From contig NZ_AFEJ02000001.1 of the NCBI RefSeq assembly GCF_000238775.2, positions 868,001 through 932,000 of the forward strand: 64,000 bases of DNA. The letters are read 5' to 3'. The DNA comes from Acaryochloris sp. CCMEE 5410. Its GTDB lineage: Bacteria; Cyanobacteriota; Cyanobacteriia; Thermosynechococcales; Thermosynechococcaceae. This document shows, piece by piece, positions 1-64,000 of this stretch. Numbering within the stretch: position 1 is the first letter of the stretch; each line of letters opens with the position of its first letter. The translations under genes were made by a program, and so were the position numbers. A model generated the notes under the pieces. That model saw only the letters and a list, made by a program, of their open reading frames with translations. It searched no databases and was not told the DNA's origin.

Positions 1-1530
1 CTTAAGGTTGGAGCAGAAGTTGATCAGCGACAGTTATTGCGAAGTCTGGCAGCCGTGCAATATACCCGCAATGATGTGGACTTAGGGCGAGGGCGATTTC
101 GTGTCAAAGGAGATGTTCTGGAAATTGGTCCAGCCTATGAAGACCGGATTATTCGGGTAGAGTTTTTTGGGGATGAGATCGATGCCATTCGCTATGTCGA
201 TCCCGTTACGGGGTCAACGTTACAGAGTTTGGAAGGACTAAATGTCTATCCTGCACGCCACTTTGTAACACCGACAGAGCGATTGGAGATGGCCGTTGAA
301 GCCATTGACGCGGAGAGAACAGCCCAAGTTGAGCACCTAGAAGAAACGGGGAAACTGTTGGAAGCTCAGCGATTGAATCAGCGCACTCGATACGATTTGG
401 AAATGTTACGAGAGGTGGGCTATTGCAACGGCGTAGAGAATTATTCCCGTCATCTGGCGGGTCGGCAGGCAGGAGAACCGCCAGAATGCCTGGTAGATTA
501 TTTCCCCAAGGACTGGTTATTAATTGTGGATGAGTCCCATGTGACTGTACCGCAAATTCGGGGTATGTATAACGGTGATCAAGCCCGTAAAAAGGTTTTG
601 ATTGATCACGGTTTTCGGCTCCCCAGTGCAGCAGATAATCGTCCCCTCAAGTCTGAGGAATTTTGGCAGAAAGTGGGGCAGTGTGTATTTGTATCGGCGA
701 CTCCCGGCCTTTGGGAAATCGAGTTATCAGAGAATCGCGTGGTTGAACAAGTGATTCGACCCACTGGCGTTGTCGATCCAGAAATTTTTGTGCGCCCAAC
801 AACAGGCCAAGTGGACGATTTATTGGCTGAAATTCAGGAGCGGGTGGGGCGACAAGAACGGACGTTAATTACGACTCTAACGAAACGGATGGCGGAGGAC
901 CTGACGGAGTACTTTGAAGAGCGGGGGGTACGCGTTCGCTATTTGCACTCAGAAATTAATGCCATTCAACGCATTGAAATTTTAAGGGATCTACGGGAGG
1001 GCGTGTTTGATGTCCTCATTGGGGTCAATTTATTGCGAGAGGGATTAGACCTACCTGAAGTTTCTCTAGTGGCGATCTTGGATGCAGACAAGGAAGGGTT
1101 TCTCAGAGCTGAACGCTCATTGATTCAAACCATTGGCCGGGCTGCACGACATGTCCGGGGCCAAGCTATTCTCTATGCCGATAATCTAACGGATAGTATG
1201 GAGAAGGCGATTTCCGAAACTGAACGGCGACGTAAGATTCAGCTCGCCTACAATAAAAAACATGGCATCACTCCTCAACCGGTCAAAAAAGGATCTGACA
1301 ATGCGATTTTGGCCTTTCTGGAAGTCTCCCGCCGTCTCAATACCCAGGAACTCGAAGATGCCTATGAACAAGTGGATGATTTACCCTTGGAAAGCGTGCC
1401 AGAGTTGATCACCCAGTTGGAAGCACAGATGAAAGAAGCTGCGAAAAATCTGGAGTTTGAGGAGGCCGCAAAATATCGCGATCGCATCAAGAATCTAAGA
1501 TCTAAACTCCTCGGTCAACAGTCCCCTTGA
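1..1530 (+). CDS. uvrB: UvrABC system protein B, 5' end cut by window
   Basis: UvrB is the damage-verifying helicase-like subunit of nucleotide excision repair; it is loaded by UvrA and then recruits UvrC. The frame is open from base 1, so the gene begins outside the window. About 509 codons are visible of a protein usually near 665 residues. Visible motifs are DESHVT (helicase motif II region), [33 protein letters not shown] and the motif VI segment [11 protein letters not shown]-terminal UVR domain (about nt 1410-1515, with [10 protein letters not shown]) is the region known to contact UvrC. The missing N-terminal part would hold the Walker A motif. Identification is secure. No terminator is evident in the 271 bp that follow. 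Confidence 0.97.
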
Positions 1531-1801
1531 TCAGATTGCCACTTCTTTGGGAAAGATCGCCTTAGGTCTAAGTCCATCTTCTTTTATCCAGTTCCGATCT
1601 GCAAGGAACGCTGGCAATTCATGAAATAATACAAGCAGCCAGAGTAGGTCAAGATTCTTATTTAATTTCGCCATACCTCGTTTTTAGTATCCTTTTCTGC
1701 CCTAAAATCTGCGAATTTCAACCAAGTTCCTTCTTTATATCTCTTTATCAGTATCGATATTGGCCAAATTTCCAAGCCGATCATGAATTAAGACGATTAC
1801 T

Positions 1802-3946
1802 GTGTTATTCGAACAAACCACTGTTGGTGAGTTTTTGCAGCAGACCTTAGTATGTCAAGCGGAAACTCCTATTCAAGACATATTAGATAGACTTCAGCAC
1901 CAAGGTTCTGTATCTCCCAATGCTCTGTCTGAGGATGAGGCTAGTGATGGGGGCAATCTATCCCAATTAGTGGTGGTTAATGCACAGCAGCAACCTATTA
2001 GCCTTGTGCCTTTATCGCAATTTATCCATTTGTTTATTGCTGAACAACAGTCTGCCGAAGCGGTTTTGCCTCAGCAACCCATTGGAGAATGGGGCGATTT
2101 GCATAATCACCCCTTACAGCAGGTGGCAGCTACAAGCTCTCTCAAGCAATTTTGGCAGTATTTACAAACCTTTTCCCAAGATCTCAGCTTGTCTTGGGCA
2201 ATTGTTGAGGATGGAACCGGCAAATATTTGGGGTTATTGGATACCCCTAAGCTCGTGCAGTTCTTGGCCCATCATGCTCCCTTGAGCGTTGCAATTAAGT
2301 TTTCCTCGGATCTGAAAAGTTCAGTTTCGCCAGCTTTAGCGTTATCCGATACACCACCGGCATCACCAGAGTCATCAGCCTCTCAAGATCCAATATCCAC
2401 TGCTGCTCCCTTGAGTGCGGAACTATTGGCTGAAATTAGCCATGAACTTAAATCTCCTTTGACGGCAATTCTGAGTTTGTCTAATGTTCTCAGTCATCAG
2501 GGCATTCAAAATTTATCGGAGCGGCAATTGCAATATGTGCAGTTGATTCATCAGAAAAGTCAGCATCTGATGGGCATCCTCAATACGCTGTTGGACTTAA
2601 CTCAACTGCCAGGCCAAGTCCAACCTGAAGCCCAGACTGATGTTCGCCTTGATTTGCTCTGTGATGATGCGATCTCACAAGCGAAACGATACTATCAACT
2701 GGAAGAAGGCACAGCTAATCAGGCTTCTCTCATCATTCATCGGCATCCCCAGGGCGTCCTTGGCTCAATCACCAGTGATGAGCTGAAATTACGTCAAATC
2801 CTGATACATCTTTTGCACAATGCTTTAGGGGCAACTCAGGGGCAGTCCCCCATCGCTTTGAGAGTTGAGCAGTGGCAAGGGTGGACTATTTTTACCATTT
2901 CTGATCAGGGCGTTTCGATTCCCCACCGACAGCAACCCCTCATTTTTCAACTCCCCCAAACTTGGACGATTCCTGACCAGGATTTTCTGGGTAAAACAGG
3001 ACTAGGGTTGGTGCTGGCCCAACGTATAGCAGAAAAGATGTCAGGGGATATTTCCTTTATCTCTGGACCGACGCTGGGAAACGCTTTCTCACTGTATGTG
3101 TCTCCAGAACCCCTGCGAAGACGGCAAACTAAAATTACTCAAAGCTTAGTTCTTCTGGTTGCCACAAACCCTAGTTTGATTGAACAAGTCAATCAGTATT
3201 TATCGAAGCAATCTCTAAAGGTTGTCGTGGCCCGTTCAGAGTTAGAAGTCGCTCAGAAAATCATCCTATTCAAACCTCAAGCCGTTATTCTACAAACGCT
3301 GCTTACCACTGGCTCAGGATGGGATATCCTTTCAATTCTCCAACAGCGAGACAGAGATTGCCCCATCCTATTAATTGGAAGCACCGCAGACTGTCAACAA
3401 ATTACTGAATTTGGAGTAGATGGTTGCTTAACCTTACACGAGCTGCAACCCGGTCTAGCACAATGGTTAGAGAAGTGCTTAAAATCCAAGATTCCTACCC
3501 ATGGATCGGCCCCTAAGCCGAAAAACCTCAAACCATCCAACTCCCCAATAGCGCAAAAATTAACCGTTCTCCATTTAGACAGCAATCAAGATCAATCCGG
3601 CAACGCATTACCCATTAATATCAGCCAATCCCTATATAACCATCAGTGGCGAGTAATATCGACCACAACGTTGGATGAAGCTGAGTTATTAGTAGATATT
3701 TGGAAACCTGATGTTATTCTCTATACCGATGATGATTCTGCTCTGTTCTTGGATATGACAGCAGACTCTCCCTTAATCTCCTTCCCTTTTGTTATTCTTC
3801 ACCCTCAGGTCCAGGAGATCGCCCTTGAGCGGGGAGATCTAGAAGTCTTTTCCCACGCTAGCCAAACCAAACTGACTTCCAGTACTGAACTTTCAGAAGT
3901 CTCATCACTGTTACACATACTCAACAACTCCACTGCAGCAGAATAG
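1802..3946 (+). CDS. Hybrid histidine kinase with CBS-like N-terminus and degenerate receivers
   Basis: A 714-residue soluble sensor kinase that starts at a GTG. The first ~180 residues look like paired CBS-type modules (inference from pattern). The HisKA H-box ISHELKSPL carries the predicted phospho-acceptor His214. The HATPase domain follows, with an N-box-like HLLHNALGAT, a G1 motif DQGVSIP and a G2 motif GKTGLGLVLA. Two receiver-like segments occupy the C-terminal ~270 residues. In the first, the position expected to hold the phosphorylated Asp reads VILQTL, so the acceptor is missing. The second reads VILYTDDDS and is atypical. No transmembrane helix is seen, so it probably acts in the cytoplasm. 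It converges with the kinase-like gene downstream. Stimulus and target are unknown. Confidence 0.85.
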   Translation: MLFEQTTVGEFLQQTLVCQAETPIQDILDRLQHQGSVSPNALSEDEASDGGNLSQLVVVNAQQQPISLVPLSQFIHLFIAEQQSAEAVLPQQPIGEWGDLHNHPLQQVAATSSLKQFWQYLQTFSQDLSLSWAIVEDGTGKYLGLLDTPKLVQFLAHHAPLSVAIKFSSDLKSSVSPALALSDTPPASPESSASQDPISTAAPLSAELLAEISHELKSPLTAILSLSNVLSHQGIQNLSERQLQYVQLIHQKSQHLMGILNTLLDLTQLPGQVQPEAQTDVRLDLLCDDAISQAKRYYQLEEGTANQASLIIHRHPQGVLGSITSDELKLRQILIHLLHNALGATQGQSPIALRVEQWQGWTIFTISDQGVSIPHRQQPLIFQLPQTWTIPDQDFLGKTGLGLVLAQRIAEKMSGDISFISGPTLGNAFSLYVSPEPLRRRQTKITQSLVLLVATNPSLIEQVNQYLSKQSLKVVVARSELEVAQKIILFKPQAVILQTLLTTGSGWDILSILQQRDRDCPILLIGSTADCQQITEFGVDGCLTLHELQPGLAQWLEKCLKSKIPTHGSAPKPKNLKPSNSPIAQKLTVLHLDSNQDQSGNALPINISQSLYNHQWRVISTTTLDEAELLVDIWKPDVILYTDDDSALFLDMTADSPLISFPFVILHPQVQEIALERGDLEVFSHASQTKLTSSTELSEVSSLLHILNNSTAAE

Positions 3947-3980
3947 GGGACATACGATACTTTGAGGCCAGCCCCTGGGA

Positions 3981-5546
3981 TTACTGGAAGCTTTCTGGAG
4001 ATTCAGAGGGAGGCGGTGTGGAAAAATCAGGCTGAGCAAAGGGGTCGAAAGGGGATGGCTCTGGGCTGGGAGCCAGGCTATCAGGATAGGATTCTATTGG
4101 CGTTTGTAGGGCAGGATCCGGGTCTAAGGGATCGGCGGGGACAGGGCTAAGAGGGACAGGTTTCTGGAGGGTAGGATCTGGCCCAATATCACCCTGCTCA
4201 AACCGAGGATCAACCGTCGGTTCTTCTAGGGGCGAGGGGACGGGAGACTCAAGGGGTGTTTCCGTCGGAGTCGGCAGCGTTTCTAATTGCCTTCTGGTTG
4301 TTCCTGGCTTTGGTAAAAAATCTTCATTCTGGACTGGGGGGGCCTTTGCAGGCACTTGTGGGTTCGTAAACTGATTCTGGTAATGAAACCGGAGCAACAG
4401 ACCAAAGGCAATTCCTACAACCCCTGAAAGCACGGAACAAATGATTAGTACTCGGTAGGGAAATCTAGGAGGCACGGAATAGGGCTGAAGGCGAGTGGTT
4501 GACACAGTCTGACTGGGCTCCTGGCGAGGGACTGTTGATGCTGTAGGAAGATCCTCAGCCTCGGGAGCTAAAGATAATTCCTCTGAAGGGGAAGAAATTT
4601 CTGGGTCTGAAGGGTCTGAATCGGGGAGAGAAGAGATCTCTGGGGTAACGAATTTTGCTGAGGATTGAGGCTCTGCCTCATTCGAGGAAAGGGAAGCTGC
4701 GCCTATGTTACCCGATTTTATTGGGAATGATACAGGAGGAGAAGGGGCTTTGGGTAGGAGTTTCAACCACTCCGAGATAGATTGGGGACGGTGCTGAGGT
4801 TGCATGGCCATGCCCCGGAGTAGGGCAACAATCGTTGCCTGGCTTAAGTCTGGGTGACGGATCTCCAAGCGAATATGCTGCCGCTGGGAGGCTGCTATCG
4901 GAATTTTTCCCGTCACCAAGGTGTATAAAGTTGCCGCTAATCCGTAGATATCGGTTGTAACAGTTTGTTGACCTTGAGCGACTTCAGGGGCTGTATAGGC
5001 ATGAAGAAGGGAAGAAGAGCCCCCCGGAGGACTGGGTTGCCAAACCCAATTTCCTAGAACTGGATGATTCGTTTGAGGATGGATAACGATATTTTTGGGT
5101 TGAATATCCCTATGGAGAAGCTGCTGATGATGGGCCTGGTTCAAGCCATCGGCAATTTGGGTGATTTGAGCAATCGCCTCCGCCTCTGGTAGGGGTTGTG
5201 TTTTTGCTTTTGTGGCCCAAGTTTGTCCTGATAGCTTTTCCCTGACCAAAAAGGGGAGAACGGCATCTACAAAAATGTCTCGGATGGGTTCAAGGGAAGG
5301 GTGTTTTAAGTTCTGCCAGGCTTGGGCCTCTTGGATAAAAGCATCGCGATGTAGAACAATTTTTTTAGGGTTTTGACGAGATGGATTAAGGGTATTGATC
5401 AGAACAGTCTGCTGACTGGGTAAATGCGTACCCTCATAAGTTAACTGCAAGCCCTGATGCCGGACCAGCTGCTCTAAGCGATAGGTTCCTTTTTGTAAGA
5501 GTGTTCCAAGGGGCAGCAAAACCATTGTTGGCAGAGGGGGGCGCAT
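3981..5546 (-). CDS. Serine/threonine kinase-like protein, probable pseudokinase
   Basis: A 521-residue protein with a Pkn2-type kinase fold (about residues 15-265), one transmembrane helix near 360-385, and a Pro/Ser/Glu-rich extracytoplasmic tail of about 120 residues. The HRD motif is present (HRDIQPKN, His145-Asp147), but the usual Lys of HRDxKPxN is Gln. The beta-3 Lys position reads VLIN (Asn51 in place of Lys), and the DFG motif is replaced by GNW (165-167). The APE motif (TAPEVAQG) and an alpha-C Glu are retained. Loss of both the ATP-anchoring Lys and the metal-binding Asp suggests a pseudokinase with a scaffolding or regulatory role (inference). The ATG at 5546 is used; a second in-frame ATG at 5525 is also possible. 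It converges with the hybrid kinase, 34 bp apart. Confidence 0.85.
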   Translation of the reverse strand: MRPPLPTMVLLPLGTLLQKGTYRLEQLVRHQGLQLTYEGTHLPSQQTVLINTLNPSRQNPKKIVLHRDAFIQEAQAWQNLKHPSLEPIRDIFVDAVLPFLVREKLSGQTWATKAKTQPLPEAEAIAQITQIADGLNQAHHQQLLHRDIQPKNIVIHPQTNHPVLGNWVWQPSPPGGSSSLLHAYTAPEVAQGQQTVTTDIYGLAATLYTLVTGKIPIAASQRQHIRLEIRHPDLSQATIVALLRGMAMQPQHRPQSISEWLKLLPKAPSPPVSFPIKSGNIGAASLSSNEAEPQSSAKFVTPEISSLPDSDPSDPEISSPSEELSLAPEAEDLPTASTVPRQEPSQTVSTTRLQPYSVPPRFPYRVLIICSVLSGVVGIAFGLLLRFHYQNQFTNPQVPAKAPPVQNEDFLPKPGTTRRQLETLPTPTETPLESPVPSPLEEPTVDPRFEQGDIGPDPTLQKPVPLSPVPADPLDPDPALQTPIESYPDSLAPSPEPSPFDPFAQPDFSTPPPSESPESFQ

Positions 5547-5742
5547 GGGAGCTAACGACAGAGGGAAGGGTTAGATCATGAAGATGCTGGGAAAATTCCT
5601 TAGGTTCCTGGCTAATTCCCGTTTCCTTAAACCCTAAACCTAATCCTTCGGGTTTCTTCAGGCTGTAATGTGTCTCACTTTTGGGAACGGGAGCAAGTCA
5701 GAACAGAGGTTGAGACCTAACTGCAGACAGATTTTGAGCCTG

Positions 5743-6651
5743 TTAAGTTAGGCCTAATTTCTCCAGTATGGGTTTGGTAGAGACCACATGCTTTTCTAGC
5801 CCTAATTTCTGGGGCTCAATTCCTAAAGCTAACCCGACTAATTGAGGTAAATGCAAAACAGGCAACCCTAGCTTGGTATCAATGGACTTTTCAACTTCAG
5901 GTTGACGAGAATCCAAATTCAAATGGCAAAGGGGACAAGGGGTCACTAAGCAATCTGCTCCGGCTGCAATAGCATCCTGAAGTCTGCTACCAGCCATGGC
6001 AAAAGACTGAGGGGTAGCATAACTGGCTAAGGGCCAACCACAACATTGGGTGCGACCTGAGTAATAGATCGGGGTGGCATCGAGGGCTAAAAACACGTTT
6101 TCCATGGAAGAGGGATGAATGGGATCGTCGAAGGGGAGGCTCTGTTGGGCTCTAAGAAGATAGCAACCATAAAAGGCCGCACATTTTAATCCGCTGAGTT
6201 TACGCTTGACCTGAAGGGACAGAGCTTCCAAACCAAAGTCTCCAACCAAGACCCAGAGAAGATGCTTGACTTCAGTACTGCCTTGATAGGGAGAACAATG
6301 CTGCTCAGATAAGAGGTGATTGATCTGATCAAAATAGTCAGGGTCGTTATCCTTGGCGTCTTTGAGTCGCTCATCAACATGGCCGATCACTCCTTGGCAG
6401 GTACTGCAATGGGTGAGTAGAGGTAAATTGAGCTGTTCCGCTAGGGCAATATTGCGGGCATTAACGGTATCTTCTAGTAGCTGAGAATCTTCTTTGAATG
6501 TGCCGGACCCACAACAGGCCGCTTTCTTCAGTTCAATGAGTTTAATCCCTAAGGCCTGGGTTATTTCCTGGGTTGACATGTACAATTCTCGGCAAGCGCC
6601 TTGAGCGACACATCCTGGGAAGTAAGCATATTGAAGTGTTGGGACCGACAT
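5743..6651 (-). CDS. CoB-CoM heterodisulfide reductase subunit B-like / SdhC-like CCG-domain protein
   Basis: A 302-residue protein with two cysteine-rich CCG domains. Visible clusters are KAACCGSG, HCSTCQG, FYGCYLLR, TQCCGWPL and PCPLCHLN, which match the CX(n)CCGX(n)CXXC pattern that binds an unusual [4Fe-4S] cluster in HdrB. Cyanobacterial relatives are often annotated as a succinate dehydrogenase subunit C of the type lacking membrane helices, which suggests a role in electron transfer to quinone (family knowledge). No membrane segment is seen and no sdhA or sdhB lies beside it. It is divergent from the peptidase gene downstream. Domain family is confident; the precise partner and reaction are not. 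Confidence 0.88.
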   Translation of the reverse strand: MSVPTLQYAYFPGCVAQGACRELYMSTQEITQALGIKLIELKKAACCGSGTFKEDSQLLEDTVNARNIALAEQLNLPLLTHCSTCQGVIGHVDERLKDAKDNDPDYFDQINHLLSEQHCSPYQGSTEVKHLLWVLVGDFGLEALSLQVKRKLSGLKCAAFYGCYLLRAQQSLPFDDPIHPSSMENVFLALDATPIYYSGRTQCCGWPLASYATPQSFAMAGSRLQDAIAAGADCLVTPCPLCHLNLDSRQPEVEKSIDTKLGLPVLHLPQLVGLALGIEPQKLGLEKHVVSTKPILEKLGLT

Positions 6652-6814
6652 CTGAATTACTCGCTGTAACTGAGCCTTTGCTAGAGCAACGCTAGCATGT
6701 TGGCCTGAGAATTCGGGTTACCTGTGATTGAACATTACAAAACGGTGAAATCAGAGGTCTTGAGCGGTGAGACCATTTATCTTGAAGAGCAAGAGATAGC
6801 CGTTGAATTCCAAA

Positions 6815-7765
6815 ATGCGTGACCTTTACCCAGTTATCACTCCTTATACAACGGGAAAACTTCAGGTTTCTGAGCTGCATACCCTTTATTACGAAGAAGT
6901 GGGAAATCCCCAGGGGAAACCGGCTGTATTTCTACATGGCGGGCCAGGGGGCGGCATCGATCCGGTCTATCGGCAATATTTTGATCCGCAGCAATGGCGA
7001 TTGGTGCTGTTCGATCAGCGGGGTTGTGGGCAAAGTACCCCCCATGCAGAGTTAAGAGAAAACACCACCTGGGATTTAGTTAGGGATATTGAAGCCCTGC
7101 GTCAGCATTTAAGTATCGATCAATGGGTGGTCTTTGGTGGGAGTTGGGGTAGTACTTTGGCACTGGCCTATAGCCAGACCCATCCCGAAGCCTGCAAAGG
7201 ATTAATCTTGCGGGGCATATTTATGTTGCGTCGTCAGGAACTGCAGTGGTTTTACCAAGAAGGGACCAGCAATATTTTCCCAGATGCTTGGGAAGCTTAT
7301 CTCCAGCCCATTCCTCCAGAAGAGCGTCATGATTTAATCAACGCCTATTACCGTCGCCTCACCAGTGTTGATCCAAACATTCAACTTGAAGCCGCCAAAG
7401 CCTGGTCCGTTTGGGAAGCGACAACCAGCAAGCTAATCCCCGATCCTGAATTACAAGAAAAATGTGGTGAAGACTCCTTTGCCACGGCCTTTGCACGCAT
7501 TGAATGTCACTATTTTGTCAACAAGGGATTTTTAGACACTGAGGATCAGCTGTTACGGGGGTGCGATCGCATCCAGCATCTCCCCATTGTCATTGTCCAA
7601 GGTCGATACGATGTGGTGTGTCCCGTGATCTCCGCCTGGGAACTTCATCAACAACTACCCCAATCAGAATTAAAAATCATCCCTGATGCGGGCCACTCCA
7701 TTACAGAACCTGGCATTCGCAGTGCTTTGATTGAAGCAACCGACCGCTTTGCTCAAATTCCATAA
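6815..7765 (+). CDS. pip: Proline iminopeptidase
   Basis: An alpha/beta-hydrolase (peptidase family S33) that removes N-terminal proline from peptides in the cytoplasm. Motifs are HGGPGGG (oxyanion region), GGSWGS with the nucleophile Ser, the acid-bearing GRYDVVCP and the catalytic His in AGHSI. I prefer the ATG at 6815, giving MRDLYPVITPY, which matches the usual family N-terminus, over an upstream TTG at 6803. Length of 316 residues is normal. It stands alone between the HdrB-like gene and acpP. Confidence 0.95.
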   Translation: MRDLYPVITPYTTGKLQVSELHTLYYEEVGNPQGKPAVFLHGGPGGGIDPVYRQYFDPQQWRLVLFDQRGCGQSTPHAELRENTTWDLVRDIEALRQHLSIDQWVVFGGSWGSTLALAYSQTHPEACKGLILRGIFMLRRQELQWFYQEGTSNIFPDAWEAYLQPIPPEERHDLINAYYRRLTSVDPNIQLEAAKAWSVWEATTSKLIPDPELQEKCGEDSFATAFARIECHYFVNKGFLDTEDQLLRGCDRIQHLPIVIVQGRYDVVCPVISAWELHQQLPQSELKIIPDAGHSITEPGIRSALIEATDRFAQIP

Positions 7766-8013
7766 CATGTCTTGGCTAAGACTTAATTTATGCTCTAGCA
7801 AGAAAACAAGATCGATGCTTTCAGAGGGGCGGTTTCAGATTACTATGGAAGGAATGGCTGAAACCCTGAAAGACTGGATCAGACATTCCCTGGCCTTGAT
7901 CTTTGAGCAAGGACATTGAAATATGCTCAGGGAAGGAAGTAAAGCATTTGGCCTCATTTGAAGCCGCATTCAACCTTCTGCTAGAGTCCGTAGTTTTAGA
8001 GAAAAGAGAACCC

Positions 8014-8259
8014 ATGAGTGAGTCGGAAATTTTTGGCAAAGTAAAAGATATTGTTGCTGAACAATTGAGTGTCGACGCAGACAAAGTAACGCCAGAAGCG
8101 AGCTTCCAGAACGATCTAGATGCTGACTCCCTGGATGTTGTGGAAATGGTTATGGCTCTAGAAGAAGAGTTTGACATCGAAATTCCAGACGAAGCCGCCG
8201 AAGAAATCCTTACGGTTCAAGCCGCCGTTGACTTTATCGCTGGCAAAGTGAAGGCTTAG
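8014..8259 (+). CDS. acpP: Acyl carrier protein
   Basis: An 81-residue acidic protein that carries the growing acyl chain on a 4'-phosphopantetheine arm in fatty-acid synthesis. The modification site is the Ser in [10 protein letters not shown], and the order helix I - DSL - helix II - acidic helix III is canonical. The start is the ATG at 8014 ([12 protein letters not shown]), preceded by AGAGAA. The open frame continues further upstream but that part has no family similarity. The gene sits 92 bp before fabF on the same strand, the usual acpP-fabF pairing. Confidence 0.97.
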
Positions 8260-8351
8260 CAATCTGGATAGACCGTGTTGTGTGCTCTAGCATGCAGCAC
8301 GATTGCTAACCCCTCAATATTTTCATCCTATGCTGATCACATGTGACCACC

Positions 8352-9605
8352 ATGACTAACCTAGAGCCTAAGCGCGTTGTAATTACAGGGCTGGGGGCCA
8401 TCACTCCATTGGGGAATACCCTTTCTGAATATTGGGATGGGTTGCTTGCAGGTCGCAGTGGAATAGGCCCCGTCACCCGATTTGATGCAGCGAAGCATGC
8501 CTGCCGCATCGCTGGAGAAGTCAAAGGCTTCGATCCCCAAGACTATATGGATCGCAAAGATGCCAAGCGCATGGATCGCTTTGCCCAATTTGCCGTATCT
8601 GCCAGTAAACAAGCCCTAGCGGATGCCAACTTCACCATTGACGATAGCAATGCGAATGATATCGGCATTATCATCGGTACCGGCATTGGAGGCCTGAAAG
8701 TCTTAGAAGATCAGCAGGAAATCTACCTGACCAAAGGGCCAGATCGCTGTAGTCCCTTTATGATTCCGATGATGATTGCCAACATGGCAGCGGGATTAAC
8801 GGCCATTCATGTCGGTGCTAAAGGTCCCAACTCCTGTTCCGTGACGGCCTGTGCGGCTGGCTCTAATGCTATTGGTGATGCTTTTCGATTTGTCCAGCGT
8901 GGCTATACCAAAGCCATGATCTGTGGCGGTACGGAAGCTGCGGTCACTCCTTTGTCTATGGCTGGATTTGCGGCCTGTCGAGCCCTGTCCTCCCGCAATG
9001 ATGAGCCCACGAAAGCGAGCCGTCCCTTTGATAAAGATCGAGATGGTTTTGTCCTTGGTGAAGGCGTGGGAATTCTTGTGATCGAGGAACTAGAGCATGC
9101 CCTAGCCCGAGGTGCCAAAATTTATGCGGAACTGATTGGCTATGGGGTCACTTGCGATGCCCACCATATGACTTCGCCTTCCCCGGGTGGTGTAGGTGCA
9201 GCCCGAGCCATTGAGCTATGCCTTAAAGACGCGAACCTCACCCCGGATCAAATCAGCTATATCAACGCCCACGGTACCAGCACTAACGCCAACGATACAA
9301 CGGAAACCGCTGCAATCAAGCATGCAATAGGTGATAATGCTTATCGAGTAGCCATTAGTTCCACCAAATCGATGACGGGGCATCTACTCGGCGGATCTGG
9401 CGGAATTGAAGCGGTAGCGACTGCCATGGCCATTGCCAATGATCAAGTTCCACCGACCATTAACCTGGACAATCCTGACGAAGGATGCGATCTAGACTAT
9501 ATCCCCCATACCAGCCGCCAATTAACGGTGGATGTTGCCCTTTCCAATTCCTTTGGTTTTGGCGGTCACAATGTTACCCTCGCCTTCCGAAAGTATGTCG
9601 ATTAA
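8352..9605 (+). CDS. fabF: 3-oxoacyl-[acyl-carrier-protein] synthase II
   Basis: Elongating condensing enzyme (KAS II) of type II fatty-acid synthesis; it joins acyl groups with malonyl-ACP. The Cys-His-His triad is visible: TACAAGS, NAHGTST and TGHLLGG. The C-terminal SNSFGFGGHN motif is also intact. The ATG at 8352 (MTNLEPKRVVITGLG) gives the usual N-terminus; a GTG at 8343 would add three residues. It lies downstream of acpP and upstream of transketolase, and a clear terminator follows, so acpP-fabF is probably one transcription unit. Confidence 0.97.
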   Translation: MTNLEPKRVVITGLGAITPLGNTLSEYWDGLLAGRSGIGPVTRFDAAKHACRIAGEVKGFDPQDYMDRKDAKRMDRFAQFAVSASKQALADANFTIDDSNANDIGIIIGTGIGGLKVLEDQQEIYLTKGPDRCSPFMIPMMIANMAAGLTAIHVGAKGPNSCSVTACAAGSNAIGDAFRFVQRGYTKAMICGGTEAAVTPLSMAGFAACRALSSRNDEPTKASRPFDKDRDGFVLGEGVGILVIEELEHALARGAKIYAELIGYGVTCDAHHMTSPSPGGVGAARAIELCLKDANLTPDQISYINAHGTSTNANDTTETAAIKHAIGDNAYRVAISSTKSMTGHLLGGSGGIEAVATAMAIANDQVPPTINLDNPDEGCDLDYIPHTSRQLTVDVALSNSFGFGGHNVTLAFRKYVD

Positions 9606-9640
9606 TGTTGGACTCCCTTGCCGATATGGCATCTGTATTT

Positions 9641-9668
9641 GAGGCTTGTCTGTACCAAGCCTCTTTTT
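9641..9668 (+). terminator. Rho-independent terminator after fabF
   Basis: An 8-bp perfect stem GAGGCTTG/CAAGCCTC with a 7-nt loop, followed directly by five T residues. It lies 36 bp after the fabF stop and 84 bp before the transketolase start. Confidence 0.9.
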
Positions 9669-9751
9669 GACGCCCATAGAGAATAAAGACAACACCGTTC
9701 TCTTGCCGCTTATCCCTTCTTGCAGTTCAGTAAATACTTAAATTCAAGCTT

Positions 9752-11758
9752 ATGGTTGTTGCGACCCAATCCCTAGACGAACTTTGTATTAATGCAATTC
9801 GTTTTTTGGCTATTGATGCCGTCGAAAAAGCCAAATCTGGACACCCAGGTTTACCTATGGGTGCTGCCCCAATGGCTTATGTCCTGTGGGACCGCATCAT
9901 GCGGTTTAACCCAAAAAATCCCTATTGGTTTAACCGTGATCGATTTGTTCTATCTGCAGGGCATGGCTGCATGCTGCAATATGCCCTTCTCCATCTGACT
10001 GGGTTTAACAGCGTTTCCCTTGAAGAAATTAAGAATTTCCGCCAGTGGGGCTCAAAAACTCCGGGACACCCTGAGAACTTTGAAACCCCTGGGGTTGAAG
10101 TAACGACTGGACCTTTGGGCCAGGGGATTTGCAATGCCGTCGGTTTGGCCATGGCCGAAGCCCATTTGGCAGCCAAGTTCAACAAGCCAGAGCATACCCT
10201 GGTGGATCATTACTCCTATGTCATCTTGGGTGATGGTTGCAATATGGAAGGGGTTTCGGGAGAAGCCTGTTCTTTAGCCGGACACCTCGGGTTGGGTAAG
10301 CTGATTGCCCTTTACGATGACAACCATATTTCCATTGATGGTTCTACAGATATTTCCTTCACAGAAGATGTGGGCAAGCGGTTTGAGGCCTACGGCTGGC
10401 ATGTCCAGCATGTTGAGAATGGCAACACCGATCTAGACGGAATTCAAAAAGCGATCGAAGCAGCGAAAGCCGTAACTGACAAGCCGTCCTTAATTAAAGT
10501 GACCACGACCATTGGTTACGGGTCCCCCAATCGAGCCGATACTGCGGGTATTCATGGGGCCGCCCTTGGGGATGCAGAGATTAAAGCCACCCGAGAAAAT
10601 CTGGGCTGGAGCCATGAACCCTTTGATATTCCCGACGATGTCCTATCTCATTTCCGCCAAGCCGTCGATCGGGGTGCTACGGCTGAATCCGAGTGGGATG
10701 CAGTCCTGACCTCCTATCGGTCTCAATATCCTGCTGAAGCGGCTGAATTTGAGCGGATGTTGAAAGGAGAACTCCCCGCTGATTGGGATAAGTCTCTCCC
10801 GAGTTACACGCCAGCAGATAAAGGTCTAGCCACCCGGAAGCACTCCGAAATCACCATTAATGCCTTGGCAGGTGCCATTCCTGAAATGATTGGTGGCTCT
10901 GCTGACCTGACCCACTCCAACCTGACTGAAATCAAAGGCTCAGGGAATTTCCAAAAGGGAGATTACAATAATCGCAACCTCCGCTTTGGGGTCCGTGAAC
11001 ATGGTATGGGGGCTATCTGTAATGGTATTGCCCTTCATAATTCCGGTTTAATTCCCTACTGCGCTACCTTCTTGGTATTTGCCGACTATATGAGAGCAGC
11101 CATCCGTCTGTCTGCCTTGGCTGAAGCGGGTGTTATTTACGTGATGACCCATGACTCCATCGGTTTGGGCGAAGATGGTCCAACTCACCAACCCGTAGAA
11201 ACAATTGCTTCCTTGCGAGCCATTCCCAACCTGACGGTGATTCGCCCTGCGGATGGGAATGAGGTTTCTGGGGCGTATAAAGTTGCGATCGCAGATCGGA
11301 AATACCCCACACTGATTGCTTTCACTCGTCAAGCCCTTCCCAACTTAGCTGGTAGCTCCATTGATGCCGTGGCCAAGGGCGCTTACATTATGTCCGACAG
11401 CGATGGCACGCCCGACATGATTATGATTGCGACAGGCAGTGAAGTGCACCTTTGTGAGCAAGCTGCTGAGCAGTTACGGTCTGAAGGCAAGAAGGTTCGG
11501 GTGGTCTCCATGCCCTCCTGGGAGTTATTTGAAGCTCAAACGCCGGAGTATAAAGAGTCTGTTTTACCCAAGGCTATTACTAAGCGTTTAGCTGTCGAAG
11601 CTGCAGCCGATTTCGGTTGGCATCGGTATATTGGCTTTGAAGGTCAATCTATCAGCATCAATCGTTTTGGTGCCTCCGCTCCTGGAAATACCTGTCTAGA
11701 GCAGTTTGGCTTTACCGTTGAGAACGTTCTCGCCAAAGCTAAGGATCTACTGAGCTAA
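9752..11758 (+). CDS. tkt: Transketolase
   Basis: A 668-residue thiamine-diphosphate enzyme that moves two-carbon ketol units in the Calvin cycle and the oxidative pentose phosphate pathway. Motifs seen are GHPGLPMG near the N-terminus, the TPP-binding stretch beginning GDGCNMEG, the catalytic-region motif [10 protein letters not shown], and the C-terminal [15 protein letters not shown] segment. Length and domain order (PP, Pyr, C-terminal) are typical. It is monocistronic, with terminators on both sides. Confidence 0.98.
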
Positions 11759-11779
11759 GGCATTTCAATTATTTGGTTC

Positions 11780-11813
11780 GCAGTCCTCCTATGGTTAGGG
11801 GGACTGCTTTTTT
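11780..11813 (+). terminator. Rho-independent terminator after tkt
   Basis: Stem GCAGTCCTCC/GGGGGACTGC, ten pairs with one G-U, loop of 8 nt, followed by a run of six T. It begins 21 bp after the transketolase stop. Confidence 0.93.
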
Positions 11814-11931
11814 GTATGTAGTTCGGCCTGTTCGGTGAATGTAGGGGCAGGCTCAGATTACATCGTTTTCTAAATTGCCCCAGTATAATCAGAACCAATC
11901 TTTGTCGATACCCAGCCTCTAAACCGTTGGC

Positions 11932-12882
11932 ATGACTCTGAAACAAGGCATTGCCCAAACCACCTTACTACTAAGCTTCTGTCTTTATATTTTCTATCTA
12001 TGCCCCTTCGTTAATCGCTCTTTCCCATTGGCTTTGGGAATGGAGTTTTGGCCTTATGTTTGTGTGATTCCTGGTTTAGGTCTTGGATTTAGATTGTTTC
12101 ACCTAGACCTGCGCGGGCAGCGACTAGGACTTGGATTGGCGTCGTTGTTACTGGTTATCAGTCTTGCCCCTTGGATGCAATGGCTAGGATTACCCTCCCT
12201 AGGGGCGAAACCGTCAGGGTTACGGGTGATGTCTTACAACATCTGGACCCAAAATCAAGATTATGGTGCCATTCAACAGTCTATTCAGCGGGAAGACCCC
12301 GATATTCTTTTTCTAACAGAGATTACGAAGTCGGCCATGCGTGATTTGGAAAATCGCTTGGATTATCCCTATCGTCAACGCTCCAATCGGGGGTCTAATG
12401 CTATTTTTAGTCGCTACCCCATCCTCTCGGCGACTCCGGAATATCCTAATGTGACGGAGCATGGTCTTACGTTTAGCTTGGTTGCCCAGATTCAAACACC
12501 CCAGGAGGTGCTGACGGTCGTGGGGATTCATCCTCCTATTCCGCTAACCCGATCCTCATTTGCCGTTCGCAACCAACAGTTTGAGCGTTTAGCTCCATTT
12601 ATTCGACAGGTTCCCAATCGCGTCATCGTTCTGGGTGATTTCAATACCGCTCCCTGGTCGCCTTACTTCGATCAGTTCTTACAGGAGGCAGATTTGTCTA
12701 GTGCAACCCGAGGACAAGGCATCTGGGCAACCTGGAGTTATGAACCCTCTCTGCTTCATTGGTTTGCCAAGATACCTATCGACCATATTACGAGCCGTGG
12801 GTTTGACTGTATTGATGCTTGGTCAGGTCGTGCCAATGGTTCTGATCACCAACCTGTTATTGCGGAATTAAAGCCCGTTTGA
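11932..12882 (+). CDS. Membrane-anchored endonuclease/exonuclease/phosphatase-family protein
   Basis: A 316-residue protein with three hydrophobic helices in the first ~95 residues, followed by a metal-dependent EEP domain. Family motifs are MSYNIW (Asn), FLTEIT (metal-binding Glu), GDFNTAPWS (Asp/Asn) and the terminal SDHQPV (catalytic Asp-His). The layout, a membrane anchor with the catalytic domain behind it, resembles YafD-type members of unknown substrate. It could be a phosphodiesterase or a nuclease acting at the membrane; the sequence does not decide. It converges with moaA. Confidence 0.85.
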   Translation: MTLKQGIAQTTLLLSFCLYIFYLCPFVNRSFPLALGMEFWPYVCVIPGLGLGFRLFHLDLRGQRLGLGLASLLLVISLAPWMQWLGLPSLGAKPSGLRVMSYNIWTQNQDYGAIQQSIQREDPDILFLTEITKSAMRDLENRLDYPYRQRSNRGSNAIFSRYPILSATPEYPNVTEHGLTFSLVAQIQTPQEVLTVVGIHPPIPLTRSSFAVRNQQFERLAPFIRQVPNRVIVLGDFNTAPWSPYFDQFLQEADLSSATRGQGIWATWSYEPSLLHWFAKIPIDHITSRGFDCIDAWSGRANGSDHQPVIAELKPV

Positions 12883-12955
12883 AGCAGTAGAAAAGAGAAA
12901 CCTACGTCGTTTCTAACGTACGTTGAACATGATGTACGTTATGGCTCAATGCAAG

Positions 12956-13951
12956 TTATCCACCAATTTGAGACATGGTGCGACTATAGTCCGCTCCCAT
13001 CGTGCCGGATTGTCGCTCCTTATAGTTAATCTCTGGCTTGAGTTCCAATAATTCCCGGACACGATCTCTTAATGCGTCTGTAGACACCCCATCCCTCAAG
13101 GCCGTCTTCAAATCTAACTGTCCCGTTTCATTTAACAAACAAGGCCGAAGCCAACCATCCGCCGACAAGCGCATCCGATTACAGCGATCGCAAAAGCATT
13201 CCGACATCTGGCTGATAAACCCTAAAGTGCCCTGGGCTCCTGGGATTTGGAATACATCGGCGGGACCATTGCCCTGAACCTGTCCGTCTGTGAGGCCCCA
13301 TCGATCTCGAATTTGGGTTCGGAGTTCTTTTGACGGTATCCAGCCGCGATCACAAAACAAATCCGCATTCCCAATCGGCATAAACTCAATAAACCGGACA
13401 TGCCATTGGCGGTCAATCGTCAAAGCTGCCAGATCTAACACCTCATGATCATTCACCCCAGGAATAATCACCACATTGAGTTTAAGAGGGTTAAACCCGA
13501 CTTGATAAGCTTTTTGGATGCCCGCCCAGACCTTATTCCAGCGTTGGTGGCTTTGGGAGTCTCTACCCACGATAGTGGCAAAGGTCTCTGGCACGAGGGA
13601 ATCTAGGCTGATATTGATGCGGTGCAGCCCAGCCCCAAATAAATCCTGAGCTAGAGGCTCAAGCAAAAACGCATTTGTCGTCATCGCCAAATCTTTAACC
13701 TGAGGCAATGCGATAACTCCGCGCACAATATCTAAAATATCGGGCCTCAGTAGCGGTTCCCCACCTGTAAGGCGGAAGCGAGCAAATCCCAACGGGATAA
13801 AAACGTCCTGAATTAAAGTCAATAGTTCTGTCGCTGTCAGAACGGCTGTGGGCTGCAAAAATTGCAAGCCTTGGGTGTCGGGCATGCAATATTGGCAGCG
13901 GAAATTGCAGCGATCGATCAAACTAATCCGAAGATAATCAACTGCATTCAT
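12956..13951 (-). CDS. moaA: GTP 3',8-cyclase, molybdenum cofactor biosynthesis protein A
   Basis: Radical SAM enzyme that converts GTP to 3',8-cyclo-GTP, the first step of molybdopterin synthesis. The N-terminal cluster is CNFRCQYC (CX3CX2C) in the sequence [18 protein letters not shown], and the C-terminal [4Fe-4S] cluster is CFCDRC plus a later Cys (RPCL). The protein ends in Gly-Gly, a feature known to be needed for MoaA activity. The 331-residue length is normal. No other moa or moe genes lie nearby. Confidence 0.97.
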
Positions 13952-14016
13952 TACATCAGCCTTTTATAGGGCTAGGAACAACTAACCGCGATGTCTTCTA
14001 CTTTAACGTTATCGAC

Positions 14017-14048
14017 AAAAAAAATTGGGGCGCTCAACAACGCCCCAA
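14017..14048 (-). terminator. Rho-independent terminator of the ferredoxin gene
   Basis: On the minus strand an 8-bp perfect stem TTGGGGCG/CGCCCCAA with an 8-nt loop is followed by a run of eight T (A-run at 14017-14024 on the plus strand). It lies about 36 bp beyond the petF stop. Confidence 0.92.
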
Positions 14049-14084
14049 ACCATTAGCCACAAGCCACAACCTGTGGCGTTGGAT

Positions 14085-14831
<747 letters not shown>

Positions 14832-15452
14832 TTATTCAGAACTAGATATGGAAACTGTGCGCCCATTGAAAAGAGTCATGGATTGCTCAATCCCTTTCTT
14901 GAGTGCCATCTCCACCGCATCTACACCGAGATCAAGAACCGCTGGAAGCAGTTGGTTCTCTGGCGGGGCAAAACGTCCCAACACAAAAGAGATAGTATCT
15001 TTGCCTCTTTCTGGGGGTGGACTGCCAATACCAATTCGTAGCCTGGGTACTTCAGGTGTACCCAAATGGGAAATGATGGAGCGCATCCCATTGTGTCCCC
15101 CGGCAGATCCCTTCAGCCGCAGTCGCAACTTACCAACGGGCAAAGCCATTTCATCATAGATGACTAAAACAGAGGTGGGCTCTAGCTTGAACCAATCAAT
15201 CACCGCGCGAATGGATTGGCCAGAGTTATTCATATAAGTATGGGGTTTAAGCAAGCGCACCCGGCGACTCTGGCCACCCAAGCCTTCCCCGTATTCACCT
15301 TGGAAACGCCGTTCTGAAGTTAAGGAAATTTGCCAGTGCTGAGCCAATCGATCGATAAATGCAAAACCAATATTATGGCGAGTGCGATCATATTTGGAAC
15401 CAGGGTTTCCTAAACCGACAATCAGTTCAGGAATAATCAGTGGAGCGGTCAT
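14832..15452 (-). CDS. pth: Peptidyl-tRNA hydrolase
   Basis: A 206-residue enzyme that recycles peptidyl-tRNA released from stalled ribosomes. The motifs GLGNPGSKYDRTRHNIG (with the catalytic His), KPHTYMNNSG, YDEMALPVGKLRL and GSAGGHNG are all present. The start ATG follows the tatA stop without a gap (TAAATG), so the two genes are almost certainly co-transcribed and translationally coupled. Confidence 0.97.
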   Translation of the reverse strand: MTAPLIIPELIVGLGNPGSKYDRTRHNIGFAFIDRLAQHWQISLTSERRFQGEYGEGLGGQSRRVRLLKPHTYMNNSGQSIRAVIDWFKLEPTSVLVIYDEMALPVGKLRLRLKGSAGGHNGMRSIISHLGTPEVPRLRIGIGSPPPERGKDTISFVLGRFAPPENQLLPAVLDLGVDAVEMALKKGIEQSMTLFNGRTVSISSSE

Positions 15453-15773
15453 TTAGGAGTTCGTTACTTCAGGAGATTCAGCCATTACGTCGTCGGTTGG
15501 GGCTTCAGCCATCTCTTGGCCTTCCAGCTGAGGCTGTTCTTGAGGCTTGGGGGTCTCTAAGGTTGCTTCCATGGGCGTTTCATTTAGAGTCTCATTAATC
15601 CGATCCGCCTCTTTTTTAAATTCGTTTTCAAATTCTTTCGAGGCTTCTTGGAAACTTTTGAGGGCCTTGCCCATACTCCGACCAATTTCTGGGAGTTTTT
15701 TCGGACCAAATACCAACAAAGCAATGACCATAATCAAGGCCATCTCTGGCAAGCCAATACCAAATACGTTCAT
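15453..15773 (-). CDS. tatA: Twin-arginine translocase subunit TatA/TatE type
   Basis: A 106-residue protein with one N-terminal membrane helix (residues 4-21) followed by the FGPKKLPEIGRSMGKALKSF hinge and amphipathic helix that define TatA/B proteins. A charged, Glu-rich tail follows. It forms the pore component of the Tat pathway for folded proteins in the thylakoid and plasma membranes. A TatB-like role cannot be excluded, since cyanobacteria often have only two Tat proteins of this type. It lies directly upstream of pth. Confidence 0.93.
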   Translation of the reverse strand: MNVFGIGLPEMALIMVIALLVFGPKKLPEIGRSMGKALKSFQEASKEFENEFKKEADRINETLNETPMEATLETPKPQEQPQLEGQEMAEAPTDDVMAESPEVTNS

Positions 15774-15861
15774 GGGGTCCTCCTCAAGATTCCGATCGCA
15801 GCGGGTCTAGTCTTCGATTGTAATGGATCTCTAGAGTCTCCCCTAAATCTAACCTCACGAC

Positions 15862-15887
15862 AATAAAAAGCCCCGGAAGACCGGGGC
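15862..15887 (-). terminator. Rho-independent terminator of psbH
   Basis: Perfect 7-bp GC-rich stem GCCCCGG/CCGGGGC with a 4-nt loop AAGA. An A/T-rich run at 15862-15869 reads TTTTTATT on the minus strand after the stem. It separates psbH from tatA-pth. Confidence 0.93.
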
Positions 15888-15955
15888 AGATGGGATATCA
15901 ACTTCAAGAGAAATTGGTATCACCTACAGGAAAAACGTCATGCTAAAAGATGTTC

Positions 15956-16171
15956 TTATTGGCCGAAACCACCGAGGCTGGTCCAGCCTGCATCAACACC
16001 ATCAAGGACGATAGTGTGGTTATAAACTTGAAGCATAATGAGCAACAACAACGTAATCATGACTACAAAACCAGCCATTACTGGAGTCGTCCCCCAACCA
16101 GGCACGAATTTGCCGGCTTCGGAATTATTGTTACCTTTGAGAACATCTCCCCACCAGGTCTGTTTTGGCAT
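15956..16171 (-). CDS. psbH: Photosystem II reaction center protein H
   Basis: A 71-residue single-helix subunit of the photosystem II core, located next to CP47 and needed for PSII stability. The sequence has the family layout: a charged N-terminus (KQTWWGDVLKG), the stretch GKFVPGWGTTPVMAGF, then one membrane helix and a lumenal end. A possible oddity is the rather long Gly-rich lumenal C-terminus ending GGFGQ. It is divergent from psbN with 76 bp between the starts, the same head-to-head arrangement seen in other cyanobacteria and chloroplasts. Confidence 0.96.
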   Translation of the reverse strand: MPKQTWWGDVLKGNNNSEAGKFVPGWGTTPVMAGFVVMITLLLLIMLQVYNHTIVLDGVDAGWTSLGGFGQ

Positions 16172-16247
16172 AGCTTATCGGCTCACAACAAACAACACTA
16201 TTTTTTAACTTATCGTAATATTATAGAGGAAAGATACTCATAAAAAA

Positions 16248-16388
16248 ATGCAATTTTCTGACCCTGCAACAGTTCTTATCATAACCATCTTGGCTGTAAC
16301 CATTGCCTTTACTGCGGTTTCCCTATATACAGCTTTCGGTCCTCCCTCCAAACAATTGGCAGATCCCTTCGAAGAGCATGAGGATTAA
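16248..16388 (+). CDS. psbN: PsbN, photosystem II assembly factor
   Basis: A 46-codon gene easily missed because of its size. The product starts MQFSDPATVLIITILAVT, has one membrane helix, and continues SLYTAFGPPSKQLADPF, the conserved C-terminal signature of PsbN. PsbN is not a stable PSII subunit but is known to help assemble the reaction center. A Shine-Dalgarno-like GAGGAAAG lies about 16 nt upstream. A weak 6-bp hairpin followed by four T (16399-16431) may end the transcript. Confidence 0.95.
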   Translation: MQFSDPATVLIITILAVTIAFTAVSLYTAFGPPSKQLADPFEEHED

Positions 16389-16479
16389 TTCCCCATTCAG
16401 GCATGTTTTTAGTTAAATAAGATGCCTTTTGGGGCACGCTTGCTAGGATGGCTAGTTGTGGCACGTCTAGAGTGAGTCA

Positions 16480-18036
16480 ATGCCTCAAAATAAAAATATC
16501 GCCCTCCTTGCGTCTTTGGGTTTAACTTTAGGACTGAGTGCAGGCGGGCTTTTGCTGTTGCAAAATACAGCCCCGGACCTGTTGCCGAGCCTACTAGGGC
16601 AATCAGGAGACAATGGTGGTTCTAGACGATCGAAAGGAACCTTCAAGGTCTTAGGGGATACGTTTAGCGGCTACAGTACCTTTCGTAATGACGCCTTTCA
16701 AGAGGCGTTGGGAGAACCAGGAATCCGCCTTGACTATGCGGATGAGTTTGATCAGTTCCAACGGGCTCAGGCATTAGGGCAAGGTAAAGCAGATTTTATC
16801 GTTACGACCCTCGATCAGTTTCTGAAGCAAAAGCCTAAAGGAAAAATTGTTGGCCTGATCGACCGAACGGTGGGGGCTGATGCAGTGGTATTGAATACAC
16901 GCCAGTTTCCTCAACTCAAATCCTTAATTAATCTCAGCCAACTTGTTAAACAAGGGAAGTCGAAACAATATTCCATCGTTTACGCTGGCGATACGCCGAG
17001 CGAATATTTAGCCCTGGTCCTCGATACCAAGTTTGATGCCTTTAACCTCTCCGATTTCCGGGTAATCAAGGTGGAGGACGCTTCCCAGGCCTGGAAGCTG
17101 ATGCAAGATACGAAGGAAAATGTTGCGATCGCAGTTTTGTGGGAACCCTTTGTTTCCCAAGCGCGCAAGCAAGGCCATACCGTCGTTCTTTCTAGCAAAG
17201 ATGCCCCCAATACCATCGTGGATGTCTTGGTGGCCTCGGATAAGGTGATTCAGTCTCAGCCAGAACAAATTTCGGCCTTTCTAGCCGCCTACTATCGACG
17301 CATCGAGTCCGGCATTAGCAATACATCCCAATTGCAAGACCAGATTGCCAATGATGGCGATCTCGCTGCCTCGGATGCCGACACGGTCTTAAAAGGGATT
17401 AATTTCTTTACAGCCTTAGAAACTCAAGGCTGGATGCAACAAGAAACTTTAAACGAGCGAATCAGAGCGACGGCTGCGGTACTAGTCCTTTCGGGCAATT
17501 TAACCCAAGTGCCAGATGACCCTGCCCAACTCTACGATCCTCAATTTGTTAGTCAAGCGGCTGAGAATACCAAAAAATTAATTGATATCGTTCGGGCCGA
17601 CAATCCAGAACTAGCGCAAAAGTTAGAAGGGAAGACAACCGCTCCAACGGCAGCCAAACCGACCGCTGATATCAAATCTGCTCCCAGCATTGGCAATCTC
17701 AAAGTACGTGGGGAAGTAAAGTTTGCCGTCGGTGCTGCTGATTTAACCACCACGGGGCGTCAAACCCTAGATAAGCTATCCAAGGAAATCGCAGAATTTA
17801 ACCCCGATACCGTAGCGGTCCGGGTGATTGGACATACCTCTAAAACCGGGTCTGCCAGTTTGAATCAAACCCTAAGCCAGCAACGAGCTCAAGTTGTGGT
17901 CCAGTACCTGAAGCAACTCGGTATTAAGCAAACGATTCAAGCCGAGGGGAAAGGATTCAGTACTCCCCTACCAGGAATTTCACCTGCCGATGCACGCAAT
18001 CAACGCACCGAAATTCGGTTAGTGCGCATTAGCTAA
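16480..18036 (+). CDS. Periplasmic substrate-binding-like domain fused to OmpA-type peptidoglycan-binding domain
   Basis: A 518-residue protein with an N-terminal membrane anchor or uncleaved signal (residues 8-27), a type II periplasmic-binding-protein fold resembling NMT1/SsuA nitrate or sulfonate receptors (about 55-370), an Ala/Thr/Pro linker, and an OmpA C-terminal domain (about 405-515). The OmpA part shows RVIGHTSKTGS, LSQQRAQVV and NQRTEIRLV, the peptidoglycan-contact signature. The combination suggests a binding protein tethered to the cell wall (inference). No ABC permease or ATPase gene lies nearby, so it need not work in transport. The ligand is unknown. Confidence 0.85.
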   Translation: MPQNKNIALLASLGLTLGLSAGGLLLLQNTAPDLLPSLLGQSGDNGGSRRSKGTFKVLGDTFSGYSTFRNDAFQEALGEPGIRLDYADEFDQFQRAQALGQGKADFIVTTLDQFLKQKPKGKIVGLIDRTVGADAVVLNTRQFPQLKSLINLSQLVKQGKSKQYSIVYAGDTPSEYLALVLDTKFDAFNLSDFRVIKVEDASQAWKLMQDTKENVAIAVLWEPFVSQARKQGHTVVLSSKDAPNTIVDVLVASDKVIQSQPEQISAFLAAYYRRIESGISNTSQLQDQIANDGDLAASDADTVLKGINFFTALETQGWMQQETLNERIRATAAVLVLSGNLTQVPDDPAQLYDPQFVSQAAENTKKLIDIVRADNPELAQKLEGKTTAPTAAKPTADIKSAPSIGNLKVRGEVKFAVGAADLTTTGRQTLDKLSKEIAEFNPDTVAVRVIGHTSKTGSASLNQTLSQQRAQVVVQYLKQLGIKQTIQAEGKGFSTPLPGISPADARNQRTEIRLVRIS

Positions 18037-18105
18037 CTCTGCTGTTTGAGCCTGATGGTCAGGTATTATGGCAAAGATTTGAGGGAAGTCTCAGCAAAGG
18101 GGGTT

Positions 18106-19218
18106 CTACCTAGAATCTTGATAATACCTTAGCCAATATTGGTACTGAGTTGACGATAGGGGGAGGGCCGCCAGTAGGGTCTTGAGATCGACAGGTGTTT
18201 CGGGGTCGCTAAGGGTAAGTGGAACACCTTCAGGGTCTAGTGCCCGCTGGAAAAGGGCGATGAATAAGGCTGCAGCTTCCACGATTGGTTGGCTATCCAG
18301 CCATACCGGTAAGATTCGCACTTCAATTGTATTTTTGTGGGGATGATTGTGAATACAATTGACCAGATTAAAGTCACAGTATTTGGTTAACTCCACTTGC
18401 CGTAATTTGCGCTGAGCTTCAGGCCAGGGAAGAACATGAAAACTGGGGTTAGAAACCTCTGCGAGTAAAGTGGCGGGCCATCTTCCTAATCGACGACAGT
18501 GGGGGTTAGTCCCCATAAGCTGTTTAAGGATGGGACCATAATGCCACAGGAGTTGCACAAGGTTAGCGATCGCCTGGGTAGACTGAAAGTCTGTTGCATC
18601 AAAATGCAGATGGATTGCACCTTCTAAGGGGACGCTAAAGTCTAAGGCCCGAACAGCACTCAGCAAACAGTCTAACTCCGCTTGATGTTGACTCACCAAT
18701 GGGGCCGTAATTAATTCGCAGGGCCGCTCTCGCTCCCCCGGTAACGGCGCGGCAATGGCAATGGATGCCCCTGTTTCGTCATTGACCCCAACCATGCCCT
18801 CTGGTCCTGGCTGGAGGGTTGTCCCAAATAAGCGACCAATAGGTTCCAGAACATGGGTTAAGGGTTGCGCAGGGTCGGCTTGTCGCTGAATGAGGCGCAA
18901 TAACCGCTCATCATCACTAATAATTCGATACCAACCCGCTTGGGATGGGACATCACGACTTAAATCCGCCTGGAGGGTGAGATCATCCACACATCGAGCA
19001 ATGATTTGCTGATGTGCGTTAAGAATCTCAAACCCCAGGGTTAAGTTATGAAAGACAGGTGTGCCAGGTACTAAGCTGGGTTCCGATTGTGGGTGGAAGC
19101 ATCGATGGACAGAACCTCCGTACATCTGGGCAATCTCAACTGCCAGATCGAACCGACTTTTCCCCCTTGGAGCTAATACCTCAATTTCAACGCCTATCCG
19201 CCAGTTTAGAGTCGTCAT
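18106..19218 (-). CDS. Amidoligase-family protein
   Basis: A 370-residue protein with the motifs of the COOH-NH2 ligase superfamily (Amidoligase_2): an opening GVEIEV strand with acidic metal-binding residues, ELITAPL in the middle, HLHFDAT, and TIEVRILPVW. Members form amide or peptide-type bonds between small molecules or to proteins with ATP (family knowledge). No glutamine amidotransferase or peptide-carrier gene is beside it, unlike several described amidoligase operons, so its substrate is open. It runs in the same direction as the small secreted protein that follows it on the plus-strand map, with 92 bp between. Confidence 0.8.
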   Translation of the reverse strand: MTTLNWRIGVEIEVLAPRGKSRFDLAVEIAQMYGGSVHRCFHPQSEPSLVPGTPVFHNLTLGFEILNAHQQIIARCVDDLTLQADLSRDVPSQAGWYRIISDDERLLRLIQRQADPAQPLTHVLEPIGRLFGTTLQPGPEGMVGVNDETGASIAIAAPLPGERERPCELITAPLVSQHQAELDCLLSAVRALDFSVPLEGAIHLHFDATDFQSTQAIANLVQLLWHYGPILKQLMGTNPHCRRLGRWPATLLAEVSNPSFHVLPWPEAQRKLRQVELTKYCDFNLVNCIHNHPHKNTIEVRILPVWLDSQPIVEAAALFIALFQRALDPEGVPLTLSDPETPVDLKTLLAALPLSSTQYQYWLRYYQDSR

Positions 19219-19310
19219 TGTCGGTCCAATGCAATATCTGCTCTGTCCTGAGGGACAGTGGCTGCTGTCTCCTCAGAATGTCTGCAATCCCCCTGCCCAA
19301 CAGCAGTGAC

Positions 19311-19838
19311 TTAAGGCCCCTGAGCAATCCGTAATGCTTTGCGAACGTTAGCCTCGGTGCCCAGAATCAGATTGCGTTCGATACGAAGTTTGGCCTCATA
19401 GGGTGTAGAGTCACCCCAAAAATGAGCTAAAGTTTGCGCATCTCTGTAGCTATAGTTTGATTGGCTATAGAGTTCTAAACGATTGACAGAGGCCAGGGCT
19501 TGAACACGGGCATCAATGAGATTCTTTTCTAGAAAGGCTTGTGGCGTTCCTCCCAAAAGTAATTTTCTACCGATATAAGCCTTAGCTTCTCCAACATTTT
19601 GATTCCAAAACTGGGCTAGCACCAAAGCATCCCAATAGGTGTATTGGCTACGGAAAAAGGCATCCCATTCGCTCTGTCGAGCATTTTGTGCAATTAGGCT
19701 AGGAAACGCGTGCTGCCTTTGCTGAAATATGCCTGTAGAGGCTGGCGAATCAGGCTGAGCATAGACACCCGGCTGAAAGGGAAGAACGGGGGCTATGACG
19801 AACAGAGAAAGGCCCATCGCCTTAAGGGTAAGCTTCAT
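19311..19838 (-). CDS. Secreted protein with an internal duplication, function unknown
   Basis: A 175-residue protein with a signal peptide (hydrophobic residues 8-22, likely cut after VYA). I do not recognise the family. The mature part holds two copies of a ~40-residue unit: one beginning YTYWDALVLAQFW with EAKAYIGRKLLLGG, the other beginning YSYRDAQTLAHFW with EAKLRIERNLILG. The shared pattern is Y-x-Y-x-DA-x-x-LA-x-FW ... EAK-x-x-I-x-R-x-L-x-LG, which looks like a helical repeat. It probably acts in the periplasm or lumen. Confidence 0.75.
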   Translation of the reverse strand: MKLTLKAMGLSLFVIAPVLPFQPGVYAQPDSPASTGIFQQRQHAFPSLIAQNARQSEWDAFFRSQYTYWDALVLAQFWNQNVGEAKAYIGRKLLLGGTPQAFLEKNLIDARVQALASVNRLELYSQSNYSYRDAQTLAHFWGDSTPYEAKLRIERNLILGTEANVRKALRIAQGP

Positions 19839-19998
19839 GTGGTTAACCTAAAAATAATGATGATTTGCTTTTCTCGTAAGACGTAAGAACGCCTAGTCTG
19901 TTCGCATCGGATAAAGCCGTCTGGAATTCGTAGAGTGGGGTAACGAGATTGGCAAACACTAGTTTAGCTAATCTGTAGGGTGATTGAGGGAAAATTCT

Positions 19999-21432
19999 CT
20001 AGGACTGTTGTAATTGCTGAAGCAAATCATAAAAGGGCTGCCAATCATCCTCGGCCACAATTGGCTCCCAAATGGCTTCAATTTGAGGGCGTGTAATCAC
20101 CGTCAGGGGATTCTGCTGCAGTCGCTGTCGAATCGCGTCCATTTCTGTATCAGGGTATTGCTGAAGCAAGTTGTGATAGAGCCGTCGCCATTGTTCCAAC
20201 TGGGCCTGCCATTGCGGCGGACTCAATAGCTCTGATTCACTGAATATATGGCCCGAATCAACTCGCCAAGTATCTTGAAACTGTAGTCGCAATTCGGCAA
20301 AGAAGTCATGGTATCCGACTTGCGATCGCTGCAAAAAATCCAAGGTCTGTACCAACAAATCTTCCGCTTCTGTCGTTTCTGTTGGCTCAAACCCCAACTT
20401 CCTCAGCATCCGCTGCCGATAGGCCGAATAGTAGTGCGGTTTAAACGTTTCAAGCCCTGCATCTAAATCCGCCTGAGGAATCACAGCCACCAAGGGACGC
20501 TGCAACATCTCCAAATTCCAATGACACATACCGGGCTGGTTGCCATAGCTGTAGCGCCGAAAATGATCGAAATAGGCAGCGGTAAAGTCAGGATCTAGGG
20601 TTTGAATAAAGGCATAGGGACCATAGTCAAAGCTTTCCCCTGTAATTGACATATTGTCCGTGTTTAAGACCGCATGGCAAAACCCCACAGACATCCATTG
20701 GCCAACTAACTCCGCGGTTCGTTGGACTAACTCTGCATAAAAGCGAGCATAGGCATCGGGTTGTTGCCACAGGTGAGGATAGTAATACTGAATCACATGA
20801 TCGAGTAATTGCTGGATCATGTCGGGTCGCTGCAGGGCCAATAACCGCTCAAAGGTGCCAAAGCGGATATGGGATCGACTAAACCGCACCATTACTGAAG
20901 AACGGGTCGGTGAAGGTTCATCTCCCCGCCATAAGGATTCTCCCGTCTCAATTAAACTCAAGCAACGAGAGGACCGCACCCCCAAATGGTGCAAGGCTTC
21001 TGCTGCCAATACTTCCCGCACGCCCCCTTTTAGGGTTAAGCGACCGTCTGCACTGCGGGAATAGGGCGTCGTTCCAGATCCCTTAGTGCCTAAATCGTAA
21101 AGTTCTCCATCGGTTCCCCGGACCTGGCCATACAGAAAGCCCCGCCCATCCCCTAAGCGGGGATTATAGTCTCCAAACTGATAGCCGTGATAGCACAGGG
21201 CCAGCAAGGGTTCTCGACTTTGGAATTGCCCATAGGCTTCTATAAAATCGACATCACTTACCTGGTTCGCATCCAGACCCATGTGACCCAGAACATCATC
21301 ATTGCGAAATCGTAAAAGGTGATGGGGAAACTCAGCTGCCATGACTGGATCGTAAAATCCTTCACCCAGCGCTTCTAAGGCCGGTTCAAACGCTAAATTA
21401 AGCAGCAGGTTTGTTGTGGATGGGGTCGACAT
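19999..21432 (-). CDS. selO: Protein adenylyltransferase SelO (YdiU/UPF0061)
   Basis: A 477-residue member of the SelO pseudokinase-fold family, known to transfer AMP from ATP to Ser/Thr/Tyr of target proteins. Family signatures are YGHQFG-like YHGYQFG, LGDGRG, the ATP-site [25 protein letters not shown], and the metal-binding [11 protein letters not shown] with DYGPYAFI. It ends shortly after the usual core, with no selenocysteine codon context, as is usual in bacteria. It follows the geranylgeranyl-reductase-like gene on the same strand after 48 bp and may be the last gene of that operon. Confidence 0.94.
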
Positions 21433-21480
21433 AAATTGCGCACATGATGGCCGTAAAAGCTAAGGGAAGGAGCGTCTATC

Positions 21481-22611
21481 TCAGTTGACGCCAGGTATCA
21501 TCCCTTTACTTAGGCGTTGGATGGCGTTATTGGCGACATCTCGGTATCCGACTTCACCCGAGAGTAGCTGACCCATTCTGCGGGTGGCACTCGGTCGCTT
21601 AACCCCAATCTGATAGCCAATTTTGGGGACCCGATAAAACACGCTGGCTAATCGTTGGGCCCACTTCATTTCCCCTCCCCACTCTGTTGCCATCACCTCA
21701 GAATATTTGTCGAGGGCGTCGTTTTGGCCGGATAGAGCATGATCAATGGCCTCAGAGGCTTTTAATCCGCTAAACATAGATGGGCGAATCCCTTCCGCCG
21801 TAAAGGGATCAACGACACAGGCCGCCTCACCTGCTAAGATCGCCTGCTGGGTATGGAGGGTTTGGTCACCATTCCAAAGACAGAGAGGATGGCCATGCTG
21901 GCGAATCGAGGTAAAATCAACCCCAAACATTTTCGAATATTCGGTGACGATGGCTCGCAGGTCTTGGCGTTCACCCCCACGAAAAGCGCCAATGCCAATG
22001 GAATAGCCATCTACCTTAGGAAAGTTCCAGATATAGCCGTTTTTAACCAAACCAAATTCAAAATGAACCGTATCAGGGTTCTCAATTTCCGTCATGGCCT
22101 CGGCTTCTAGGGCTCCACCCAGCTGGCGCTTGCGTTCTTTAAAGCCTAACCACCGGGCCATGGGGCCTTTGGCTCCATCCGCTGCGATTAAATATTTCCC
22201 AGAAACGGGACCATTTGCCGTATTCACCTGCCAATGATCGGATTGAAATTCTATTCCAGTTACGGTTGTGTTATCCCGTAGTTCTGCCCCTTGTTTTTGA
22301 GCCTGTTGAATCAGGAAATGATCAAAAATATCTCGGCGAACCATCCAGATGGGTTCTGGGGTCTGTAAATCCGCCAGCACGACATCTTCCATATTCCAGG
22401 TGTAGCGAACCGTTTTCACCTTCAGGGATATGGCAGGAGAAAAATCAAAATCAAACCAGTCTGCGACGACTGGCGACACACCGCCACCGCATGGTTTGTA
22501 GCGCGGTAAAGTTTCCTTTTCTAAAACGAGGACCGATCGGCCTTTCTTGGCAAGGTGATAGGCTGCGGTACCCCCTGCTGGCCCCGCCCCGACAATAATG
22601 CAATCAAACAT
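21481..22611 (-). CDS. Geranylgeranyl reductase-family FAD flavoprotein
   Basis: A 376-residue flavoprotein with an N-terminal FAD Rossmann motif GAGPAGGTAAYHLAKKG and the family motif YKPCGGGVSP; AGEAACVVDPFTAEGI is the second FAD-contact block. Relatives reduce geranylgeranyl chains of chlorophyll, tocopherol precursors or lipids. It may be a ChlP paralogue, but the family is broad and the substrate cannot be read from sequence. The start lies 1 nt after the frr stop, so it is co-transcribed with pyrH and frr. Confidence 0.9.
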   Translation of the reverse strand: MFDCIIVGAGPAGGTAAYHLAKKGRSVLVLEKETLPRYKPCGGGVSPVVADWFDFDFSPAISLKVKTVRYTWNMEDVVLADLQTPEPIWMVRRDIFDHFLIQQAQKQGAELRDNTTVTGIEFQSDHWQVNTANGPVSGKYLIAADGAKGPMARWLGFKERKRQLGGALEAEAMTEIENPDTVHFEFGLVKNGYIWNFPKVDGYSIGIGAFRGGERQDLRAIVTEYSKMFGVDFTSIRQHGHPLCLWNGDQTLHTQQAILAGEAACVVDPFTAEGIRPSMFSGLKASEAIDHALSGQNDALDKYSEVMATEWGGEMKWAQRLASVFYRVPKIGYQIGVKRPSATRRMGQLLSGEVGYRDVANNAIQRLSKGMIPGVN

Positions 22612-22612
22612 A

Positions 22613-23161
22613 TTAAACCGTGGTGATTTCTGTTTCCTTTTCAGCCAAAATCTTGTCGATTTGGCCCGTATACTTATCGGTTAAACCTTGGATCTTGTCT
22701 TGAAGATCCTTGGATTCGTCTTCTGAGATATCGCCACTTTTGCCCTGTTTGCGGGCTGTATCGATAGCATCGCGTCGGATGTTTCGGATGGCAACTTTCC
22801 CTTCTTCGGCGATCTTGCCAGCCATTTTGACGAAGTCCTTACGGCGTTCTTCCGTCAACGGCGGAATATTGAGGCGAATGGCGGAGCCATCATTGTTAGG
22901 CACCAAGCCCACATCAGAGAGAGAAATAGATCGCTCGATATCCGTCAAGCTGCTGGGGTCGAAGGGCTGAATGGTAATGGTGCTAGCATCTGGAGTACTG
23001 ATGGTAGCCAAAGAGCGTAAGGGAGTCTCTGTGCCGTAGTATTCCACCGTAATTCGGTCCAATAAAGAAGCATTGGCTCGTCCCGTCCGAATGGTGTTGA
23101 GGGACCGCTTCATGGCCTCAATGGACTTTTGCATTAAAGTCTCGGCCTCAGCTAACTTCAC
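22613..23161 (-). CDS. frr: Ribosome recycling factor
   Basis: A 182-residue factor that, with EF-G, splits post-termination ribosomes. The sequence after the start ([50 protein letters not shown]) is standard. I choose the GTG at 23161, because GGAGGT sits 6 nt upstream and the protein then matches family length; the frame remains open further up but adds 25 atypical residues. The start lies inside the pyrH stop region (14-bp overlap), which indicates translational coupling. Confidence 0.96.
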
Positions 23162-23876
23162 AAGAACCTCCCACAATAGTGCCAATAGATTCGCCCAATA
23201 GGGCCCGTCGAATATTTCCAGCAACGGATAGGTCAAAAACCAAAATAGGAATATCGTTGTCTTTGCACAATGCGATCGCAGTGCTGTCCATCACTTTCAG
23301 ATCGTGGGTGAGGACATGTCCATAGGTCAAACTTTGAAATCGCTTGGCATCGGGATTGATTTTAGGATCTGAGTCGTACACCCCATCTACCTTGGTGGCC
23401 TTCATGATGATGTCTGCATCGATTTCAGCCGCCCGCAACGCTGCCGTGGTGTCTGTCGTAAAGAAAGGATTGCCAGACCCTGCACCAAAAATAACTACCC
23501 GACCTTTTTCGAGATGGCGCATGGCCCGACGACGAATGTAGGGTTCTGCTAATTCCTGCATGGAAATAGCGGTTTGTACCCGAGTCGGTACATTCATTTG
23601 CTCAAGGGCATCCTGCAGGGTCATAGCATTCATCACCGTTGCAATCATGCCAATATAGTCGGCAGTTGCTCGATCCATGCCTGCGGCTGCACCTTTCACC
23701 CCGCGAAAGATATTGCCCCCTCCGACCACAATAGCGACCTGAATGCCTCGACTGGCGACATCAGAGATTTCTTCGGCAATTCCCTGAACAATGGTGGGGT
23801 CGATACCATAGGGCAAAGTTCCCATTAGGGCTTCGCCACTAAGCTTTAATAGGACCCGTTGATAGGTATTCCCCAT
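23148..23876 (-). CDS. pyrH: UMP kinase
   Basis: A 242-residue amino-acid-kinase-family enzyme that phosphorylates UMP to UDP in pyrimidine synthesis. Motifs are [50 protein letters not shown] and [13 protein letters not shown]. The ATG at 23876 ([14 protein letters not shown]) is the natural start; an upstream in-frame start adds 11 unlikely residues. It is the first gene of the pyrH-frr-flavoprotein operon, an arrangement of the first two that is widely conserved. Confidence 0.96.
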
Positions 23877-24093
23877 GCAATGATAACTGCTACGAAAATT
23901 GCTCCCCAATTAAGATAGCAGGATTAGGGATCAGGAGGTTGGCTAAAATGATTTAATTCAGATTTTTGATGACTGCTTGACAATATTAATGGTTGACGAG
24001 AGAGGCAATATAGTTGCCCAGGCTTAATCACTACTCTGTTGCCCCTAACCACAAAATTCAGCGAAATCGTTACGGTAATAAAAGGAATTTTAA

Positions 24094-24981
24094 GTGTCAA
24101 GGACTATTTTGCAAGCCATGAGGCATCCCTTCCGTTGGATTCTAGGAAGACTATTCCTACTACTGTGCCTACTCAGTATTGTAATGACGTTTGATGGACA
24201 CCTGGCGTTCGCTGCTCCAGAGCAATCTACCCCACCTGCTTATACTGCTGAGATCGAGACTCAAGTAGAGAATCTATTCAATGCAGCCATGGAAGCCACC
24301 AACAAAGGTAACTTCGCCAAGGCAGAGCAATATTGGACCGAAGCCCTTGATTTTCTGCCTAACAATCCTGCCATCTGGAGTAATCGCGGTAACTCTAAGA
24401 TCAGCCAAGGGAAATTTGAGGCTGCTTTGGTCGACTATGACCGTTCCGTTGAACTTGCCCCCGAACAACCCGATGCTTATCTGAATCGGGGTGCAGTCCA
24501 GGAAGGGCTAGCGAATTGGGAAGCTGCGATCGCAGATTACAACAAAGTAATTGAACTAGATCCCAAGGAGGCTGCTGCTTACAACAATCGTGGCAATGCC
24601 AAGGCAGGGCAAGGGGATTGGAATGCCGCTCTAACAGACTTTGAAACGGCCATGGAGCTATCTCCCCAGTTTGCATTTGCCAGAGGCAATTATGCCCTCG
24701 CGTTGTATCAAGTGGGTGAGCGGGATGAGTCTATCAAAACCATGCGAAATTTGATCCGCAAATATCCTCAGTTTGCCGATATGCGTGCGGCAATGACGGC
24801 GGCTTTATGGGACAAAGGCCAAATTGGAGAAGCAGAAAGTAATTGGGTGGCTGCGATTGGACTAGATTCGCGCTATAAAGATACAGCCTGGTTAACAGAA
24901 ATTCGCCGTTGGCCCCCTGCTTTAGTTGAAAATATGGAGGGTTTTCTCACCTTGTCTGGTGATAAAGGGGCCAAGAGCTGA
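24094..24981 (+). CDS. Secreted or lumenal TPR-repeat protein
   Basis: A 295-residue protein with a basic N-terminus, a hydrophobic segment (about residues 18-36) and a likely signal cleavage site at AFA-AP. Four or more tetratricopeptide repeats follow, for example AIWSNRGNSKISQGKFEAAL, AYLNRGAVQEGLANWEAAI and AYNNRGNAKAGQGDWNAAL. TPR arrays bind other proteins; the compartment would be periplasm or thylakoid lumen. The GTG start is supported by AAAGGA 8 nt upstream; an ATG at 24118 is an alternative. Partner unknown. Confidence 0.85.
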   Translation: MSRTILQAMRHPFRWILGRLFLLLCLLSIVMTFDGHLAFAAPEQSTPPAYTAEIETQVENLFNAAMEATNKGNFAKAEQYWTEALDFLPNNPAIWSNRGNSKISQGKFEAALVDYDRSVELAPEQPDAYLNRGAVQEGLANWEAAIADYNKVIELDPKEAAAYNNRGNAKAGQGDWNAALTDFETAMELSPQFAFARGNYALALYQVGERDESIKTMRNLIRKYPQFADMRAAMTAALWDKGQIGEAESNWVAAIGLDSRYKDTAWLTEIRRWPPALVENMEGFLTLSGDKGAKS

Positions 24982-25038
24982 ATCAAACCTTTACTTGAGT
25001 TCAGGCGGTATTTGTCTTCTCTGTTGTTGTAATCGGTT

Positions 25039-25587
25039 ATGTCTCTACACCCCGTCCAACAAGTTTTATCAACCTTAAAACAAACCCATTGGCAGCATGA
25101 ACAGGAATTTGTGCAGTTGTTAGATACCTGGACTCAGATTGTAGGACCTGTCGTTGCGGCCCAAACTCAACCCATCCAAATTACACCCCGAAAAATTTTG
25201 CTTGTGGCCACGGCTAGTTCTGCCTGGGCTCAAAATTTGGCGTTCGAACGGAGCCGCATTCTTCATAAACTAAATATCCAGCTCTCCTACGAATTTACAG
25301 ATATTCGTTTTTCCACAAGTCAATGGCCAAGACGATCGAACAATACCCATCGCCGATCTTCAGTCCCGCCGTCGATTACCCCTGCTAGTTTGCTCCCTGC
25401 TTTACCCGTTGATCGACTGGAACCTAGCCCTGATCCGAATGAGGCATTTGAACGGTGGACGAATGCTATTCACAAACGGTCTCATGGGTATCCGACTTGC
25501 CCAATCTGCCAATGTCCAACACCTAAGACTGAACTACAACGCTGGTCTGTCTGTAGTTTATGTGCAGTTCGAGAACCTGAAGTTTAG
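25039..25587 (+). CDS. DciA-like (DUF721) protein with C-terminal zinc ribbon
   Basis: A 182-residue protein. Residues 1-95 match the DUF721/DciA pattern (PVQQVLSTLK, VQLLDTWTQIVGPVVAAQT, LLVATASSAWAQNLAFERSR); DciA is the ancestral loader of the replicative helicase DnaB. A Ser/Pro-rich linker leads to a C-terminal Cys4 zinc ribbon, CPICQC ... CSLC, found in cyanobacterial members. The role in replication initiation is inferred from the family. It follows the TPR gene by 57 bp. Confidence 0.85.
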   Translation: MSLHPVQQVLSTLKQTHWQHEQEFVQLLDTWTQIVGPVVAAQTQPIQITPRKILLVATASSAWAQNLAFERSRILHKLNIQLSYEFTDIRFSTSQWPRRSNNTHRRSSVPPSITPASLLPALPVDRLEPSPDPNEAFERWTNAIHKRSHGYPTCPICQCPTPKTELQRWSVCSLCAVREPEV

Positions 25588-25650
25588 GATAAGTCCCAAT
25601 AAAAAAACTATCGCATCCACTTATGGGCTCATGGGACATACTGACTGGTC

Positions 25651-26532
25651 GTGCAACAAAAAAGTGTGGGATTGCTAAACCGATAGGGAGTTGAGTTATG
25701 CAATGCCCTCTATGTGGTCATCCAACGACCCACAAACACGGTAAAACCAGTAAAGGCAGCCAACGTTACCGTTGCCTCCACTGCCAGCGAACTTTCAGTG
25801 AAACCTTTGATACCCTCTATTATCGCCGTCAGATTTCTCCTCAAAACCTTCAGACCATCCTTCAATCTCATGCTGAAGGCATTAGTCTGAGGGGCCTATC
25901 TCGGATCACAGGTGTAGCCTATAACACCTGTGTAAGCGTGGTTCGTTCAGCGAGTCATAAAGCCCAAATGATTCACAATCAAGACGTTCAATCCGTTGCG
26001 ACCAACGTCATCAATGCAGATGAGTTGTGGTCCTTTGTCAAAAAAAGCAAAAGCCCTGTGACCCGGAAGAGTTGAGCGTCGGTGATTGCTGGATAGCGTT
26101 GAGTCTCTCTAAAGACAGTGGCTTGGTGCTCAGTGGCCGTATTGGCAAACATACCGACGAACTCGCTCAAGAGTTGATTGAGAATACTGAGGGCAAAATC
26201 GTCTGTCACAATTGGCAAACTGATGGCTGGGAAGGGTATTCACGACAACTACCCGATAAGGTGATCCATCATGTGAGTAAAGTCTTGACCCAATGGTTAG
26301 AGCGGACCAATGGAATACTACGTCAACAGACTGGGCGCTGGCATCGACGACAGAACAAATTTGGTAAAGTCTGGCAACAACATGCAGTGGCCTTAAGACT
26401 GGTGCTGACCTATTTTAACTGGATCTGGTGCCACTCTCGATTCAAGAATACGGCTGCACAACGTGCTGAACTGATGGATAATCCTTGAAAATGGCAAGAT
26501 TTAGCTACCTATCCCACACTTTGTTGATGCAC
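25651..26532 (+). mobile_element. IS1-family insertion sequence
   Basis: An 882-bp element bounded by imperfect 22-bp terminal inverted repeats (25651-25672 and the complement of 26511-26532, 20 of 22 matching, both containing AAGTGTGGGAT). It encodes an IS1-type transposase in two overlapping frames. I could not find an 8-9 bp target duplication beside these ends, so the exact borders may differ by a few bases or the flanks have changed since insertion. Confidence 0.85.
25698..26488 (+). CDS. IS1-family transposase, two frames joined by a -1 shift
   Basis: The first frame (25698-26075) encodes an N-terminal zinc finger (CPLCG ... CLHCQRTF) and an HTH, as in InsA. The second frame (from about 26042 to 26488) continues in -1 phase with the catalytic part: GDCWIAL, NWQTDGWEGY and the LERTNGILRQQTGRWHRRQN block that carries the conserved Glu. 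A run of seven A at 26040-26046 lies where the two frames overlap, the classic site for programmed -1 frameshifting in IS1. The first frame ends with the catalytic-type NADELWSFV before the shift. The fused transposase is probably intact. Confidence 0.85.
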
Positions 26533-26542
26533 AATCGATTTA

Positions 26543-27037
26543 TTATCGAGCCTGTTTCTGATAGGTAACCAGAAATAGAGTAATGAAAACTAAAACAAAG
26601 ATGCTATAGCAAAATATTTGGCCATCTAAAACACTTCGTTCTCTCCAATAATTCCATATTTTATAGGAATTGCGGGCGGGAATCGAAAAGAGAATCACAT
26701 GGCAATACGCCCCATCAACCCATGCCAATATAGATATTCCGTAAAATATTGCTCTGAGCCCAATGGGACACAAAGTATTGATTTTTTCCCAAGGATCCTG
26801 CTTATGGCTGTACATGGAGATTAAATGGCAGGCAACAGCGCATAATGGGAACAGGAAGAATAGTAAAGCTGTACGATGCCAGTTATTTAACTCTTCTGCC
26901 TGTAAAATATTCTCTGACAATGGCGCGATTATTTCGATATAAATTTGTATATGATGCCATAAGAAAAATAATGTCGTAGAGGATATAAATAATCCTATAA
27001 ATCTGATTATCTTTATCGTCCTCCTATCTGTAAGCAT
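26543..27037 (-). CDS. Hypothetical four-helix membrane protein
   Basis: A 164-residue protein that I do not recognise. It has about four hydrophobic helices (approximately residues 10-28, 53-75, 88-110 and 138-158), short loops, and Trp/His/Tyr residues near the helix ends. It starts 74 bp before the SPFH gene's downstream hairpin and ends 10 bp from the IS1 end. The frame is intact, so the IS did not interrupt it. Confidence 0.6.
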   Translation of the reverse strand: MLTDRRTIKIIRFIGLFISSTTLFFLWHHIQIYIEIIAPLSENILQAEELNNWHRTALLFFLFPLCAVACHLISMYSHKQDPWEKINTLCPIGLRAIFYGISILAWVDGAYCHVILFSIPARNSYKIWNYWRERSVLDGQIFCYSIFVLVFITLFLVTYQKQAR

Positions 27038-27070
27038 TGACTTAAAATACAGAATTTTCTGTGTGAACTC

Positions 27071-27097
27071 GCAGCAGTTTTTTGAACAGACTGCTGC
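27071..27097 (-). terminator. Possible terminator hairpin after the SPFH gene
   Basis: An 8-bp perfect stem GCAGCAGT/ACTGCTGC with an 11-nt loop, located 15 bp beyond the stop of the SPFH-domain gene. No T-run follows on the minus strand, so it is only a possible terminator or 3' stabilising hairpin. Confidence 0.4.
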
Positions 27098-27111
27098 AAG
27101 CTTTATACCTA

Positions 27112-27960
27112 CTATTGCTGGGCTTCCATATCTCCTAAATTAAACAGAAATGGAACGCTGTTGTTGCCTTTACTATCCATTACCAACACCTTGGGCATTT
27201 GAGCACCGCCTTCACGCCAGGCTGCGATCGCTTCTTTTTGCAGTACTAGCTTGCCCCCTTGGCTCTTCAAGGTTTCAGCCAAAAGGCGCTGGGCTTCAGC
27301 TTTACCTTTGGCGCGGTTGATTTCTGCTTGCGCTTGAGCTTCAGCTTTTTTGGCGTCAAAAATAGCTTGCTTAGCTTGCTGTTCGGCAATTTGCTTGGCT
27401 TCAACAGCTTCATTAAATTTAGGACTAAAGCTGAGGTTTTCGATGGCACTGCCTTCGAAGTTGATGCCAAAGCTAGAGAGACGTTTGGTCATCCCTTCGT
27501 CAAAAGCCTTGCGGAGCTGTTCACGCTTAGTAATCGCTTCTTCAGCCGTATATTGAGCACTGGATGCCTTAAATGCTTCTTGGGTGAGGGATCTGACCTT
27601 ACCTGTAACTTGAGACATGGTGCCGATACGGGTTCTAGTATCTGCTAGTGGACCTGGATCGATGGTGTAAAAAACCGTTAGCTCTGCGGTGAGGTCTTGT
27701 AAATCCTTGGTCGCGGCTGCTGCTGGGAACTGCTCTTCTTGGATATTGGCATCGTAAACATCAATCCCGCAGAGTAATGGGCACTTAAAGTTCAGACCAC
27801 TTTGGGCCATTGACCCTTTTTGTACTTTGCCTAAGAACTTATAAACACCAATCTGAGTGGGGCCAAGAGACTGAAAAGTATTCACACCAATCAGAGCAAT
27901 AAACAGTCCTAGTCCCGTTTTCCAGTTCAACCAACCAACATAGTTTTTAACGTTGTTCAT
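27112..27960 (-). CDS. SPFH/Band 7 (prohibitin-like) membrane protein
   Basis: A 282-residue protein with one N-terminal membrane helix (about residues 9-28), an SPFH domain (GPTQIGVYKFLGKV through the middle) and a long Ala/Glu/Lys coiled coil (about 180-245) typical of prohibitins, which assemble into large rings in the membrane. I choose the ATG at 27960 because GGAGA lies upstream at good distance; an upstream ATG at 28011 would add a non-hydrophobic 17-residue leader. It probably scaffolds membrane domains or regulates a protease such as FtsH (family knowledge). It lies downstream of the LemA/TPM genes. Confidence 0.9.
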   Translation of the reverse strand: MNNVKNYVGWLNWKTGLGLFIALIGVNTFQSLGPTQIGVYKFLGKVQKGSMAQSGLNFKCPLLCGIDVYDANIQEEQFPAAAATKDLQDLTAELTVFYTIDPGPLADTRTRIGTMSQVTGKVRSLTQEAFKASSAQYTAEEAITKREQLRKAFDEGMTKRLSSFGINFEGSAIENLSFSPKFNEAVEAKQIAEQQAKQAIFDAKKAEAQAQAEINRAKGKAEAQRLLAETLKSQGGKLVLQKEAIAAWREGGAQMPKVLVMDSKGNNSVPFLFNLGDMEAQQ

Positions 27961-28098
27961 ATCATTTGTCTCCAATAAACCTTCCAGGTTCAAAAAGTGG
28001 AATTCATCCAATTGACGCTTACGAAGTGGCGTCCTTATGGGTTAATAAGCTGAGAAAAGCACCCTGAATCATTTGGGCCTATGTGCCCTGGCCCAACG

Positions 28099-28851
28099 TT
28101 AATCTGCTTTTAGAAAAGGCTTTGATTCAAATCCTGAAAGCTCGGTAATGACTGCATTAGGGAATCCTTGCAGTTGCTGTTGGAAGCTTTGTACGGCCTG
28201 GTTATATCGCATTCGTTCTACGGCCAGCCGGTTTTCCGTGCCAGTGATTTCATACTTGAGGTTGATATAAAGCTGGCTAGATTTTAGAGCCGAATGGTTC
28301 AGGGCATAGGTTTGAAACTGATCAATGGCCTGATCTATTTTTGTAATTGCATCCTGCTGCTGTTCAAGACTGCGAGCCTCTAAGTAGGCTTGCTGCGCCT
28401 CGATGAGCGTTGTGACCAGGTTGCTTTCATGGGTGGTGTAAGCTTGAGTAACTTTGACCAACTGCGGAATTAAATCTGCCCGCCGCTGGCGTTGGTTCTC
28501 GACTTGTGCCCAAGCCGCTTCTACCTGAATTTGTCGCTTGGTAATCGCGTTATATGTGGCAATACTCCACCCTATGCTCCCTATTATAGCAATAGAGCTT
28601 ATAAGTAGCCACTTCCTCGTCCATCGTCCTGTATTCTGTCTTTTTGCTATTTTTTTGACGTTTTGAGCCTGAATTTCGGCAATGGCTTGAGGAATATACT
28701 CGACTGGAATACCTGCTTCTGCTGCGGCCATTTCCAGCTCTGCTCTAGAGTAATTGTCTAGGTCTGCAGAGGCGTATTGAGAGGCTAGTTCAAAAATTGC
28801 AGGAGCATCACTGGCTGGTATCGTTCGCTTTTTAGGATTCATTGTCTTCAC
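28099..28851 (-). CDS. LemA-family protein
   Basis: A 250-residue protein with a ~75-residue cytoplasmic N-terminus, a membrane helix (about 83-104), and a LemA domain of long helices. The LemA signature is clear: AAWAQVENQRQRRADLIPQL, TLIEAQQAY, LYINLKYEITGTENRLA, ERMRYNQAVQSFQQ and the closing FESKPFLKAD. LemA proteins often pair with TPM-domain proteins, as here: the TPM gene is 18 bp upstream on the same strand. The N-terminal extension before the helix is longer than in standard LemA proteins. Function is poorly known; envelope maintenance is usually proposed. Confidence 0.9.
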   Translation of the reverse strand: MKTMNPKKRTIPASDAPAIFELASQYASADLDNYSRAELEMAAAEAGIPVEYIPQAIAEIQAQNVKKIAKRQNTGRWTRKWLLISSIAIIGSIGWSIATYNAITKRQIQVEAAWAQVENQRQRRADLIPQLVKVTQAYTTHESNLVTTLIEAQQAYLEARSLEQQQDAITKIDQAIDQFQTYALNHSALKSSQLYINLKYEITGTENRLAVERMRYNQAVQSFQQQLQGFPNAVITELSGFESKPFLKAD

Positions 28852-28869
28852 TTCTCAAACAATTGTGAG

Positions 28870-30123
28870 TTACCAACTCCCCCCGGCTCCCCCACCGCCA
28901 CTGCTACCGCCGCCAAATCCTCCCCCGCCGCTACCGCCGCCGCCAAATCCCCCACCACCGTAGCCACCGTACGTGTCAGAGCTGCTCGCCCCACTGGCGC
29001 TACTAGAACGGGATGGGACAGGTTTTAGACGAGGCGTTTTTGTCTGATATTCCTTGTAGAGTCCACAACAGGCACACATTTGGGTAATAAATTGCTTCCC
29101 ACAGTCTTGTTCTGTTGCTTTTACCAAGGTTTCAGCAGAGTGGCGAATCGTATATTCTTTGCAGTCAGAACATTCTTGGAAAGAGATTGGATTCCAAATA
29201 TAAGCGCGAATATGAATAGAATCTGCGGCTTTGCCACAAGATTGAGCACATTGCCAACCGACAAACTTTACACTCCCCATTTTTTGTGCAGTTTGTTCAA
29301 TGGTGGTGAGGTGGGACGAGAGGATGTCAGAATTTATCTTTCTGAGACTTTTTCGGCAATACATACAGCGGGGAGGTAATAATCCCAAGTCGTCACTATA
29401 TTTTTCTCGGGAGACGCGAGATCGTTTCCCAGGTTTCAAGAGCGTTCCTTTTTTCCTTTTAATTAGAAAGGCCATAGTGCCTGCTAGCCCTCCACAGCCT
29501 AATACCCACAATAACCAAGACAAATCAGAGCTGTTTGGCGAAGGGGTGGAAACTAGTGGTTGAGTGTTGGTTGGATTTAAGGCAACAGGGCTAGATGGAT
29601 CAGCGCCAAGATGGCTGACTAAAAGTTTTGTTCCGCTTAAAGTCCCTTGATCAAAATTGCCTGTCTTGAATTTGGGCAGGATTTGCTGGTCAATCATTTG
29701 CCCCACTTTGGCATCGGGCAAAATGGCTTCAACCCCATAGCCCGTTTCAATTTCAACGCGGCGATCGCCTTTGGAAATTAAGAATAAAACACCGTTATTT
29801 TCTGCTTGCTTACCGATGCCCCAGTGGTTGAATAGGCTGGTCGCAAAGGCTTTAGGTGAAGCTGAGGGGGCCGTATTGGCAACGGTAACAACGGCGATTT
29901 CACTGCCATTCTTGGCCTCTAAATCAGTAATAAGCTGATTGAGTTGGGTTTCAGTTTGCGGGCTGAGAACATTGGCCATATCGGTCACCCAGCCTCCGTT
30001 TTGTTGACGAGGATTGGGAACTTGCTTGTAGGGCACGGCCCAGGCATGGAGCGGTAGCGCTGTAACTGTAATCCCCAACCCAATTCCGATACCTTTATAA
30101 AGACTGAAATAGGTCGTTTTCAT
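28870..30123 (-). CDS. TPM-domain (YgcG-like) protein with zinc-ribbon module and Gly-rich tail
   Basis: A 417-residue protein: signal peptide (residues 8-28), TPM domain (about 35-170, with VTDMANVLSP, SEIAVVTV and GDRRVEIETGYGVE), membrane helix (about 196-215), a cytoplasmic Cys-rich module (CMYC, CAQSCG, CSDCKE, CACCG) and a C-terminal Gly/Ser tail ending GGAGGSW. TPM domains are known from Psb32 and YgcG-type proteins, with roles in PSII repair or stress. The ATG at 30123 has AGGAG 8 nt upstream, so it is preferred over a TTG at 30147. It pairs with the adjacent lemA gene. Confidence 0.88.
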   Translation of the reverse strand: MKTTYFSLYKGIGIGLGITVTALPLHAWAVPYKQVPNPRQQNGGWVTDMANVLSPQTETQLNQLITDLEAKNGSEIAVVTVANTAPSASPKAFATSLFNHWGIGKQAENNGVLFLISKGDRRVEIETGYGVEAILPDAKVGQMIDQQILPKFKTGNFDQGTLSGTKLLVSHLGADPSSPVALNPTNTQPLVSTPSPNSSDLSWLLWVLGCGGLAGTMAFLIKRKKGTLLKPGKRSRVSREKYSDDLGLLPPRCMYCRKSLRKINSDILSSHLTTIEQTAQKMGSVKFVGWQCAQSCGKAADSIHIRAYIWNPISFQECSDCKEYTIRHSAETLVKATEQDCGKQFITQMCACCGLYKEYQTKTPRLKPVPSRSSSASGASSSDTYGGYGGGGFGGGGSGGGGFGGGSSGGGGAGGSW

Positions 30124-30182
30124 TCTGGACGCTCCTGAACTAGACAAAGAGTTAAAGATCCCCCAAAAAGTCTTAAAACGAT

Positions 30183-30703
30183 TTAAAAATCTCCGCTATC
30201 ACCCCTATGACTGCCTTCGCTCAAATCACCTGCATCATCGAAGTTATTAGAACTGCTATGGCTCTCTAAACCTTGGTGAAACCTGCCGTAACTGTAGCGA
30301 CTTCTGCCTGTGAGACTCATCGCCACCCGTCTGATGATGCCAATGGCAAACCCCAAGAAAAAGACGGATGGAATCCAATCCCAAGGGTGTCTTGCGGACG
30401 ATTGGGGGGCGCGGCGTTCAGAAGGTGAGGATTGGGCAATGGCAGATTTACGATGAGAGATTTGCTTTGCCTTGGAAGGGATGTGAGTTGTGAAAACACT
30501 AGACGCCAAATATTCTGATGGTGCTGATGTCGAATTTAAGCTGATTGTCCTTGGCCAGGTTTTTGTCTGACTCCGCTGATGTGGTTTGGGGATTGCCTCA
30601 ATGGCTAAAGAGGGGTGGGGAAGACCGACGGGGAGCCGATGGCCATTGTAATGCCAGTGCCAACGCCGATTACCTGGCCAGTTCTAAAACCGATTGTTTT
30701 CAT
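30183..30703 (-). pseudogene. Frameshifted paralogue of the Ser/Asp-tailed membrane protein
   Basis: An ATG at 30703 opens a short frame (MKTIGFRTGQVIGVGTGITM) that resembles the signal region of the next gene upstream (MKSTIHTLVGTGIVTAITVT) but stops at 30605. The -1 frame is open from 30683 to 30183 and encodes the expected remainder: a basic Ser/Pro region, one membrane helix (WDWIPSVFFLGFAIGIIRRV) and a Ser/Asp/Gly tail ending GDSGDF. Together they form one gene broken by a single -1 shift, either a true mutation, a programmed shift or a sequence error. A shorter intact product could start at the TTG at 30509. Confidence 0.6.
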
Positions 30704-30840
30704 ATCGAATACTCGTGAAATAAAGTGAGGGCAAGGTTCCCTCAGTAGCGGCACAGCGGTGGGTGAACCCAGGGCTGGAGGAATGGGCTCAATTTCCCAA
30801 TTGTGCTCCCCTGTGGAGGAAAGCCAGCTTGGAAACAGGC

Positions 30841-31404
30841 TTACCAATCTCCGCCGTCGCCACCTCCATCACTGCTACCCCCGCCAAAATCGCTACTATC
30901 GCTATAGTTCCCATAATCGCTATGGGTGTTGGAATCGCTACTACTGTCATGGTTAAACAAATCAAACCAGCTACTATCGTTACTCCTTCGATTGTCACTG
31001 GATGTATGGGTTAGAAATCGCCAAACAATAAAGCCGCTAAAGCTCACAAAAATAATCATCCATACCCAATCAAAAGAACGGTTAGTTGATGAGCGGGGTT
31101 GGCGACGGGGCGAGTTTGATGCCACTGCCACTGATTGATCAAAGGGCAGGTAGGACAAGGGTGGTGTGGGTGTTCTGGGGATAACCGTGCGTTGGGCCAA
31201 CCCCTTAGCTGAGATTTTGGACGTTGGGGTAAGGGCTGAGTCATAAACCATTGCGCTATCCGCCATATGAACCGCTTCTGTGACTGGATGCAGTTGAAGT
31301 GGAGAGGGAACTCCCTGGTGGATGGTTGCTACAGCAGTTAGGGGGGTGACTGTAATGGCAGTGACGATTCCAGTACCAACAAGTGTATGGATTGTAGATT
31401 TCAT
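30841..31404 (-). CDS. Single-helix membrane protein with Ser/Asp/Gly-rich tail
   Basis: A 187-residue protein with an N-terminal signal-like helix (MKSTIHTLVGTGIVTAITVT), a variable Pro/Thr/Ser region, a basic stretch (RRQPRSSTNR), a membrane helix (FDWVWMIIFVSFSGFIVWRF) and a tail of Ser, Asp and Gly ending GGGDGGDW. The ATG at 31404 is used; the frame continues nine codons up. Tail composition and the last aromatic residue resemble the end of the TPM protein, and the downstream frameshifted gene is a paralogue. I do not recognise a named family. It is the first gene of the LemA/TPM cluster. Confidence 0.65.
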   Translation of the reverse strand: MKSTIHTLVGTGIVTAITVTPLTAVATIHQGVPSPLQLHPVTEAVHMADSAMVYDSALTPTSKISAKGLAQRTVIPRTPTPPLSYLPFDQSVAVASNSPRRQPRSSTNRSFDWVWMIIFVSFSGFIVWRFLTHTSSDNRRSNDSSWFDLFNHDSSSDSNTHSDYGNYSDSSDFGGGSSDGGGDGGDW

Positions 31405-31443
31405 AAAGAAATTCTCTGGTAACGGCAACAAGCAGAACTGTTG

Positions 31444-32229
31444 TTAAGACCGTTGTCGCTGAAAAGTAAGCAAATTATTTTGACTGGTTTGACCCCTATT
31501 CTGACGATAGGCTTGCTCGTATTGGGCCACCCTGTCTGTGGGGTGAAATATGGTTTCTACATGGTGGCGGCAGTCTTCCCGACTGAGTTGAAGGGCCGCT
31601 GGAATTTTCTTTACAAATTCATTAATCGTGGAGCAGATAAACCCAGATTTTCCATCCGCAATTACTTCGGGGACTAACCCACAGTTCATACCAATAACGG
31701 GGGTGCCGCAGGCCATCGATTCCAGCATCATTAGGCCAAAAGGCTCATCCCAAATAATGGGAAAAACAGTGACGGCTGCTTTGGCGAGGAGATCTGCTTT
31801 TTGGGCATGGTTGACTTCTCCCAGATACTGGATGCGTTGACCGTCAATGTGAGGTTTGATTTGATGTTCGAAAAAGTCTTGCTCGGAAGGGTCAATTTTG
31901 CCTGCCATTTTTAGAGGAAACCCGGCATGTTGGGCAATTGCGATCGCAAACTGTGGACCAGTCTCTGGAGCCATCCGTCCGACAAAGGCAATGTAAGGCG
32001 GAGTCTGGTATTCAGCTGCGAAGGGATATCGAGATAAGTCAATGGTGTTGTGAATCGTATCACTGTAATTGAGGTGGAGCATCGTTTGTTTCTGGGCCTC
32101 GCTAATGTTGATCACAGGAAGTTGAGGACAGGGTGCAAAAAGTGAGGGGTTACTGACCTGATGTCCTTGCCGGACTAGACCGTCTGTCAGCACGTGGATG
32201 ACACGTTCAAGACCGCCATGCCTGGTCAA
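31444..32229 (-). pseudogene. Truncated GT4-type glycosyltransferase remnant
   Basis: A 261-residue frame with clear glycosyltransferase family 4 signatures: GGLERVIHVLTDGLVRQGH near the start, then PYIAFVGRMAPETGPQ, AGKIDPSEQDFF, and the donor-binding block FPIIWDEPFGLMMLESMACG. Normal relatives are about 350-430 residues long. Here the segment between GHQVS and NISEAQKQ, which should span the rest of the N-terminal Rossmann domain, is almost wholly missing, and the start is a TTG just before GGLERV. It is probably a non-functional relic, but expression of a shortened protein cannot be excluded. Confidence 0.6.
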
Positions 32230-32342
32230 TATGGAGGGGTCTTGTTTTGAAGTGAGGGTGCATAAATCGCTCCTCTTGATGCGATAGAGAAGGGACTGAA
32301 AGGTGGGTGTATAACGTTATGGAACGCTGTTTCAATCCCGTT

Positions 32343-32608
32343 CTCACATAAGATATCTCTTTTATGTGAGATTTGTCAATGATTTTTCTCACATGAGGTT
32401 ACTCAAGTTGATCATGAATAGAGCCTTTATCTGTCCAAGTGTAGAGATAAATAGCTTGGTAAGCTTGAGTTTAGGAGCATAGACTTACTCCGTCTCCCTT
32501 AAAGACCTAAACATAAAGGAGATAAAGGGATGCTCACATAGTTGAGATCGACCTCATATAAAAGTTGTGAATTAGAGATAGAATGAGGAAGATCATTATT
32601 TATGTGAG
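32343..32608. promoter_or_regulatory. Cluster of CTCACAT/ATGTGAG motifs upstream of the STAND gene
   Basis: Five copies of a 7-bp motif lie in 266 bp of otherwise gene-free DNA: CTCACAT at 32343, 32388 and 32533, and its complement ATGTGAG at 32364 and 32602. The first pair forms a perfect 9-bp inverted repeat CTCACATAA (10-bp spacer) TTATGTGAG; the last copy, TTATGTGAG, ends 9 bp before the GTG start of the HTH/NB-ARC gene. The pattern looks like operator sites, possibly for that gene's own HTH (inference). The stretch 32230-32617 holds no gene I can support. Confidence 0.55.
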
Positions 32609-32617
32609 TTTATTGGA

Positions 32618-33898
32618 GTGATTCCTCCAGAGTTCTTGAGTGACTTAGCCACTCAACAGGGTGTATCCAAGTCTGAATTAGCAGCCCTTAAACTTGGACT
32701 AGCCGGGTATTCCACCGCTGATATTGGCGAACAGCTTGGAATTAGTGGGGATGCAGCCCGCAAACGCCTCAGTGAGGTCTATCAGAAATTTGGGATTGCT
32801 GGCCGAGGTCCCGTTAAACTCACAAAGCTGCAGCAACTTCTGGTGACGCGTTACCAAGAAGCCCTCGAAAAGGGAACGGCTGTAAAAGCTGCCGAGCCAG
32901 AGCAGGTGGATTGGGGCAATGCCCCCGATGTATCGGTGTTTTATGGTCGTACTGCAGAGTTAGAACAACTAGAGCGATGGATTATCCAAGATCAGTATCG
33001 CTTGCTGGCACTCTATGGGATTTCTGGGATTGGCAAAACAACCTTGTCCGTTAAATTAACGCAACGATTGCAGCCTCACTTTGAGAAAATTTTTTGGCGT
33101 TCCCTGTACTATGCCCCTTTACTACAAGATTTACTCACTGAACTAACGACGTTTCTCCACGGTTCACCATTAGACCCTGCTCTGGCGACGGTATCTGAGC
33201 AAATGGATTGGGTCCTAGATTATCTTCAGCACCATCGATGTCTCGTCGTCCTGAATGGTTTAGAATCCTTTAGCCGTAAGGGCGACTTGGCGGGGAGTTA
33301 CCAACCAAATTATGAAAACTACAGTCAATTGATTCATCTGGTGGGAACGGTGCCTCATCAAAGCTGCATTGTGACGACGAGTCAGGAGAAACTCAGTGAG
33401 GTCGCCTATCTCGAAGGCCAAACCTTGCCAGTGGGGTCCTTTAAGTTGCGCGGGTTGGAATTGGAGCAAGCGAAAGCGATTCTTCAGAACAAGGGACTGA
33501 CGGGAGAAGATAAATGGCAATATCTAGTGAATGGGTATCGGGGTAATCCGATGATGCTTAAGCTGGTCGCTGAAACCATCAAGGAAGTTTTTGGTGGCAA
33601 TGTCAGTGACTTCTTAGAGACCAGCTTATTCACCAGAGATATTCACAATTTTATCGAGCGAATTTTTGACCGGGTTTCAGATTTAGAACGACGAATTTTG
33701 TATATCCTCGCGGAGCAAAGTGATGGGTTAGGTTTTAAGCAACTGCAAGCCCAATTCTCCAGTATCAATGCCCAAGACCTTATGAGTGCCCTCTCGTCCC
33801 TTCGCCAGCGGTCCCTGATTGAACATGTGGATCAGGGGTTTATTCTGCCGCCGGTGATCAAAGAGGTCACCCAACAAATTATGGTGTCTGAAGCCTAA
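32618..33898 (+). CDS. STAND ATPase with N-terminal HTH (vMAP/LuxR-like) and NB-ARC domain
   Basis: A 426-residue protein starting at a GTG. Residues ~15-75 form a helix-turn-helix (LKLGLAGYSTADIGEQLGIS, DAARKRLSEVYQKFGI). An NB-ARC-type ATPase follows: P-loop GISGIGKTT (Lys140), and a Walker B position reading LVVLNGLE, where Asn213 replaces the usual Asp. A winged-helix region (about 345-420) closes the protein. Many cyanobacterial relatives continue into WD40 or TPR sensor repeats; this one stops after the winged helix. Only 7 bp separate it from a zinc-ribbon kinase gene, so the two probably work together in signalling or defence (inference). Confidence 0.8.
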   Translation: MIPPEFLSDLATQQGVSKSELAALKLGLAGYSTADIGEQLGISGDAARKRLSEVYQKFGIAGRGPVKLTKLQQLLVTRYQEALEKGTAVKAAEPEQVDWGNAPDVSVFYGRTAELEQLERWIIQDQYRLLALYGISGIGKTTLSVKLTQRLQPHFEKIFWRSLYYAPLLQDLLTELTTFLHGSPLDPALATVSEQMDWVLDYLQHHRCLVVLNGLESFSRKGDLAGSYQPNYENYSQLIHLVGTVPHQSCIVTTSQEKLSEVAYLEGQTLPVGSFKLRGLELEQAKAILQNKGLTGEDKWQYLVNGYRGNPMMLKLVAETIKEVFGGNVSDFLETSLFTRDIHNFIERIFDRVSDLERRILYILAEQSDGLGFKQLQAQFSSINAQDLMSALSSLRQRSLIEHVDQGFILPPVIKEVTQQIMVSEA

Positions 33899-33905
33899 TC
33901 AATCG

Positions 33906-35051
33906 ATGGTGTATTGTCCCAATCCTAAGTGTAAACAGCGACAAAATCCTGCAAAAGCAGAGGTTTGTCAAAGTTGCGAAACACCATTAATTCTTAACCA
34001 GAACTATCGTCTGATTCGGCCCTTAGTGAACCTTGAGCGATCGGGCAATACTGAAGTGTTTGAAATTGAAGATCTGCGCTGTACTCATCAATCAGAGCCA
34101 ACGCCGAAAGTGCTGAAGCTCCTCAAGTACAATGGCGGCGATTTAGAACGGTTGTTTATACAAGAGGCAATCTATTTACAAAGCCTGGATCATCCTGCTA
34201 TTCCAAAAATTGATCCTCAAGATCGTGCGGACAATGGCTATTTTTCAGTTGTGGAGCCAGCCACGCGTCGAGAAATCCATTATTTCGTGATGGAAAAGGT
34301 TGAAGGGAAAAATCTACGGGACTGGCTACAGGAGCAACCGCCAATTGATAGTGCCACTCTTTTGAAGTGGCTTCGGGAATTGCTGACTATTTTGGACTAT
34401 CTGCATACTCAAAATATTTGGCATCGAGATATTAAACCCTCCAATATCATGTTGCGACCGGACGGACAGCTGGTTTTGATTGACTTTGGCGCGGTTAAAC
34501 AAGTTCGACCTCACCCGGAAGAAGCTGGTGACATTCCCCCTCGACCCGAAATAACGGTTACCGATACCTGTGTGTTTGCGGCGGGATATACACCTCCAGA
34601 ACAGATGGATGGGAGAACGGTACAGCAGTCCGATTTTTTCGCTTTGGGGCGTAGTTGGGTGCATTTGATCACCCAAATTCCACCCTACAATCTGCGGGTT
34701 GATGATGGTGGACAATTAGTTTGGCGAGAGAAGGCCCCTGATGTTTCGGTGGTGCTTGCCGATTGGATTGATCAATTAATGTCTCCGTTGGTTCGAGACC
34801 GTCCTCAATCCGCGGCTGAGGTCTTGAAAAATATTCAACCAGAAAACCTTATTTCTCCTCCCCAGACCCAAAATTTATCTGAAGGAGAGACTTCGCCGGG
34901 GTCTTTCCCTTGGGGATCGTTGCTGAACCTGATTCTGTTCTCCATCCTGCTCATTAGTGGCCTGTTGTGGTGGCAAGCTCATGAAAATAGCCAACCGGCT
35001 GAGGGGACAAATCAGCAAGTGCAGCGCCATCTTCCATCCTTGGGATTATGA
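33906..35051 (+). CDS. Zinc-ribbon serine/threonine protein kinase, membrane anchored
   Basis: A 381-residue protein with an N-terminal Cys4 zinc ribbon (Cys4, Cys9, Cys21, Cys24), a kinase domain (about 33-310) and one membrane helix (about 339-357) with a short outer tail. Catalytic residues are intact: KVLKLLKYN (beta-3 Lys), alpha-C Glu in FIQEAIYL, HRDIKPSN (173-180) and IDFG (Asp193), in contrast to the degenerate kinase at 3981-5546. It probably phosphorylates a protein in the same pathway as the STAND ATPase encoded 7 bp upstream. Its last 6 bases overlap the end of the convergent binding-protein gene. Confidence 0.9.
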   Translation: MVYCPNPKCKQRQNPAKAEVCQSCETPLILNQNYRLIRPLVNLERSGNTEVFEIEDLRCTHQSEPTPKVLKLLKYNGGDLERLFIQEAIYLQSLDHPAIPKIDPQDRADNGYFSVVEPATRREIHYFVMEKVEGKNLRDWLQEQPPIDSATLLKWLRELLTILDYLHTQNIWHRDIKPSNIMLRPDGQLVLIDFGAVKQVRPHPEEAGDIPPRPEITVTDTCVFAAGYTPPEQMDGRTVQQSDFFALGRSWVHLITQIPPYNLRVDDGGQLVWREKAPDVSVVLADWIDQLMSPLVRDRPQSAAEVLKNIQPENLISPPQTQNLSEGETSPGSFPWGSLLNLILFSILLISGLLWWQAHENSQPAEGTNQQVQRHLPSLGL

Positions 35052-36278
35052 AGGGGGATTCAATAGTTGGTCGGTTTCTGCAGTGGCTTTTTTCATGATT
35101 TCCTCGACGGCCTGATCAGAGGTGTCGGGATTAAGAGCTTGGCTGAGAGCAGCTTGCAAGATGTCTGAGGCTTGATCATATTCTGGAATGCGAGGTCGAT
35201 AAATGACCTTGGTGATCGCTTGCTGGATCTCAGGTGATTCTTGTTTTAATACCTCTTTATGACTGGGGATAAATTGAGTGGCTTGGGTAAATTGGCGCTG
35301 GGCTTTCTCACTAGTGAAAAACCGAATGGCTCGCCAAGCTTGATCAGAATGCTGTGTTTTTTTGGCAATGCCTAGGCCCCAACTGCCATTGCAAGGACCG
35401 CCTGAATGGCCCTGGGTCTGTAGTTGCATCGGCACTGATTTAACCAACTTGTCTTCAGCCAGTAAGAGCTGCGCTCTGGGCCAGTGCCGCAAAAACATGC
35501 TTTTGCCCCTCTTAAATTGAGCGAGGGATTCTGCTTCGCTATAGGTCAGGACACTGGTGGGGGACACCTTACTGGTTAAGGTGTTGCGTAGAAACTGTAC
35601 GGCCTGAATAGCCTCGGGTTGATCGAGTCCGACCTGGCGGGTTTGATCATCAACCCAGTAGCCTCCATGTCCTGCCAGTATTTCGACAAAGGTGGCAATT
35701 TTCCCTTCGTACTGATCGCCTTGCCAGAGAAAGCCCCATTCCACTAGCTGCTTTTGTTTGAGGGTTTGGGAGATTTTAATTAAGTCTGTGAAGGTCTGGG
35801 GCGGTTGCGGGTAGCCAGCCTGTGCAAGTAAATCAGAGCGGTAGTAGAGCATGCCCATATCGGACCGTAGGGGAATGCGATAGGACTTGCCGAAGTATTC
35901 TCCATCTTTGACGGCTTGGGATGTGAATTGCGATCGCATCTCCGCATCAAACCGCCCGGAAAGATCCTGCAGACAGCCTCGAACCGCGAATTCAGGTACC
36001 CAAATCACATCGATATATACCAAGTCAGGAGACCCTTGGGGTAAGCAGGAGCCTTCCTTAAGCTGCTTGGATAAAAAGCCGCCTAAATTTTTTGTGGTGA
36101 TCAGGCTAATTTTGGTTTTGGGATGTTTGGCTTCAAATTTTTGGATTAAGGGTTTCCACGCTTGCGCTTCATCCTCTGGCACCAGCAAGGTCAGGACCAC
36201 TGGGGGCCAGGTGAAATAGAGCAGCCCGAGTGCCAGCACTTGTACTGCTGCAATTCCCAACCAAAAACGCTTTGCCAT
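35046..36278 (-). CDS. ABC transporter extracellular solute-binding protein, family 1 (sugar type)
   Basis: A 410-residue protein with an N-terminal signal anchor (residues 5-24) and the family 1 solute-binding fold: VPEDEAQAWKPLIQKFEAKH, SPDLVYIDVIWVPEFA, GKSYRIPLRSDMGMLYYRSD, GSWGLGIAKK and the C-terminal helical part. Relatives bind oligosaccharides or glycerol-type solutes in the periplasm. No permease or ATPase gene is adjacent, so partners must lie elsewhere. The ligand is undetermined. It overlaps the kinase gene tail to tail by 6 bp. Confidence 0.88.
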   Translation of the reverse strand: MAKRFWLGIAAVQVLALGLLYFTWPPVVLTLLVPEDEAQAWKPLIQKFEAKHPKTKISLITTKNLGGFLSKQLKEGSCLPQGSPDLVYIDVIWVPEFAVRGCLQDLSGRFDAEMRSQFTSQAVKDGEYFGKSYRIPLRSDMGMLYYRSDLLAQAGYPQPPQTFTDLIKISQTLKQKQLVEWGFLWQGDQYEGKIATFVEILAGHGGYWVDDQTRQVGLDQPEAIQAVQFLRNTLTSKVSPTSVLTYSEAESLAQFKRGKSMFLRHWPRAQLLLAEDKLVKSVPMQLQTQGHSGGPCNGSWGLGIAKKTQHSDQAWRAIRFFTSEKAQRQFTQATQFIPSHKEVLKQESPEIQQAITKVIYRPRIPEYDQASDILQAALSQALNPDTSDQAVEEIMKKATAETDQLLNPPS

Positions 36279-36474
36279 TTACCGTACTGCTCAGTGATGG
36301 AAACCAGGTGAAAAGATAGGATTTCTGCCTATAGTCAGGATCTCATGATTTAGACTCCCCCCTAGCCTGGTTGACGCTGTGGACTTAGGACAAGGTTAAC
36401 CGAGGAATTATCTACTGTTTACCTTCTAAATTTAGGCTTTGGAAACGAATGCCAAAATAGGAGTGTAACCATCA

Positions 36475-37641
36475 ATGAGTACCCTGGCAGACCAAAGACC
36501 AGAGGTTGATCAACCGAGCCAAAAGGGAAATCCAATTTGGCAATGGATAGGGGTTGTCTTACTGGTTTATTTATTAATTGCCGCTGTCGGCATGATCGGA
36601 TCTGGCTTTAAGTCAGCCACGGGGGACCAAGCGAAAGAACTGTTTGCCTTTGCCACTAACCCTTTTATGGGGTTGATTGTGGGAACAGTGGCTACGGCTT
36701 TAATCCAGTCTTCGAGTACCGTAACTTCTATTATTGTCGGCTTAGTGGCTGGGGGCTTACCCGTGGCCACGGCAGTACCGATGGTCATGGGGGCGAATAT
36801 TGGCACCACAATTACCAATACCCTGGTGAGTTTGGGCCATGTGGGCAACAAAGATGAATTTAAGCGAGCCTTTGCAGCGGCCACGGTTCATGACTTTTTC
36901 AATCTTCTGAGTGTCGTTATTTTTCTGCCTCTAGAAATCTTTTTCCATCCCTTAGAAAGAATGGGGCTATTCTTTGCCAACCTAATGGTGGGGAGCAATT
37001 CGGTCAGTATGAAGGATATGAATGTGGTGAAAGCAGCCACAAAGCCGATTGTAGAAGTTGCTAAAGGTGGAACGAAAATCCTACCTGCTCCTTTTGACGG
37101 CGTTGCCCTAATTATTGTGGGGATTGTACTGATTTTCTTGACCATTGGTTTCGTGGGCAAGCTGCTCAAAGTGCTGATGGTGGGGCGGGCCAAAGACATC
37201 TTGCATGTGGCCATTGGCCGAGGACCAATTGCTGGGATTGCGGCGGGTACACTGATTACGATTTTGGTGCAGTCTTCTTCCACGACAACGAGCTTAATGG
37301 TTCCTCTAGCCGGATCCGGAGTGTTTGGGCTTTCGCAGATATATCCCTTCACCTTGGGAGCGAATATCGGCACCTGCATTACCGCCCTATTGGCAGCCAC
37401 GTCTGTATCAGGAGCTGAAGCAGTACCAGCTTTGGAAATTGCCATGGTGCATATGCTCTACAACTTTTTAGGCGTGGTTGTCATCTATGGCATTCCCTTC
37501 CTCTGCCGCTTACCCATTCAAGGAGCCGAAACCCTTGCAGTTGTGGCCAGTGACAAAAAGTCCATTGCGTTTGCCTATATCGTCGGCGTGTTTTTTGTCG
37601 TCCCGGCGGTTTGTTTAGGCGTCACCTCAGTGGTTGGCTAG
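36475..37641 (+). CDS. Na+/phosphate cotransporter family protein (NptA type)
   Basis: A 388-residue inner-membrane transporter of the Na/Pi-II family. Two inverted repeats each carry the hallmark QSSST motif: ALIQSSSTVTS (Gln78) and ILVQSSSTTTS (Gln266), each followed by a GANIGT motif that forms the substrate site. About eight to ten helices are seen. The protein ends soon after the last helix, so the C-terminal PhoU-like domain of many bacterial members is absent. A small coiled-coil gene follows after 36 bp. Sodium-coupled phosphate uptake or efflux is the expected role. Confidence 0.9.
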   Translation: MSTLADQRPEVDQPSQKGNPIWQWIGVVLLVYLLIAAVGMIGSGFKSATGDQAKELFAFATNPFMGLIVGTVATALIQSSSTVTSIIVGLVAGGLPVATAVPMVMGANIGTTITNTLVSLGHVGNKDEFKRAFAAATVHDFFNLLSVVIFLPLEIFFHPLERMGLFFANLMVGSNSVSMKDMNVVKAATKPIVEVAKGGTKILPAPFDGVALIIVGIVLIFLTIGFVGKLLKVLMVGRAKDILHVAIGRGPIAGIAAGTLITILVQSSSTTTSLMVPLAGSGVFGLSQIYPFTLGANIGTCITALLAATSVSGAEAVPALEIAMVHMLYNFLGVVVIYGIPFLCRLPIQGAETLAVVASDKKSIAFAYIVGVFFVVPAVCLGVTSVVG

Positions 37642-37677
37642 GACCACCCACAGCCTGTTGTTAGGAGAAGTAAAAAA

Positions 37678-37950
37678 ATGAGTGACAAATTGGCCTATAT
37701 CCAACGAATTGAGACCCAAATCAGTGATGTCAAAGCGACTTTAGCGCAGTTGAAATCGGATCGCGATCGCATCTTAGAACAGGCCCAACATGAAGAGATT
37801 GAACAGTTAGAGCAACACCTCGCCGATGCCCAGCTAAAGCTCACTGATATTGCCAATGCGGCAGATGAAGCTTGGCAAGAAATTACCCAGGCCATCGATG
37901 AAGCGATTAAGGGCTTGCAAACCAGAGTGCAAAATCTGCTGAATCGCTAG
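37678..37950 (+). CDS. Small coiled-coil protein, function unknown
   Basis: A 90-residue, strongly helical, acidic protein with heptad-like spacing throughout (IETQISDVKATLAQLKSD, LEQHLADAQLKLTDIANA). No signal or membrane helix. AGGAGA lies 9 nt before the ATG. It is co-directional with the Na/Pi transporter and 36 bp after it, so it is probably a partner; a stand-in for the missing PhoU-like domain is an attractive but unproven idea. Its end overlaps the convergent gene by 4 bp. Confidence 0.75.
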   Translation: MSDKLAYIQRIETQISDVKATLAQLKSDRDRILEQAQHEEIEQLEQHLADAQLKLTDIANAADEAWQEITQAIDEAIKGLQTRVQNLLNR

Positions 37951-38285
37951 CGTAAGTTCCAGGCCCAGTAAACACTGGTCACCTTTAATCCGCGAGCAGT
38001 TTCTAGGGCTATGACCCGCAAACCTCTAAGCTTGTCGACAAACCTTTGGTAGGGGGTGTTTCTCAGGGTTTTATCTAAGATCGTGTAGGTTTTTGCGTGG
38101 CTGTGATATTCCTGCTTACCGTATAGGAGCGCTAGTTCGATCATATCGGTGGAAATGGCCCGCTGCTGCATGCGCCGCTTTGTATGGCTAGGGTCGCTAA
38201 CGGAACCGGATAGGAAAAACTCAGGCAATGTTTCGAGGCGAGAATCGTCTGTTAACAGTTGATGCAGTTCATGGGCGAGCTTCAT
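37947..38285 (-). CDS. DUF4258-like small protein
   Basis: A 112-residue protein. The core SHTKRRMQQRAISTDMIELA, GKQEYHSHAKTYTIL and LKVTSVYWAW resemble the DUF4258 fold, which is related to BrnT/RelE-type small toxins (family memory, not verified). No antitoxin-like gene lies beside it, so a free toxin role is doubtful. It converges with the coiled-coil gene and overlaps it by 4 bp. Confidence 0.65.
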   Translation of the reverse strand: MKLAHELHQLLTDDSRLETLPEFFLSGSVSDPSHTKRRMQQRAISTDMIELALLYGKQEYHSHAKTYTILDKTLRNTPYQRFVDKLRGLRVIALETARGLKVTSVYWAWNLR

Positions 38286-38577
38286 AACCTTGACCTAAGT
38301 GCAGCTAAATGTAGCTTAAATCTAGGCCCATGAGAGAAAAACGATTAAATTACGGAACTATTGGGACTGCCGTTCTATCCACTTACGCAATAGTACTGAT
38401 TTAAGAAGGTACACAAAATACTGGGGGAACAGCGAAGTAACTGAGCCTGGATTCATTCCTATGGTGCCATGGCTAACCTTTGCTAGGTCAAAGTTGTTCA
38501 TAGAACTCTATGATTTTAAATGGGTTGTCGCCTCGGTTTATAAGCAAGTTCGGCAACGCACCGGATAGGGAATAATA

Positions 38578-39717
38578 CCAAATCCGACTCATTAACCCCC
38601 GAAATATCTTATCTGTCAAGCTGGCCACCAATGGTAGTGAGTGAGAGCTTGAATGTCTGATTGCATTGTCATTAAAGTTCGACAGCGCTGCTCGAGCACA
38701 TCTTCCAACTCATCCAGGGTCTCAAAGCATCGATTGGCCAGTGGTTCATCCGCTAGCCGCCACAACCGTTCAGCGGGCTGTAGCTCTGGAGAATAGGGGG
38801 GTAAAACCTTCAGATGAATGCCTTTAGGTACCACCAGATTTTACAGGTATGCCATCCGGCTCCATCGAGAACGAGAAGAATCTGTTTGTGCTTTCCCGCT
38901 CCAACTTGCTGAGCAAAGCTTTGTAGGGCTTGATTAAACCATTCTCCATTGACCCGAGGCAGAATGAACCATTCGGTATTGCCAGTTGCGGGATGAACGA
39001 ATCCATACAGATAGGTCCATTCATAGCGATGGTCCACCTCAGCAATTGGACGCTGACCCACAGGCGCCCAAATCTTTCGAATAATGGGTTTAAGGCCTAA
39101 ACGATGTTCATCCAAGGACCAAACTTCGACCTGAGCATTAGGGTAGCGTCGCTCCAATTCTGCTTTGTACTTAGGCAGTTTTTTAAAAGCGGCTTGGGCC
39201 TCTGGTTCACCTTTACGGTGGTGAGGACGTGGGCATTGCAGGGACTGCTCCAATCGCTTGAGATAGTCCCAACCGCGTTGGGGCCAAACCTTATCGACTC
39301 CTGTCATCTGAGCGATGACCTGGGCTACTTTGGGGCCGTTCCATAGACCACCGTCGGCGGGTGGGGTTTGTAGACGAGTCAACAATTGTGCACATTGGTC
39401 TTGAGTCAGAAGACTGCGAGATTGATGAGGTCGCTTATCTTTGCGTCGGTTGCGTAACCCATGGGCGCCATTGTGGTTATACTCCCTGACGATTTCTCGA
39501 GCGTAATCGTAGTTGAGACCGACCACTTGGGCTGCTTGAGTTAGCGTTGTTTGCTCACTGACGAGCCACAGCAGATGCCAGCGGCGCGATTCTACTGGGT
39601 CTTGGCTGGCTCGATAATGAGACTTCAGCTCGTCAGGCGAAAAATGGGGTTCGAGATATAGTTTTCTTGGCATTCTCTAATTATGCATTATATCGGAGTT
39701 ATATAAATCGGATTTGG
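38578..39717 (-). mobile_element. IS630-family insertion sequence with TA flanks
   Basis: A 1140-bp element. Its ends are inverted copies of CCAAATCCGA, and each end is flanked by the dinucleotide TA (38576-38577 and 39718-39719), the target used and duplicated by IS630/Tc1 elements. Including the TA the perfect repeat is 13 bp (ATACCAAATCCGA, 38575-38587 and the complement of 39708-39720). It contains one transposase split over two frames. Confidence 0.88.
38616..39673 (-). CDS. IS630-family transposase, split by a -1 frameshift
   Basis: Frame one (39673-38810) has the HTH region and the first two catalytic Asp residues (VWSLDEHRLGLKP and LVLDGAGWHT). Frame two continues in the -1 phase (to 38616) with GIHLKVLPPYSPELQPAERLW, where the catalytic Glu lies. 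The frames join at TGTAAAAT, where a -1 slip on the A-run yields a continuous DDE transposase of normal length. It is either a programmed shift or loss of one A from the gene. Confidence 0.82.
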
Positions 39718-39773
39718 TATAAGATCTGAAACAAAGCCTATGACTTTTATCGGCCCCTAAGCTGAGCTAGCTT

Positions 39774-42700
39774 CTAACTCAGCACTGGTGATTGAGACAG
39801 TAAATAACGTTCTAAAGCTGCTTTCAGTTCTTCACTCCGAATGGGCTTACTCACATAATCTTGCATGCCAGCCTCAAGGCACTTCTCTCGATCCCCCTGC
39901 ATGGCATTAGCGGTCAAAGCAATGATGTAAGGCCGAGCTTCAGGGGACCAAGTTTCTTGAATAGCTCGGGATGCTGTCAGGCCATCCATTTCAGGCATTT
40001 GTAAATCCATTAGCACCACATCGTAGGGTTGGCGATGTAGAGCTTCTAAAACTTCCTTGCCGTTGTTGGCCACATCTGCCTCATATCCCAACTGTTTCAG
40101 AATAAGCAATGCAACTTTTTGGTTAACCACTACATCTTCAGCTAACAAAAGGTGCAACGTCTTTGAGTTAGTACTGGGTTGGGGGCGATCAAGCTCAGAA
40201 TTTTGTGTATTTTCGGACTGTCTGGTTACTGCTCGGACTAATATGGCACTTAGCTGTGCTTCTTGAATGGGTTTATTTAAGATGGCATAAAAAAGACTTT
40301 TATCCATCGGAGTTGAAATAGCCTCAACACCCAGAGAACTGAGCATTACGAGTGGCAAGTCTTTATATTTTTGTAGGCCATGGATCCTTCTGGCTAAGGT
40401 TAAGCCATCCATCTCTGGCATTTGCATATCGACCACGGCTAGATCAAAGCTAGATCTTCCTCGCAGAAGTTCAAGGGCTGCCGGTCCACTGGGGGCTGAT
40501 TGGGAATGCATTCCCCAAATATCTGCAAATATGGTTAGAATTTTTCGATTCGTCAGATTGTCGTCAACGATCAGGAGTCGTTGGCCTTTCAACGGTGCCA
40601 AATCATGAATCGGGGCACAATCGAAAGTGTCAACTATGGGAGCTGCAATCGTAAATGAGAAGGTGGAACCTATTCCAATTTCACTATCCACCCAGATCTT
40701 TCCACCCATCAATTCACACAGCCGCTTACTAATAGCTAAGCCCAACCCCGTACCGCCATATTTGCGGGTCGTGGAGGAATCGACTTGGCTAAAGGATTGA
40801 AACAATCGATTCAAGCGATCTTCGGGAATACCAATCCCTGTATCTTTCACCGCAAATTGGAATAATCGGCGCGGAGACTGGCCCTCGCTACCAAGCCCCT
40901 CCCTATCCTGCATCTCTGCAGTTACGTCTTTGACATAGACGATGACTTCACCATTGTCCGTAAACTTCACCCCATTCGTAAGTAAATTAACGAGTACCTG
41001 GCGTAGACGGGTGACGTCTCCTACGATGCCGCAGGGTAAATCTGGATCAGCCAGATAAGCAATTTCTAAGCCTTTTTTGAAGGCTCTTGGGGCGACTAAT
41101 TTCAAGGCTTCTTCAATACAGGATTTGAGGTTAAACGGTTGTTCTTCAACTTCGAGTTTTCCAGCTTCGATTTTAGAGAAATCCAGAATATCGTTAATCA
41201 GACATAGAAGTGCATCCCCACTACTGCGGATGGTATCAACAAAATCCTGTTGTTGAGCATCGAGGGAGGTATGGGTCAGTAACCCAGTCATTCCGATCAC
41301 CGCATTCATTGGAGTTCTCAGTTCATGGCTCATATTGGCGAGGAATTCGCTTTTCACCTGACTGGCTGCATCGGCACGGTCTTTAGCTGTTTGTAATTCT
41401 GCATTGACGTTACGCAGTTTTGCATCAGCCTGTTGGCGTGCCGTTACGTCCTGATAAACCCCAAGGATGCCCATAATCGTTCCATCCGCCTGATGAAGGG
41501 GAACTTTAATCGTTTCCAGCCAAGTATCCGGGTTATGGCGCTTTAATAATGCAGTTTCAATCTCTCCAGTCGTGAGAATTCGCTGCTCGCTGGCCTGGAA
41601 TGCTGCTAATTCTGGTGGAGCCCATGGGAGATCAGTATCCTTTTTACCGACGACTTGTTCAGGTTGGCTTAAGCCAACATAGGTTGCAAATTGCAGGTTG
41701 CAATCCAGATAAATCCCCTCACGATCCTTCCAGAATAGAAGTTGTGGAATCGTATCAATCACCCGTCTTAATAACTGCTGGGAAGTTTGTAGATCTTCAT
41801 TCATCTGCACAAGATGGGCTTCAGCTAGTTTGCGAGAAGTAATATCCTGTAAAAATAGGGACAGCCCATCCACACTGGGGAAAATGCGGACTTCCAACCA
41901 AATCTGGCGATTGGCGTAAAAGGCTTCAAAGGACTGGCTGATCTGGTCTTGTAGGGCAGTCTGATAGTTGTCCTGATGATCAAGTCCTAGCTCCTGGGGG
42001 TAAGTTTGCCAGAAATTTTGGTGGATGCCATCTTGTGGGCCTTGTCCAAAGAGTTCAGCGGCCTTCTCATTGATATAGACGACTTGCCACTCTGGATTCA
42101 GGGTAATAAACGCATCCGTGATGCTGCTCAAAATGCCTGATATGCGTTGTTGGGATTGCTGCTGCTCTTGGATAAGCGCCCATTGGCGTCGAATGACGAG
42201 ATAGGCAGTGCCTCCCAAAATTATCAGTAGACAGCCAAAACTAATCAATCGAAAGATATTCGCTGTCTGACTGGCACTCTGATGCTGTTTTGTATAGAGA
42301 GCTTCTAGTTGGTTAATGGCTTCTGAAGTGGGTTGTTGAAGGATTGTTTGGGTTAGCTGATCAACCCTCGGTTTGTACTCCAGAATAATTCGGGTATGGG
42401 CAATGGCTAATAACAGACCCTCTTTATTAGCTTCAGTTTGGCTCATTGCTTCTAGCTGGGTCATTTGCTGGTTGATTTGTGGCACCAGCGCTTCGTTGGC
42501 AGACAGACTATACAGCAGTACGTTATCCAACATATCTTGGAGTCTTGCTGTACTATTTTTCGTTAACCCCTGGGACCGATCGCCTTGACGGACTTCTCTA
42601 ACGAGTTCAGGTAAGTAGTTTAAGGAATTTTTGACCACCGCATTAGTGGATTTAAACGATTCAACCCATTCTTCTTTCTGGTGAAAAAGTTTATTGTTAG

Positions 42701-43004
42701 TTTTCAATTGTTGATTGAGGGTTGACGGGTTACCAATAAAGCCAGGAACCTGCTCTAACTGTTTTTGTATGGCCCCTTGCTCAGAAATAGCCTGCACAAG
42801 TGGATCATAGGAAGTGAGCAAGGCATAACGGGATTTGAGAACACCTTGATTTAATGCAGCGTCTTTAACTAACTGTTGAGTAATTAAGGCATGATAACGC
42901 TGATGAACTTCGGGATCGACGGATGTGCTTTTGTAAACTGATCCAGTGAAAAGCAAGAGAAGGGTAGATGCCCCCAAGTATTTGAAAAACTTTCTCTGTT
43001 TCAT
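39774..43004 (-). CDS. Large membrane hybrid histidine kinase with two receivers
   Basis: A 1076-residue sensor: membrane helix (about 9-25), an extracytoplasmic all-helical sensor resembling the DAHL domain (about 30-250), a second helix (about 257-277), two PAS domains (about 290-390 and 410-530), HisKA with SHELRTPMNAVIG (His560), HATPase (GGTGLGLAISKRL), and two receivers with intact acceptors Asp859 (VVDMQMPEMDG) and Asp1000 (LMDLQMPEMDG). All catalytic residues look functional. It would send the phosphate to an external Hpt or response regulator, none of which is encoded nearby. The signal is unknown. Confidence 0.92.
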   Translation of the reverse strand: MKQRKFFKYLGASTLLLLFTGSVYKSTSVDPEVHQRYHALITQQLVKDAALNQGVLKSRYALLTSYDPLVQAISEQGAIQKQLEQVPGFIGNPSTLNQQLKTNNKLFHQKEEWVESFKSTNAVVKNSLNYLPELVREVRQGDRSQGLTKNSTARLQDMLDNVLLYSLSANEALVPQINQQMTQLEAMSQTEANKEGLLLAIAHTRIILEYKPRVDQLTQTILQQPTSEAINQLEALYTKQHQSASQTANIFRLISFGCLLIILGGTAYLVIRRQWALIQEQQQSQQRISGILSSITDAFITLNPEWQVVYINEKAAELFGQGPQDGIHQNFWQTYPQELGLDHQDNYQTALQDQISQSFEAFYANRQIWLEVRIFPSVDGLSLFLQDITSRKLAEAHLVQMNEDLQTSQQLLRRVIDTIPQLLFWKDREGIYLDCNLQFATYVGLSQPEQVVGKKDTDLPWAPPELAAFQASEQRILTTGEIETALLKRHNPDTWLETIKVPLHQADGTIMGILGVYQDVTARQQADAKLRNVNAELQTAKDRADAASQVKSEFLANMSHELRTPMNAVIGMTGLLTHTSLDAQQQDFVDTIRSSGDALLCLINDILDFSKIEAGKLEVEEQPFNLKSCIEEALKLVAPRAFKKGLEIAYLADPDLPCGIVGDVTRLRQVLVNLLTNGVKFTDNGEVIVYVKDVTAEMQDREGLGSEGQSPRRLFQFAVKDTGIGIPEDRLNRLFQSFSQVDSSTTRKYGGTGLGLAISKRLCELMGGKIWVDSEIGIGSTFSFTIAAPIVDTFDCAPIHDLAPLKGQRLLIVDDNLTNRKILTIFADIWGMHSQSAPSGPAALELLRGRSSFDLAVVDMQMPEMDGLTLARRIHGLQKYKDLPLVMLSSLGVEAISTPMDKSLFYAILNKPIQEAQLSAILVRAVTRQSENTQNSELDRPQPSTNSKTLHLLLAEDVVVNQKVALLILKQLGYEADVANNGKEVLEALHRQPYDVVLMDLQMPEMDGLTASRAIQETWSPEARPYIIALTANAMQGDREKCLEAGMQDYVSKPIRSEELKAALERYLLSQSPVLS

Positions 43005-44153
43005 CAGCTAGACTCCTTCCACTTAGGGCAGGTTAGAAAAGAATGAATATTGCGATCGCTGTTGTTCGAATTGGTTTGATCACCCAGTGGAGCATTGACC
43101 AAGGTTGTAATGGTTTGGCTTAAGATAGCCCGCTTATAGAAATGGGGAACGGTTGATTGGATGATTGGAGAGCACCATTGCTGAACAATTTTCTTAAATT
43201 GAGTCACATGCCATAGCGTTCGAATCAAGAGAGAAAATAAGACAATCCATAATAAATGGAAGCTTTTTGTGATTTTTCCCCACTTCTATCCCCCTAGTCT
43301 CAAAAATAAACTGATAGCTAGAGGATCCTTTTTAGCTCTCTCAAATTAAATATCAGCCAATCTTTATAGGTTTGAATGCTTAACTATTAGTTTGCCCAAA
43401 CGCCTATTCTCACTAGCAAATAAAGGGGATTAATATCTAAAGAAATCAACTAAAAAATACATCTAGAATCACTAATATAGGGATAAATATTGCTGATTTT
43501 ATAGTTATGGGGTCAATATAAATATTTTGTGTAAGCTATTAAATCAGTCTTGAGTGATTATCTTTTGAGTACAAAATTTCGCAAGTTGATTTTTGGCACA
43601 TTTCTATTCCTTTGGCTTCTGCTTCGCCAAAACAGGCCAGTTCAAAGCATGCCTAGCTGAGATCTTTCATTATTGATATGACAAAGTGGATGCAACTATC
43701 AAAATGGGTTTGTGGATAGGGGAACCAGCAACAGGATGTCACGGAAATTGGAAAGATTATCAACCTACTACGGACCTTACAACCTCATAACTGTTGTCTT
43801 TAGCTGAGAATTATGAGAATTAACTTAAGAAGCGTAAATAATAGATCGATCACGATTCATCTGGTGGGATCAATGGATCATTAGCCGAGCACCTAAAAAA
43901 ATGAACGTCGATGTCTCAAAATGATCTATAGAGACAAGCAACTGACCTTCTCCAGAAATCTAATGGTGGTTTGAATAAATGAAATATAAAAACATCATGA
44001 AGGTTTTTGTTAAGAAAATATAGATAAGTTAATGTAATAGTTATAATAAGCACGACAAATTCCTGTTTGGGAAAAGTGTATCGACGGAAAGGTTATCCTT
44101 TCTGATAAAAATCGCTGGCCAGCTTATAAATTCCTGTTTCAATTCTTTCATTT
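43005..44153. other. Long intergenic stretch without supported genes
   Basis: About 1.15 kb, AT-rich, with frequent stops in all frames. A 74-codon frame touching the hybrid kinase start (43004-43228, minus) lacks protein-like composition and is not accepted. No tRNA cloverleaf or CRISPR repeats are seen. It may hold the kinase promoter or small RNAs, or be decayed DNA. Confidence 0.5.
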
Positions 44154-44189
44154 AGCCAGCTCTTGGATCCAGGATCTTAAGAGCTGGCT
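44154..44189 (+). promoter_or_regulatory. Stem-loop just upstream of the DUF1830 gene
   Basis: A perfect 11-bp inverted repeat AGCCAGCTCTT/AAGAGCTGGCT with a 14-nt loop that itself holds the near-repeats GGATCC and GGATC. It ends 11 nt before the ATG at 44201, so it would sit in the 5' leader over or next to the ribosome-binding site. There is no T-run that would make it a plain terminator. A role in translation or mRNA stability control is inferred. Confidence 0.55.
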
Positions 44190-44200
44190 AGACATTTTCT

Positions 44201-44452
44201 ATGACTAAAACGCTTGAGTCTCAGCCAACACAATTAACTTTCTGTAGCTACTACAATCCGTCACCTAGGGTTCAAGTCGTTCGGATCACTAATATCAAGA
44301 ACTGGTATTTTGAGCGGGTGGTCTTTCCCCAACAGACTTTGGTATTCGATGCGCCACGAACGGCCCATCTTGAGATCCATAGCAGCGAAATTGCTACGGC
44401 CATTCAAGTAGACTGTATTCCCTGTCGGCGGTTAGCTGTCAAAACCGCCTAG
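44201..44452 (+). CDS. DUF1830-like small cyanobacterial protein
   Basis: An 83-residue protein. The pattern FCSYYNPSPRVQVVRITNI, ERVVFPQQTLVFDAP and LEIHSSE matches my memory of DUF1830, a small family almost restricted to cyanobacteria, of unknown function. Four Cys are present, two of them in CIPCRR near the end. No signal peptide. It is preceded by a strong hairpin and stands alone. Confidence 0.75.
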   Translation: MTKTLESQPTQLTFCSYYNPSPRVQVVRITNIKNWYFERVVFPQQTLVFDAPRTAHLEIHSSEIATAIQVDCIPCRRLAVKTA

Positions 44453-44654
44453 AGTGCCTGGGCAAAATTTATGAGCTGTAATGGAGTACTTTTGGGCCAA
44501 TTGTGCTGTCAATTTTTTGGGGAAGGATAGCCAGTCGAGCCTGTAAAAAAAAAGCAGACTATAGTTTGCTTCAAGCAACCACAGGTTCCAGAGAATCTAT
44601 TGTCAGTCGCGAAAAATCAGTATAGGCAAAAAAAAGCCAAAGAATAGGATCAGA

Positions 44655-45368
44655 TCAAGGGCAATCAAACAGGACAGTTGTCATATAACGGTCTGCCCAT
44701 TTATCACCAAATGCCTTCTCCAAGATTCGTCGAGTTTTGTCATTCTGTTGTTGTTGCTGGCAGTACCGTTGTTGTCCAGCCATAACTTGTTCAATCTCTG
44801 ATTCGGACACAGGCTGAGTTGTTATGGCTTGCTGGCAATGCCATTCTAAATAGGCCGAGACTCGCTCTAAAAATTGAGTTTCTTCCTGGGATGTTTGGGG
44901 TCGGATAAATAGACAGAACTCAGAAAAGATCGTTCCCCACTCGGGGATCTGTCGTGGCTCGGAAAACTTCAAATCGGGTAAATTCTGGAGATGCTCATGG
45001 TATGACGGTGATAGCTTTCCATTAGCGGTAGGGGACAGATCGGCTATGGCAGCACTAATGCCACCTCGTCCACCGACCAAATCGGTACCAAACATGGGTA
45101 AGGCGTACTGCGGTTCAGGAAACATGACGCAGTGCAAGATATCTAAGCCTGTTCCTACTCGAGCCAACTCCAAATGAAGTTTGCGAAACGGTGGAGCCTG
45201 GTAACAAATATTTTCTATGACGAGGAACTCGCCTTCGAGACGTCCTTCAACATGCCCGAATTCTGGGGGAAGAGGATAGTCTGATAGTTCTAAATAATGG
45301 GTCCAAATTGCTTCAATCCGATTGGCCCATTCTCGAATGAGTGGGTGCTGCTGCTGACGTAAAGACAT
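44655..45368 (-). CDS. pcyA: Phycocyanobilin:ferredoxin oxidoreductase
   Basis: Makes phycocyanobilin from biliverdin IX-alpha with four electrons from ferredoxin, supplying chromophore for phycobiliproteins and phytochromes. The family block LPPEFGHVEGRLEGEFL, FRKLHLELARVG and MFGTDLVGGRGGISAAIADL is unmistakable. With the ATG at 45368, His79 (LDILHCVMFP) and Asp96 line up with the catalytic His88 and Asp105 of Synechocystis PcyA at a constant offset of 9. A GTG at 45383 would add five residues and lies within a palindrome; I prefer the ATG. It is divergent from the NurA-like gene. Confidence 0.96.
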   Translation of the reverse strand: MSLRQQQHPLIREWANRIEAIWTHYLELSDYPLPPEFGHVEGRLEGEFLVIENICYQAPPFRKLHLELARVGTGLDILHCVMFPEPQYALPMFGTDLVGGRGGISAAIADLSPTANGKLSPSYHEHLQNLPDLKFSEPRQIPEWGTIFSEFCLFIRPQTSQEETQFLERVSAYLEWHCQQAITTQPVSESEIEQVMAGQQRYCQQQQQNDKTRRILEKAFGDKWADRYMTTVLFDCP

Positions 45369-45381
45369 AGATACAAAATTC

Positions 45382-45397
45382 ACTACCAGTTGGTAGT
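45382..45397. promoter_or_regulatory. Palindrome between pcyA and nurA-like gene
   Basis: The sequence ACTACCA-GT-TGGTAGT is a perfect 7-bp inverted repeat with a 2-bp center, placed in the 65-bp gap between divergent starts. It lies 14 bp before the preferred pcyA ATG and 37 bp before the other gene, a natural operator position. The binding protein is unknown. Confidence 0.45.
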
Positions 45398-45433
45398 AGA
45401 GTAAAAAAAACGGGCTGAAAATAAGGGTTTATC

Positions 45434-46621
45434 ATGCCACTCAAGCCGTCTGAAATCCTACAAGCTTTAGACCAAAAACAGACTGAGTTCCAAGATTTTC
45501 ACCAAACAACCCTCAAAGTATTAGAGAAATATCGTAAGGCATTAAGTAAGGTTGCCCAACAGCCTGATGCTGAAATCACGAAAGCATTGACTGAACACCC
45601 TAATCCAGGGGGGCGTCCATTGGAGGCTTTAGGGGATAGCCCAAACTGGATTATCCCTTCTAAGCTTAAGTGGTCAAGTCGAGAGCAAAGCCTGGAATGG
45701 GTGCGGGAACGATTGATGGGGATTACGACCTTTGCGGTGGATGGTTCTCAAGTCTATCCCAGCAAAGACATATCCATTCCGATTGGCATGGTGCAAGTGG
45801 GCTGGTTTGAGAATCCCCATTTACCCTTGGGTAGCTATGACAAGGATGTGCGCTTAGAGGTTTTGTCTCCTGAAGATCTAAAGCCACAAGATCGGAGTAC
45901 GCCGATGGATCGGCTGGTTAACATGCATCGATTTCGCATGGAAATCCAGCGTATGATCGAATTTATGGAGGGCCATACTAATCGTTCAGATTGCTTGGTA
46001 TTTCTGGATGGCTCTCTAGTAGCCACGTTTGCGGAAAAATTTGATGCTGAATGTCGGAAATTCTACGTTCAGCAATTAGTGGAACTGTTGCAAGCCAGTG
46101 AAAACTTCCGAGTGCCTTTAGTGGCCTATATTGATACGTCTCGGGCACGAGATTTAGTCCAGTTACTCCATTGCTTGAAGAGATTACCGGAAGCGCCATC
46201 TCTTAATGATGCGGCCTTGTTGGGAGTGAATATGGATTGGGGTGATCGCACGCCGATATTTAAATGCGATCGCAAAGGTGAAAACAGCCATCAAGGTATT
46301 CTCCAAGACTACGGAGACCAAGCAGAATCCATCGCCTTTACCTACCTCAAAACCCATGAAGGCCCACCTGCGCGCATTGAAATGCCCATCTGGATTTATG
46401 AGGCCGGATTACATTCGACGGTCTTAGATTTTGTCCGAGGGGAGGTGATCATCGGCGGAGGATATCCCTACGTGATTGAAACAGCCGATCGCGTGGCTGT
46501 TCTCCAAGCGGAGGATCGCCAAATCTTCTTTCGTCTGCTACAAGAATGGGCTGAGAAAGAGGAGATTAACCTGCAGTTTTCTCGGAAAATGATTAGTAAA
46601 GTTCTGCGTCGAGGGAATTAG
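45434..46621 (+). CDS. NurA-domain nuclease
   Basis: A 395-residue protein with the NurA fold. Metal-site motifs are TFAVDGSQVYP (residues near 97-107), VFLDGSLVA, YIDTSRARDL and the C-terminal VIETADRVAVLQAEDRQ. NurA is a 5'-3' nuclease that acts with the HerA translocase in archaeal and bacterial DNA-end resection; a HerA gene is not next to this one, though cyanobacterial members are often solitary. The N-terminal ~70 residues are helical. It is transcribed divergently from pcyA. Confidence 0.85.
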   Translation: MPLKPSEILQALDQKQTEFQDFHQTTLKVLEKYRKALSKVAQQPDAEITKALTEHPNPGGRPLEALGDSPNWIIPSKLKWSSREQSLEWVRERLMGITTFAVDGSQVYPSKDISIPIGMVQVGWFENPHLPLGSYDKDVRLEVLSPEDLKPQDRSTPMDRLVNMHRFRMEIQRMIEFMEGHTNRSDCLVFLDGSLVATFAEKFDAECRKFYVQQLVELLQASENFRVPLVAYIDTSRARDLVQLLHCLKRLPEAPSLNDAALLGVNMDWGDRTPIFKCDRKGENSHQGILQDYGDQAESIAFTYLKTHEGPPARIEMPIWIYEAGLHSTVLDFVRGEVIIGGGYPYVIETADRVAVLQAEDRQIFFRLLQEWAEKEEINLQFSRKMISKVLRRGN

Positions 46622-46790
46622 GAAAAAACTGACTTGTAGAATTTGGCATGAAAAACCCTACTTATATCCGCCGATAAGAAAATCTTCCTCTGATATTGGC
46701 GTGAAAAAATCTGCCGTGAGATGACGCACTTATAAGACCTGTATATACAGATGCAGGAACTCCAGAATATTGATAGACACCACCTGAATG

Positions 46791-46913
46791 GGGAGCATGT
46801 CACCTTTGCAAGCTAGTATTTATACTCATCTCAGAAATCCTTGCTAGCCTTGCTTTCAGACACCAAATTTTTTAATTCTAAATTTTGTGCATCTGCAAAG
46901 GTGACATGCTCCC
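46791..46913. mobile_element. 123-bp MITE with perfect 20-bp inverted ends and 9-bp target duplication
   Basis: The ends are GGGAGCATGTCACCTTTGCA (46791-46810) and its exact complement (46894-46913), enclosing 83 bp with no coding capacity. The 9-bp sequence ACCTGAATG is present on both flanks (46782-46790 and 46914-46922), a target-site duplication. These are hallmarks of a non-autonomous element moved by a transposase encoded elsewhere; perfect ends and duplication suggest a recent insertion. The rest of 46622-47087 holds no gene I can support. Confidence 0.85.
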
Positions 46914-47037
46914 ACCTGAATGAAATCTTATTTCGAGGATTTGATTGCTTGAATCGTACCCGACACTTTCCAGATTACTTGAGATTACATGTTTTCGATG
47001 CATAGTGAAAAGACTCCATTTTTACGAGTTCGAAAGC

Positions 47038-47079
47038 TTTTGAGTTATTGCCAGTAAGTTCACTGGCAATAACTCAAAA
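47038..47079. terminator. 18-bp perfect hairpin downstream of the DUF2188-like gene
   Basis: An exact 18-bp inverted repeat TTTTGAGTTATTGCCAGT with a 6-nt loop, ending 8 bp past the stop of the minus-strand DUF2188-like gene. The ends of the stem are A4/T4, so no free T-run follows, but a hairpin this stable should stop or protect transcripts. It could also be a small repeat element. Confidence 0.6.
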
Positions 47080-47087
47080 ATTTGGAT

Positions 47088-47315
47088 TTAACCTTTGGGT
47101 GGAAAAGGATCGTTTCCGTAAGAATTTCTCTCACGGATTTGACCATTTTTACCGTGGATCAATAACTCGGAAGCTTGATTTTGTGCTATTTCTCGCCCAA
47201 TATTAATTGCCTCCTGCTGAGTGGAGGTTACTTTCGTTGCACGAGACGCACCTTCGGACTTCACAGCCCAACCTTCAGAATGAGGGACAATATGCTGATT
47301 GTTACCTGTTGCCAT
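47088..47315 (-). CDS. DUF2188-like small protein
   Basis: A 75-residue protein. The pattern NNQHIVPHSEGWAVKSEG, STQQEAINIGREIAQNQ and LLIHGKNGQIRERNSYGNDP matches DUF2188, a small beta-alpha-beta domain common in bacteria and seen near mobile or defence genes (family memory). The ATG at 47315 gives the usual N-terminus; the frame is open further up, but those residues are hydrophobic and atypical. It is divergent from the ImmA/Xre gene, with 60 bp between the starts. Confidence 0.85.
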   Translation of the reverse strand: MATGNNQHIVPHSEGWAVKSEGASRATKVTSTQQEAINIGREIAQNQASELLIHGKNGQIRERNSYGNDPFPPKG

Positions 47316-47375
47316 GGGTTTACTCCCAATGTAAAATATAGTTAACATCTGTATTATAAACAAGCAAAAAATAAG

Positions 47376-48464
47376 ATGACAATTGTTAACTCTATTCGTG
47401 TTTATCGTGAGCAAGCTGGACTATCTCAAGATCAGCTTGGAGAGCGCCTTGGAGTTACGAGACAAACAATATCGACTTGGGAAAAAGGAGGAAGAACCCC
47501 CCCCGTCGCTCAACTCACAAATATCGCTAGAGCATTAGACATACCGATCGATCTCCTGCTACACACAAATACATCCGAAGCAAACACAGCAGCTTCAACA
47601 GGACTGATGTTCCGTGCTGACCAACCCTCTGTTCTTAAATCCCACTTAAAAGAACATCTCACGCAAAAAGCCTCTGATTATGCACTTATCGAAGAATTAG
47701 CAGGAGAGTTACCTAATCTTCCCGAAATGCGACCTCTGTCAGGGTATAACGATCACATCGTTGAAGAAGTCGCTAAAGATGTTCGAGATTGGCTAGGAGT
47801 AGGTGAGATTACTCCTCTAGGAGATGTTTTGGCTCATCTTGAAGCCAAAGGGTTGAAGGTCATTTTGCATTCCTTACCTAATGAGATTTCAGGTTTTTCA
47901 GCTTATACAGAAACTTTCGGTGCAAGCATCATCATTAATGAAACACACCCCACCGAAAGAATTTTCTTCACTGCCCTACATGAGTTAGGTCATTTAATTT
48001 TTCATCGACAGGAGTATAAAGAAGCCCAGCCACCAACTCGAAAAAATGATCCAAGAGAAAAAGCCGCCAATCATTTAGCAGGAGCCGTTCTCCTCTCTAG
48101 AGACATTCTGTCCAGGGAACTTTATCCTTACCGTGATCGATGGATTCCTGAACCGTTACTAGCTGACATAAAGCTTCGGTATGGAGTTAGCCTGCGAACC
48201 ACGATTTATCGGGCGGCTCAGATAGGTATAATCAGCAAAAAACAATGTGGTCAACAAATCGGAGTCCTCAACAAAAAGTATGGAGCTGATCGTGAGGAAC
48301 CCACGCTCGCAAAGCCTGAAGGGTTGACTCGTCTAGAAAGACTGATATACAGGCTTCTAGTTAATGATGAATTAACAGCTTCAAGAGCTGCGGAGGTTTT
48401 AGGAACACCCTTGCCAGAAATCCGAGACATCCTAGCTAAATGGATGGAGGAAGATAGCGATTGA
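47376..48464 (+). CDS. Xre-HTH plus ImmA/IrrE-type metallopeptidase regulator
   Basis: A 362-residue protein. Residues ~5-62 form an Xre-type HTH (LSQDQLGERLGVTRQTISTW), and ~115-260 an ImmA/IrrE (DUF955) peptidase-like domain with HELGH (His202, Glu203, His206) and a downstream acidic region (KAANHLAGAVLL). Such fusions act as regulators or antitoxins, some of them cleaving a repressor. The stop overlaps the next gene's TTG start as TTGA, so it is coupled to a PIN-domain protein. The divergent promoter region upstream is short and probably autoregulated (inference). Confidence 0.9.
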   Translation: MTIVNSIRVYREQAGLSQDQLGERLGVTRQTISTWEKGGRTPPVAQLTNIARALDIPIDLLLHTNTSEANTAASTGLMFRADQPSVLKSHLKEHLTQKASDYALIEELAGELPNLPEMRPLSGYNDHIVEEVAKDVRDWLGVGEITPLGDVLAHLEAKGLKVILHSLPNEISGFSAYTETFGASIIINETHPTERIFFTALHELGHLIFHRQEYKEAQPPTRKNDPREKAANHLAGAVLLSRDILSRELYPYRDRWIPEPLLADIKLRYGVSLRTTIYRAAQIGIISKKQCGQQIGVLNKKYGADREEPTLAKPEGLTRLERLIYRLLVNDELTASRAAEVLGTPLPEIRDILAKWMEEDSD

Positions 48465-48946
48465 TACTGCTTTCTGACGCCAATGTCCTTATTGACTTAG
48501 GTTACGTAAATGGGCTGGATGTTCTATGCAAACTAGGGAAAATCGAAGTACTCGATGTTGTCTTGCAAGAATGCGATCACCCTAAACAACCTGATTTAGT
48601 AACAAGCATTTTGGAATGTGGTGTTCAGGAAATCCAAACTGAATACGAATGGATCCAGCCTGCCCAAAAATACCGAACAGGAAGATTGAGTCTTCCTGAT
48701 TCACTCAACTTTTACTATGCCAAATCTTTCAATCGTCACCTTTTAACCAATGAGAAACCTTTAAGGGAACTCTGCAAACAAGAAAGCGTCTTAGTCAACG
48801 GGACATTATGGATCATTGAGGAAAGCTGGAAAAATCAGCTTCGCTCCCAGACTGATTTATGTGAGTGGCTGAGAGTATTACCAACATTAGAGCGTCGGCT
48901 TCCTAAAAAAGAAATTCAGCTCCTTAAACAAAAACTTGGATGCTAA
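48461..48946 (+). CDS. PIN-like domain protein, probable toxin partner of ImmA/Xre
   Basis: A 161-residue protein with the start of a PIN nuclease fold: ILLSDANVLIDLG (Asp6, Asp12), an acidic Glu in VVLQECDHP, and a late SLPDSLNFYYAKSF ... LLTNEKPLREL that matches the position of the third acidic site, though it reads TNE rather than TND. Many PIN proteins are RNases. The TTG start overlaps the stop of the ImmA/Xre gene by 4 bp. Together they look like a toxin-antitoxin pair of the DUF955-PIN kind; activity is inferred. Confidence 0.8.
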   Translation: MILLSDANVLIDLGYVNGLDVLCKLGKIEVLDVVLQECDHPKQPDLVTSILECGVQEIQTEYEWIQPAQKYRTGRLSLPDSLNFYYAKSFNRHLLTNEKPLRELCKQESVLVNGTLWIIEESWKNQLRSQTDLCEWLRVLPTLERRLPKKEIQLLKQKLGC

Positions 48947-49124
48947 ATGATCCTCGTCATAAGGACACGGATCTATTACGATTCATAGCCGAATAGCAAT
49001 GCAGTATTTTGACCCTCAATCATACTCTGCCCGTTTTGAAACCCTGTCTTGATGAATAAGGTCTTGAATATTGACAGGGCCTCTGGATTACGGTTGATTA
49101 AAGTGGATGTGAAGGGTAGAGTCC

Positions 49125-50867
49125 ATGAAGCGAATTTTGGGATTAGCGATTCTTGCTGGGAGTTTGAGTTTGGTCTATCCCCATGCTGCTGTTGCCGGAG
49201 ACGCCTTAGGCGTGGTCTACCCTGCCGATGGACATAAAACCACTGCAGCTCAAATTTTTCTGATTGGCACAGCTCCTGCTTCAGGAAAGGTGACCGTGAA
49301 TGGCCAGGTGATAGACCGCAGCCCCACCGGAAACTTTGCCCCCAGTTTTCCCCTGGAGATTGGCGAAAATACCTTTACACTTCAGTACGGTGACCAGACC
49401 CTCACCCTCAACATCACTCGCACTCTAACCTCTCCCCAACCCACTACAGGCTTATCAGAAGACACATTAGAACCCAAAACCGATATTGCCAAGCTTCCGA
49501 ATGAGCCTGTTTGTTTTACCACGATTGCCAAACCAAACGCTCAGCTCTCGGTTCAAATCGGGCAACAAACCGTTCCGTTGCAACCCCAAGGGCAATCTGT
49601 CAATCTACCCCCCAACTCATCTGCTTTAACCCAGCAGAATCAACCCCAAACCACGGATCAACCGGGGGTATATCAGGGCTGTACCGCCTTCTCCCAACCC
49701 GGTGTTTTGGGCAAGCCCGTGTTTCAGCTAACCAAAGATGGGCAAACCCTCCAGCGAACGGGAGCGAGTACCATTGAAATTCTCTCGCCCCAGGACTTCT
49801 CTGTGATCGAAGTGACCAGTGATCAGGGGGTGGCGCGCACAGGACCGAGTACAAACTACTCTCGGTTAACGCCTTTACCCAAAGGATCGCAAGCTCGCAT
49901 CACTGGACGGGAAGGGGAGTGGTTGCGGTTGGACTATGGCGCTTGGATCAAAGAGAAAGAAACCCGGCCCCTATCCCAGAATATTCTGCCCCATTCTATT
50001 ATTCGCAGTCTTCGCAGTCGCCAAGTGCCGGGTTGGACTGAGGTGGTCTTTCCGCTGCAAAATCCGGTGCCCATCAGCGTCAACCAGGGGGATCAAAGCT
50101 TTACCTTGACCCTACATAACACTACCGCTCAAACGGATGTCATTTTTATGAATGATGATCCGGTGATTCGACGGCTAGATTGGCAACAGCCGGGTCCAGG
50201 GCGGGTGGAGTATAAATTCAATCTCAAGCCCAAACAACAGTGGGGTTATAAGCTGCGCTATGAAGGCACCAGCTTGATACTCTCCCTCCGGCATCCCCCT
50301 AAAGGCAAGGGACTCTCCAATGTGAAAGTGCTGCTAGATCCAGGACATGGCAGCGAAAATGATCTAGGTGCCCGTGGACCCACGGGTTTACCCGAAAAAG
50401 AAGTCACTATTGTCGTCAGTAAACTGCTCCAGGAAGAATTAAAGAAACGAGGAGCAACCGTTGTGATGACTCGCGAAGGGGATGATGACCTCTATCCCCA
50501 GGATCGGGTGGATGTTATCAACCAAACGGAACCGACCATTGCCATCAGCGTTCACTACAATGCATTACCCGATAGTGGTGATGCGGTGAACACGGCAGGG
50601 ATAGGAGCCTTTTGGTACCATGCCCAAAGCCATGATTTAGCAGTCTTTTTACATCATTACCTAGTCAATGATTTGAAGCGGCCTGACTACGGTATTTTTT
50701 GGGATAATTTGGCGTTAACTCGACCAACAGTGGCACCGACTGTGTTGATGGAGTTGGGATTTATGATTAATCCGACGGAGTTCGAGTGGATTACGGATCC
50801 AAAGGCTCAGAAGCAGTTGGCGGTTAGTATGGCGGATGCGATCGCAGCCTGGTTCTCAAAACAATAA
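49125..50867 (+). CDS. N-acetylmuramoyl-L-alanine amidase with SH3 and AMIN-type domains
   Basis: A 580-residue periplasmic enzyme that cuts the amide between MurNAc and the stem peptide. Order: signal peptide (1-24, cut at AVA-G), a beta domain (25-110), a Pro/Gln-rich stretch, an SH3-like domain (about 235-285, EVTSDQGVARTGPSTNYSRL), an AMIN-like beta region, and a C-terminal Amidase_3 catalytic domain (about 400-578). Zinc ligands are seen in LLDPGHGSE, LPEKEVTI and ISVHYNA; the catalytic Glu is in VLMELGFM. A role in cell separation or filament wall remodelling is likely. Confidence 0.93.
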   Translation: MKRILGLAILAGSLSLVYPHAAVAGDALGVVYPADGHKTTAAQIFLIGTAPASGKVTVNGQVIDRSPTGNFAPSFPLEIGENTFTLQYGDQTLTLNITRTLTSPQPTTGLSEDTLEPKTDIAKLPNEPVCFTTIAKPNAQLSVQIGQQTVPLQPQGQSVNLPPNSSALTQQNQPQTTDQPGVYQGCTAFSQPGVLGKPVFQLTKDGQTLQRTGASTIEILSPQDFSVIEVTSDQGVARTGPSTNYSRLTPLPKGSQARITGREGEWLRLDYGAWIKEKETRPLSQNILPHSIIRSLRSRQVPGWTEVVFPLQNPVPISVNQGDQSFTLTLHNTTAQTDVIFMNDDPVIRRLDWQQPGPGRVEYKFNLKPKQQWGYKLRYEGTSLILSLRHPPKGKGLSNVKVLLDPGHGSENDLGARGPTGLPEKEVTIVVSKLLQEELKKRGATVVMTREGDDDLYPQDRVDVINQTEPTIAISVHYNALPDSGDAVNTAGIGAFWYHAQSHDLAVFLHHYLVNDLKRPDYGIFWDNLALTRPTVAPTVLMELGFMINPTEFEWITDPKAQKQLAVSMADAIAAWFSKQ

Positions 50868-50884
50868 AGCTCATCTCTGGAGCT

Positions 50885-50912
50885 ACTCTTCAGCTCACCC
50901 AATCTGAAGAGT
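50885..50912. terminator. Hairpin between convergent amidase and cyAbrB genes
   Basis: Perfect 9-bp stem ACTCTTCAG/CTGAAGAGT with a 10-nt loop, 17 bp after the amidase stop and 16 bp beyond the cyAbrB stop. There is no T-run, but its place between convergent genes suits a shared terminator. Confidence 0.6.
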
Positions 50913-50928
50913 GCAACGAATTCCCTAA

Positions 50929-51321
50929 CTAGCTGTCCGTTTCAACTTTAGTGAGGTGGATATGCTTGCGCCCCAAAGTCACCTCGAACATGTCACCCGG
51001 TGACAGTTCCATTTGTTTGGTGTAGGCCGCGCCAACTAGCAAATTGCCATTGGTTTGGACTGACACCATATAGCTGGGTTGACGTCCTGACGTGCCAGTT
51101 CCATTACTGGTTGGCTGAGCATCAAGGTCTACTCCTTCAGCGTCGAGGACAGCATTCATAAAAGCCATCACATTCAGACGCTCTGACCCATCTGGATCAA
51201 AGGAGAAGTAGCCACAAGCTTTGGCTTTCGCTTCTCGGCTTAAATCACCGAGTTCTTTGATTTTTGCCAGTAGTTTTTCTCCGGTCAATGGCTTAACCGT
51301 TTTCTTCTTTAGTTTAGGCAT
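50929..51321 (-). CDS. cyAbrB-type transcriptional regulator
   Basis: A 130-residue protein of the cyanobacterial AbrB-like group (CalA/CalB). The N-terminal half has LTGEKLLAKIKELGDLSREAKAKACGYF, and the C-terminal AbrB DNA-binding fold has VQTNGNLLVGAAYTKQMELSPGDMFEVTLGRKHIHL, in the reverse domain order known for cyAbrB. These regulators affect carbon/nitrogen balance and cell state. A basic N-terminus (PKLKKKTVK) aids DNA binding. It cannot be assigned to CalA or CalB with certainty. Confidence 0.9.
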   Translation of the reverse strand: MPKLKKKTVKPLTGEKLLAKIKELGDLSREAKAKACGYFSFDPDGSERLNVMAFMNAVLDAEGVDLDAQPTSNGTGTSGRQPSYMVSVQTNGNLLVGAAYTKQMELSPGDMFEVTLGRKHIHLTKVETDS

Positions 51322-52090
51322 AAGTCTCTAATGCAGTAATAAACACAACAGAAAGGAATCAGGGTATCGCTTATTTTTGGGTAAGCTTTTTTACTATAAC
51401 AAAAGAAAAAATGAATAGGTTCAACAATAACAATTGATTCATTTTTTTACCCTGATGATAGGATTTAGTTTTGGATAAGTATCCTGGGGCACATAGAAAA
51501 AGATATCCAGTAAAGTATATATCAAGTTGCCAAGGATTGAGGGTTAGGACGAAGGCAGGAACGATGGATGTCCAGATATCTCCTTTCACTCGACAACTGA
51601 TTCTTATTTGAGTCAACTCTGATTGTGTTTATATTCAAAATCTGACTTTCCCCATGGAAATAATTTGATTGGACTAGGAATACTTTGCAGATAGATGAGC
51701 TAAAACCAAGTCTGGGTGAGTGTTGACTCAACTCGACTCATCTATAAAGGCGTTAGTTATAGACTAAAAAAAGTGGGTTATTTCAATACCCAAAATGTAC
51801 AAGTTCATAGTCTAGTAGAAGTTTTCTGATAGTCAATGCTTTTGTTCTAAGTCTCTTAAGATTGACTACAACAACCCCTCATTCAAGTACTTGAGATTAA
51901 GAAAATATAAATGTCTGCTACACCATCCGTATGAACTCGATAGGCTGATTGACTGATACCCATTTCTATCTATATCCGTCAGATTATTTCCAGTAATAGT
52001 TTGGGAGTCAGCCTCCTAAAATTGGATGCCATCGTTCTGCGATATTCATGCTTAAAAGGGGACCAATAATTCTAGTCTGTACAGATGGCT
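51322..52090. other. Intergenic region with no supported gene
   Basis: 769 bp between the cyAbrB start and the MscS stop, both on the minus strand. It carries the cyAbrB promoter. Short open frames on the minus strand (for instance 51371-51616) have low-complexity hydrophobic translations and no ribosome-binding site, so I reject them. No tRNA or repeat array seen. Confidence 0.5.
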
Positions 52091-53680
52091 TCAAGGATGA
52101 GATCGATATAGCCATAACTGCTGCTGAGGGACGGGGATGGAAATATTGGCTTCGTCGAAGGCTAGCTTTAACCGACGACGCAATTCTCTAGACACGGCCC
52201 ATTGTTGGAGCGGCTGTGTTTTGATCCAGACCTTCACCACAGGACCCCGATGATCAAAATCATCGACGCCCATTAGTTGCGGTGGTTCTAGAATCTGTTT
52301 TTGCCAGTCTGGCTCATCTGCCATGGCCTGGGCAGTAGACTGTATCAAATCCAGCATTTGGTCAATATCGGTATGGTAGGGAATAGGAATGTTGAGATCG
52401 ACCCGTGACCATTCACTGGAGAGGTTGGCCACAATGCGAATTTCACTATTGGGAATGGTGATCAGTTGTCCTTCGGCATTGCGAATTTGGGTCATGCGCA
52501 AGTTTAAAGTTTCAACTACGCCGGTATACCGATCGACTGTGATCACATCACCTACCCCAAACTGATCTTCCACAATCACTAAGAACCCATTGAGGGCATC
52601 TTTGATAATGCTTTGAGAGGCAAGGGAAAGGGCGACCCCCACCAAACCGACCCCCGCTAATAAGGGGCCAACATCTACTTTCAGCAGGATTAAGGCCACA
52701 ATGATGCCTAAGCTAATCCAAATCGGTACAGCAATGCCTTTGATCACATTGGCAATAGTGGAAATCCTCAGCAGCATCCGCCGGGATGCCATGGGGGAGA
52801 GAAAGGGGGTGACGGTTAAGGCTAAGGCGAAACGATTGACTAAGGCCCAACTCAGTCGGATCAGCAGATAGGTGACCAACCCAACCCCAGTTAAAGTGAG
52901 GGGAATGGGTAGGCTCTTGAGCAACCAGATATTGATGGGACGGGTGTAGGGAAATCGGTCCAAACAGATGAGCAGGCAGATTATCCCAATTGAGATTTGC
53001 AGAATACTGAGAACTTGCCGGAGCACCCCGAGGAATCCTACCCAAAATTGGACCGGCGGCAGCTCCAGCGATCCATCTGTTTTAGGGGCGGCGACTGCTT
53101 TGGCGGGTCGTCTTAACCGACGTTGCCAAAAATGGACGAGGCGATTTAAAAGTACGGCACACCCAATCACGGCGGCAGTCAGGATACCCTGCTGTCGCAA
53201 GAACTGGGGCTGGCGCTCGGTCCTAGCGCGACGCAGGGCTGTTTCTAAAATGGATTTGATTTGATCATCTAAGGTGGTGACGTCCAGCCCTCGCAGTTCC
53301 GCATCCAGGGAGGTGATGGTCATCAAATGCTGATCATCAACATAAATGACGGGTAAGTTATTGCTGATCCGAATGTCTACCTTGGGGTCGGCTGAATCTG
53401 AGCGGAGATACTTGCGTTTACTGGTCTCCAGACTGTCCTGGACGGCTTGAATGCGTTCAGCTAGATTGCCTTTAGTGGCCGTGATTTTGAAGAGACGGCG
53501 GCCATCCAACCAAATCCAATCCGAAACCAGAGGGTTCGACAAGTTCGGAATAATTAGTGGCTGCTGGGTTGAGGGGTTGGCAACGGGACTGGGGGCTTGA
53601 GCCCAGACCGGGATATGCAAAAGGAGCGTTAAGATAACGCTAACTAAAGCGAGAATTAGTCGACGGCGGATGGCAGGCAT
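52091..53680 (-). CDS. MscS-family mechanosensitive ion channel
   Basis: A 529-residue channel. A signal peptide (1-28) is followed by a periplasmic domain (about 30-150), four or five membrane helices (about 165-375), and an MscS pore and beta domain: GPLLAGVGLVGVALSLASQS, the pore helix and LNGFLVIVEDQFGVGDVI, then EGQLITIPNSEI. The protein would open under membrane tension and release solutes. The large N-terminal extension is found in many cyanobacterial MscS-like proteins. It runs co-directionally behind the deaminase-like gene. Confidence 0.92.
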   Translation of the reverse strand: MPAIRRRLILALVSVILTLLLHIPVWAQAPSPVANPSTQQPLIIPNLSNPLVSDWIWLDGRRLFKITATKGNLAERIQAVQDSLETSKRKYLRSDSADPKVDIRISNNLPVIYVDDQHLMTITSLDAELRGLDVTTLDDQIKSILETALRRARTERQPQFLRQQGILTAAVIGCAVLLNRLVHFWQRRLRRPAKAVAAPKTDGSLELPPVQFWVGFLGVLRQVLSILQISIGIICLLICLDRFPYTRPINIWLLKSLPIPLTLTGVGLVTYLLIRLSWALVNRFALALTVTPFLSPMASRRMLLRISTIANVIKGIAVPIWISLGIIVALILLKVDVGPLLAGVGLVGVALSLASQSIIKDALNGFLVIVEDQFGVGDVITVDRYTGVVETLNLRMTQIRNAEGQLITIPNSEIRIVANLSSEWSRVDLNIPIPYHTDIDQMLDLIQSTAQAMADEPDWQKQILEPPQLMGVDDFDHRGPVVKVWIKTQPLQQWAVSRELRRRLKLAFDEANISIPVPQQQLWLYRSHP

Positions 53681-53746
53681 TCACGGTTTGGATGGTGTCT
53701 CAATGTTCTACGCTGGCTGCCAATGCCACCTTTTCTAGGATTGGAA

Positions 53747-54802
53747 TTAGGTGGCAACCGTCGCTCGATTTGGCTTTATGGCAGCAGGAGCCCAGTTTAG
53801 AACATCATTCAGAATAGCAGCTGGACCTTGATTTAGGGGCCAAGCAAAGGCATGGCGGAAGGCATTTTCTTGGCAAGCTCTCAGTTGATCGAAGCTAATC
53901 ACGTCTTGAGTGAGGAGAGTTTCGTACTCAAAGGGTAGGCGAACATTGTGGAGACCAGCATTATCGGTGCAAATGGCCACATCAACGCCAGCATCAAAAC
54001 AGCGATCAAACACCACTTGCAGTTGCTGAATACTCTGTAAGGTCCCAGTTTTGAGATAGGTGGTGGGGCAAATTTCTAAGCATTGCCGACGTTGGGCAAC
54101 GGCAGGGAGAAGTTCTGGATGCTGCAAGGGGATTTGGATACCATGACCAATCCGCATCAGGTAGGGCAGTAATTCGGGGTGGGCACCGCCTTCCGTTTCA
54201 TAGAGATGGCAGGTGGTTTTAAGGTTTAGAGAGCGGGCATAGGCATAGAGATCGACAAATTCATCCATGCGATCGCAATACAAATCATCCCCACCAGCTA
54301 GGTCAATCCCGCAGACATACTCCGGCATTTGGGCCGCAATCTCGACAATGGCTCGGTTGACCTCATAGGGCAAGCGCGCATGCATACAGAGAATTTGGCT
54401 GGTGACGATGGGATATTCTTTGACCTGGCTCGCCTGACCGACAATTTCGACAATCTCCGCCGTTTGATCAATCCGTTCCGTTTGACTGAGCTGGTCTGAG
54501 GTGCGCAGATAAGGGGTATACCGCATCTCCATATAGGCCAGATTCTCGAACACGTAAGCGCCGCGAATCAGGCGATAGATAAAGTAAGGCAGGGTTTCGC
54601 GAGTTTGAACGCTTTCCACTAGAGTATGCAGTTCTAGATACTCGGCCAGGGATTCCCGAGGACGACAGTAGAATTCTTCAAACTGGGGATAGTCCGTAAA
54701 GGGTTTGGCCAAATCGGGGCGGTTGCGTTTGAAATATCGCCACAAAATCCGTGGCACTACCGATCCACCTAAATGTCGATGCAACTCAGCGTATAAAGAC
54801 AC
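53747..54802 (-). CDS. Adenosine deaminase-like metal-dependent hydrolase
   Basis: A 351-residue amidohydrolase-fold protein. Metal ligands and catalytic residues are seen in ELHRHLGGS (HxH), TCHLYETEGG (His), RIGHGIQIPL (His) and ICTDNAGLHN. The usual adenosine deaminase motif SLNTDDP has become CTDNAGL, so the second acidic residue is Asn; the substrate may not be adenosine. N6-methyl-AMP or other purine-like substrates occur in the family. Length is normal. It lies upstream of the mscS gene on the same strand, 66 bp apart. Confidence 0.85.
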   Translation of the reverse strand: MSLYAELHRHLGGSVVPRILWRYFKRNRPDLAKPFTDYPQFEEFYCRPRESLAEYLELHTLVESVQTRETLPYFIYRLIRGAYVFENLAYMEMRYTPYLRTSDQLSQTERIDQTAEIVEIVGQASQVKEYPIVTSQILCMHARLPYEVNRAIVEIAAQMPEYVCGIDLAGGDDLYCDRMDEFVDLYAYARSLNLKTTCHLYETEGGAHPELLPYLMRIGHGIQIPLQHPELLPAVAQRRQCLEICPTTYLKTGTLQSIQQLQVVFDRCFDAGVDVAICTDNAGLHNVRLPFEYETLLTQDVISFDQLRACQENAFRHAFAWPLNQGPAAILNDVLNWAPAAIKPNRATVAT

Positions 54803-55033
54803 AATGACCCCTTGCTATGCCAGCCGGAAACTTCTCTTCAATATAAGAAATATTTTTAGAGTTGTGTGGTTAAGAATTCATCCCAAATTGGACATATCCA
54901 GTAACGCAAAATTCATTCTATTTTTCCGTATCTTGCATAACGAATTGCGCCCATCCCTAGAAGAAGGTGGAGACCGCTCAACGGTGGCTATCGTTGCTTC
55001 AGTCTCAGCTCAATTATTAGGAGAGAATTCATT

Positions 55034-55501
55034 ATGAAAAGAATCATGATCGGTGGAGTAGCTATCGTTACGACAGCTTTGGCCCTTTCTGCCTTGACCA
55101 CCCCGGCCCAAGCCAAAACCAAAGGGTTCAATGTCAAAGCCAATGGGTATTGGGCCAAAGGGCATTGCTATTTCGGCAGCATTAATGCTAAATGCGTGGT
55201 CAAAAATCGTAAGGGAAAACGGAATCCCAAACGACGTAAAGCAACGACCGAAATCATCTCTTTCTATGTGTTTAACCAAGGCCATTCTGCACCTATCAAA
55301 ACTCGCTGTACCAGCAGCAAGCGCTGCACCCAGAAACTCGACTCACTGGGTTATCTCAAAAAGCCGATTGGCATGTGGTCTTGTATTCGCGCTAAGAATC
55401 TCAATAACAACAGATATCGGACGTTTTGGGTGGGTCTTAGCAAGTTCAATCGGCCCCTGGGGAGAAGAACCCAAGCCATGGCCAATGCCTGCCAGTCCTA
55501 G
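55034..55501 (+). CDS. Small basic secreted protein with six cysteines
   Basis: A 155-residue protein with a signal peptide (residues 1-27, ending AQA). The mature part is strongly basic and holds six Cys (GHCYFG, AKCVVK, TRCTSS, RCTQK, WSCIRA, NACQS), which could form three disulfides. TAGGAGAG precedes the ATG. I do not recognise the family. Small, basic, disulfide-rich and secreted proteins can be adhesins, inhibitors or bacteriocin-like; no role can be assigned. Confidence 0.7.
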   Translation: MKRIMIGGVAIVTTALALSALTTPAQAKTKGFNVKANGYWAKGHCYFGSINAKCVVKNRKGKRNPKRRKATTEIISFYVFNQGHSAPIKTRCTSSKRCTQKLDSLGYLKKPIGMWSCIRAKNLNNNRYRTFWVGLSKFNRPLGRRTQAMANACQS

Positions 55502-55640
55502 ATCTGGGCCATCGGGATTAAACAGCTAGCCTCTTGGGGGGACTGAAATTGAAGCCTTTCTAAAGGACGATTCGTTGAATGTCTATTCATGCCAATTAAA
55601 TGGTTTAATGATCTCTGGAACCTTTGATGTGTGGACTCCG

Positions 55641-55859
55641 ATGGCTCTGTTAACCGTAGATAAAATCGAACAGCTTCGTAATCAACTGGAAGCCTGTACG
55701 AATCATCAAACTGCGTCAGCATTGAAAGTTGCGATCGCAAGACTGGAATCCCAACTCCAACCTCCAACCCCCACGGAGCCTGAAACTCAGCTAACGGACG
55801 AAATTCTCCAACCCCTGATCGCTCAAGGCAGTATCAAGGTGTATCATCCAAGCCGTTAG
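55641..55859 (+). CDS. Small hypothetical protein
   Basis: A 72-residue, mostly helical protein (ALLTVDKIEQLRNQLEAC, ALKVAIARLESQ, followed by a Pro/Thr linker and a C-terminal helix). The ATG at 55641 is preferred as the first helix starts there; an ATG 66 bp upstream is possible. It has no recognised family, and it may be chance coding, but the composition is that of a real helical protein. Confidence 0.5.
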   Translation: MALLTVDKIEQLRNQLEACTNHQTASALKVAIARLESQLQPPTPTEPETQLTDEILQPLIAQGSIKVYHPSR

Positions 55860-55887
55860 TGCTCCGTCCTACCGATTGATTTCAGCT

Positions 55888-56766
55888 TTATTTAGGTGCA
55901 TTCTCCAGCACCATCAAAACTGACTTTACAGGGCGAAGCAGTGGCTCTCCTTGCAGGCTTTTACCCGTAATCACTTGGTCTTGATAGATCAGCGAAGACG
56001 AACTGCCCCCATCTAGATTTAAGGCGGACACTGCACCCTGCTGTTCCATAAAATCGGCTAGCTCAGGGAGTGAAAGTCCAGGCTTGGTAGCAGATTGTTG
56101 CTCCACCATTACCCAGATAACATCCCCCTTACCCGTAATCCCAACCGCACTTCTAGCATTGGGCTGACGGCTGCCAATGGCATCTCGAATCACCTGGCCA
56201 TCAACTGAGTCGGTGAATCCTTCTGCTTGTGAGGTCAATTGAGGAAGAAGCTGAGGTCCCGCTCCCAGGGCGTAGTTAAGGGTGCAGTCTGGAGGAATAG
56301 GCTGGCTATATAAGCTAATGGCATAGGTAGTCTTAGCACCACATTGATATTGCCGAAACTCCGAGCGATTAAGGATCTTTGGTAAATAGACTTTCAGATC
56401 AGGATTATCCACCAATCTTGAATTCTGAGTCGGGTCAGCCAGGGTTTGTCCTCCTCGCCGAATATAGGAGGTGGTTAGCTGATTCGCAGGGTCAAAATAT
56501 CCCCCATTGATTACGGCAACTGGCTTGGGAGTGCCCTGAGCAAAATCAACCACGGTTTGGAGTCCGTCCACGACATCAAGACGAACGGTATAGCGAGGAT
56601 GGTTTGGGATCCGCAGGACATGCACCGTTGCCTGCGATAGTTCCTGCTTTTGATATTGCATAGTGGGGGGTGGTTGCTGCGGCTGTGGCGAGAGTTGAGA
56701 CGGAGCAGAACACAATCCCAAGCCCATAACCAAAGACATGCTGATAGACCATCCAATCAATCTCAT
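55888..56766 (-). CDS. Phosphodiester glycosidase-family (NAGPA-like) secreted protein
   Basis: A 292-residue protein with a lipoprotein-like or Sec signal (residues 5-20, LGLCSAPS) and the phosphodiester glycosidase domain: AVINGGYFDPANQLTTSY, ARSAVGITGKGDVIWV, and ALNLDGGSSSSLIYQD, motifs known from NAGPA and related exopolysaccharide-linked enzymes. A Cys in the signal could be a lipobox. It is the second gene of a two-gene unit, with 9 bp between it and the Rieske gene upstream. Confidence 0.88.
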   Translation of the reverse strand: MRLIGWSISMSLVMGLGLCSAPSQLSPQPQQPPPTMQYQKQELSQATVHVLRIPNHPRYTVRLDVVDGLQTVVDFAQGTPKPVAVINGGYFDPANQLTTSYIRRGGQTLADPTQNSRLVDNPDLKVYLPKILNRSEFRQYQCGAKTTYAISLYSQPIPPDCTLNYALGAGPQLLPQLTSQAEGFTDSVDGQVIRDAIGSRQPNARSAVGITGKGDVIWVMVEQQSATKPGLSLPELADFMEQQGAVSALNLDGGSSSSLIYQDQVITGKSLQGEPLLRPVKSVLMVLENAPK

Positions 56767-56775
56767 ATCTATCTC

Positions 56776-58494
56776 CTACTCAAAGACCTGATCCCCTTGC
56801 TGGAGGCGGTGGGCAATCCGATAAGTTTGGCCTTGGGCTCTGGCCGTGGGGGCATGGGCCGCTAAGTAACGGGAGGCGGCTACTAACCAATAGGGACGGG
56901 TAGGGCTGTCTGACCATTGTTCATACTGGCGAACCGCAGCCTCTATTTCCTGAATGGTGTGAAAATTGCGATCTTCCCGGAGCAAGAGTTTCCCCAGCTC
57001 AGCCAGTAGGTGGGGTACTTCTCCCTCGTTAAATTGAAACTGAGCCACCACTTCGCCTACTGCCTTGACCTGCTGTTGGCGATCGAGCAAGTCAGGAAGT
57101 TCGGCCAAAGAGGGGGCTTGGGATTCAGGCCGAGGCAACGGCACCGGAGGAATATTCAAAAACCGATTGAGATAAATCCGCATCGCTGCATCAAACACCC
57201 CCCGCAAGAGGGTGACAGAAGGAACTCGCCGCAATCCCTGACACACCGCATTGGCAAAGGTAAAGGTGTGATGGGCAATATCCCAATCTCGAAAATCATT
57301 ATTGATGCTGAACTGAGCCACCCGCCTAGCGGCAGCATAGGTGACCACCTGGGCCAATTCCACATCGCTGCATCCGTTCTGAATCGCTCGAAGCAACTCG
57401 TTAATAATCAGGGCTGGATCATCGCCCAAGAGGATCGGGATTAAGGCCCCTTGATCCACTGGTGTCTGCTGAGATGCTTGATAAATTTGCGGCAGCGTCG
57501 CAAAAGCTTGCTCCAAGAGAGCCACCAAATCAACGGGACTCCGCCAGGCACTAGACTCTTCCATCCGTTCAGCATCGGTATACCCCCTGACCAAGCTGGG
57601 CAAAATGGTCTCGGCCTGATGCCAACCCACTACATCCAGTGCTTCAAGGGCTTTATTGGTAAAGTCCAGGGTATGCCCGCCATCCAGAAACCGGTGATCC
57701 GTGGCAGCAGCAAACAGCATCTCGGCAATCTGCGCTGGAGGCGCATCACTACGGATAGCGGAAACGAGACAGCGTTCGGCTCCCTGCTGATCTCGAACCT
57801 CTACAAATTCCCGAAACCAACCCTTAAGAGTGGCAAACTCAGCGGTAGATTGCGGTAAGGGTTGAATATCAAAGCGGGGCGGTGAACCTGCACAATCTCG
57901 GGCGACAGCGCTTAACCCGTGATAGAGGGCTAAAGGTCGATCTTCTTGGTCGAGATGAGGCAAGAGATTGGCCATACAGGTCAAGATCGTTAAACCTGCT
58001 CCCCAACCGGCCCGACGATAGCGGCTGCCAAAGGCTAACCCAATTTCAATCAGTTCTGCCGGATCGACGCCCAAGGCCAGTAATGCCAATATCGATTTAG
58101 CAATCACCAGGGAGATGCTTTGCTCCAAGCCATCCGTAAGGCGCTGCCGATAATAGGCTTTTCGATCCTGAGGCGTGGACAGATCCACCCAAATCTGGCC
58201 CTCCCGGATCTCCACGGGAAATGCCTGGACATCATCGGCCCACAGATCAAAGGTGCCTCCACTGGCTAAGTCAAAGCGGGCATGGTGCCAGTGGCAAATC
58301 AGAATACCATCCTGGGCAGTACCTTTATGAAGCGGGAAGCCCATATGGGGACAGCGATTGTCGATGGCAAAAATCTGCTCTTTTTGCCGGAAGAGGGCAA
58401 TGGCTTTACCGTCCACATAGACGACATGACAACCCGATTCCGAGAGATCGGCCAGATCAGCCACGTAACTGAATGTGCGATCGCAAGTCTCCAT
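56776..58494 (-). CDS. Rieske [2Fe-2S] protein with a long helical C-terminal domain
   Basis: A 572-residue protein. Residues 8-110 are a Rieske ferredoxin domain with ligands Cys48, His50 (RCPHMGFPLH) and Cys67, His70 (CHWHHARFD). The remaining ~450 residues are alpha-helical and belong to no family I can name; they carry conserved-looking blocks such as DHRFLDGGHTLDFTNKALEA and many His residues. The fused part is not the hydroxylase domain of ring-hydroxylating oxygenases. The phosphodiester-glycosidase-like gene follows after 9 bp. It could be an electron-transfer oxidoreductase of unknown substrate. Confidence 0.8.
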   Translation of the reverse strand: METCDRTFSYVADLADLSESGCHVVYVDGKAIALFRQKEQIFAIDNRCPHMGFPLHKGTAQDGILICHWHHARFDLASGGTFDLWADDVQAFPVEIREGQIWVDLSTPQDRKAYYRQRLTDGLEQSISLVIAKSILALLALGVDPAELIEIGLAFGSRYRRAGWGAGLTILTCMANLLPHLDQEDRPLALYHGLSAVARDCAGSPPRFDIQPLPQSTAEFATLKGWFREFVEVRDQQGAERCLVSAIRSDAPPAQIAEMLFAAATDHRFLDGGHTLDFTNKALEALDVVGWHQAETILPSLVRGYTDAERMEESSAWRSPVDLVALLEQAFATLPQIYQASQQTPVDQGALIPILLGDDPALIINELLRAIQNGCSDVELAQVVTYAAARRVAQFSINNDFRDWDIAHHTFTFANAVCQGLRRVPSVTLLRGVFDAAMRIYLNRFLNIPPVPLPRPESQAPSLAELPDLLDRQQQVKAVGEVVAQFQFNEGEVPHLLAELGKLLLREDRNFHTIQEIEAAVRQYEQWSDSPTRPYWLVAASRYLAAHAPTARAQGQTYRIAHRLQQGDQVFE

Positions 58495-58649
58495 GCCTAC
58501 CTCGTCCTCAAGGGAACCTTCTTGCTGGGGTATCTTCAGAATAATGCTCTAGCGTTGATGGGATTTAGGATAACTCACTTAGTGCTAGGGTGTGGAACGG
58601 TCCTCGAATTGAAAATCCCTCTGCTCCGAATTGTCTCCTACTCAAGCCC

Positions 58650-60237
58650 ATGCAAACCACGATTGACACTCAGATTACAGCGGTTACCGTCTATAGCCGC
58701 CAGGCCCAAATTACTCGCCAAGGCACAGTTGAACTGACAGGCAGTGAGCAGGAGATTATCATTCCTGATTTACCCATGACCTTACAAACCGATTCGGTGC
58801 GGGTTTCCGGTTCTAGTACCCAGACGGTGCAGTTACTGGGGGTAAGGACAGAGTCCGTGGCAACCCTTGAATCAACTGAGCCAGAAGTGGCCCGAATCGA
58901 AGCTCAAATTAAAAAGCTGCAGCGCCAGCAACGACGCTACCAGGATCAATTAGCGGCAGTGAAGCTAAAGTTGCAGGCCGTAGAAGCGCTCAGTACCAAA
59001 GCCATTCCAACCCTGTCGAAGCAAATTGTCAAACAGCAAACCCTGACTGAGGCCCACGCCCTCTTCGAGTTTTGGGGTGAGCAATATGAAAACTATAGCG
59101 ATGCAGTGACCCGTATTGAAGGTCAACAGGAAAATCTCCAGCAGCAAATTCAATTACTGGAAGACCAACTCCTAAAACTACAAACCCGTCGTCCCCATGA
59201 GCGCTATCACCTTGTTGTCAAAATTGCTGCCATAGCAGGCAGCCTGGATTTAGAGGTCATCTACCGAGTCAATCAGGCTCAGTGGCGTCCCCTGTATGAT
59301 TTACAGTTCAATACCGAAACGGGTGTTCTGGGCCTGGCCTATCTAGCAGAAGTGGAGCAGACCACAGGAGAGAGCTGGGAGGCCATTGATTTAACCTTAT
59401 CCACTGCCAAACCTGGACTCGGTTCTTTACCCCCCAAGCTAGAACCTTGGTATATCAACTTACCCCAGCAGGTAGAAATGCTAAAACGGCGAAAGTCCGC
59501 TGCACCAATGGCTGCGGCGTTAGAAGTTGGAGCCGACCTAATAAGCAGCTTCGCCTCCCCCCCCCAGCCCAGCCTCAAGGAAAATGGCTCGGGTGGCAAC
59601 GGCAGACATCTCCAAATCTGGGACGGTGGTCTCTTTTAGTATTGGAGGCAATAGTGATATCCCCAGTGATGGCAACCCCCATACCGTCACTTTGGCCAAT
59701 CAGGACTATCCGGTGGACTGTCAGCATATTGCCATGCCCAGCCGAGTGAGTTTTGCCTATCTCCAAGCCACCGTGAAAAACCCGACGGACGGTGTTACCC
59801 TCTTGCCAGGGAAAGCAAATATTTTTCGCGATCGCATGTTTGTCGGCTCTGCTCAACTCAACCATACAGCCCCAGGGCAGGAATTCAAGACCGATCTCGG
59901 CATTGACGAGGGATTGGGACTTGAGCGAGAACTCACCGAACGCCAGGTCGATAAAAAACTGATTGGCGGTCAGCGCCGCATTACGTTTGCCTATCGCTTA
60001 GTGGTAACCAATTTCCTGGAGCAAGCCGCCAAGCTCAAGCTAACAGAACAACTACCCGTTAGCCGAGATGAGCGCCTTAAGATCCGACTGACCCAGAGCC
60101 AACCCAGAATTGAGGCAGGTGAGCTGGGACAGTTGGATTGGGAACTAGTCCTATCACCTCAACAACACCAAGTCATTGAGTACCAGTTCACTGTTGAACA
60201 TCCCCCGACTGAGTCTGTGCAAGGCTTAGGTATCTAG
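58650..60237 (+). CDS. DUF4139/MuiA-family protein, disrupted at a C9 tract
   Basis: The first frame (ATG at 58650, MQTTIDTQITAVTVYSRQA, to 59639) carries the N-terminal beta region, a coiled coil (about residues 95-190) and the start of the DUF4139 domain. The second frame (to 60237) holds the rest: ARVATADISKSGTVVSFSIG, NIFRDRMFVGSAQL and a long beta-rich end. The frames change at a run of nine C (59557-59565). Removing one C would join them into a 528-residue protein of normal family length. As printed the gene is broken; phase variation, a true mutation and a sequencing error are all possible. Mucoidy-inhibitor-A-like proteins have no firm function. Confidence 0.85.
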
Positions 60238-60261
60238 CCCTTATCTTGTAATCAATGAGGT

Positions 60262-60975
60262 CTACAGAGCCGCAAGCTGGTTTAACTGCACAAACTCAGA
60301 CTCCATCAGCTCTTTCCACGCCTGATTTACGGCAGGACTAGTGGGATTGGCTTGTTTCTGCTGGGCTAGTTCTTGGACGGCGTCATACCAGTAGCCTGCT
60401 TCAGCATACACATCAGCCTTATTTCCTACCGCCAACTGATTCGCAAGCTGAGGACTGGGTGGTGTATAGGTGATCCACCCCATGGCAGAAAGTCCGCGGC
60501 GGTCATTCCCAGAACAGAGGAGCCGGACCATCCAGCGATAACTCTTGCCTGCTTCTAAAGACTGAGTTGTGCCTTCCTTCGGTATAGAAACACTAGCCAG
60601 GCCCCCCTCTCCAGAAATGCGCGAGGTCGAAGCATAAATTAAATCCGTGGGGTTATCCTCAGCATCCACGCTGTACAGAGAAAAGTTGACGTATTGATAG
60701 GTGTTTTGAGGAATAAACCAGTAGAACGTCGGCGTTGCCGATGCCGTCAAACCGACATTACTTTTAGGAACGAGGGTCGTTAATGTGGGGTTGCCACTAG
60801 CTTTACATCCCCCGCCTCGGGTGGCTAATCCTCGGCGATTCCCTGGTTTGCCAACAGTGCCCCCCGGATTAAACCGGGCATCGCTCGGTAACGCTTGTAA
60901 GCAAATTCCAGCGATAGATGCGATCGCAATACTCTTAGCTAACAAGGGCATACTACGGGACAATATCTTAGACAT
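60262..60975 (-). CDS. DUF928-family secreted protein
   Basis: A 237-residue protein. The start at 60975 (MSKILSRSM) places a signal peptide at residues 10-28. The mature part matches DUF928: RGLATRGGGCKASG, LTTLVPKSNVGLTASATPTF, WFIPQN, the closing SYRWMVRLLCS and a helical tail. DUF928 proteins are typical of cyanobacteria, often next to CHASE2/CHAT or TPR proteins, but no such neighbour is here. Function is unknown. Confidence 0.82.
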   Translation of the reverse strand: MSKILSRSMPLLAKSIAIASIAGICLQALPSDARFNPGGTVGKPGNRRGLATRGGGCKASGNPTLTTLVPKSNVGLTASATPTFYWFIPQNTYQYVNFSLYSVDAEDNPTDLIYASTSRISGEGGLASVSIPKEGTTQSLEAGKSYRWMVRLLCSGNDRRGLSAMGWITYTPPSPQLANQLAVGNKADVYAEAGYWYDAVQELAQQKQANPTSPAVNQAWKELMESEFVQLNQLAAL

Positions 60976-61241
60976 ACCGTCGCTTGAGACCTCTACAGAA
61001 CAAGAAAAATTTTGAGTAGTAACTCTGGGAAAGGAATTGTAGCCTGTCTCAGTCGTAATGCTCAAGACAAAGCTATAGATCTAGATTATGAGCGCATTAG
61101 TACTAGTGAATACCCCATATACTCAGGGATTATCAAAGCCGTCCTATACATTAAGCCAGCTAACTACCTAATTTACTGTTCCCCACCAGTTAAACCGCTC
61201 TATCATTTTATCTGACTGGATTTTGAGGCTTTGTGTTCCAG

Positions 61242-61267
61242 CTCACTGGCCTTTTTAGGCCAGTGAG
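61242..61267. terminator. Perfect hairpin downstream of the WD40 gene
   Basis: A perfect 10-bp stem CTCACTGGCC/GGCCAGTGAG with a 6-nt loop TTTTTA, 27 bp beyond the WD40 stop. It probably ends or stabilises that transcript. The rest of 60976-61294 shows no gene. Confidence 0.65.
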
Positions 61268-61294
61268 GGCAACATACCATTTGCCGAGCCCAGG

Positions 61295-62335
61295 TCAATG
61301 GAAAGCCGTTGTTGCAGCAATCGGCCACACTCTTACGGTGGCATCACTCCCTGAACTCACTAAGGTTTGACTATCAGGACTAAATTGGATGGATTGCACT
61401 GACTTGGTATGTCCAACCAAATTCTTGAGGGGCTGACCGGATACGGGATGCCAGACTTTAATGGTGCGATCGTAACTCCCACTGGCTAATTTACGGCCAT
61501 CTGGACTGAAGGCAACGGATAAGACAGGTGCATCATGCCCCTGTAGGGTATGCAGGAGTTTTCCTTGGGAAAGGTGCCATACTTTCATGCTCTGGTCTTC
61601 ACTGCCACTTGCCAGTAAAGCACCATCGGGACTAAAGGAGACCGATTGCACCGCTCCCTGATGCCCCTCTAGAGCAACACTCGGGGACAGACTATCCCGT
61701 TGCCAGAACCTGACGACACCATCCCGACTTCCTCCAGCTAAAACCTGACCATCGGGACTAAAGGCGAGGGATAAGACGACCGTAGAAGCTTTCTTAACTT
61801 GCAATTGACGGCCCGATTTCAGATCCCAGAGCCTGATGGTTTTATCGGCAGCACTGGCAGCCAAGGATTTGCCGTCTATACTAAGAGCAATCGCAGTAAC
61901 GTCATCTGCGGCATCTTCTAAAGTATGTAAATGTTTACCCGTTTGTAGGTCCCATAAACTAATCCGGTTATCCCAGCTACCGCTGACGAGTGTTTGGCCA
62001 TCAGCACTGATCGTTAAGGATGAGATAGCATCTTCATGGGCTTGCAGGGTTTGGCGCAAGTTACCAATACGCAAATTCCATAGCTCAACCTTGCCATCAT
62101 AGCGGCCACTGGCCAAGGTTTCACCATCGGGACTGAGTGCGATCGCATAGATCCATACACTCTGATTTTTCAATGTTTGAAGCGTCTTGTGAATGGTTGA
62201 CATGGATTCAGACGGCACAGCTGGATAAGCAACCGTTCGACCCAGTTGTTCATGGGCTTTTAGGGCATATAAAGTGGCTGCAGTAGAGAGCAAAAGAAAC
62301 ATAACCCAGTTGCGTTTTTGAGTAGATTTAGCCAT
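61295..62335 (-). CDS. Membrane-anchored seven-bladed WD40-repeat protein
   Basis: A 346-residue protein with an N-terminal membrane helix (about 9-26) and seven WD40 repeats of about 41 residues that should close one propeller. Examples are SPDGETLASGRYDGKVELWN, SADGQTLVSGSWDNRISLWD and SPDGRKLASGSYDRTIKVWH. Seven blades make a complete propeller without help from another protein. It has no enzymatic domain, so a scaffold role is likely. Repeats are similar enough that recent duplication within the gene is plausible. It is followed by a 10-bp hairpin. Confidence 0.88.
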   Translation of the reverse strand: MAKSTQKRNWVMFLLLSTAATLYALKAHEQLGRTVAYPAVPSESMSTIHKTLQTLKNQSVWIYAIALSPDGETLASGRYDGKVELWNLRIGNLRQTLQAHEDAISSLTISADGQTLVSGSWDNRISLWDLQTGKHLHTLEDAADDVTAIALSIDGKSLAASAADKTIRLWDLKSGRQLQVKKASTVVLSLAFSPDGQVLAGGSRDGVVRFWQRDSLSPSVALEGHQGAVQSVSFSPDGALLASGSEDQSMKVWHLSQGKLLHTLQGHDAPVLSVAFSPDGRKLASGSYDRTIKVWHPVSGQPLKNLVGHTKSVQSIQFSPDSQTLVSSGSDATVRVWPIAATTAFH

Positions 62336-62391
62336 CTTGCCTTTCCTAGTGAGTACTTGAGGGTGATTGAGCGATGGTGAAGAACCATCAG

Positions 62392-62973
62392 CTAGTCTTT
62401 TTTGGAGGCTGTTGCCTCTGGTGCTTTCGATTGAGACGATTGCGCTTTCGATTTATCAAGGACATAGTTTTCGCGAATAACTCGAATCACAAATAAAGCC
62501 GTAATTATTCCAGTTATCAATAGAGAAGGAGGAGTAACCCAAGTCCAATGCCCCCACATTTTGTCGATCACATGCCACAGCAACAAGAACATTGCTAAAT
62601 AAGTTAACTTGTGAAGTTTTTTCCAGCTTTTTTTGAGCTTTTTTACACTCCAGTCATTAGAGGTAATCGCTAATAGAGTAAATATGAGAAAAGTAAAAAT
62701 ACCTTGACAGTAAATCCAGTAAGTTTGGATATCTAGAAAGTCAAGTTCTCTCTTAGAGACCATCCAGTAGCCATGGATAACAGACAGTAAAAAGGCAATA
62801 ATTCCGAGCAGTCGACGCTGAATTAGTAATTTTTTAGGAATACCTGTTGTTTTCGTAGATGGAAATACAACCCTTAAGATGGTGGGTAATAGAGTGACGA
62901 CATACAGCAGAGCAGCACTAAACCCAGCCCAGTTAGCAAGAGGGGGATAATCAAGCCTAAACATAGAACTCAT
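62392..62973 (-). CDS. Ferric reductase-like transmembrane protein
   Basis: A 193-residue protein with about five membrane helices and His residues in helices that could ligate heme (LSVIHGYW and LLLWHVIDKMWGHW), which is the pattern of ferric-reductase-like or MsrQ-type b-heme proteins. The cytoplasmic tail is rich in Ser, Lys and Ala. It has no flavin domain. It lies just upstream of the WD40 gene on the same strand. Electron transfer across the membrane is the inferred role. Confidence 0.75.
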   Translation of the reverse strand: MSSMFRLDYPPLANWAGFSAALLYVVTLLPTILRVVFPSTKTTGIPKKLLIQRRLLGIIAFLLSVIHGYWMVSKRELDFLDIQTYWIYCQGIFTFLIFTLLAITSNDWSVKKLKKSWKKLHKLTYLAMFLLLWHVIDKMWGHWTWVTPPSLLITGIITALFVIRVIRENYVLDKSKAQSSQSKAPEATASKKD

Positions 62974-63508
62974 TGCGTGAAGAGGTCAGTAAAATTGATG
63001 CTTTTCACCTTCTAGTTACATAATTGAAGGTTATAAAAGAGGATAAATTGATTTAAAACAATAAAAAAGAAAAGTAATCAACAAAGATAAAATCAATATC
63101 ATTTACCTGATTGATTGTTTAGTTTTCGATGAAAATAGTTTGAAGACAATTAAATAAGACTGTTAAAAATAAATTTAAATCAGTTCCTAAAATGTATCGG
63201 CCATACCATAAGATCGAATTGATTAGTCTTCTTATCTATCTGAATTGAATAAGTAAAATACGCAAATTCTTTAAAACTTCTTGTGATAATTTTTTTAGTA
63301 GATCATTTATCTGTATTTCTCTACCAAAGATTACCGTCTTAATAAAAATTTTATGTTTTCTGCAATTTAGTCAGTTGATGTTTGAGAATTTGAGGCTTCC
63401 AAAAAAAACTTGGTTAATAGGTTATTATCGTCAAACAATAATCTCAAAGAGAGATTTATCAGTCCTGAATCTAGGAGAATGCGTGAAAAGTGAACAGCGT
63501 CTCAGAGT
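62974..63508. other. AT-rich intergenic region
   Basis: 535 bp of very AT-rich DNA with short runs of A and T and stops in all frames. No gene, RNA or tandem array seen. Confidence 0.5.
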
Positions 63509-63592
63509 TCAGGCCACCCGCCTGACCATGAGTTGAATCATGCAGATATAAATCATCGCCTCTGACGAATTGGTTAATCGCTCGTAATCTTT
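63509..63592 (-). pseudogene. IS5-type transposase C-terminal remnant
   Basis: A 27-codon fragment that reads KDYERLTNSSEAMIYICMIQ and ends shortly after (LMVRRVA stop), the standard C-terminus of IS5/IS427-type transposases. The reading frame upstream becomes unrelated, so only the tail is left. The following 63593-63827 may also be decayed transposon DNA, but I cannot match it. Confidence 0.7.
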
Positions 63593-63827
63593 TATAGGTG
63601 GGCCACTACTAGAGAGCCATACTGACTCGTGAGTAGGAGGATTGCGATTATCTTAGTCCCAAGCGTTTCGATGCTTATAGAAATGAGTGAGGCCACTGTC
63701 TACGCTGTGATGACTCGCGTAATGCTAAGGCGATTGACTGCCTAGAGATTCATTGTATAAATGACCTCCTAGCCCCAGCGCCCCACTAGCTGATAAATCA
63801 ACTCTCTTAAAGCCAAGAGATCAGCCA

Positions 63828-64000
63828 TTAGGAAACCAAAGTCTCTAATTTTGCCAGAACCTCGTCAATAACATCATCGGGGGATCGTTCAACAAAAATA
63901 GCACCCCGAGAGATGCAATCGATTGATTTAATTTGATTCACAAGCACAACTCCCCGAATTTTCATTGGAGGGGTTAATTCAACTTCAAAAGGCCAACCCT
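63828..64000 (-). CDS. PemK/MazF-like toxin, cut by the window edge
   Basis: The stop codon is at 63828-63830 and the frame is open to the end of the window, with 57 codons visible. The residues GWPFEVELTPPMKIRGVVLV, NQIKSIDC, RGAIFVER and DEVLAKLETL match the C-terminal half of MazF/PemK-type mRNA endoribonucleases. The N-terminus and any antitoxin gene, normally upstream, lie outside the window. Confidence 0.8.
   Translation of the reverse strand, partial: GWPFEVELTPPMKIRGVVLVNQIKSIDCISRGAIFVERSPDDVIDEVLAKLETLVS

What the first reader, a model, noticed from the sequence alone, without database searches (positions are those of the whole stretch)
32618..35051. Two-gene unit of an HTH/NB-ARC STAND ATPase and an active-looking zinc-ribbon kinase
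A STAND-type ATPase and a membrane kinase are encoded 7 bp apart. The ATPase has an HTH and a P-loop, but its Walker B position is Asn and it lacks the usual sensor repeats. The kinase has an intact Lys, HRD and DFG plus an N-terminal Cys4 zinc ribbon. The pair could be a signalling or anti-phage module in which the kinase is the effector or sensor. The pairing and spacing are seen; the shared function is inference.
Basis: partly seen in the sequence, partly recalled or inferred. Interest (0 to 1): 0.7.

Follow-up and report, generated by a model that had tools for sequence, protein, structure and literature searches.

The report
Cyanobacterial kinase–ATPase gene-switch pair
Two neighbouring genes in this cyanobacterium look like one signalling unit, a DNA-binding ATPase switch plus a membrane protein kinase, and related pairs with exchangeable sensor-like domains, often beside genes for secreted proteins, recur across cyanobacteria.

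Summary
In detail: a 426-aa HTH/NB-ARC STAND ATPase (Walker B Asn213) lies 7 nt upstream of a 381-aa Cys4 Ser/Thr kinase with intact catalytic residues. The pairing is not accidental. In 80 named cyanobacterial loci chosen only by ATPase similarity, 16 of 33 short STANDs (ORF under 800 aa) have a kinase directly downstream; 0 of 47 long ones (three scanned, all with WD40) do. ATPase and kinase distances correlate over 34 pairs (r=0.64; 0 of 5000 permutations). In other pairs the kinase carries a sensor-like domain: TPR, WD40, CHASE2 or periplasmic-binding. Many pairs adjoin a secreted-looking Fn3/DUF928 protein and a TPR-CHAT gene, several with two-partner-secretion genes; the window pair does not. 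The STAND looks like a transcription factor: its LuxR-type HTH family has an upstream half-site, CTCACATA, clustered before the window gene, shared with the divergent glycosyltransferase promoter, and found in 7 of 18 further upstream groups of same-HTH relatives (0.19 in shuffles). Best reading: an AfsK/AfsR-like pair in which a membrane kinase modulates an autoregulating STAND transcription factor. DNA binding is strongly inferred, phosphorylation only inferred. I found no support for anti-phage defence. New variant of a known kind.

The parts
32618..33898 (+). HTH (LuxR/GerE-type, about aa 1-80) + NB-ARC STAND ATPase, no sensor repeats, Walker B Asn213
33906..35051 (+). Cys4-prefix Ser/Thr protein kinase, catalytic residues intact, one helix (aa 337-360) read as membrane anchor, bare tail
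32343..32370 (.). inverted repeat CTCACATAA-N10-TTATGTGAG; once in each of 3 genus genomes, only here
32388..32396 (+). half-site CTCACATGA (1 mismatch)
32533..32541 (+). half-site CTCACATAG (1 mismatch), -85 to the ATPase start
32553..32561 (+). half-site CTCATATAA (1 mismatch; exact in the three orthologs at -64 to -68), -65 to the ATPase start
32600..32608 (-). half-site (TTATGTGAG on +), -18 to the ATPase start; exact in the window and the three genus orthologs
32350..32379 (-). promoter-like TTGACA/TATCTT of the divergent glycosyltransferase, interleaved with half-sites (2 promoter-like sites found in the region, 4.3 in shuffles)
31444..32229 (-). divergent glycosyltransferase, N-terminal third missing in the window (aligns to 130-366 of a 367-aa ortholog)
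   Evidence: family from the G004 ortholog
28870..30147 (-). TPM-domain protein (same strand behind the glycosyltransferase)
28099..28851 (-). LemA family protein
27112..28011 (-). Band_7/SPFH protein
35046..36278 (-). convergent solute-binding protein (SBP_bac_1); a homolog (37%) is convergent to a pair in Petrachloros too

Best explanation
The pair is a compact signal-transduction unit. The first gene makes a STAND ATPase whose N-terminal LuxR-type HTH binds CTCACATA half-sites in its own promoter and in the divergent glycosyltransferase-TPM-LemA-SPFH promoter (strongly inferred, not shown). The second makes a membrane-anchored Ser/Thr kinase that acts on the STAND, most likely by phosphorylating it and changing its nucleotide state or oligomerisation (inferred). 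In related pairs the kinase carries a sensor-like domain (TPR, WD40, CHASE2 or periplasmic-binding); WD40 is also the domain that one-gene STANDs carry on themselves, so I read the sensor as having moved to the partner. The window kinase has lost or never had it and keeps only an anchor. The Walker B Asn suggests slow ATP hydrolysis, a long-lived ATP state set by the kinase rather than by turnover (inference). It works like AfsK/AfsR, with simpler parts and adjacent genes.
For: Adjacency: 16 of 33 short versus 0 of 47 long STANDs among 80 loci chosen by ATPase alone (16/34 v 0/46, Fisher 8e-8). Co-inheritance: Mantel r=0.64 over 34 pairs, 0 of 5000 permutations; r=0.61 with near-copies removed; r=0.56 and 0.66 within subsets (20 and 3 of 5000). 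The window kinase lies in a 26-row side of the tree with 24 paired. Sensor-like domains on paired kinases. DNA binding: GerE above cut-off in relatives; profile matches solved GerE HTH 1FSE (2.6e-5; HTH part) and AfsR (1.4e-6; ATPase part); one paired STAND carries a Cro/C1 HTH instead (36.4 bits). Operator: 6 half-sites in 270 bp (random placement reached 4 once in 5000); inverted repeats only at this locus in 7 genus genomes; in one genome the sites stay with both the glycosyltransferase and the pair although genes lie between them; CTCACATA in 5/21 same-HTH upstream groups v 0/70 others and in 7/18 further groups v 0.19 in shuffles.
Against: No phosphorylation data; co-inheritance follows from linkage and does not prove contact. 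17 of 33 short STANDs have no adjacent kinase, including Moorena L119, the nearest relative outside the genus, and the half-site is also found before one-gene STANDs, so DNA binding does not need the kinase. 11 of 35 paired kinases in the tree lie on the side with 19 unpaired ones. AfsK phosphorylation of AfsR was reported to have little activating effect (passages of PMC10936776). No general repeat enrichment upstream of the other pairs, and no convincing shared word between STAND and TPS/CHAT promoters (its positive control also failed). 12 of the 28 same-HTH rows shown, among them L119 and L114, have no half-site within one mismatch in 400 bp.
Confidence: 0.6

Rival explanations
1. The STAND is an autoregulated DNA-binding switch by itself; the kinase is only co-transcribed and phosphorylates other proteins.
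For: Short STANDs without a kinase neighbour exist (17 of 33), and same-HTH STANDs without one also have half-sites. Solo kinases of the same family exist: 20 loci that I picked because one search showed no STAND beside them had indeed none.
Against: Recurrent same-order pairing over many genera, co-inheritance, and no kinase beside any of 47 long STANDs.
Confidence: 0.2
2. Reverse direction: the STAND senses an internal signal and the kinase is its effector, possibly in cell-suicide or anti-phage defence.
For: STAND fold close to NLR/Apaf-1; CHAT (caspase-like, recalled) genes beside many paralogous pairs; PD-T4-6 model scores.
Against: The STAND has no sensor repeats while kinases carry sensor-like domains; several CHAT ORFs begin with signal-peptide-like stretches by eye and lie with secretion genes; operator evidence for DNA output; one weak PADLOC hit among 10 neighbours; no phage match for the ATPase.
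Confidence: 0.1
3. CTCACATA is the site of another, unlinked regulator, and the STAND does not bind it.
For: No binding was tested; the HTH could mediate protein contacts.
Against: The site tracks the HTH type across genera (5/21 v 0/70; 7/18); the inverted repeats occur only at this locus in the genus genomes; none of the other block proteins given to Pfam shows an HTH (two small ORFs were not scanned).
Confidence: 0.1

Closest known systems
AfsK/AfsR of Streptomyces
   Same: Ser/Thr kinase plus STAND transcription factor encoded near each other; N-terminal DNA-binding domain followed by NOD; AfsR is a profile match to this family on the ATPase part.
   Different: AfsR has a SARP domain and a C-terminal TPR and is separated from afsK by two genes; here a LuxR-type HTH, no repeats, 7 nt spacing, and the sensor-like domain is on the kinase in relatives.
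MalT and other LuxR-type STAND activators
   Same: STAND fold (8BOB_C: Z 21.4, rmsd 3.6 over 305 residues) and a LuxR-type HTH.
   Different: MalT has its HTH at the C-terminus and an inducer-binding sensor (recalled); here the HTH is N-terminal and there is no sensor.
Cyanobacterial HTH-NB-ARC-WD40 proteins
   Same: Related NB-ARC and, in part, same HTH and upstream half-site.
   Different: Long ORFs (WD40 in the three scanned), no kinase neighbour in 47 loci.
Cyanobacterial cbSTKII kinases with WD40/TPR/CHASE2 (PMC2176072, passages seen)
   Same: Kinase with additional domains.
   Different: NB-ARC has 0 occurrences in the held main text of that survey; adjacency to a STAND is not described in the passages seen.

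Membership tests
NB-ARC STAND ATPase | NB-ARC homology and P-loop | tested here: met
NB-ARC STAND ATPase | Walker B acidic residue | tested here: not met
   Asn213 in window and genus orthologs; ATPase activity may be reduced
NB-ARC STAND ATPase | C-terminal sensor repeats | tested here: not met
   protein ends at aa 426; no repeat family found
AfsR-type regulator | N-terminal SARP domain | tested here: not met
   LuxR/GerE-type HTH
AfsR-type regulator | Ser/Thr kinase gene close by | tested here: met
   7 nt downstream
AfsR-type regulator | phosphorylated by the partner kinase | not testable with these tools
   needs biochemistry
MalT-type LuxR STAND | HTH at the C-terminus | tested here: not met
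   HTH within aa 1-80
4-Cys prefix Ser/Thr kinase | NCBIfam NF045510 above cut-off and intact catalytic residues | tested here: met
   32.8 bits v 24; invariant residues
PD-T4-6 anti-phage kinase | phage protection | not testable with these tools
   model score 298.9 bits without a cut-off
PD-T4-6 anti-phage kinase | defence-gene neighbourhood | tested here: not met
   10 neighbours scanned, one weak hit only
STAND-kinase-TPS/CHAT locus | CHAT, TPS, ShlB or secreted Fn3 gene nearby | tested here: not met
   none in the 64-kb window; CHAT at 11 of 21 extended pair regions

The most novel reading that the evidence does not exclude
Cyanobacteria have a general, unrecognised class of paired signalling systems, a sensor Ser/Thr kinase plus a STAND transcription factor, built like two-component systems with exchangeable kinase sensor domains and co-inherited as units; in one large branch it controls secreted CHAT/two-partner-secretion loci. 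The operator of one HTH family (CTCACATA) is readable from sequence.
Probability: 0.4. Interest if true: 0.85.

Novelty: new variant of a known kind. Interest (0 to 1): 0.7.

Why it matters
Targets of bacterial Ser/Thr kinases and inputs of bacterial STAND proteins are mostly unknown (general knowledge). Here a genetically linked pair gives a kinase with its likely substrate and the substrate with its likely operator, so the whole path can be tested with EMSA, a kinase assay and a reporter. WD40 is found on the STAND in one-gene forms, on a separate gene in one locus, and on the partner kinase in some pairs, a natural test of how STAND switches can be rewired. The frequent link to secreted-looking CHAT and two-partner-secretion genes gives a first handle on how those cyanobacterial loci may be controlled.

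Tried and rejected
Anti-phage module: ATPase against phage records (no match), PADLOC on neighbours (one weak hit), PADLOC on the pair; not supported. Window pair as part of a CHAT/TPS locus: no such gene in the 64 kb. General repeated motifs upstream of all STANDs: none specific to pairs (mean excess 0.38 for 35 pairs, 0.35 for 38 short, 0.38 for 47 long). Shared words between STAND and TPS/CHAT promoters: one of nine comparisons (L190, 14 nt; its shuffles reached 13) exceeded its shuffles; the test has little power, since its positive control (G001) also failed. Promoter and terminator scan: counts not above shuffles. Direct-repeat half-site pattern: one hit, at the pair in G002, and two control hits.

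Literature: searches (open-access PMC only) listed no paper that I recognised as describing a STAND-kinase pair of this kind or its link to CHAT/TPS loci; I saw listings, and passages of three papers. Absence there is weak evidence.

Caveats on counts: the 20 regions were chosen for adjacency and those for their CHAT/third-gene type; neither gives a rate. The regions were chosen as apparently unpaired. The CHAT and Fn3 profiles were each built from 8 pair loci, so 8 of the 15 CHAT and 8 of the 16 Fn3 pair hits are training rows; flank lengths also differ between loci. Rows dropped: L101, L104, L177 (copies of L045, L056, L048); L053 from the ATPase tree and L080 from the kinase tree. One of the 80 loci (probably L174) changes class. 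'Short' means ORF under 800 aa; some of the longer short ones may be cut WD40 forms. 11 of the 21 TPR or WD40 tails are called by eye (10 not scanned; L151 scanned, with no TPR family at E 1e-9), as are the bare and 'other' tails. I had seen CTCACATA hits, and shortened the word to 8 letters, before counting; one search is the test with the word fixed beforehand. Its shuffles keep single-base composition only and use one member per group, and its 18 groups, which share no 18-mer, may still be related species.

Full report
What is there. Two ORFs lie 7 nt apart on the plus strand: a 426-aa HTH/NB-ARC STAND ATPase (32618-33898, GTG start) and a 381-aa Cys4 Ser/Thr kinase (33906-35051). The genome is very probably Acaryochloris: one same-genus genome (G004) has the pair on a 12,086-base contig, and the named record L101, Acaryochloris sp. 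IP29b_bin.176, has the same length and an ATPase of the same 89% identity. The ATPase has a normal P-loop but Asn213 at the Walker B position, shared by the window, three genus orthologs and an unpaired Moorena relative (L119); three other paired STANDs have Glu and 112 of 121 aligned rows Asp. The AlphaFold model (pLDDT 88.7) matches NRC2, Apaf-1, the TPR-sensor STAND 6MFV and MalT (Z 21-22) and has no repeat part. The kinase keeps its catalytic residues; its model has a helix 337-360 that I read as a membrane anchor.

Is the pairing real? I took 80 named loci by ATPase similarity alone. Of 33 with an ATPase ORF under 800 aa, 16 have a kinase ORF directly downstream on the same strand (0-439 nt); of 47 with a longer ORF none has (by one search's choice of ORF 16/34 against 0/46, Fisher 8e-8; near-copies inflate this somewhat). 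Three long ones were scanned and all carry WD40. With regions from other genomes there are 35 distinct pairs besides the window's, gap 25 nt or less in 23. Short STANDs without a kinase exist (17 of 33), and so do solo kinases (20 picked as such, confirmed). In a tree of 118 ATPases a 66-row side (support 94) with all 47 long forms and 19 short ones holds no pair. In a tree of 56 kinases the window kinase sits in a 26-row side with 24 paired; the other 11 paired lie with 19 unpaired. Distances of the two proteins correlate over 34 pairs (r=0.64, 0 of 5000 permutations), also within two subsets (20 and 3 of 5000). This shows co-inheritance as a unit, not contact.

Where is the sensor? Among 36 pairs (window included) I class the kinase tail as TPR in 17, CHASE2 in 6, WD40 in 4, periplasmic-binding (Peripla_BP_6) in 1, bare in 6 (window, three orthologs, L048, L166), other in 1 and cut in 1. 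Pfam confirms 7 TPR, 6 CHASE2, 3 WD40 and the periplasmic-binding one; the rest is by eye. One locus (L160) has a short STAND followed by a separate WD40 protein and no kinase. So a sensor-like part lies on the STAND, on its own gene, or on the kinase.

Neighbours of related pairs. In natively fetched regions, within 5 kb, a secreted-looking Fn3-like protein is found at 16 of 35 pairs (after the kinase; about 1 kb away in L151) and a CHAT gene, convergent in all but one, at 15 of 35; against 0 and 1 of 37 unpaired short STANDs, 1 and 0 of 47 long, 0 and 0 of 21 unpaired kinases (profiles trained on 8 of the pair loci). In 10 extended regions, BLAST clusters add two-partner-secretion exoproteins (10 loci), ShlB-type transporters (5) and P450s (3); Pfam confirms CHAT in 2, the TPS domain in 3, ShlB in 1 and P450 in 1 of the proteins scanned. 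DUF928 takes the third place in CHASE2-type loci L050 and L175. CHAT is present at 11 of 21 extended pair regions and absent at 10, among them two genus orthologs of the window pair. The window has no CHAT, TPS, ShlB or Fn3-like gene. Its convergent neighbour is a solute-binding protein, whose homolog (37%) is also convergent to a WD40-type pair in Petrachloros.

Operator. Six copies (up to 1 mismatch) of CTCACATAA lie in 32343-32608, of 13 in the whole window, a number not above chance for 64 kb (14.4 in shuffles); it is the clustering that is unusual: random placement of 13 hits gave 4 in 270 bp once in 5000, and none of 300 other 9-mers reached 6. The copies at about -65 and at -18 recur in all four genus genomes that have the pair, even where the rest of the region has diverged (the -65 copy has one mismatch in the window). 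The inverted repeat CTCACATAA-N10-TTATGTGAG occurs once in each of three of seven genus genomes and only here; a long-spaced form once in each of three and only at the pair start. In G001 other genes separate the glycosyltransferase from the pair, and the exact sites in 19.5 kb are two at the glycosyltransferase promoter and three before the pair. The promoter-like TTGACA/TATCTT of the glycosyltransferase is interleaved with half-sites in window, G002 and G004. The glycosyltransferase, LemA and solute-binding genes have close matches (77% identity or more) in the same four genomes; the other three genomes have at best 47% matches, and no LemA match in two of them (some of these genomes are incomplete).

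Does the STAND bind it? Among relatives outside the window's clade, 5 of 21 upstream groups with the same HTH contain CTCACATA, against 0 of 70 groups with other N-termini; it is the most enriched of 6,191 8-mers (I had seen some of these hits). With the word fixed, 7 of 18 further groups have it, against a mean of 0.19 and at most 2 groups in 200 shuffles; in 7 of the 8 loci it lies 49-74 nt before the start. So the site tracks the HTH type, including long one-gene STANDs. But 12 of 28 same-HTH rows show no site within one mismatch. The profile matches solved GerE DNA-binding domains, and one paired STAND has a Cro/C1 HTH instead. DNA binding and autoregulation are therefore strongly inferred.

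Mechanism. The nearest worked-out analogue is AfsK/AfsR (passages). I propose: kinase at the membrane, through its tail or a partner, changes the STAND by phosphorylation; the STAND, with slow or no hydrolysis because of Asn213, binds half-site arrays and controls its own operon and the divergent glycosyltransferase-TPM-LemA-SPFH genes, an envelope-type set. Shown: anatomy, pairing, sites. Inferred: binding, phosphorylation, direction, slow hydrolysis. Against: AfsR is reported to be little activated by phosphorylation, and 17 of 33 short STANDs lack an adjacent kinase.

Novelty. Parts are known kinds; their combination as an adjacent kinase-STAND pair with varying kinase tails, an operator and a secretion-locus branch did not appear in searches. 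I rate it a new variant of a known kind.

Noticed in passing
L189-L198 (extended regions): Recurrent locus: STAND, kinase, secreted-looking Fn3/DUF928 protein, convergent TPR-CHAT, ShlB transporter, two-partner-secretion exoprotein, sometimes P450; three copies on separate smaller contigs (C3, C4, C5) of the window's own genome.
   Followed up: partly
31444-32229 (-): The divergent glycosyltransferase lacks its N-terminal third in the window and has a different internal loss in G002; 367- and 365-residue matches in G004 and G001.
   Followed up: partly
L160:3962-7485: Short HTH-STAND followed by a separate 672-aa WD40 protein on the same strand: a split form of the usual STAND-WD40 fusion.
   Followed up: no
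L190:12259-16538: A CHAT gene appears split by transposase-like ORFs (by eye).
   Followed up: no
L165, L167, L175: Walker B Glu in place of Asp in three paired STANDs.
   Followed up: no
35046-36278 (-) and L203:6776-8200: SBP_bac_1 protein convergent to the pair in Acaryochloris and Petrachloros; could be a separate sensor for a kinase without one.
   Followed up: partly
32618-33898 (relatives on plasmids): 72 of 72,556 plasmid records hold an ATPase relative, all under 60% identity, 7 of them Acaryochloris plasmids; neighbours there were not looked at.
   Followed up: no
38810-39673 (-): Transposase-like ORF 3.8 kb downstream of the kinase (by eye; only PADLOC was run on it).
   Followed up: no
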